IMG/VR virus record: IMGVR_UViG_3300044641_000093
Location: 1 to 26,576 of that record
Length of the DNA: 26,576 nucleotides
Direction: 5' to 3' (one strand)
DNA from: a virus
Part shown: positions 1 through 26,576 of the stretch, one piece after another
Numbering within the stretch: position 1 is the first letter of the stretch
Layout of the letters: every line of letters begins with the position of its first letter
Position numbers and translations under genes: made by a program
Notes under the pieces: model-generated
Told to the model about the DNA's origin: nothing
What the model saw: the letters and a program-made list of their open reading frames with translations, nothing else
Databases searched by the model: none

Positions 1-692
1 CATGGACTGCCCGATACAACCACGAAACCATCGCTTTGGGCTTCAGCTTGACTGAAGAGGCTATCGAAGATAACTTGTATGACTCACTGTCTGCTCGTTA
101 CACGAAGGCTTTGGCCCGCGCTATGGCATACACCAAGCAAGTTAAAGCTGCCGCTGTTTTGAATAACGGCTTCAGCAATGCTTACGCTGGTGGTGACGGT
201 GTTGCTCTGTTCTCCAGCGCACACCCCTTGGTGTCTGGTGGTACTAACAGTAACATCCCCTCTACCCCTGCTGACTTGAACGAAACATCGTTGGAAAACG
301 CTGTTATTCAGATTAGCTTGTGGACAGACGAGCGTGGCCTGTTGATCGCTGCCAAGCCTAACAAGTTGGTGGTTCCACCTGCACTCCAGTTCACGGCAAC
401 TCGCTTGCTTGAGACTGAATTGCGTGTGTCTACTGCTGACAATGATATCAACGCCTTGAAGAACAATGGTTCTATCCCCGGTGGATATACCATTAACCAC
501 TTCTTGACTGATACCAATGCTTGGTTCCTGACTACAGACGTACCTAACGGCATGAAGCACTTTGTGCGTTCGCCTTTGGCCCAGTCTATGGACGGCGACT
601 TTGACACAGGTAACGTTCGTTACAAGTCTCGTGAGCGTTACAGCTTCGGCTGGTCTGACCCTCTGGGCATGTTCGGTTCTACCGGTGCTTAA
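1..692 (+). CDS. Major capsid protein (Mu gpT-like / HK97-fold), 5' truncated
   Basis: This is the C-terminal 229 residues of the capsid subunit; the reading frame is open at the left edge and the first whole codon is at 3 (Trp). The visible start reads WTARYNHETIALGFSLTEEA, followed by EDNLYDSLSARYTKALARAM and FSSAHPLVSGG. This combination is typical of phage major capsid proteins of the Mu gpT type, in which a GF-TEE-xxDN-Y segment precedes the conserved helix and the ALFSxxHP loop. The end, FGWSDPLGMFGSTGA, also fits. The product builds the icosahedral shell. The TTG at 36 is internal and not a start, because conserved sequence continues upstream of it. A strong terminator follows the stop codon, as is common for the most highly expressed late gene. 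The family call rests on recalled motifs, not on a database search. Confidence 0.85.
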   Translation, partial: WTARYNHETIALGFSLTEEAIEDNLYDSLSARYTKALARAMAYTKQVKAAAVLNNGFSNAYAGGDGVALFSSAHPLVSGGTNSNIPSTPADLNETSLENAVIQISLWTDERGLLIAAKPNKLVVPPALQFTATRLLETELRVSTADNDINALKNNGSIPGGYTINHFLTDTNAWFLTTDVPNGMKHFVRSPLAQSMDGDFDTGNVRYKSRERYSFGWSDPLGMFGSTGA

Positions 693-710
693 TATTTCTT
701 AGGAAATATT
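691..710 (+). other. Perfect AT-rich hairpin overlapping the capsid stop codon
   Basis: AATATTTC (691-698) and GAAATATT (703-710) form an 8-bp stem with a TTAG loop. The first two bases belong to the capsid TAA stop. It lies directly before the GC-rich terminator hairpin. It could protect the 3' end of the capsid mRNA or slow ribosomes or exonucleases, which is inference. Confidence 0.6.
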
Positions 711-712
711 TG

Positions 713-741
713 AAGGGGGGCCTTGTGCCCCCTTTTCTTTT
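713..741 (+). terminator. Rho-independent terminator after the capsid gene
   Basis: AAGGGGG (713-719) pairs with CCCCCTT (728-734) around the loop GCCTTGTG, and the U-rich run TTTTCTTTT follows. This is a textbook intrinsic terminator 20 bases past the capsid stop. No confident bacterial promoter is visible between it and the next gene at 841, so downstream genes probably depend on partial read-through or on an unrecognised phage promoter. Confidence 0.88.
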
Positions 742-757
742 GTTGTATATTGCTTTC

Positions 758-817
758 AACCCGGGGTTATCCGGTGCATTAGACAGTCCCGGCTGACGAC
801 ATACAGACTAATGCACT
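758..817 (+). ncRNA. Candidate structured, possibly pseudoknotted RNA element in the capsid-downstream leader
   Basis: GTGCATTAG (774-782) is an exact reverse complement of CTAATGCAC (808-816), giving a 9-bp stem with a 25-base loop; a G-U pair 773/817 could extend it. CCGGG at 761-765 is complementary to CCCGG at 788-792 inside that loop. This could continue with G-U pairs 766/787 and 767/786 and the U-A pair 768/785. Because the two helices interleave, together they would form a pseudoknot. The element sits between the terminator and the Shine-Dalgarno AAGGA (830-834) of the next gene. Its function is unknown; a leader controlling translation or RNA processing, or a host-factor binding site, are possibilities. 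The pairing is seen directly, the fold is inferred. Confidence 0.5.
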
Positions 818-840
818 CTACTTGTATGTAAGGACACATC

Positions 841-1419
841 ATGGCAACCACCACGTTCTCCGGCCCAGTCGTATCTCAGAACGGCTTCTCTACCGGAACA
901 GCTTCTTCCCCTTTGACAGTAACAACAGCAACTAACGTTGATTCTGCTTACGTCACATCATCTGCCACTACTGGCGACACACGTCTGTCTTATCAGCGTC
1001 TGACTTTCACAAGCACTGGCTCTGGTGAAACATTCCGTGCTTTGACACAGGTCACAGGCGCTGGCGCAGCTACTGCTGGTACGGTCAATGGCGCTCACAT
1101 CAGCTTGAGCATCAACGGCTCTGGCACTATCTCCGGTGCAGGTAACGCCCTTCGCGCTACCTTGGGTGGTTCTTCTACCAACCCCGGCGGCACAATTGCA
1201 GCTATTCAGGCTGACTCTGACTTCGCTTCTGGTGGCACTTGGACAAATGCTTCTTTCATCCGCTTTACAAACAGCGGCACTGGCGCAGTGGCTAACTTGT
1301 TTAATGTCCCATCAACCATGATCACAGCCAATACCCAAGGTGCAGCTACAAACTCATTGAAGATTGTGGACAGCGCAGGTACTGCGTACTACATCATGTT
1401 GACTACGACTAATTCGTAA
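841..1419 (+). CDS. Putative head-decoration or structural protein, 192 aa
   Basis: I do not recognise a named family. The protein is Thr/Ser/Gly/Ala rich with almost no Lys and few charged residues, and is predicted all-beta. It begins MATTTFSGPVVSQNGFSTG and ends with a hydrophobic strand before TTTNS. Such composition, and the place immediately after the major capsid gene, suggest a capsid decoration or fibre-like virion protein. It starts at ATG 841 behind AAGGA at 830-834. The last base of its TAA is the first base of the next ATG (TAATG), so the two are probably translationally coupled. It is the first gene after the terminator and the structured leader, so its expression may be set by read-through and by that RNA fold. 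Confidence 0.7.
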   Translation: MATTTFSGPVVSQNGFSTGTASSPLTVTTATNVDSAYVTSSATTGDTRLSYQRLTFTSTGSGETFRALTQVTGAGAATAGTVNGAHISLSINGSGTISGAGNALRATLGGSSTNPGGTIAAIQADSDFASGGTWTNASFIRFTNSGTGAVANLFNVPSTMITANTQGAATNSLKIVDSAGTAYYIMLTTTNS

Positions 1420-1589
1420 TGCAGATTACCAAGGAATTCTTGGAGACTGAGATTAGTGAACTTGAGACTGAAGCACAGAAGGCCCAAACCTTTTTGACTC
1501 AGGCTCAAGCCACAATCCAAGCGTACAAGATGCTCATAAACAGGCTAGAAGCACCAGAACCGGAGCAACAACATGACGATGCAATATGA
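1419..1589 (+). CDS. Small coiled-coil protein, 56 aa
   Basis: ATG overlaps the previous stop (TAATG), and the ORF ends with TGA 17 bases inside the next gene. The product starts MQITKEFLETEISELETEAQ and continues with Gln, Ala, Glu and Leu in heptad-like spacing up to MLINRLEAPEPEQQ, so it should be one long amphipathic helix with an acidic, flexible tail. It is conserved in style with small coiled-coil proteins found between virion genes in environmental phages, and may act as a scaffold, chaperone or assembly helper; no function can be assigned. The double overlap with both neighbours argues strongly that it is a real gene despite its length. Confidence 0.72.
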   Translation: MQITKEFLETEISELETEAQKAQTFLTQAQATIQAYKMLINRLEAPEPEQQHDDAI

Positions 1590-2061
1590 CGTAAAGTCGT
1601 ATCACAACACTGCCTCGGGTGTAGCCGTGCCTTATCGCACCCGCCTGAAAGGGGTCGTTATATCCCCTGTGTCATCTACTACATATAACGTAGCGATTGC
1701 AAATAATGTGTCCCAGTCTGGGACGTATGACATTCCCGGAACAACAACTTGCACAATCACTATTGCAGGTCACGGCGTTGTTTTAGGTTCGCGTGTATGG
1801 CTACAGTTTGCTACTGGTAGTGCCGTTAGCAATGCGTACGTGGTTACAGCAGTTACACAAAATACTTTTACAGTTACAACTGGAACGTTAACCACATCTG
1901 GAAATGTAACTGTATACAACCAAATTTTGACTGAACTTGATTGCTCAACTGGCACCGCGTTTTATACCCTAATTCCGGGTGAAGGCATCATGGCTTTAGA
2001 CGGTATTTATGTTGGGTTGCCAGCAGCAGATGCCGTATCCTCAACCATTTTTTATGGGTAA
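1573..2061 (+). CDS. Beta-rich structural protein with E1 FCCH-like domain, paralogue A, 162 aa
   Basis: This protein and the next gene product are clear paralogues: both start MTMQYDVKS, share SGxAVxYxTRLKG, and end with IPGEGI, GIYVGL and a Tyr-Gly C-terminus. The central part (about residues 55-110) reads TITIAGHGVVLGSRVWLQF followed by a Val/Thr-rich strand pair and a TFTVTTG motif. That HG-x-x-x-G-x-x-V-x-L-x-F pattern resembles the E1 FCCH-type beta domain repeatedly seen in phage virion proteins. It starts at ATG 1573, overlapping the previous gene; ATG 1579 two codons later is an alternative. Its likely role is a capsid surface or fibre component, inferred from composition and position. 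Confidence 0.72.
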   Translation: MTMQYDVKSYHNTASGVAVPYRTRLKGVVISPVSSTTYNVAIANNVSQSGTYDIPGTTTCTITIAGHGVVLGSRVWLQFATGSAVSNAYVVTAVTQNTFTVTTGTLTTSGNVTVYNQILTELDCSTGTAFYTLIPGEGIMALDGIYVGLPAADAVSSTIFYG

Positions 2062-2071
2062 GGGGTAAGCC

Positions 2072-2554
2072 ATGACAATGCAATATGACGTCAAATCGGC
2101 CCATCAAAGTGCTTCGGGCACGGCGGTAAGTTACGCTACACGGCTTAAAGGCATCACGGTAACTTCTGGTACAGCTTCAGCGCGAAATATTGGCATTGCT
2201 GACCCTACAGTGAGTAAATCAGGCACATACAGCCAAACGACAACCACAATTACCGTTACCATTGCCGGGCATGGTTTGGTAAATGGACAACGTGTGTTTT
2301 TGGATTTCACAACTGGCACATCAAGAGATGCGGTGTTTACAGTAACGGTGACAAATGCAAACGTGTTTACCGTAACTTCTACAACTGCTAGTACATCTGG
2401 CAATGTGACTATGTACACAACCATTTTGCTGGAACTAGATACATTTAATACCGTGGGACTGCCAGTTCAGATTCCCGGTGAAGGTATTTATTGCCCCAAC
2501 GGTATTTACGTTGGCCTTGGTAATTCTGTAACGGCAACGATTTATTATGGCTAA
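2072..2554 (+). CDS. Beta-rich structural protein with E1 FCCH-like domain, paralogue B, 160 aa
   Basis: This is the tandem duplicate of the gene just upstream. The N-terminus MTMQYDVKS, the central TVTIAGHGLVNGQRVFLDF and the C-terminal IPGEGIYCPNGIYVGLG are all retained, while the rest has diverged, so the duplication is not recent. At the DNA level only the first ~20 bases remain nearly identical (ATG AC[A/G] ATGCAATATGACGT). The start at 2072 is preceded by AAGGGG (2059-2064) and GTAAGCC. The last eight bases overlap the next gene. Both copies being kept suggests they form a hetero-oligomer or occupy different virion sites, which is inference. Confidence 0.72.
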   Translation: MTMQYDVKSAHQSASGTAVSYATRLKGITVTSGTASARNIGIADPTVSKSGTYSQTTTTITVTIAGHGLVNGQRVFLDFTTGTSRDAVFTVTVTNANVFTVTSTTASTSGNVTMYTTILLELDTFNTVGLPVQIPGEGIYCPNGIYVGLGNSVTATIYYG

Positions 2555-2792
2555 GTCACCAGCATGGACGAGAAAAGAAGGCAAGAACCCCGAGGGCGGG
2601 TTGAACGCCAAAGGTCGAGCCTCTGCGAAAGCGCAAGGCATGAACTTGAAACGTCCCCAGCCAGAAGGCGGCTCCCGGCGAGACTCTTTCTGTGCGAGGA
2701 TGAGTGGCATGAAAAAGAAGCTAACCAGCGCGAAGACGGCAAACGATCCGGACTCACGCATCAATAAGTCCTTGCGGGCTTGGAACTGCTGA
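2547..2792 (+). CDS. DUF6321-like small basic protein, 81 aa
   Basis: The product begins MAKSPAWTRKEGKNPEGGLN followed by AKGRASAKAQG. This PAWTRxEGKNPxGGLNxKGR signature is the one I associate with DUF6321, a family of short basic phage and bacterial proteins of unknown function. The C-terminal half has SRRDSFCARMSGM and ends LRAWNC. High Lys/Arg content suggests nucleic-acid or virion-interior binding, but nothing catalytic is visible. Its ATG lies in the last codons of the upstream gene (ATGGCTAA overlap), so it is translationally coupled. The DUF number is from memory; the family resemblance itself is strong. Confidence 0.75.
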   Translation: MAKSPAWTRKEGKNPEGGLNAKGRASAKAQGMNLKRPQPEGGSRRDSFCARMSGMKKKLTSAKTANDPDSRINKSLRAWNC

Positions 2793-2793
2793 T

Positions 2794-2982
2794 ATGAACG
2801 AAATTGAATTGACTGACCGCGAAGAAGCCATTGCCCGTAAAGCGGCAAAGATGGCTATTGAAGAGATGTCTGGTGAGTTCTACAAAATGGTTGGCAAGAC
2901 CATTGTAGAGAAGGCACTGATTTGGATTGGCTTGTTGGTTGTCGGTTTTGTATTTGGCAAAGGCTGGATCGTTAAGGTTTGA
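2794..2982 (+). CDS. Small single-membrane-span protein, 62 aa
   Basis: An acidic/basic helix (MNEIELTDREEAIARKAAKM) is followed by a hydrophobic segment at about residues 42-58 (ALIWIGLLVVGFVFGKGW). The layout suggests a cytoplasmic N-terminus, one membrane helix and a very short tail, or a reentrant amphipathic anchor. No family name comes to mind. Its separation from the lysis cassette 10 kb downstream argues against it being the main holin, though an accessory membrane role is possible. It starts one base after the previous stop; the ribosome-binding site is weak, so coupling to the upstream gene is likely. Confidence 0.68.
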   Translation: MNEIELTDREEAIARKAAKMAIEEMSGEFYKMVGKTIVEKALIWIGLLVVGFVFGKGWIVKV

Positions 2983-2983
2983 C

Positions 2984-3370
2984 ATGCCAAGCACAAGCAA
3001 GAAACAACACAATTTCATGGCAGCGATTGCAAATTCGCCATCGTTTGCTAAGAAAGTAGGCGTCCCACAGTCTGTGGGCAAAGATTTTACAACTGCGGAC
3101 AAGGGCCGCAAATTTTCTAAAGGTGGTGATATGGCTTCTAAGATGAACCCCGGCTTCATGGCAATGATAGCCAAGAAAAAAGGCGCTCCTGCTAAGAAAA
3201 TGGCTGGCGGCGGTATGACTAAGATGGGCGCTGTTAAGACAGCGGCTCCTAGCAAAGATGGTGTTGCTGTCAAAGGCAAAACCAAAGGTGCGCAAGTCAA
3301 AATGGCCGGTTCTGGTGTGCCTAATGGCATCGGTTCCCGTGTAATGAAAAAGGGCGGCAAAACTTGCTGA
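2984..3370 (+). CDS. Small basic KGG-motif protein with C-terminal Cys (copy 1), 128 aa
   Basis: I chose ATG 2984 over the in-frame 2927 start because the latter lies deep inside the previous gene, and the sequence from 2984, MPSTSKKQHNFMAAIANSPS, matches a common phage small-protein start. The protein is rich in Lys, Met and Gly, with FSKGGDMASK, KKMAGGGMTKMG, DGVAVKGKTKG and a final KKGGKTC. The last two motifs recur in the next two genes. The N-terminus recalls the MPATSKAQQ proteins of DUF3008 but I would not assign that family. It has no catalytic motif or membrane segment. Its function is unknown; a virion-interior DNA-associated or assembly role is a guess based on charge and neighbourhood. 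Confidence 0.72.
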   Translation: MPSTSKKQHNFMAAIANSPSFAKKVGVPQSVGKDFTTADKGRKFSKGGDMASKMNPGFMAMIAKKKGAPAKKMAGGGMTKMGAVKTAAPSKDGVAVKGKTKGAQVKMAGSGVPNGIGSRVMKKGGKTC

Positions 3371-3385
3371 TCTAAGGAGTAAATC

Positions 3386-3832
3386 ATGAAAAAAATCACA
3401 GACAAAGAAAAAACCACAGACAAAGAATTTGTACCCGCTTACGGTGACGACGCTAACTACGCTAGAAAAAAACAACAGGGATTGGCGGAAATGGCGCAAC
3501 GAGCACGTGAAATTGGGCGAGAAGAAGGTATTGCACGACAAAATAAAGCGGCTATGCGCGGCGGTGTATTAGGTACTCCTATGGCGTATGTTGAAAGGGC
3601 GGGCCAATATATCGGGGATAAATTTGACGACGCCGACGCTTATTTATCAGACAAAGTAGGTATGCGAGACCGCGCTACCTTTACAAAAGGTATAAGGCAA
3701 GGGCTTAAAGACGAAGGCTACAAAAAGGGCGGTAAAGTCTCTTCTGCCTCCTCACGTGGCGACGGTATTGCTGTTAAAGGCAAAACCAAAGGCACAATGA
3801 TTACCATGAAGAGTGGCGGCAGAACCTGCTAA
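3386..3832 (+). CDS. Small basic KGG-motif protein with C-terminal Cys (copy 2), 148 aa
   Basis: The start at 3386 follows a good TAAGGAG at 3374-3380. The N-terminal half is a highly charged helix (MKKITDKEKTTDKEFVPAYG, then RKKQQGLAEMAQRAREIGRE). The middle has a short segment AYVERAGQYIGDKFDDADAY. The C-terminal end reads KKGGKVSSASSRGDGIAVKG, then KTKGTMITMKSGGRTC. The last 30 residues are almost the same as in the next gene, while the front is unrelated, so this is a shared C-terminal module on different bodies. Function is unknown. Confidence 0.75.
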   Translation: MKKITDKEKTTDKEFVPAYGDDANYARKKQQGLAEMAQRAREIGREEGIARQNKAAMRGGVLGTPMAYVERAGQYIGDKFDDADAYLSDKVGMRDRATFTKGIRQGLKDEGYKKGGKVSSASSRGDGIAVKGKTKGTMITMKSGGRTC

Positions 3833-3847
3833 TCTAAGGAGTCCCAA

Positions 3848-4111
3848 ATGAGTCCAGCAGAAAAACAAGCGCGGGAAGATATGGCTGACCGCAAGATGAA
3901 TGCAGCCACTGATGCAGCTTATACAAAGTCTTTGACTACTACTGAATACGCGCCTGAGAAAAAAGACCCGCGTGACGCAGTTCGTGGTCAAAAAGGGTAC
4001 GCTAAAGGTGGTTCTGTTGGCTCGGCTTCTAAGCGGGCTGATGGTTGCGCTGTCAAAGGCAAGACTCGCGGTACTATGATCACCATGAAAGGCGGCGGTT
4101 ACGCCTGTTAA
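3848..4111 (+). CDS. Small basic KGG-motif protein with C-terminal Cys (copy 3), 87 aa
   Basis: The gene starts at ATG 3848 behind TAAGGAG (3834-3840). A charged helical start (MSPAEKQAREDMADRKMNAA) leads to the shared C-terminal module: YAKGGSVGSASKRADGCAVK, then GKTRGTMITMKGGGYAC. Compared with copy 2 it has an extra Cys in DGCAVKG besides the terminal Cys. Three consecutive genes ending in GG-x-x-C suggests the end of the protein matters, for example for disulphide links in the virion or for binding one common partner; this is inference. No enzyme motif is seen. Confidence 0.75.
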   Translation: MSPAEKQAREDMADRKMNAATDAAYTKSLTTTEYAPEKKDPRDAVRGQKGYAKGGSVGSASKRADGCAVKGKTRGTMITMKGGGYAC

Positions 4112-4114
4112 ATT

Positions 4115-4402
4115 ATGATGGCATCCCGTGGTATGGGCGCAATTCGCCCTTCAAAAATGCCCGGCGCTAAGACAAAAGCGCGGCGGGATGACACTGACTT
4201 TACCCAATATGCCGAAGGCGGCAAGGTAAAATCTAAGGTAAACGAAGCTGGTAACTACACCAAGCCCAGCCTTCGTAAACGCATTTTTAACAGCGTAAAA
4301 GCTGCGGCAATCGTGGGCACGGGCGCTGGAAAATGGAGCGCGAGAAAAGCGCAGGTCATGGCCAAACGGTATAAAGCCGCTGGCGGAGGCTACCGAGATT
4401 GA
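4115..4402 (+). CDS. Small basic phage protein (YAEGGKV / KWSARKAQ), 95 aa
   Basis: Two ATGs in a row (4115 and 4118) are possible starts; MASRGMGAIRPSKMPG is the usual beginning of such proteins, so 4118 is equally good. The N-terminal third ends in YAEGGKVKSKVNEAGNYTKP. The second part, SLRKRIFNSVKAAAIVGTGA then GKWSARKAQVMAKRYKAAGG, is a basic helical domain that in related environmental phages is often a separate short gene placed just before a DUF5872-like gene, as here. It may therefore be a fusion of two small proteins. Net charge is strongly positive. Function is unknown; the arrangement with the next gene (TTGA overlap) implies joint expression. Confidence 0.72.
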   Translation: MMASRGMGAIRPSKMPGAKTKARRDDTDFTQYAEGGKVKSKVNEAGNYTKPSLRKRIFNSVKAAAIVGTGAGKWSARKAQVMAKRYKAAGGGYRD

Positions 4403-4632
4403 AAGCCCCTCAAAAATCCCTCAAAGATTGGGGCGACCAAAAATGGAGAACCAAAAGTGGTAAAAAATCTTCTGACACTGGTGAAAGATACCTTCCAGAA
4501 GCTGCGATCAAAAGTCTCAGCCCTGCTGAGTACGCTGCGACGACCAAAGCCAAGCGGGCAGGAAAAGCCGCCGGAAAACAATTCGTAGCCCAACCCAAGA
4601 CAATCGCAAAGAAAACAGCAGGGTATAGATAA
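4399..4632 (+). CDS. DUF5872-like small basic protein, TTG start, 77 aa
   Basis: The core KSLKDWGDQKWRTKSGKKSS, GERYLPEAAIKSLSPAEYAA and TTKAKRAGKAAGKQF fits the family I know as DUF5872, found in phages and of unknown function. No ATG precedes the conserved part; TTG at 4399 overlaps the upstream TGA (TTGA) and is served by GGAGG at 4385-4389 with a nine-base spacer, so TTG is very likely the start. The KWRTKSGKxSxxTGERYLP segment has conserved polar residues but no known catalytic pattern. It ends with a TAATG overlap into the adaptor gene, placing it in the same translational unit as the neck proteins. Confidence 0.77.
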   Translation: MKAPQKSLKDWGDQKWRTKSGKKSSDTGERYLPEAAIKSLSPAEYAATTKAKRAGKAAGKQFVAQPKTIAKKTAGYR

Positions 4633-5564
4633 TGGCTAAGACCACCGGAACCACAGCCTTTGACCTCGACATGAACGACCTCATTGAGGAGGCGTTTGAG
4701 CGTTGTGGTCAAGAACTTCGCACGGGTTATAACTTCCGTACTGCACGTCGGTCTTTGAACTTGCTGACGATTGAGTGGGCAAATCGTGGTTTAAATTTCT
4801 GGACTGTAGAACAGGGCCAGATTCCAATGGTGACCGGTCAGGCTATCTACCCCATGCCTACGGACACAATCAATCTCCTAGACATGGTTATACGCCAAAG
4901 TAACGCCACATCTAACCAGATCGACATCAACATCAGCGGTATTTCAGAATCGACCTATATGTCGTTGCCAAACAAGTTGGCACAAGGTCGCCCAATTCAG
5001 GTCTGGTACAACCGCCAGTCTGGTCAAGAGAACAGCACTACGGTTACCCTTAATGGAACCATTTCATCTACAGCCACCACAATCACGTTGTCTAATGTGG
5101 ACGGTTTGACTACTGCTGGATTTATCAAGATTGATAACGAGACCATCAGTTACCCCAACATAGACCCTGTAAACAACCAGTTGTTGAACTGCGCTCGTGG
5201 ACAGAACGGCACAACCGCTGCGGGGCATACTACCGGCGCGGCTATCACTGTACAAAATCTTCCAGCAATCAATGTATGGCCTACGCCTAACTCGCCCGGT
5301 GACCAGTACATGTTTGTGTACTACCGCATGCGCCGTATTCAGGATGCTGGTACGGGTGTGACCGTGCAAGATATTCCATTCCGTTTTATCCCTTGCATGG
5401 TGGCAGGATTGGCTTATCTGTTGAGCATGAAGCTGCCAGATGTTGATCCAAACCGTGTAATGGGTCTAAAGGCTGAGTATGAACAGCAGTGGGAATTGGC
5501 TCAGTCAGAAGACCGCGATACCTCTCCGTTGAGGTTTGTGCCAAGGAACTTGTTCTATGCCTAA
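4632..5564 (+). CDS. Head-to-tail adaptor / tail tubular protein A-like (P22 gp4-type), 310 aa
   Basis: The N-terminal helical part (DLIEEAFERCGQELRTGYNF, TARRSLNLLTIEWANRGLNFW) and the C-terminal part (FIPCMVAGLAYLLSMKLPDV, then LKAEYEQQWELAQSEDRDTS) are typical of podoviral adaptor proteins that bind under the portal and close the packaged head. A beta insert at about residues 137-205 (TVTLNGTISSTATTITLSNV, then IKIDNETISY and CARGQNGTTAAGH) is a separate module common in phage neck and fibre proteins. Its neighbours, a zinc-ribbon protein and a second adaptor, support a neck module. It starts in a TAATG overlap. The P22 gp4 / T7 gp11 relation is inferred from pattern and position. Confidence 0.8.
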   Translation: MAKTTGTTAFDLDMNDLIEEAFERCGQELRTGYNFRTARRSLNLLTIEWANRGLNFWTVEQGQIPMVTGQAIYPMPTDTINLLDMVIRQSNATSNQIDINISGISESTYMSLPNKLAQGRPIQVWYNRQSGQENSTTVTLNGTISSTATTITLSNVDGLTTAGFIKIDNETISYPNIDPVNNQLLNCARGQNGTTAAGHTTGAAITVQNLPAINVWPTPNSPGDQYMFVYYRMRRIQDAGTGVTVQDIPFRFIPCMVAGLAYLLSMKLPDVDPNRVMGLKAEYEQQWELAQSEDRDTSPLRFVPRNLFYA

Positions 5565-5985
5565 TCGTTTTGCTTCTGGTAAGCATGCAATTGCTGAATG
5601 CGACCGTTGTGCGCAGAGGTACATGCTCAAGGAATTAAAGACACAGGTAGTCAAGACTAAGCCATTTAAGGTCAAGGTTTGCCCGGCATGTTGGGATCCC
5701 GATCAGCCGCAGTTGCAACTGGGTATGTATCCAGTTAATGATCCGCAAGCTGTGCGTGAGCCGCGCCCCGATGTGAGCTACCAAGTTTCTGGCCAAAGTG
5801 GCTTACAGATTTTGCTAACGGACAGCACCACACAAGATGGGTTTGGTTATCCAGAGCAAGGTAGTCGGGTCTTTCAATGGGGGTACAACCCTGTTGGTGG
5901 CGCAAGTGGGTTTGATACACTTTTAACGCCAAATAACTTGGTGTTAGCGATAGAACTTGGTACAGTTACGGTTACAACGACATAA
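5557..5985 (+). CDS. Zinc-ribbon virion-associated protein, 142 aa
   Basis: ATG 5557 is chosen because it makes the ATGCCTAA overlap with the adaptor gene; an upstream in-frame start at 5536 would add residues read from inside that gene. Residues 15-18 (CDRC) and 42-45 (CPAC) form two CxxC knuckles spaced by a Lys-rich stretch, so the N-terminal 60 residues should bind one zinc. The next segment, WDPDQPQLQLGMYPVNDPQA, is a conserved linker in similar phage proteins. The C-terminal half is beta-rich (YQVSGQSG to the final TVTVTTT). Such proteins accompany podoviral adaptor genes, but the precise task is unknown. Confidence 0.75.
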   Translation: MPNRFASGKHAIAECDRCAQRYMLKELKTQVVKTKPFKVKVCPACWDPDQPQLQLGMYPVNDPQAVREPRPDVSYQVSGQSGLQILLTDSTTQDGFGYPEQGSRVFQWGYNPVGGASGFDTLLTPNNLVLAIELGTVTVTTT

Positions 5986-5995
5986 GGAGTCGATC

Positions 5996-6199
5996 ATGGA
6001 CAGAAAAGATATGGCGCAGGACAGGAAGACGGCAGCTAAAGCTGTGCATACGCACGAAAAAAAGCTGCACCCCGGTCAACCCATGACCAAATTAGCCAAG
6101 GGTGGCAAAACAAACGCTCAGATGAAAGCTCTGGGTCGTGGTTTGGCCAAAGTGGCTAACCAGAAGAAGTCTTCCTTCACATACAAAAAAGGAGCTTGA
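5996..6199 (+). CDS. Small basic protein with AKGGK motif, 67 aa
   Basis: AAGGAG at 5985-5990 sits six bases before ATG 5996, so this start is preferred over the in-frame 5957 start inside the upstream gene. The product MDRKDMAQDRKTAAKAVHTH, then EKKLHPGQPMTKLAKGGKTN, is almost all polar and basic, and ends SFTYKKGA. It shares only the KGG motif with the earlier small proteins. It has no membrane segment, Cys or catalytic pattern. Function is unknown; it lies between the zinc-ribbon protein and the second adaptor, in the same operon. Confidence 0.7.
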   Translation: MDRKDMAQDRKTAAKAVHTHEKKLHPGQPMTKLAKGGKTNAQMKALGRGLAKVANQKKSSFTYKKGA

Positions 6200-6200
6200 T

Positions 6201-6467
6201 ATGGCCACTTTTAGCAAAAAGATGATGGGCAAAGAAGTTGGCGATGCCAGCGTTTATGCGCCGCCCCACAACATGAGTGGTGAAGCGGGTGTGGACATCA
6301 AGAACAGTGGCTACCAAGGTGGTAATCGTTTGACTGCCAATGATGTAAACATGTCTGTTGGTAACATCAGTCGTGACCCATACAAAGAGCCAAAAACTTC
6401 TGGCATTAAAACCCGTGGTAATGGTTGCGCCACTAAAGGCGTAATAGCCCGGGGGCCAATGGCTTGA
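6201..6467 (+). CDS. Small protein with NGCATKG motif, 88 aa
   Basis: It starts at ATG 6201, right after the upstream stop, with AAAAAGGAG (6184-6194 region) as ribosome-binding site. The protein reads MATFSKKMMGKEVGDASVYA, then a polar middle with GYQGGNRLTANDVNMSVGNI, and ends KTRGNGCATKGVIARGPMA. The end is a diverged version of the DGxAxKGKTKG module of the genes at 2984-4111 (Asn-Gly-Cys-Ala-Thr-Lys-Gly). Unlike those it lacks a terminal Cys. Function is unknown, but the motif links it to the small-protein cluster. Confidence 0.7.
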   Translation: MATFSKKMMGKEVGDASVYAPPHNMSGEAGVDIKNSGYQGGNRLTANDVNMSVGNISRDPYKEPKTSGIKTRGNGCATKGVIARGPMA

Positions 6468-6468
6468 T

Positions 6469-7167
6469 ATGAATTACACCCAACTGTTTGATACCATTCA
6501 GTCGTATACGGAAAATAACTTTCCGGATTTCACTCTTGCCAGTGGCGGGATAGAGACGACTACCGAACAGATCAATCGGTTTATTGAGCAAGCGGAATTA
6601 CGCATCTATAACACGGTGCAGTTTCCGTTTTTGCGCAAAAACATGACGGGTAATATTCAGTCAGGTAACAAATATCTTCAGGCTCCAAACGATTATCTTG
6701 CTACATATTCTTTGGCAGTGATAGATGCGTCTGGTAACTACGAGTACTTGTTAAACAAAGACGTAAATTACATTCGTCAGGCGTACCCTAATCCTACGAC
6801 AGATGTTGGCATCCCAAAGTACTACGCACTATTTGGCCCAGCCATTGTTAGTAATGTAATTACAACTGAACTAACGTTTATTCTTGGCCCAACTCCTGAT
6901 GCAACGTATACGGCAGAGCTTCATTTCTATTACTACCCAGAGTCGATCACGACTGCGGGTACATCATGGCTTGGTGATAACTTTGACACAGTGCTCTTGT
7001 ATGGCTCACTGGTTGAGGCTTATACCTACATGAAGGGCGAGGCAGATATGCTTGCCTTGTACGACGGTAAATACAAAGAAGCCCTTGCACAAGCTAAACG
7101 TTTGGGTGATGGTATGGAGCGTCAGGATGCTTATCGTTCTGGTCAATATAGACAGGCGGTGACTTGA
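6469..7167 (+). CDS. Second head-tail adaptor (phage adaptor family), 232 aa
   Basis: The start MNYTQLFDTIQSYTENNFPD is typical of phage adaptor proteins, followed by TEQINRFIEQAELRIYNTVQ and FPFLRKNMTGNI. The centre has a beta segment with PNDYLATYSLAVI and the motif FYYYPESI. The end, NFDTVLLYGSLVEAYTYMKG, EADMLALYDGKYKEALAQAK and RLGDGMERQDAYRSGQYR, is a conserved two-helix pack. Proteins of this sort form the ring below the first adaptor in short-tailed phages or the T7 gp12-side interface. Membership of the broad family is well supported; the exact ring position is inferred. The TGATG overlap couples it to the next gene. Confidence 0.78.
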   Translation: MNYTQLFDTIQSYTENNFPDFTLASGGIETTTEQINRFIEQAELRIYNTVQFPFLRKNMTGNIQSGNKYLQAPNDYLATYSLAVIDASGNYEYLLNKDVNYIRQAYPNPTTDVGIPKYYALFGPAIVSNVITTELTFILGPTPDATYTAELHFYYYPESITTAGTSWLGDNFDTVLLYGSLVEAYTYMKGEADMLALYDGKYKEALAQAKRLGDGMERQDAYRSGQYRQAVT

Positions 7168-7589
7168 TGGCTTTTACAGGTAATTATTCCTGCAACACGT
7201 TGCGAACTGGCTTGATTAACGGGACGTTGAATTTTTCAACTGACACGTTTTATTTGGCGTTGTATACCAACTCTGCTACTTTAAATCAACTAACTACGGC
7301 CTACACATCTGATGGTGAAACTTCTGGTGGTAATTATGTAGCTGGTGGTCAGATAGTAACGGCGACAGTGAATACTGCGCTTAGTTCAAACAGTAGTACT
7401 ATTTATGTTAACTTTTCCAGCCCAGCATGGACAGGCGCAATTACTGCTCGGGGTGCGTTGATTTATAAAGCCGGGGCTAATGGCGCTGTTTGTGTTCTGG
7501 ACTTTGGAAATAACATAACATCGACCGGCACTTTTACTGTAACGATGCCTGCTAACACCAGCACGGCTGCACTCATTAGACTTGTATAG
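7167..7589 (+). CDS. Beta-rich tail/fibre-associated protein, paralogue A, 140 aa
   Basis: ATG 7167 overlaps the previous TGA by one base (TGATG) and is preferred over the TTG one codon upstream. The protein starts MAFTGNYSCNTLRTGLINGT, continues FYLALYTNSATLNQLTTAYT, and ends ITSTGTFTVTMPANTSTAAL, then IRLV. The same TGTFT-TMPANT-ST-ALIRL ending and the ALYxxxATxNxxTTAY segment occur in the gene at 7803, so the two are paralogues separated by one small gene. It has low charge and all-beta composition. It is probably a small tail-spike base or decoration protein; no family name is certain. Confidence 0.72.
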   Translation: MAFTGNYSCNTLRTGLINGTLNFSTDTFYLALYTNSATLNQLTTAYTSDGETSGGNYVAGGQIVTATVNTALSSNSSTIYVNFSSPAWTGAITARGALIYKAGANGAVCVLDFGNNITSTGTFTVTMPANTSTAALIRLV

Positions 7590-7597
7590 GAGAAAAT

Positions 7598-7792
7598 ATG
7601 GCACTGGTTACAACCACCAAAGGCGAAATGGACGAAACTTTGCTTGAAAAGCGAGAAGGTTCATTGGATAATGACAACGAAACAGCCACATGGGTGGAGT
7701 ATTGGTTAGATGGCGAACTTGTGCACCGTTCTGCGCACGTGGCCCTCAAGAAAAACGTAAGTTCTGCGGTAGAAGCCGCATCTTTTAACTAA
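7598..7792 (+). CDS. Small acidic protein inserted between paralogues, 64 aa
   Basis: It starts at ATG 7598 behind TAGGAGAAAAT. The sequence MALVTTTKGEMDETLLEKRE, DNDNETATWVEYWLDGELVH and RSAHVALKKNVSSAVEA predicts a short beta-hairpin (WVEYWLDGELVHRSAHV) flanked by helices. I have the impression of similar 60-70 aa proteins in environmental phage fibre modules, without a known role. The position between two paralogous fibre-type genes suggests a fibre partner or chaperone; this is inference. Confidence 0.7.
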   Translation: MALVTTTKGEMDETLLEKREGSLDNDNETATWVEYWLDGELVHRSAHVALKKNVSSAVEAASFN

Positions 7793-7802
7793 GGAGCCTA
7801 AC

Positions 7803-8279
7803 ATGGCAAATACTCAAGCAATGACAACCAGCTTTATGGGCGAGTTGATGACCGCAACACACAACTTTGGCACTGCCCCAGTTCGTGCAACCGGCGCGAC
7901 AGATAGCTTTAAAGCCGCATTGTATTTAACAACTGCAACAGTGAATGCTTCTACAACGGCATATTCTGCTTCTAACGAAGTATCGGGCACTGGCTATTCT
8001 GCGGGCGGCGTAGCGGTTACATTTGGCACACCCCCAACGGCAACCAATAGTTCTACGACTGCGGGTGTTGCATTTGTAACACCTTCGGCCAGTATCACAT
8101 ACACCACAGTGACTTTAACTACGGCGTTTGACGCCGTGTTGATTTACAACTCAACACAAAGCGATAAAGCGGTCAGCGTTCATACCTTTGGTTCACAAAC
8201 AATTACCGCTGGTACGTTTACTTTAACAATGCCTGCGAATACAACTTCGACTGCTTTGATTCGTCTGGCTACAACCTAA
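7803..8279 (+). CDS. Beta-rich tail/fibre-associated protein, paralogue B, 158 aa
   Basis: This is the paralogue of the gene at 7167, with FKAALYLTTATVNASTTAYS, SNEVSGTGYSAGGVAVTF and an almost identical end (TAGTFTLTMPANTTSTALIR). Copy B has a longer N-terminus (MANTQAMTTSFMGELMTATH) with a helical flavour. Its start follows TAAGGAGCCTAAC. As for copy A, a tail or fibre structural role fits composition and place. Keeping two diverged copies suggests they assemble together or give alternating host contacts. Confidence 0.72.
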   Translation: MANTQAMTTSFMGELMTATHNFGTAPVRATGATDSFKAALYLTTATVNASTTAYSASNEVSGTGYSAGGVAVTFGTPPTATNSSTTAGVAFVTPSASITYTTVTLTTAFDAVLIYNSTQSDKAVSVHTFGSQTITAGTFTLTMPANTTSTALIRLATT

Positions 8280-8284
8280 TAGGG

Positions 8285-8304
8285 CCGGTGGGGTAACTCA
8301 CCGG
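8285..8304 (+). promoter_or_regulatory. Hairpin covering part of the Shine-Dalgarno of the repeat-protein gene
   Basis: CCGGTG (8285-8290) pairs with CACCGG (8299-8304) around GGGTAACT. The second arm runs into GGAG (8303-8306), the ribosome-binding site for ATG 8312, so the stem would partly block it. There is no U-run, so it is not an intrinsic terminator. Translational tuning is inferred. Confidence 0.45.
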
Positions 8305-8311
8305 AGTAGCC

Positions 8312-9106
8312 ATGTTCGGTATCTCCGCATTTGCCGAAGCGCCGTTTGCCTCACTTGCGGGGCAGACGGTAATCGTTGCTATTACCGGCGTTCAGGCATC
8401 TGGCGCGGTAGGCACAGTTACGGAAGTTAGTTCTGTTGCGCTAACAGGCGTTGAAGCAGCGGGCGCGGTGGGCACGGTCACAGTTGGGGAACGCGCATTA
8501 GCATTGACAGGTGTTGAGGCTATTGGTGCAGTTGGTACAGTAATAGGTATTTCTAGTAAAAGTGCAGATTTAACAGGAGTATTTGCTACAGGCTCCGTTG
8601 GCACAGTTACAGTTGAAGAACGTGCAATAACGCTTACAGGTGTATCTGCAAGCGGCCAAGTTGGCGATGTTACGGAGACAAACAATCCCACTGAAAATGG
8701 TGTTGTTGCTACAGGCTCGGTTGGCTCTGTTACTGTTGGCCCACACATTTTCCCGCTTACAGGGGTAGAAGCCAGCGGTAGTGTTGGTACAGTTGACATT
8801 TCTTTAGCATTTGCTTTGACAAGTGTTTTAGCTTCTGGCGCAGTTGGTACAGTAGCATTAGCGGATCGAACACTTGCTTTAACTGGTGTTGAGGCTACAG
8901 GTTTTATTGGTAACGAAACATCCGGACAATCTGTAACGGGTGTAAATGCCCAAGGGTCTGTTGGTTCTGTATCAATTGGCGCAAGATCAATTGCTCTGAA
9001 TGGTGTGTCAGCAAGAGGTCAAGTTGGTACAGTGAATTATTTTTATTGGTCATTGATTGATGACAGCGAAACACCAAACTGGCAAAATGTCGAAATGACA
9101 TTGTAA
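8312..9106 (+). CDS. Tail/fibre protein made of eleven LTGVxAxGxVGTV repeats, 264 aa
   Basis: After a short head, MFGISAFAEAPFASLAGQTV, the protein is eleven consecutive units of about 18-24 residues with the core [LIV]-[TN]-G-V-x-A-x-G-x-V-G-x-V, for example LTGVEAAGAVGTVTVGERAL. Unit 6 lacks the first Leu-Thr, unit 8 has LTSV, and unit 9 reads GFIGNET, so the array has decayed unevenly. A short non-repeat end, YWSLIDDSETPNWQNVEM, probably caps it. The regular beta/turn pattern suggests a stacked beta-solenoid or fibrous shaft. Two copies of the same unit are found in the gene at 16235. Function as a fibre or tail surface element is inferred. Confidence 0.73.
   Translation: MFGISAFAEAPFASLAGQTVIVAITGVQASGAVGTVTEVSSVALTGVEAAGAVGTVTVGERALALTGVEAIGAVGTVIGISSKSADLTGVFATGSVGTVTVEERAITLTGVSASGQVGDVTETNNPTENGVVATGSVGSVTVGPHIFPLTGVEASGSVGTVDISLAFALTSVLASGAVGTVALADRTLALTGVEATGFIGNETSGQSVTGVNAQGSVGSVSIGARSIALNGVSARGQVGTVNYFYWSLIDDSETPNWQNVEMTL
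8369..9039 (+). repeat. In-frame array of eleven diverged repeat units
   Basis: Approximate extent of the eleven units coding for the [LI]TGVxAxGxVGTV motif, counted by eye from the translation. The bases have diverged widely (GGCGCGGTAGGCACAGTTAC against GGTGCAGTTGGTACAGTAAT, for instance), so the array is old or selected to avoid slippage. Confidence 0.7.
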
Positions 9107-9115
9107 GGACATAAT

Positions 9116-10534
9116 ATGGCACTTGTATTAGCAGATCGCGTTAAAGAAACGACTACCACAACGGGTACGGGGACGGTGACTTTGCTTGGAGCGTCCACGG
9201 GGTTCCAGTCTTTTGCAGTAATTGGTAACGCTAACACGACTTACTACACCATCACAGCCCAAACAGGCACTGAATGGGAAGTTGGTATTGGTACATATAC
9301 ATCCGCTGGAACCCTCCTTGCGCGTAATACTGTGTTGTCCTCTAGCAATAGCGGCAATTTGGTTGATTTTACGGCGGGTACAAAAGATGTATTTGTTACG
9401 TACCCTTCTAGCCGTTCCGTTTATGCTGATGGCACAACTCTAACAGCTACAAATAGTTCGGTTTTGCCAATTGCAAGTGGTGGGACAAACTCAACTGCAA
9501 CGGCAACGGCTGGCGGTATTGGATATGGCACCGGCACTGCTCACGCATACACTAGCGCGGGTTCAAGTGGTCAAGTTGTAACTTCTGCGGGCGCAGGTGC
9601 GCCAACGTTTACTACTGCAACCAACGCCAACACTGCATCTGCTATTGTTCAACGTGATGCCTCTGGTAACTTTAGCGCCGGTACGATTACAGCGGCTTTA
9701 AGTGGTAATGCAACTACGGCTACAAGTGCCACGACCGCTACTACTGCAACGCAAGTTTCTAACAGTTTGACTCTTGCTACATCGGGCACGGGCTTGTCTG
9801 GTTCTGCATCGTTTAACGGAGCTTCTGCTCAAACATTCACTGTTGCCTCAAACGCAACAAACGCAAATACAGGTTCTACGATTGTTGCTCGTGACGCATC
9901 CGGTAACTTTTCGGCAGGGACAATTACCGCCGCATTATCAGGTAATGCTTCAACAGCAACATCTGCTACAACCGCAGGCACAATTACCAGTCAAGCAAAC
10001 AGTGCAACTATCACAGCGGCAAGCACAAATACAGCCAATCAAATTGTCTTACGAGATGCGTCAGGCAACTTCTCTGCCGGTACGATTACAGCTTCTTTAA
10101 CAGGTAACGCATCTGGATCAGCCGCTACTTTTACAAGCACTTCTCAAAACTCGCAGTTTAACTCCATTGGCGTTGGTACAGCAGGTTCCGGTACGGCAGG
10201 GGAGATTCGCGCTACTAACGCTGTTACAGCCTACTACTCAGACGACCGTCTTAAAACCAAGCTAGGTAACATTGAAGGTGCGTTGGCTAAAGTTAAAACA
10301 CTGAGTGGCTTCTACTATGAAGCTAATGAAACAGCGCAGGCTTTGGGATATAAACCTAAACGTGAAGTTGGTGTTTCTGCGCAGTCTGTACAAGCCGTGC
10401 TTCCTGAAGTAGTTGTACCAGCCCCAATTGATGAGCAGTATTTAACTGTTCATTACGATAAACTTGTACCATTACTGATTGAGGCTATCAAAGAACTTGA
10501 AGCTAAAGTCGCCGCTCTTGAGGCGAAAGGATAA
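9116..10534 (+). CDS. Tail fibre with C-terminal S74 intramolecular chaperone, 472 aa
   Basis: Residues 1-110 (MALVLADRVKETTTTTGTGT, then a beta domain with WEVGIGTYT and LARNTVLSSSNSG) form an N-terminal domain common on phage fibres. The middle has three copies of RDASGNFSAGTITAALSGNA linked by Thr/Ala runs. From residue 373 on, YYSDDRLKTKLGNIEGALAK, REVGVSAQSVQAVLPEVV and LTVHYDKLVPLLIEAIKELE match the peptidase S74 chaperone domain. Ser375 followed by Lys380 has the spacing of the Ser-Lys autocleavage dyad known for endosialidase-type chaperones. The domain trimerises the fibre and cuts itself off. The final coiled coil (KELEAKVAALEAKG) supports trimer formation. The product probably recognises the host surface. 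Confidence 0.85.
   Translation: MALVLADRVKETTTTTGTGTVTLLGASTGFQSFAVIGNANTTYYTITAQTGTEWEVGIGTYTSAGTLLARNTVLSSSNSGNLVDFTAGTKDVFVTYPSSRSVYADGTTLTATNSSVLPIASGGTNSTATATAGGIGYGTGTAHAYTSAGSSGQVVTSAGAGAPTFTTATNANTASAIVQRDASGNFSAGTITAALSGNATTATSATTATTATQVSNSLTLATSGTGLSGSASFNGASAQTFTVASNATNANTGSTIVARDASGNFSAGTITAALSGNASTATSATTAGTITSQANSATITAASTNTANQIVLRDASGNFSAGTITASLTGNASGSAATFTSTSQNSQFNSIGVGTAGSGTAGEIRATNAVTAYYSDDRLKTKLGNIEGALAKVKTLSGFYYEANETAQALGYKPKREVGVSAQSVQAVLPEVVVPAPIDEQYLTVHYDKLVPLLIEAIKELEAKVAALEAKG
9653..10111 (+). repeat. Three 60-base fibre repeats, conserved in protein but not in DNA
   Basis: Units at 9653-9712, 9890-9949 and 10052-10111 each encode RDASGNFSAGTITA[AS]L[ST]GNA. The protein is identical or nearly so while many third positions differ (CGTGATGCCTCTGG, CGTGACGCATCCGG, CGAGATGCGTCAGG). 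Confidence 0.85.
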
Positions 10535-10536
10535 TC

Positions 10537-11223
10537 ATGGCAGTAACCAATTTCTCCCCGCTCCTTGGTTTGGCTTTACCGACCACAGGAGATTTGTCGG
10601 GCACATGGGGTACAACAGTTAATGATGCAATTACTTCGCTGATTGACTCTGCTGTTGCCGGGACTACTACGTTATCTACGGATGCTAATGTAACCTTAAC
10701 TACTACCAATGGCGCAGCTAACCAAGCGCGTAACGCTGTACTGCTTTGTACAGGGGCGCGTACAGCAATAAGAACAATCACGGCTCCTGCACAGTCTAAA
10801 GCCTACATCGTGATCAATGACACTACAGGTGGATTTGGTGTAAAGATAGTTGGTTCTGGCCCAACAGCGGGTGTAACAATTAGCAATGGCGAAAAAGTTT
10901 TACTTGCGTGGAACGGTTCTGACTTTGTGGTAGTAGTTTCATCATTTTTTTCTGGGGTGTCCACTTTTAGTGGCGGTACTACAGGATTAACTCCTTCTTC
11001 AGCTACAACTGGGGCAATAACCTTGGCTGGCACATTAGTTACCGCTAACGGTGGCACAGGCAACGCAAACGGCACGGTTGCAAAATTAGCAACAACCAAC
11101 TTTAGTATTGAAGAATCGGGTGGAAAATTGATCTTTAAATACGGCGCAACGACAATAGCAAGCATGACAAGTGCCGGTGTATTTACAACACTGAGCGATA
11201 TCACCGGCAACGGCACACCTTAA
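10537..11223 (+). CDS. Tail fibre / receptor-binding-type protein, 228 aa
   Basis: The start MAVTNFSPLLGLALPTTGDL, then SGTWGTTVNDAITSLIDSAV and AGTTTLSTDANVTLT, is a recurring N-terminal module in fibre genes of environmental phages. The middle (AYIVINDTTGGFGVKIVGSG, then GEKVLLAWNGSDFVVV) is a compact beta domain, and the C-terminal part has TGAITLAGTLVTANGGTGNA and ends in DITGNGTP. The IASGGTNSTA segment of the preceding fibre and TANGGTGNANG here look like the same GGT linker. There is no chaperone domain, so trimerisation must come from its own fold or a partner. It starts three bases after the S74 fibre stop. Confidence 0.75.
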   Translation: MAVTNFSPLLGLALPTTGDLSGTWGTTVNDAITSLIDSAVAGTTTLSTDANVTLTTTNGAANQARNAVLLCTGARTAIRTITAPAQSKAYIVINDTTGGFGVKIVGSGPTAGVTISNGEKVLLAWNGSDFVVVVSSFFSGVSTFSGGTTGLTPSSATTGAITLAGTLVTANGGTGNANGTVAKLATTNFSIEESGGKLIFKYGATTIASMTSAGVFTTLSDITGNGTP

Positions 11224-11235
11224 AGGAGCATTTAA

Positions 11236-12195
11236 ATGGCAGTCTCTCTTATATCAACGGGCGTTCAGTTCCCCGACGCATCTATACAAACCACCGCTGC
11301 GGCGGGGGGCCCAAACCTTCAAGAATTTACGTCAACAGGCACATGGACTAAACCATCAGGCGCTACGTTTGTAATGGTTGAATGTTTTGGCGGTGGCGGT
11401 GGCGGCGGTTCTGGTCGTAGATCCAGTGGAAATAGATCAGGCGGCGGTTCTGGTGGTGGTGGATCGTATGCATATCGGTTATTTAAGGCCTCTGATTTAG
11501 CAAGCACTGTGACTGTAACAATTGGTGCTGGTGGCACTGCGGGCGCAGCACAAACATCAGACAATACAAATGGCATTACTGGAGTTTCTGGTGGTACTAC
11601 CACATTTGGTTCGCACTTATCGGCTTTTGGTGGGCAGTTCGGCAACGGTGGTACAGATTCAGCTACTTTTGGCGGTCTTGGTGCTGGTGTTTTGGATAGT
11701 TCAGGCGGGCCATATTCACGAACTAGTGCAAATGCCCTTATATATGGGCAGTTTGGTGGTGGTACTGTTACTGCTGCCGCAGAAACTGGTAACGCTTCTG
11801 GTTTTGGCGGCGGTTCTGGTGGTGGCGGTTTTGCTTTTTCAGCGGGTCTCAACGGAGGCTGTTCTTACCAAGGTGGCGCTGGCGGCGGTGGCGGTGGGGG
11901 CCTTCAGGGTGCCAGTAGTTACGTTGGTGGCGCGGGCGGTTCAAATCTTGGCTCAACGGGCGGTGGCGGAACAGCTGGCGCGTCAAACGGGGGAGCGGGC
12001 GGCGCTGGTGCTTTCCGTCAGGGCGGTGGCGGTGGCGGTGCTGGTGTTGCCTCTCCCGCCGCCGCTGCGGGCGCTGGTGGTGCAGGGGGTTCTGGCGGTG
12101 GCGGTGGCGGTGGTGGCGGTGCGTCAAATGCCGGAGCAAATTCAGGCGCTGGCGGTGCTGGCGGTAATGGTTTATGCCGTGTCTACACTTGGTAA
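11236..12195 (+). CDS. Glycine-rich tail adhesin, 319 aa
   Basis: An N-terminal fibre-anchor segment ([20 protein letters not shown]) leads into [20 protein letters not shown], the entry strand of the glycine-rich domain family. Long Gly runs follow (residues about 52-80, 190-220 and 230-310) with Ala, Ser and Asn between, ending [11 protein letters not shown]. Glycine motifs of this density are known from T-even gp38 adhesins, where polyglycine type II helices pack into a lattice whose loops bind the receptor. By analogy this is probably the distal receptor-binding tip. The codon mix GGT/GGC within runs avoids perfect DNA repeats. The long open alternative frames here are composition shadows. 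The gp38 analogy is inference, not shown homology. Confidence 0.78.
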
Positions 12196-12204
12196 GGAAT
12201 TAAC

Positions 12205-12447
12205 ATGACAAACAGATATGCAATTATTGAAAACGGTGTAGCAGTCAATGTAGTGATTGCTGACGCTGAATACGCTGCGCAACAAGGTTGGGTTGAATGC
12301 CCTGACGCTGGCCCCGGTTGGACTTACGCTGACGGCGTGTTTACTGCGCCTGTTGTGATAGAACCAATGGCACCAACCACACCAACTAAAGAAGAGTTGC
12401 TTGCCCAACTGCAAGCAATTCAAGCGCAAATACAAGCACTGGATTAA
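12205..12447 (+). CDS. Possible tail-fibre assembly partner, 80 aa
   Basis: The product MTNRYAIIENGVAVNVVIAD, AEYAAQQGWVECPDAGPGWT, YADGVFTAPV is a small beta domain of the type that follows fibre genes, with the pattern ENGxVxNV...W...GWxYxDGxF. A Pro/Thr linker (PMAPTTPTKEE) and a short Leu/Gln coiled coil (LLAQLQAIQAQIQALD) end it. Similar domains sit at the end of fibres or act as fibre-assembly chaperones. It starts behind AAGGAATTAAC. The role is inferred from pattern and from the position after the adhesin. Confidence 0.73.
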   Translation: MTNRYAIIENGVAVNVVIADAEYAAQQGWVECPDAGPGWTYADGVFTAPVVIEPMAPTTPTKEELLAQLQAIQAQIQALD

Positions 12448-12449
12448 CC

Positions 12450-12542
12450 ATGCGGGACTGGGCTGAAGCGTTCATCGTTGCGGCCTTTATCACCATCTTA
12501 ATTGTGTGGGGGACGTTCACCCTTGTGTGGATTTGGGGCTAA
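12450..12542 (+). CDS. 30-aa single-span membrane peptide at the head of the lysis cassette
   Basis: This very short ORF starts two bases after the previous stop (TAACCATG) and ends three bases before the next ATG. The product starts MRDWAEAFIVAAFITILIVW and ends FTLVWIWG: a short charged start followed by one hydrophobic helix with five Trp in total. It fills a gap that would otherwise be empty in a tightly packed operon, and precedes a membrane-anchored protein, an endolysin and a holin. A pinholin, antiholin or other holin-like role is possible; sequence alone cannot decide. The exact fit between neighbours makes it a convincing microprotein gene. Confidence 0.68.
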   Translation: MRDWAEAFIVAAFITILIVWGTFTLVWIWG

Positions 12543-12545
12543 CCC

Positions 12546-13163
12546 ATGAGTGACGAAAAATTAAACGCCAATTCAACGCTCGATAAAGTGTTGGGCTATG
12601 TAGATAGTCCATTCAAGTTATTTGCAATCCTCGTCATGGGGGTTGTTGCGTTTGTTGGGTATATGTTTTGGCAGAATCAATCGTTCTTAATTTCTGCATA
12701 CCAAGAGCAGAAAAGGATGCCAAGCATCCACGAAGAGCGAGTTGACGATGCGGCTTCTGTGTTGTTTAAGCACACCGATGCTAAATTTGTAGCTATCTTC
12801 AAGGTCAACCCAATCTTAAGTACTCGGGTGCTGTTTCGGCTCTACACTAAAGACGGGCGTAGTAAAGAACTAGAAGGCTTGGATGTTGGGTTGTTTACAG
12901 CCAACCACGCAAACAACAACGATGTAGTCAAGCTCATGGCTGGAGATATTCCTTGTGGGCAGTATCTACGCCCACAGAGTGAATTGGGTATTTGGTACAT
13001 AGCGCAAGGCGCTAACTACACTTGCCGGATATCCGTGCCACCTGATCGCAGTCGGTTTATTGGGCAGATTACCGCAGGTTGGACGCAGCAGCCCGATAAC
13101 TTGGAGCACATCATTTCGATGATGGATATTGCAGCAACCATGCTAGTTAAACGAGGTAACTAA
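12546..13163 (+). CDS. Membrane-anchored protein with GAF-like C-terminal region, 205 aa
   Basis: Residues 1-22 are polar, 23-41 (FKLFAILVMGVVAFVGYMF) form one membrane helix, and a soluble domain follows. That domain has an alternating pattern: DDAASVLFKHTDAKFVAIFK, then VLFRLYTKDGR, DIPCGQYLRPQSELGIWYIA, CRISVPP and RFIGQITAGW. This loosely recalls the GAF fold, with Cys137 and Cys160 close to where the ligand pocket would lie, but I do not assign a ligand. It is placed directly before the endolysin with a TAATG overlap, so it may sense or regulate lysis, or act as a spanin-like or envelope protein. The GAF resemblance is tentative. Confidence 0.7.
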   Translation: MSDEKLNANSTLDKVLGYVDSPFKLFAILVMGVVAFVGYMFWQNQSFLISAYQEQKRMPSIHEERVDDAASVLFKHTDAKFVAIFKVNPILSTRVLFRLYTKDGRSKELEGLDVGLFTANHANNNDVVKLMAGDIPCGQYLRPQSELGIWYIAQGANYTCRISVPPDRSRFIGQITAGWTQQPDNLEHIISMMDIAATMLVKRGN

Positions 13164-13678
13164 TGGCACAGTTTGAACCAGCTTTTGAGCAAATGATTAG
13201 GGACGAGGGTGGCTATGTCCTGCATGAAATTCCCGGTGACACAGGCGGCATGACCTATGCTGGCATTGCCCGTAACAAAAACCCTCAGTGGAATGGCTGG
13301 GCGCTGGTTGACAAGAAGGAGTTTGGCGGCTCTTTGACGCCTATGGTGCGTGAGTTCTACCGTGTTGAGTTCTGGGACAAGATGCGCGGTAACGAGATTT
13401 CTAACCAAGAGGTAGCCAACAGCATCTTTAATTTTGGGGTAAATGCTGGAATGGGAATGGCTGTAAAGCTGGCGCAACTCGTGGTAGGTGCTACCCCTGA
13501 CGGCGGGATCGGTGCTAAAACCATCGAGAAGCTCAACCAGATTACGGACGGTCAGCGGTTTAAAGAGTCCTATGCTTTGGCTAAGATTGCCCGCTACGTT
13601 GAGATATGCAACAAGAACCCGGTGCAAGTTAAGTTCCTCAAGGGTTGGATTAACCGCACATTGAAAGGTCTAGCATGA
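13163..13678 (+). CDS. Endolysin: GH108-type muramidase, 171 aa
   Basis: The N-terminus MAQFEPAFEQMIRDEGGYVL contains the EGGY motif of glycoside hydrolase family 108, with Glu15 as the expected catalytic acid. It is followed by DTGGMTYAGIARNKNPQW and FYRVEFWDKMRGNEI. The C-terminal half (NFGVNAGMGMAVKLAQLVVG, then TPDGGIGAKTI) is the peptidoglycan-binding helical domain that normally accompanies it. The enzyme cuts the MurNAc-GlcNAc bond of peptidoglycan at the end of infection. There is no signal peptide, so export needs the holin encoded just downstream. The length is usual for the family. The start codon is in the TAATG overlap with the upstream gene. Confidence 0.9.
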   Translation: MAQFEPAFEQMIRDEGGYVLHEIPGDTGGMTYAGIARNKNPQWNGWALVDKKEFGGSLTPMVREFYRVEFWDKMRGNEISNQEVANSIFNFGVNAGMGMAVKLAQLVVGATPDGGIGAKTIEKLNQITDGQRFKESYALAKIARYVEICNKNPVQVKFLKGWINRTLKGLA

Positions 13679-14112
13679 GCTTGCTTGCCGTTGGATCAAT
13701 CATTGAGGCTGTTGGTAAGGTTGCAGGCGACCTGATTACCACCGACAAAGAAAAAATGGAAATGGAGATTGAGCAACGTAAGCTCGATCTGGAAGAAAAG
13801 CGCATCGACCAAGCTACTGACTTGGCTCAGATTGAAGTCAACAAGATTGAAGCTGCGTCATCCAATGTGTTTGTTTCTGGCTGGAGGCCAGCCATTGGAT
13901 GGATTGGTGTGGCTGCTATGGGCTATCAGTTTCTGCTCTATCCACTGTTCCAATGGTGCTGGAAATACTTGCAGGCAATGGGCTGGGTTCCTATTGGCAT
14001 GGATCCCCCGCCGGTACTAGACGCAGACCAACTTTGGGTGATATTATCAGGCATCTTGGGCATTGCCGGTATGCGTTCTTTTGAGAAGACCAAAGGCGTT
14101 GCCAGTAAATAA
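13675..14112 (+). CDS. Holin, 3-TM gene-transfer-agent type, 145 aa
   Basis: A first amphipathic/hydrophobic segment (residues 1-20) is followed by a charged coiled coil (KEKMEMEIEQRKLDLEEKRI). Then comes the hallmark FVSGWRPAIGWIGVAAMGYQ leading into membrane helices at about 72-100, with a final helix at about 118-133 (QLWVILSGILGIAGMRS). This matches the holin family described as having three transmembrane segments for gene-transfer-agent release. It forms membrane lesions that let the endolysin out. ATGA overlap with the muramidase gene. It confirms that 12450-14112 is the lysis cassette, placed between the fibre genes and the tail-stabilisation gene. Confidence 0.85.
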   Translation: MSLLAVGSIIEAVGKVAGDLITTDKEKMEMEIEQRKLDLEEKRIDQATDLAQIEVNKIEAASSNVFVSGWRPAIGWIGVAAMGYQFLLYPLFQWCWKYLQAMGWVPIGMDPPPVLDADQLWVILSGILGIAGMRSFEKTKGVASK

Positions 14113-14122
14113 AAGGTAGCCC

Positions 14123-16231
14123 ATGCCACTACAAAAATTCTTGTTTAAGCCGGGGGTCAACCGGGAAAACACACGCTATACCACCGAGGGCGGTTGGTAT
14201 GAGGGCGATAAGATTCGTTTTCGCCAAGGCAACCCCGAGAAAATTGGTGGTTGGACTCCGTTTGCTGGTAGTACGTTTCAGGGTGTCTGCCGTTCTTTGT
14301 GGAACTGGATTACCCTTACGGGAGAAAATTTAGTTGGTGTTGGCACTAATCTGTATTTCTACATCCTTAAAGGTGGTGACTACTACGATGTCACCCCAAT
14401 CCGTAAAACAATCACCCTTACAAATCCCTTTACGGCGACCAACGGGTCTAGTGTAATTACCGTCGCAGAAACTAATCACGGCTGTGTAGATAACGATACA
14501 GTGATTTATAGCGGCGGAGGTATCGTAGGACTTGGTGGCAACATTACTGCCGGTGTTTTAACTGGTACTTTTATTATTACGTTTGTTGATGACAATACCT
14601 ACACCATTACAGTATCAGCCACTGCCAACGCCACGGACGTTGCGGGTTCCCCCGGTGGTGGTACGGTCGTAACGCAATACGAAACTAATACTGGCCCCGC
14701 ATATCAAGTGCCTTTAGTTGGTTGGGGTGCTGGCCCTTGGGGTGCGGGTACGTGGGGTAATGGTCAAACTACGTCTACATCTCTTCAGTTGTGGAACCAA
14801 CAAAACTTTGGTGAAGATTTAATCTATGGCCCACGGGGTCAAGGCGTTTACTATTGGAGCGCCAACGTAGGTTATGCGCCAATTCAAATTACTATTTCAA
14901 TTGCAGCCCCCGGCGTTATTACTTTACCCGTAGGGTTTTCATTTCCTGATGGCACAACAATTTCGTTTACATCTACAGGTGCATTACCTACGGGCTTAAC
15001 AGTAGGGCAAGTGTATTTTGTGGTGAACTCTACCGGCGGTACATTTAATGTATCCCTCACGATTGCGGGTTCACCAATTACAACGTCTGGTGGCCAGTCT
15101 GGTACCCAACGCATATCTCAGCGGGGTATTGATTTAGCCGATGCTGGCGATGATGATGCGCCGTTATTTCAGAACTACATCTTAGTATCTGATACCAGCC
15201 GGTTTGTATTGGTGTTCGGTACAAATGACTACGGGCAAACATTTTTGAACCCTATGTTGATCCGCTGGTCAGACCAAGAAGACCCATACACATGGACGCC
15301 ACAGGCTACAAACCAAGCAGGTAGTTTGCAACTATCTCACGGCTCTGAAATCATTACAGCCGTGCAGTCTCGTCAAGAGATTGTGGTGTTTACGGATTCT
15401 TCACTATATTCATTGCAATACGTAGGCCCACCTTTTGTGTGGACAGCACAACTTATTGCAGACAACGTGTCTATCATTGGCCCTAATGCCGCTGTGATTG
15501 CGTCAGGCGCGGTGTACTGGATGGGCGTAGACAAGTTCTATAAATACGATGGTCGTGTACAAACACTGAATTGCGATTTACGCCGTTATATTTTTAATGA
15601 CTTTAATAAATTACAACCCCAACAAGTTTATGCGGGAACAAACGAAGGCTTTAACGAAATCTGGTGGTTCTATTGCTCTGCCGATTCAACCGTAAGTGAT
15701 AGATATGTGATCTATAACTACATTGAGAATGTGTGGAGTTACGGCAATATGGGTCGTACAGCTTGGTTAGATTCCGGCCTATTACCCCTGCCTGTTGCCG
15801 CCACATACGACAGTGAACTTGTACAGCATGAAGACGGTGTAGATGCTTATGTGTTGGGTAATTTAACCGCATTGTCAGCTTACATTTCTTCTTCTGAATT
15901 TGACATTGGTGATGGCCACAATTTTGGCTATGTGTGGCGCATATTGCCTGATTTAACATTTGAAAACTCTACATCTACACCTAGTGGCTCTGCCGCCGCA
16001 GTTGCTATGACTTTGTACCCGCTACAAAACTCTGGCTCTGGCACAGGAAATGTGGGCAGTGCGAGTGTCACTAAGGGCGCAACATACAATATCACTGAAG
16101 AATACACGGGGCAGATTTACACTCGTGTTCGAGGTCGTCAGATGATATTTAAAATTGCCTCAGACCAGATTGGTACAACTTGGCAGTTGGGTGCGCCTAG
16201 ACTTGATATTAGAGCAGACGGTAGGAGATAA
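14123..16231 (+). CDS. Tail tube / stabilisation protein (P22 gp10 or T7 gp12-like), 702 aa
   Basis: The start MPLQKFLFKPGVNRENTRYT, TEGGWYEGDKIRFRQGNPEK is a well-conserved beginning of large podoviral tail proteins that follow adaptors. Blade-like repeats include QNYILVSDTSRFVLVFG, ITAVQSRQEIVVFTDSSLYS and GAVYWMGVDKFYKYDG, suggesting a beta-propeller, as in gp10/gp12-type nozzle proteins. Two beta inserts interrupt it: residues 100-180 with VITVAETNHGCVDNDTVIYS (FCCH-like) and residues 258-330 with PDGTTISFTSTGALPTGL. The first insert resembles the domain of the genes at 1573 and 2072. It probably forms the tail nozzle that holds DNA and carries the fibres. The assignment is by motif and size, without a search. 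Confidence 0.75.
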   Translation: MPLQKFLFKPGVNRENTRYTTEGGWYEGDKIRFRQGNPEKIGGWTPFAGSTFQGVCRSLWNWITLTGENLVGVGTNLYFYILKGGDYYDVTPIRKTITLTNPFTATNGSSVITVAETNHGCVDNDTVIYSGGGIVGLGGNITAGVLTGTFIITFVDDNTYTITVSATANATDVAGSPGGGTVVTQYETNTGPAYQVPLVGWGAGPWGAGTWGNGQTTSTSLQLWNQQNFGEDLIYGPRGQGVYYWSANVGYAPIQITISIAAPGVITLPVGFSFPDGTTISFTSTGALPTGLTVGQVYFVVNSTGGTFNVSLTIAGSPITTSGGQSGTQRISQRGIDLADAGDDDAPLFQNYILVSDTSRFVLVFGTNDYGQTFLNPMLIRWSDQEDPYTWTPQATNQAGSLQLSHGSEIITAVQSRQEIVVFTDSSLYSLQYVGPPFVWTAQLIADNVSIIGPNAAVIASGAVYWMGVDKFYKYDGRVQTLNCDLRRYIFNDFNKLQPQQVYAGTNEGFNEIWWFYCSADSTVSDRYVIYNYIENVWSYGNMGRTAWLDSGLLPLPVAATYDSELVQHEDGVDAYVLGNLTALSAYISSSEFDIGDGHNFGYVWRILPDLTFENSTSTPSGSAAAVAMTLYPLQNSGSGTGNVGSASVTKGATYNITEEYTGQIYTRVRGRQMIFKIASDQIGTTWQLGAPRLDIRADGRR

Positions 16232-16234
16232 CCT

Positions 16235-16627
16235 ATGTCCATGCTTCAGAACCGGGCTTCACCCAACATACCGCAAGCGCCTAAAGAGTACGATATTGCG
16301 TACATGAATGCGCTGAGTAACGTGATTCGGTTGTTTTTTAATAGCATCAACACAGTACAACAACTTAATCTAGCAAGTTTGAATCTTGACTTACGTACAC
16401 TGCCTACTGATGCAGACCTGCCAAATTTAAGGTTTGGCGACGTGTATCGGGATACCCAAGATGGCGTACAAGCCACAAGTCAAATGCTTCGTATCAAAGT
16501 GCCAGTTGAGTTGACTGGAGTTTCAGGTTTAGGAGCAGTGGGTAGTGTTGGGCCTGTTGGGGGCACAATTACTAAGAATTTAACTGGTGTTTCTGGGGTT
16601 GGGGCAGTTGGCACAATGACCCTGTAG
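16235..16627 (+). CDS. Small nozzle-associated protein with two LTGV repeats, 130 aa
   Basis: Residues 1-75 (MSMLQNRASPNIPQAPKEYD, YMNALSNVIRLFFNSINTVQ, LPNLRFGDVYRDTQDG) form a domain that commonly follows the large tail protein in related phages; function is unknown. The C-terminal 40 residues carry two copies of the LTGVSGxGAVGxV unit (LTGVSGLGAVGSVGPVGG and LTGVSGVGAVGTMTL), the same unit that makes up the protein at 8312. The array tip therefore appears to have been grafted onto a different body, or both proteins assemble through this unit. It starts three bases after the upstream stop. Confidence 0.72.
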   Translation: MSMLQNRASPNIPQAPKEYDIAYMNALSNVIRLFFNSINTVQQLNLASLNLDLRTLPTDADLPNLRFGDVYRDTQDGVQATSQMLRIKVPVELTGVSGLGAVGSVGPVGGTITKNLTGVSGVGAVGTMTL

Positions 16628-16661
16628 TACTAGAATATGACAAAACATAGAGGAGCCTATT

Positions 16662-17732
16662 ATGGGTACTGGAGTCGGTGAAGCGATGCTGCTTGGCGCG
16701 GCAATGGGTGGTGGCTCTGCCGCTATAACTGGTGGCGACCCTCTTAAAGGTGCCCTCCTTGGTGGCTTGACCGGCGGTGTTGGCTCGGGCATTGGTGGTG
16801 CTCTAGGCGGTGCGGCTGGTGGAGTTGAAGCTGGCGCTCTTTCTAGTATGGGTACGGGCACTGGGCTTACAGCAGGGGTTACTCCCGCAATGACAACTGC
16901 CGGTTCTTCTATTGGTAGCAGTTTGGGTAATACCCTTGCGGGTATGGAACCTACTTTGGGAAGTGCAAACTTTGCCCTTAGTGCCCCTTCAGCAGGGCTA
17001 AATGTTTCCAACAGTTTGTCTGGTTTGAACCCCACAGTAGCCCAATCGGCAATGCAAAGTGGTACTAACTTTGCTCTTAATGCGCCTACTATTGCCCCCG
17101 GTGCCGGTATTACTAGCCTTCCTGCCGTCGCTCCTTCTGTTGCGGCTCCTCCCGTTGCGGCATCTGCTACCCCTGCAAGTTTTTATACCGACCCAATGAA
17201 GTACATTGGCGAACATAAGTTTTTGGCCGGTTCTTCTGCTTTGGCTGGTGCTATGGGTGGAAAAGAAGACCCTTATTCCCCTGAAGAATACAACGGCCCC
17301 CTGAAGCGTTTCCGTCTTAGCTCGGACTATCGCGGCGTTACACCTTACGCAGAGGGTGGCATTACTGACTTAGCCGCAGGTGGTTATGACCAAATGGTTG
17401 GCGAAATGCCGATGTACTCTTCTAACATGGCCGCTGGTGGCATCTCTAATTTAGGTAGTTACTCTGATTACGCACGTGGTGGCCGTATGCTCAAAGGCCC
17501 GGGTGATGGTATGTCTGACAGTATCCCTGCAAGCATTGGAGGTAAGCGCCCTGCCCGCTTGGCCACTGAAGAGTTTGTTGTTCCCGCTGATGTGGTCTCC
17601 CACCTTGGTAATGGCTCCTCTGATGCAGGTGCCAAACAACTCTATGCCATGATGGACAAAGTGCGTACCGCACGTACTGGCCGTAAGTCTCAGGGTCGTG
17701 AGATTAACCCCCAAAAGTACATGCCTGCATAA
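16662..17732 (+). CDS. Putative internal/ejection protein with AEGG and EEFVVPADVV motifs, 356 aa
   Basis: The N-terminal 70 residues are Gly/Ala rich and membrane-like (MLLGAAMGGGSAAITGG, ALLGGLTGGVGSGIGGALGG). The middle is Ser/Ala/Pro-rich and low complexity. The C-terminal third has YAEGGITDLAAGG, MAAGGISNLG, YARGGRMLKGPGDGMSDSIP and ATEEFVVPADVVSHLGNGSS. The GPGDGMSDSIP...EEFVV segment is widespread near the ends of phage tape-measure-like and internal virion proteins. Its place before a block of Gln/Ala-rich proteins suggests a component injected with the DNA. A ribosome-binding site GAGGAG is at 16651-16656. The function is inferred from composition and position. Confidence 0.7.
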   Translation: MGTGVGEAMLLGAAMGGGSAAITGGDPLKGALLGGLTGGVGSGIGGALGGAAGGVEAGALSSMGTGTGLTAGVTPAMTTAGSSIGSSLGNTLAGMEPTLGSANFALSAPSAGLNVSNSLSGLNPTVAQSAMQSGTNFALNAPTIAPGAGITSLPAVAPSVAAPPVAASATPASFYTDPMKYIGEHKFLAGSSALAGAMGGKEDPYSPEEYNGPLKRFRLSSDYRGVTPYAEGGITDLAAGGYDQMVGEMPMYSSNMAAGGISNLGSYSDYARGGRMLKGPGDGMSDSIPASIGGKRPARLATEEFVVPADVVSHLGNGSSDAGAKQLYAMMDKVRTARTGRKSQGREINPQKYMPA

Positions 17733-17741
17733 GGAACAACT

Positions 17742-19073
17742 ATGTTGATACCTAATAAATTTAGCGGTTATTCTTTTGATGGTTCACGCCGTTGTTTTGG
17801 CGGCGGTGGGGGTGGAGGCGGCGGTGCTGGAGGTGATGGTGGTACAGGTGATGCCGCTTCTGCCGCTGGGGGTGCTGTAGGCCCCGGTGCTTCTGGTACA
17901 GGTAATGGAAGTGGTGATGGCCCCGGCCCCGGTGATGCTGGTGGAGGCGGTGGTAATAGCGTTTACACCCCAGCTTACACTAATGCCGCCAACACTGGGG
18001 TAAACACTAATCGTGGTTCTATTACTGGAATGGACTTTACTGGTGCCGGTAACACTGTCAGAACTTCAACTATACCTCTTGACAACCTCAATCTTCGCAA
18101 TATGGCTGGCATGCCATATAACCAAGTAGGACAACAATACAACGCGTTATTACAACAAGGGTTTACTGGTAACGACATTCGTAATGCCTTAACGACTAAT
18201 GGTAGGCCCGTATCAGATTCTGATTACGGTGCACTGGTGCAAAACGCGGCTATGACTTCTCCTACTGGCAGACCTATGGCAGGTTCTGATCAGTTCTTTC
18301 AGCCTGTCTACAACTCGCAGTATCAAAACTACGCACGTCCTGCTACACAGTTTGACGTTAGCGCATACGGCACACAGCCTAGTAGATCACCAGCCAGCGC
18401 AACTATGTCACGAAGTGCTATCAATAGCAAAATTGGTGATTTTTATAACACCAATTATCGGGATAACCCAAATGGTGTGGGTATGGGTGACACGCTAGAT
18501 TTTATGAGGCAAAACGGTATTAACCGTGACGACTTCCAAACGTGGGGTGGTGTACAAAATTACGGCCCTCAGACGTCTGCACCTTCAATGCAGACAAAAA
18601 TGCAACAGCAATTTAACCCTTACTCCAATAATTCTGGTTTTAATGGCCAACTAATGACTGCTGGTTATGGTGGCTTTGGTAGCCTTGCCGGTGGTTTGTC
18701 GCCTTTTGTAACAGGCCAAATGCCTCAAACGCAAACTCCGTTTAGCTATCAACAATCAAGCTATCAGCCCCAAATGCAGACCCCGTTTAACTTTCAACAG
18801 TCAAGCTATCAACCACAACAGCAGTACAACCCGTACCAAATGCAGACTCCATTTAGCTACCAACAACAAAGCTATCAGCCTACGCAATTACCTGCGTATG
18901 TTTACGACACAATTAGAGACTTAGATCAATATAAATCACAACCTGTACCACAACGCATGTCATCTGGCCCAAGTCAAGCTATTGTTGGCAGGTCTTCTCA
19001 GATGCGTGGCACCCCCAACGTGATGCGCCGTGCTGAAGGTGGCATTGCGTCTTTGATGGATGATGTTGAATGA
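17742..19073 (+). CDS. Low-complexity virion protein with QTPFSYQQSSYQP repeats, 443 aa
   Basis: The beginning MLIPNKFSGYSFDGSRRCFG is followed by a 60-residue Gly/Ala/Asp run. The middle includes a helical part (MPYNQVGQQYNALLQQGFTG, NDIRNALTTNGRPVSDSDYG). At about residues 328-385 there are three units of MQTPF-[SN]-[YF]-QQ-x-SYQP, a Gln/Tyr/Pro-rich disordered region. The end reads MRRAEGGIASLMDDVE, again with the AEGGI motif. I do not recognise a family. As part of the gene block ahead of the giant protein it is probably an internal virion or ejection protein. Its Gln/Tyr-rich repeats could drive self-association. The TGA overlaps the next ATG. Confidence 0.7.
   Translation: MLIPNKFSGYSFDGSRRCFGGGGGGGGGAGGDGGTGDAASAAGGAVGPGASGTGNGSGDGPGPGDAGGGGGNSVYTPAYTNAANTGVNTNRGSITGMDFTGAGNTVRTSTIPLDNLNLRNMAGMPYNQVGQQYNALLQQGFTGNDIRNALTTNGRPVSDSDYGALVQNAAMTSPTGRPMAGSDQFFQPVYNSQYQNYARPATQFDVSAYGTQPSRSPASATMSRSAINSKIGDFYNTNYRDNPNGVGMGDTLDFMRQNGINRDDFQTWGGVQNYGPQTSAPSMQTKMQQQFNPYSNNSGFNGQLMTAGYGGFGSLAGGLSPFVTGQMPQTQTPFSYQQSSYQPQMQTPFNFQQSSYQPQQQYNPYQMQTPFSYQQQSYQPTQLPAYVYDTIRDLDQYKSQPVPQRMSSGPSQAIVGRSSQMRGTPNVMRRAEGGIASLMDDVE
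18727..18897 (+). repeat. Three in-frame units coding QTPFxxQQxSYQP
   Basis: Units begin near 18732 (CAAACTCCGTTTAGCTATCA), 18777 (CAGACCCCGTTTAACTTTCA) and 18843 (CAGACTCCATTTAGCTACCA). Each encodes QTPF-aromatic-QQ-SYQP; spacing differs because of an extra QQQYNPYQ before the third. Confidence 0.75.
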
Positions 19074-19501
19074 GCCTAACAATTCGTTCAGTAGATGTAA
19101 GCTACATCCATCAAATATGGCCTACAGTAAAGCCGTACATTGAGGATGCGTTAAACAAAGGTCATGATTTTCCTGACTGGGCGTATTGTTACAACATAGA
19201 TCACGTACAGCAGTATGTAACTTCAGGGCAGTGGCTTCTGTTAGTTGCTATTGACGAAGAACAGCAAATCCACGGTGCTTGCACTGTGTCTTTTATAAAC
19301 TACCCCCTCCATAGGGTAGCGTTTGTTACTTGCATTGGCGGTAAATTGATTTCTAACCAAGCTACATTTGAGCAATTTAAACAGTTGCTTAAATCACACG
19401 GGGCAACGAAAATACAAGGTAGTGGCCGTGAAGCCATCGTGCGCTTGTGGAAACGTTACAACTTTGAACCGCGCAACACCTTAGTTGAGGTACTAATATG
19501 A
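19070..19501 (+). CDS. GNAT-like acetyltransferase-fold protein in the ejection module, 143 aa
   Basis: The sequence MSLTIRSVDVSYIHQIWPTV, QWLLLVAIDEEQQIHGACTV, FVTCIGGKLISNQATFEQFK and KSHGATKIQGSGREAIVRLW, then KRYNFEPRNTLVEVLI, follows the GNAT order: N-terminal helix, beta4 hairpin, a pyrophosphate-binding region and the C-terminal ARLWxxxGF-like helix. The classic Q/RxxGxG/A loop is not clear, so catalysis may be lost. T7 gp13, an internal virion protein next to gp14-gp16, has a related fold and position, making a structural or assembly role plausible. ATGA overlaps on both sides tie its synthesis to the neighbouring virion proteins. Confidence 0.72.
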   Translation: MSLTIRSVDVSYIHQIWPTVKPYIEDALNKGHDFPDWAYCYNIDHVQQYVTSGQWLLLVAIDEEQQIHGACTVSFINYPLHRVAFVTCIGGKLISNQATFEQFKQLLKSHGATKIQGSGREAIVRLWKRYNFEPRNTLVEVLI

Positions 19502-21261
19502 GCTATTCCCGCCGAGAACTTTATGCCATGGGTGAACCCTTTGGTGAGTCTGCAACCCGCAAAGAAGGTGGCCGTATTATTTATGGCGGCGGTGGCGGCG
19601 GTGGCCCAACAAGTTCTACAGTTACACAATCAAATGTGCCTGACTGGCTTCGTCCTCAAGTTGAAAACGTGCTCATGGGTGCGGGTAGAAACTTATTCCA
19701 AACTAAAAAAGTTGACAGTGGTCAAAAAGACGAAGCTGGTAATATTATTTACAACGAGGACATTACGGGTACTAAACCGTTTGTTCCTTACAGCAGTGAC
19801 CCCTCTAAATACGTAGCGGGCTTTAGTCCCCTGCAACAGCAGGTTCAATACAATGCGGCCAACTTGATGATGCCCGGCCAGTTTAATCAGGCCACGGGTT
19901 ATGCTAACGCCGCCGCTCAAGGTGGTTTAGATACTGCCAATCAAGCCGCAGGTTACGGTAATGCAGGGTTCCAATCCGGCCAGATGGGCCAACAACTGGG
20001 CATTCAAGGTGGTCAATACTATGGTGGTATGGGTGCTCAAGCAGGTATGCAAGGTCAGCGTTCTGGTTTGTTAGGCCAACAAATTGGTACACAAGGAGGT
20101 CAGTATTACGGCGGTATGGGCGCCGGTTATGGCCAACAAGCCGCAGGTCTAGCCCCCCAAGCGCAAACCTATGGACAACAAGCCGCTGACATTGGCCAGA
20201 TGGGTCTTCGTGCTGAACAGTATGGCCGTAACGTATCTGGTCAAGCAGAAAACTATGCGCGTCAAGCCGCTCGTGCAGGCCAGCAATACGCCGGTCAAAT
20301 GACTGATCCGTATGCGGTTCAACAATACATGAACCCATACCAGTCTGCCGTGACTGATGTTCAAATACAAGGTGCGCAACGCCAAGCTGATATTGCCGCT
20401 CAAGGTCGTAAAGCCGCCGCCGCTCGTGCAGGTGCCTTTGGTGGTGCCCGTCAGGCTATTGAAAACGCTGAAGCCAATCGTGCGCTGGCCTCTCAGATGG
20501 ACGCCATTCGTGCCCAAGGCCAACAAACTGCTTACGATAAAGCAATTCAGTCTATGCAGTACGGCTCTAACCTTGGTCTTCAAGGTCTTCAGGGAGCGCA
20601 ACAGGGACTGGGTACTGCCTTGCAAGGTGGTCAGTTAGGTCTGTCTGGTATTGGCACTGCTATGCAGGGTCAGCAAGCCGGTATGCAAGGTCTTGGCCAA
20701 GCGGGTCAACTCTATGGTCTGGGTATGCAGGGTGCAGGTATGGGTTTGCAAGGTACACAAGCACAACTTGCTGGTACAGCCCAAGGTATCCAAGGTTCTC
20801 AAGCCGCTATGCAGGGTGCAGGTGTTGGTTTATCTGGCGTAGATCGTCAACTGGCGGGTACCGCGCAAGGTATGCAAGGTGCAGGCGTTGGTCTTCAAGG
20901 TGTCTCAGGACAACAAGCTGGTTACGGGTTAGCTAATCAGGCTGCCGGGCAGCTTGGTCAACTTGGCACACAGCAACTTGCTGCACAGACAGGTATTCTT
21001 GGTTTGCAAAATCAGATTGGTGGACAGCAACAAGGTCAGCAACAGCAGATCATCAACCAAGCAATCCAGAACTACGCGCAAGCGCAAGAAGCGCCGATGA
21101 CTGCGTTCAATCAATACAATGCTTTGTTGCGTGGTTATGCCGTTCCCGGCCAGACTACAACTCAGTATCAAGCACAGCCTACACTTGGTAATCAGATTGC
21201 AGGTTTTGGTACAGCCGGTGTTAGTGCTTTGGCATTGAACAACGCTTTGACTCCACGATAA
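19498..21261 (+). CDS. Gln/Gly/Ala-rich internal virion protein, 587 aa
   Basis: The beginning MSYSRRELYAMGEPFGESAT, RKEGGRIIYGGGGGGG leads into WLRPQVENVLMGAGRNLFQT. The segment YMNPYQSAVTDVQIQGAQRQ, then ADIAAQGRKAAAARAGAFGG and ARQAIENAEANR, is a conserved mark of a protein seen in many environmental podovirus-like genomes near the ejection genes. Most of the rest is Gln/Gly/Ala/Met with repeats such as QGGQYYGGMGA (twice) and LAGTAQG[IM]QG, ending in NQIAGFGTAGVSALALNNAL. A long flexible or helical internal-core protein injected with DNA would fit. The exact function is unknown. Start in ATGA overlap with the GNAT-like gene. Confidence 0.72.
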   Translation: MSYSRRELYAMGEPFGESATRKEGGRIIYGGGGGGGPTSSTVTQSNVPDWLRPQVENVLMGAGRNLFQTKKVDSGQKDEAGNIIYNEDITGTKPFVPYSSDPSKYVAGFSPLQQQVQYNAANLMMPGQFNQATGYANAAAQGGLDTANQAAGYGNAGFQSGQMGQQLGIQGGQYYGGMGAQAGMQGQRSGLLGQQIGTQGGQYYGGMGAGYGQQAAGLAPQAQTYGQQAADIGQMGLRAEQYGRNVSGQAENYARQAARAGQQYAGQMTDPYAVQQYMNPYQSAVTDVQIQGAQRQADIAAQGRKAAAARAGAFGGARQAIENAEANRALASQMDAIRAQGQQTAYDKAIQSMQYGSNLGLQGLQGAQQGLGTALQGGQLGLSGIGTAMQGQQAGMQGLGQAGQLYGLGMQGAGMGLQGTQAQLAGTAQGIQGSQAAMQGAGVGLSGVDRQLAGTAQGMQGAGVGLQGVSGQQAGYGLANQAAGQLGQLGTQQLAAQTGILGLQNQIGGQQQGQQQQIINQAIQNYAQAQEAPMTAFNQYNALLRGYAVPGQTTTQYQAQPTLGNQIAGFGTAGVSALALNNALTPR

Positions 21262-21270
21262 GGTTAAATT

Positions 21271-23040
21271 ATGAGCCTCAATAGCCTACAAGATGATATG
21301 TCACGCCGTGCCGCTTCTATGGCGGCGATGGCTAAAAGTGCCAGAAACCCAGAACAGATTCAAGCCATACAGAAAAGTCTTATTGCGGGTGTTCAGAGCG
21401 GCGCAATTAAGCCGTATGTGGGTATCCCCCTCATTCAAGAACTTACCAATAAGATAGCGGAAGCCAAGGCTAAGATGGCGCAAGCTGTTACTGGTGCTGG
21501 TATGCAACAACCACAACAAGGTGGTGCTCCGATTGCTCAACAAATTATGGCGCAAGCCGCTCAAGCGGATCGGTCTCAAGGTGTTGAAACTCTGGCATCT
21601 AACTTGCCCGAATCGTATGCGGGTGGTGGCATTATTGCGTTTGAAGAAGGTGGCCCTGTTGAGCGTTATCAAAGCGCAGGGTATACAGGTACAACCCCAG
21701 CAGGTCGTTACTTTAGTGGCCTAGGACAAAATTTTACTGAGGCTAATGAAATGGCCAAACTACGCAACAAACTGCAAATGCAGTATGGCCCTGCGTCCGC
21801 TGTGCCCGGTTTGTTCATGCGACAAACTGATGAAGAACGTTTAGCGGCTAAAGCTGTTGCGTCTGCACTACCAAACTTATCTTTTCCGCAGTTACAACAA
21901 CTTGCGGCAGAAGGGCCATCTGCGCTTGCTAGTTTTGCCGCGCCTACTCAAGCTGTAGCTCCAACTCCTACACCTGCGGCTCCCGGTGCCCCCGGCGCTC
22001 AAACACAGCCCCCACCTCCCGCTCCCCCTGCGGCTTCCGCTGATATTGGTTTTAAAATGCCTGCTATGCAGACATACACGCCAACTATTGCGACTCTGCC
22101 AGTACGTACGGCTCCCGTATTAACCGACCTTGATGCACTCACCAAAAAGTTACCAGCAGAAACAAAAACGGCAGTAGAAGCTAAAGTTACAGAAGTGCAA
22201 AATAAACTGGAAGATATGGACAGACCCGGGTTTGAAGCTCGTGAAGAACGTCTTGGCAAACGAGAAACTGGCCTTGAAAGAGAAAGTGCAATTGGCCGCG
22301 CCTTGACCGGTATCAAAACAGGTCTGCGTATTGCTGGTAGTAAAGAACGTACTCTTGCAGGTGCTCTGGGTAACGAAGGCAGTCAAGGTATTGAAGACCT
22401 CATTCGTGGTGAAGCCGCAAATCGTGCCGCTAAAGATAAGTTAGAAGATTATCGTGACAACCTTGAGCAACAGAAAGTTGCGTCTAAGAAAGGCAACTAC
22501 CAAGCCGCTCAAGCGGCTGGAGAACGTGCCGCTGATAACTTGTATAAGTACACTAGCTTAAATTTGAACGCCGCTTCTGCCGGTAATAGCCAAGCCTTAC
22601 AACGTCAACAAATTGAACAGACTGGTGATATTGGTAAAGCTGGTGTACTTAACCAAGGTGAGCAGTTAAAACTGTCTGCAATTGACCAACAGAACCGTAA
22701 CGCACTGGGTATTGCACAACTACAACAGCAAGGCTCAATTTCTAAAGCAACTCTTGCTGCACAAGAAAAACGATTTGCCGAAATGGGCGAGGCAAATAGA
22801 GCACGTATCATGCAAGCAACTGCAAAAGGTCTTAGTGACTTTATGCAAAATGAGGGTGCCCAACTTAGAGCGCAACTTGCCAAAGACTATGGCCCTAATT
22901 TCATGACCGCTCAAGATTTGCGTAGCCAACAAGCCGCAGATATATTTAACAGGCGTAAACAAGCCTATCTAGCAGATATCAGAGGTCAAGCAATAGATGC
23001 TCTAAGCGCACGTTCAGCAGATTCTCTCTTGGGTCAATAA
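21271..23040 (+). CDS. Internal virion protein with Pro-rich hinge and coiled coils, 589 aa
   Basis: Residues 1-100 are helical (MSLNSLQDDMSRRAASMAAM, NPEQIQAIQKSLIAGVQSGA). YAGGGIIAFEEGGPVERYQS at about 113-132 carries the shared xGG motif twice. A Pro/Ala hinge spans about 225-255 (APTPTPAAPGAPGAQTQPPP). The remaining part is charged coiled coil (KLPAETKTAVEAKVTEVQNK, FEAREERLGKRETGLERESA, GSISKATLAAQEKRFAEMGE). FDEGG / FEEGG motifs of this kind are typical of phage internal proteins. No catalytic motif is seen. A core or ejection-channel component is inferred from its place directly before the giant protein. It starts behind AAGG at 21261-21264. Confidence 0.72.
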   Translation: MSLNSLQDDMSRRAASMAAMAKSARNPEQIQAIQKSLIAGVQSGAIKPYVGIPLIQELTNKIAEAKAKMAQAVTGAGMQQPQQGGAPIAQQIMAQAAQADRSQGVETLASNLPESYAGGGIIAFEEGGPVERYQSAGYTGTTPAGRYFSGLGQNFTEANEMAKLRNKLQMQYGPASAVPGLFMRQTDEERLAAKAVASALPNLSFPQLQQLAAEGPSALASFAAPTQAVAPTPTPAAPGAPGAQTQPPPPAPPAASADIGFKMPAMQTYTPTIATLPVRTAPVLTDLDALTKKLPAETKTAVEAKVTEVQNKLEDMDRPGFEAREERLGKRETGLERESAIGRALTGIKTGLRIAGSKERTLAGALGNEGSQGIEDLIRGEAANRAAKDKLEDYRDNLEQQKVASKKGNYQAAQAAGERAADNLYKYTSLNLNAASAGNSQALQRQQIEQTGDIGKAGVLNQGEQLKLSAIDQQNRNALGIAQLQQQGSISKATLAAQEKRFAEMGEANRARIMQATAKGLSDFMQNEGAQLRAQLAKDYGPNFMTAQDLRSQQAADIFNRRKQAYLADIRGQAIDALSARSADSLLGQ

Positions 23041-23042
23041 AT

Positions 23043-26000
23043 ATGCTCATCAACCTGCCCAAACTTGGCCCCGTTAATTTTCGGGATGATTTGACGCAAG
23101 AGCAACTTCAAGCGCAACTCTCTGCGCTTGAAAAGAAGTACGATTTTAGAATGCCAAAGCCTGATGTAGGGATTGGCACCCTCCTCAAGCGCGGCTTCAT
23201 GCGTGGTTTGGGGGAAACAGGTATCGCTTTAGGGGACACGCTCCCCGCTATGAGCGCATCTGCGCTTGGCTTTGATGAGTACGCCCAACGTCAACTGGGA
23301 GAGGCGCAAGAATCCCGTGCCGCATTAGAAGCCAAGTACCCTACGCAGTTCAGGTCATACACTGAAATTGGTAGCCCATACGAAGCCTTGCAGTATGGCG
23401 CAGAAACTCTGGGTGAACTTGGCCCAACAGCTTTGACTGCGTTAGTTCCCGGTATAGGCGCTGGGGCAGTCGGTAGTAGGATTGCCGCTCGTGGTGCTAT
23501 GGGTGCCGCTTTGGAAGCTGGCCCGCTATCCCGTGTAGGACTTGCCGCCGCAGAGACTGCCGCTAAAAAAGCGGGTGAAGTCGCAGGTAAACGTGCGATG
23601 TATGGTGGTGTGTACCTTGGTTCGTTTGCACAGAACGCACCTGAAGTGTTCGAAAGCATCTACCAAGAAACTGACAAGATGGAGCCGGGTATTGCTGCTT
23701 TGTTTGGTGGTCTATCTTCCGTCTTAGACGCTATTGTCCCCGGCAAATTGTTGGGTGAACTTGGTGGTTACGGCAAGATGAAGGTCATTGAAAAGATGGC
23801 CAAAGATTCTGGTGCCGCACCAAAAGTGTGGAAGTATATTGGCAAAGAAGCCGCTAAAACCGCAGGTACTGAAGGTTTGACTGAGGCAGCGCAAGAGTCT
23901 ATCAATGCCGCCGCAGAACAAGTTGCAGGTAGTACTAAGGACATGTTTGGCCCTGAGAACATTCAACGCTTCAAAGAATCATTTGTTAAAGGTGCAATCG
24001 GTGGCGGTGCGTTTGGTACTATCGGTGGCGCAAGCCAAGGCTTGACTGCCCGCAAAGAATTTAAAGATACCAAAGAAGCTGAAGAAGCACTCAAAGCGCA
24101 AATGGATGCCGAGGCTAAAGCCGGTACGCTCACTCCTGAACGCCGTGCTGAATACGACATCGCACTTGAGAAAGCACGTAAACAACGTGAAGCAGACTTA
24201 ACCGCTGCATTCAAAAACGTACCAGAAGATGTTGGCGCGGTATCACTTGCCGCACTGCAACAACGTGCAGAGGCAATCAAAGAACAAAATCCCGGTGCGT
24301 ATGATCGTATCTATGGTGAGTTAGATGCCGCTATTGCCGCTCGTAAAGCAGAAGATGCAGAAGCGGAAGCGGAAGCAACCGCTAAAGCTAATCAAGAACT
24401 TGCACAAGCCGAGGCTGAATACGCTGAAGGTCTGCGTAATAAGCAGGCGGGATCAGCATTTGCCAAAGTGCCACCTACCCCCGGTACTGGCGGTATGTTT
24501 AAACCCGCATTGGAACAGCAACGTGCTGATCAACAGCAAGCTACACGTGACTTTGCGTTTGGCCCTGTAACTACAAACACCCCCGGTGATCCCGTTACAG
24601 TTGACACCCTGAAAAATCTTAAAGTGTCTGACCGTTCTAAAGTTGGCTTGCAGTTGTTAGGCACTGATCTTGATACGGTCGATGGTCGCCGCACGTTCAT
24701 TCAGACGCTTGAGAACCCTGAGTTCATGGGCAATATCGACCCTGTTGCATACGATGATATTGTCAGCACCTTTGATCCTGAAGAAGTCAAAGCCGCTCGT
24801 GCTGAGATGCAGTCCGTAGATATCTCTCCCACAAAGCAGAAACAGCAAGAACAAACCCGCCAATTTGCATTTGGAGTACCTGATGTTACAAGACCTGACA
24901 CCACCACAAGTGGAGGAAGCCCTAGCGTGGATAGCCAATCCACAAGTGCTGAAAATACCGCAACCGATGAAGCAACTGTCGGAGGTGGAGATGTTTCTAC
25001 TGAGCAGAATGCTGGAGACGCTACTGGACGAAAAGGACAACAGTCCACTACATTAACTGAAGGAACCACAACTGATGGCACTACGACCACTCAAACCCAG
25101 CAAGCAGAAGCGCAAGGACAAACGGCAACAACTGCCACACGAGGCGTCCTAGACCGCCCTGATTTATCCGCAGAACTGCCCGCTATCCAACAGAAACTGG
25201 GTGGGCTAAAGGCCAAACTGGATCAGATTGCTAAAGATGCCCGTGCCTATTTTGGCAAGGTAGTCCCTGAACTTGCGCTTGATTCAATCGCTAACGATTT
25301 GGTATATCAGCCTAGTGCTTACCGCAACTCAAAGATGAAAGCCTTTAAGAGTAGTCCATTTGGCCCAGAGCCTATGTTTGGCACCAAAGAAGAAGCTAAA
25401 TTCTTTCAAGGTCAAGGCGGTACCCACGCCAAAAATGCCGAAGCATGGGCACGTGCCAACTTGTCTCCTGAAGCTGTAGCATTCATGGATCAAAAGATTG
25501 CACAGTACAAAAAAGAAAAGCAAAGGTCTGACTCTATTCGCCGCCGTCAGGAAGCTCAAACCGATTTGCGTAAAGCTACTAAAACGCAGGTTGCAGAGGA
25601 AGCCGCTGTTGCCGAAGCAGAAGGCGAATACGCTCCCACAGAAGAAGAAATTGCAGACGCCAAGGGTACAAAGACTGAGGCTGGTAAACGTAAAGCTCAA
25701 ATGCAACGTCTTGCCAAGCAGTTGTCAAACGAAGACCCTTACAGTGATTTAGATGATATTGCTGACACTGATATTAGCGGGTTCAATGCTGATGCAGACC
25801 TTGCCGCATTACATACACAGGCTCACCCGGTGGTGCTCCAACAACTTGCCAACAATAACTTGGTAGGTGCTTTGCAAGCATTGGCGGACAGTGGCTCATC
25901 TAAGACAGCAGAACTCTTTGCACAAAACTTGTCTACGCTGGTTGGTAATGTAAACCTAGTATATGGCGCTAAGAAGTCCATGTACGATCCAAAGACCAAC

Positions 26001-26576
26001 ACAGTCTATCTGCGTGACGGTGCTACTGAGTACGAGATTCTGCATGAGTCTTCACATGCAACCATGTCCCACACTTTGGACAACCCGTCACATCCCGTTA
26101 CCCGTCAGGTAACCAACCTCTTCAATCAAATGAAGAAAGGCACTGAAGGAACTTATGGTGCGCAAGATATACAAGAGTTCGCTGCGGAAGCGTGGAGTAA
26201 TGATGGGTTCCGCAATCACTTAAAGCAGTTCAAGCCCACTGGCGAGAAACTCACTGGTTGGGAGCGTTTGGTTAATTCTGTACGTCAGTTGCTCCGCTTG
26301 CCCCCTAAGACCGAGACTGCGTTGGATGCGATTGATCGCATGCTAAATGACATCATCAGCCCACCCCCTGCCGAGCGCATGGGTGAAACTATGTATGCGC
26401 AGTCCCTACACAACCCTAATGTTGTGCAAGAGATGTTTACAAAAATGGGCGACACTATTCGCAAGCAACCTCTTATGAACAAAGAAGGTGCTGTTGGGTT
26501 TTGGAAGGGTGCGGAGAAGATTGGCACGGTTGGCCGTCAGTTGATGTACAAGGCGTTGAACTTGTCTGCCTTGGGT
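23043..26576 (+). CDS. Giant polyvalent-type ejection protein with HExxH zincin motif, 3' truncated (1178+ aa)
   Basis: The frame starts at ATG 23043 and stays open to the window edge. Residues 40-160 and 215-335 alternate helical parts with Gly/Ala-rich membrane-active-looking segments (ALTALVPGIGAGAVGSRIAA, GAIGGGAFGTIGGASQG). Residues 345-470 are charged coiled coil. Residues 611-700 are a Ser/Thr/Gly/Gln linker. From about 960, LVYGAKKSMYDPKTNTVYLR and EILHESSHATMSHTLDNPSH carry H1001-E-S-S-H1005, a zinc-metallopeptidase HExxH. QEFAAEAWSND (E1045, E1049) is a likely third-ligand segment. This resembles polyvalent phage proteins that carry peptidase and other domains and enter the cell with the genome. 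The linker contains a nested ORF. The zincin call is by motif only. Confidence 0.8.
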   Translation, partial: MLINLPKLGPVNFRDDLTQEQLQAQLSALEKKYDFRMPKPDVGIGTLLKRGFMRGLGETGIALGDTLPAMSASALGFDEYAQRQLGEAQESRAALEAKYPTQFRSYTEIGSPYEALQYGAETLGELGPTALTALVPGIGAGAVGSRIAARGAMGAALEAGPLSRVGLAAAETAAKKAGEVAGKRAMYGGVYLGSFAQNAPEVFESIYQETDKMEPGIAALFGGLSSVLDAIVPGKLLGELGGYGKMKVIEKMAKDSGAAPKVWKYIGKEAAKTAGTEGLTEAAQESINAAAEQVAGSTKDMFGPENIQRFKESFVKGAIGGGAFGTIGGASQGLTARKEFKDTKEAEEALKAQMDAEAKAGTLTPERRAEYDIALEKARKQREADLTAAFKNVPEDVGAVSLAALQQRAEAIKEQNPGAYDRIYGELDAAIAARKAEDAEAEAEATAKANQELAQAEAEYAEGLRNKQAGSAFAKVPPTPGTGGMFKPALEQQRADQQQATRDFAFGPVTTNTPGDPVTVDTLKNLKVSDRSKVGLQLLGTDLDTVDGRRTFIQTLENPEFMGNIDPVAYDDIVSTFDPEEVKAARAEMQSVDISPTKQKQQEQTRQFAFGVPDVTRPDTTTSGGSPSVDSQSTSAENTATDEATVGGGDVSTEQNAGDATGRKGQQSTTLTEGTTTDGTTTTQTQQAEAQGQTATTATRGVLDRPDLSAELPAIQQKLGGLKAKLDQIAKDARAYFGKVVPELALDSIANDLVYQPSAYRNSKMKAFKSSPFGPEPMFGTKEEAKFFQGQGGTHAKNAEAWARANLSPEAVAFMDQKIAQYKKEKQRSDSIRRRQEAQTDLRKATKTQVAEEAAVAEAEGEYAPTEEEIADAKGTKTEAGKRKAQMQRLAKQLSNEDPYSDLDDIADTDISGFNADADLAALHTQAHPVVLQQLANNNLVGALQALADSGSSKTAELFAQNLSTLVGNVNLVYGAKKSMYDPKTNTVYLRDGATEYEILHESSHATMSHTLDNPSHPVTRQVTNLFNQMKKGTEGTYGAQDIQEFAAEAWSNDGFRNHLKQFKPTGEKLTGWERLVNSVRQLLRLPPKTETALDAIDRMLNDIISPPPAERMGETMYAQSLHNPNVVQEMFTKMGDTIRKQPLMNKEGAVGFWKGAEKIGTVGRQLMYKALNLSALG
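24883..25056 (+). CDS. Candidate overprinted gene nested in the giant protein ORF, 57 aa
   Basis: A second frame, starting ATG 24883 and ending TAA 25054-25056, is preceded by TTTGGAG (24870-24876) six bases before the ATG, as good a ribosome-binding site as most genes here. The product begins MLQDLTPPQVEEALAWIANP and ends LLDEKDNSPLH. It is acidic and leucine-rich, with a single Trp and predicted helices, and looks like a folded protein rather than a frame shadow. In the host frame the same bases give a Ser/Thr/Gly/Gln linker whose eight glycine codons are seven GGA and one GGT, whereas GGT/GGC dominate elsewhere in that gene. Function is unknown. The main doubt is length: 57 codons can be open by chance. 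Confidence 0.58.
   Translation: MLQDLTPPQVEEALAWIANPQVLKIPQPMKQLSEVEMFLLSRMLETLLDEKDNSPLH

Follow-up and report, generated by a model that had tools for sequence, protein, structure and literature searches.

Results

A DarB-like giant gene with two small genes nested in its +1 frame

The window, that is, the whole stretch of 26,576 bases of a virus record that was analyzed, ends within its last open reading frame (ORF), which runs along the plus strand from position 23043 to position 26576 and reaches the 3' edge without a stop codon. Its 1178 codons represent the 5' part of a DarB-like or polyvalent giant, full-length relatives of which are ~2000 aa long. In one of these (L004) the C-terminal third matches phrog_10089, annotated as "DarB-like antirestriction" (E 3.8e-73), and it is by the similarity of this C-terminal third of the full-length relatives that the host ORF is assigned to the DarB-like family. 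In addition, the host-family giant matched DarB/PLxRFG-type giants in 58 cultured phage records (tblastn). The translation of the host ORF contains a metallopeptidase-like HESSH (HExxH) motif, and its match to Pfam Tox-MPTase4 was weak and below the cut-off (E 0.0058). The DarB-like giant of phage JC1 is a virion protein (PMC9144972), and the host giant is probably also carried in the virion, which has not been shown for this phage. An earlier reading of the sequence alone (hereafter, the sequence-only reading) had called the product a giant ejection protein, a name that is apt for a DarB-like host gene, although ejection itself is not shown here. Elsewhere in the window, positions 14123-16231 encode a stabilisation-type virion protein, for which the closest cultured match found was in Phage DSL-LC04 (37% identity).

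Nested in the +1 frame of the giant, on the same strand, lies a first gene (ORF1, 24883-25056), which extends from an ATG to a TAA and encodes a protein of 57 aa, MLQDLTPPQVEEALAWIANPQVLKIPQPMKQLSEVEMFLLSRMLETLLDEKDNSPLH, with a Shine-Dalgarno GGAG at 24873-24876, exactly six bases before the ATG. The sequence-only reading had located this same ORF and ribosome site, and had described an acidic, helical product, in agreement with the net charge of -5 and with an AlphaFold2 model built on a 60-sequence alignment (mean pLDDT 87.8, pTM 0.70), which predicts a two-helix protein with helices at residues 7-18, 27-30 and 34-53. Over the nested stretch the host frame reads as a loose Ser/Thr/Gly/Gln linker, whose glycine codons (7 GGA and 1 GGT) depart from those of the rest of the gene (50 GGT, 35 GGC, 8 GGG and 7 GGA; n = 100), so that a count made by eye in the earlier reading was reproduced upon recounting. 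No stable RNA structure was found over the Shine-Dalgarno and start region of ORF1.

Just downstream of ORF1, and absent from the finding of the sequence-only reading, a second nested gene (ORF2, 25075-25152) occupies the same +1 frame and the same strand, preceded by a Shine-Dalgarno-like GAAGGAA at 25059-25065. Its product is a basic peptide (net +6) of 25 aa, MALRPLKPSKQKRKDKRQQLPHEAS. Neither ORF1 nor ORF2 of the window encodes a cysteine, a lipobox, a hydrophobic N-terminus or a long hydrophobic segment.

Conservation of ORF1 across the giant family

A search with the host protein recovered 13 full-length relatives, with ORF1 intact in all 13, and profile searches with the ORF1 protein yielded 28 loci and then 144 and 136 relatives, 80 being kept each time. 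Among 105 distinct relatives from IMG/VR, ORF1 was open in every one, always at one and the same offset within the host gene and 56-58 aa long. Stops in the nested frame of relatives, or loss of the ATG or the GGAG, had been named in the sequence-only reading as outcomes that would refute a nested gene; no such stops were found, and the start codon (100 ATG, 4 GTG) was kept together with the Shine-Dalgarno core in 104 of the 105. The exception, L094 (of which L247 is the same contig), has an open and conserved ORF1 frame without a recognisable start or Shine-Dalgarno. The exact GGAG preceded ORF1 in 97/105 relatives versus 0.11 expected from a null of synonymous resampling, and the host glycine codons just upstream of the start are GGA in 99/103 cases, compared to 9% elsewhere. 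The test was made with the exact GGAG because looser core motifs are met by the Lys/Gln-Gly codons of the host frame alone (null 0.64).

When giants were sampled by their C-terminal domain, a sample in which some loci came from contigs already sampled, ORF1 was present in 53 of 60 complete giants whose 5' end lay in the locus, and three more had, at the same place, what is probably a diverged copy preceded by a Shine-Dalgarno. In these (L301, L303 and L306, at host residue ~612) the +1 ORF is of 73 aa, with GGAGG before its ATG and an ORF1-like ending (...NQVH), and probably represents a strongly diverged ORF1. A search started from a single diverged ORF1 member recovered four relatives, nested too. 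Identity between giants was 46-68% for ORF1, compared to 23-54% for the N-terminal parts and 25-55% for the C-terminal parts of the giant itself (for both parts mostly 23-41%), so that, judged by these identities, ORF1 is clearly more conserved than the giant among the more distant members.

The sequence-only reading had suggested a search for stand-alone small genes related to the 57-aa product. None was found: ORF1 was nested in a giant at every locus examined, five different queries detected no stand-alone homologue in INPHARED (one match at E 3 was at chance level), and no copy was found in contigs of bacterial genomes. No clear match to PHROGs or NCBIfam was obtained with 60 diverse members (best, phrog_5825, E 0.0025, 5/60), none to Pfam with 17 members, and none by Foldseek to solved structures (PDB) or BFVD at E<=0.001. 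Neither ORF1 nor ORF2 had a match in cultured phages. Profile HMMs of ORF1, ORF2 and a further nested ORF described below (ORF1b) found nothing in the cultured DarB-like giants checked, which are of 3000-5000 aa, compared to ~2000-2500 aa for the giants studied here. A scan for rotated codon periodicity between the giants of SopranoGao and ZX1 gave no clear rotated block, this pair being too diverged.

Codon periodicity is rotated over ORF1 and ORF2

Resampling that preserved codon usage gave a probability of 0.25 for an open +1 ORF of this length in the window and a median of 0.12 over the relatives, so that openness carries little weight in a single sequence, which no longer holds when 105 are taken together. 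Within the ORF1 stretch, 41 independent close pairs differed at host codon positions 1/2/3 in the numbers 456/191/86, whereas the giant outside the overlap showed 1286/784/3602 in the same pairs, and 486 differences changed the host protein while being silent in ORF1, compared to 72 of the reverse kind. Control codons of the giant followed the normal host pattern. The host wobble sites over 24883-25056 are thus the most conserved sites and not the least, the opposite of the lack of raised synonymous-site conservation that the earlier reading had also listed as refuting. The DNA over 24843-24902 is unusually conserved as well. A chance ORF is ruled out by the rotated periodicity and the conservation across relatives, and the proposal of an overprinted gene inside the giant is hence supported.

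A sliding scan along the full length of the giant, made in 12 relatives, detected strong rotation only over ~24873-25172, i.e. ORF1 plus ORF2, the rotated zone running past the stop of ORF1 because of ORF2. For the latter the rotation was even stronger than for ORF1 (123/27/9 at host positions 1/2/3 in 35 pairs), with 125 host-changing, ORF2-silent differences versus 8 of the reverse kind. These substitution patterns show both ORF1 and ORF2 to be under strong purifying selection, each with its own Shine-Dalgarno and start. A comparison of codon usage over the overlap, made to see which of the two frames is the older, scored -0.122 for the nested frame and -0.123 for the host frame, compared to +0.098 for an upstream control, both frames being atypical. 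Two other candidates were set aside, one a long +1 ORF of the giant at 24325-24570, where the sequence evolves fast and shows no clear rotation to the +1 frame, and the other a lone stretch of low p3 (group C, L093, ~1172) to which no ORF corresponds.

ORF2 and other occupants of the linker

A scan for ORF2 recovered 233 IMG/VR relatives, and the 80 that were kept were all nested in giant ORFs; none was seen outside a giant. Three start codons are used (GTG/TTG/ATG, 33/26/16), and 73 of the 75 copies examined have a Shine-Dalgarno core. The core of the peptide, ALxPLKPSKQ, hardly varies between copies, whereas the peptides encoded there in the host frame are very different from one another. 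ORF2 was found in 87 of 120 ORF1 loci and was missing from 33; conversely, ORF1 was undetected in some ORF2 loci, and therefore the two are not an obligate pair. The spacing between them ranges from ~18 to more than 1100 nt because the giant takes insertions there, and these (tens to ~1100 nt) fall between ORF1 and ORF2 and inside neither. In some giants (L031, at 6400-6477, 6622-6768 and 6919-6984, and also L102 and L103) two or three ORF2-like +1 segments are present, as if the linker that bears ORF2 had been duplicated.

The N-terminal modules of the giants differ widely between clades while ORF1 and ORF2 persist, which suggests module exchange upstream of the nested cassette. The 5' ends of the giants are very unlike in L018, L045, L088, L101, L104, L106, L229 and others.

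Two further nested ORFs were observed, each resting on three or four sequences and therefore to be taken as leads. In three GC-rich giants, a non-homologous nested +1 ORF of 60-65 aa (ORF1b; L164:5719-5913, L227:5350-5529 and L229:5671-5850) replaces ORF1 upstream of ORF2, with a core MGSQAGQPPSKxPQ...GYQPK, AGGAG before the ATG and rotated periodicity. In L036, L041, L061 and L072, a nested +1 ORF of ~49 aa (ORF3; ~6170-6330 in L036) directly follows ORF1, starts with ATG or TTG, has a leucine-rich N-terminal half and a basic C-terminal half, and shows moderate rotation.

Discussion

The comparative sequence data make it practically certain that positions 24883-25152 are coding in the nested frame and constitute a genuine overprinted cassette of two genes. 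That both are expressed as genes of their own, with independent internal initiation, is very likely, though without ribosome profiling or proteomics to support it. A programmed frameshift, by which the +1 frame would supply an alternative C-terminus to a short form of the giant instead of an independent gene, could be invoked because ORF1 and ORF2 share a single +1 frame, but before the ATG the +1 frame lacks conservation and becomes open at varying places, the rotation begins at the ATG, and a Shine-Dalgarno core and a start are conserved separately for each ORF, all of which makes it extremely improbable. An element conserved at the nucleotide level (a regulatory RNA, or a site for binding or recombination) and merely resembling coding sequence would fit the unusual DNA conservation around the start of ORF1 and the position of ORF2 within an insertion-prone linker. 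Nevertheless, we consider it next to impossible, as the nested frame shows three-base periodicity and synonymous change with matching start and stop positions, ATG, GTG and TTG are exchanged while the Shine-Dalgarno core is kept, amino acids are conserved where the DNA has diverged, and the start shows no notable RNA structure, the coding pattern being enough to account for the conservation.

Regarding what the two nested genes do, our best guess, a tentative one that falls short of an even chance, is that their products are partners of the giant in folding, packaging or co-ejection. We infer that ribosomes would start independently at the internal sites on the giant's own late mRNA, so that both the acidic two-helix protein and the basic peptide would be made together with the giant, and the two small products might then bind the giant, or its N-terminal module, during folding, head loading or ejection with the DNA. 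The reasons for this guess are that ORF1 occurs almost throughout the giant family and is confined to it, is presumably co-made with the giant, and evolves slowly, and the guess has an analogy in phage P1, where Hdf and DarA are needed for the entry of DarB into the head (PMC12810830). On the other hand, an overprinted gene is unable to move apart from the gene that contains it, which may be all that lies behind the strict linkage of ORF1 to the giant, and the lack of ORF1 and ORF2 in the cultured DarB-like giants checked implies that such giants can work without them.

It is also conceivable, if rather unlikely in our opinion, that the nested products are independent micro-proteins for host takeover or anti-defence, which the virion carries or which are produced late, and that they lie within the giant only because its disordered linker tolerates overprinting. 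Takeover genes typically encode small accessory proteins of the size of the ORF1 and ORF2 products, the host giant itself is of an anti-restriction family, and the linker shows modular turnover, with loss of ORF2 in some clades and the appearance of ORF1b and ORF3; however, ORF1 is near-universal (53-56/60) and slower than the giant, unlike typical fast-changing accessory genes, and no family match in PHROGs, Pfam or NCBIfam lends support. Nested small genes of phages are classically lysis genes, as Rz1 within Rz, and one of the clade-specific ORFs beside ORF1 is leucine-rich and basic, but a function in lysis, like that of the out-of-frame o-spanin Rz1 or of the nested lysis genes of small phages, appears very unlikely for products with neither cysteine nor lipobox nor long hydrophobic segment, and a separate block of endolysin, holin and lysis genes comes after the giant in the cultured phages SopranoGao, PEp14 and ZX1. 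With function inferred only, we prefer partnership with the giant to an independent part in anti-defence or lysis. The choice among lysis, anti-defence and assembly is not decided, as neither a relative that stands alone nor a match to a known family or fold is there to guide it.

Taken over a large group of uncultured phages, the linker of the DarB-like giant may be a standing site for overprinted micro-genes, with a near-universal and ancient ORF1, a widespread ORF2 and the clade-specific, non-homologous ORF1b and ORF3, each with its own ribosome site, in the manner of a hidden operon whose products act with the giant. We regard this broader proposal as evenly balanced between holding and failing.

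Overprinting itself is known, the closest phage example being Rz1 in Rz (lambda-type, and also annotated in Erwinia phage PEp14), likewise a small same-strand gene wholly inside a longer phage gene, in another frame and with its own start and ribosome site. Rz1, however, is a Cys-lipoprotein encoded in a lysis gene, whereas the gene around ORF1 and ORF2 encodes a DarB-like giant of virion type and is not an i-spanin gene. Among the DarB-like and polyvalent giants (phrog_10089; P1 DarB; the DarB-like proteins of Bcep22 and JC1; PLxRFG of Lastavirus), to which the host ORF belongs by similarity in the C-terminal third, none of the cultured members checked has a nested gene like ORF1 or ORF2. The likeness to P1 Hdf and DarA (PMC12810830) lies in the proposed role as partners of a DarB-like giant, and these are separate, non-nested genes, unlike ORF1 and ORF2. 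The overprinted genes of small viruses and of phiX174-type phages, reviewed in PMC8227390, share the same arrangement and evolutionary signature, but ORF1 and ORF2 are found in tailed phages of ~60 kb, two in tandem, with other non-homologous occupants elsewhere. The two nested families described here are unknown, and the literature searched did not mention genes nested within giants of the DarB-like or polyvalent kind, although its coverage was incomplete and this is no proof of novelty.

Genes nested in an alternative frame are well known in tiny viruses, but for tailed phages of ~60 kb cases backed by strong comparative evidence are rare, and both ORF1 and ORF2 would escape gene callers that do not allow long overlaps. 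With this pair, internal initiation on late phage mRNA could be put to a concrete test, and the question of how DarB-like giants fold or are loaded has a candidate answer. The finding also suggests that other giant phage genes are worth scanning for rotated codon periodicity.
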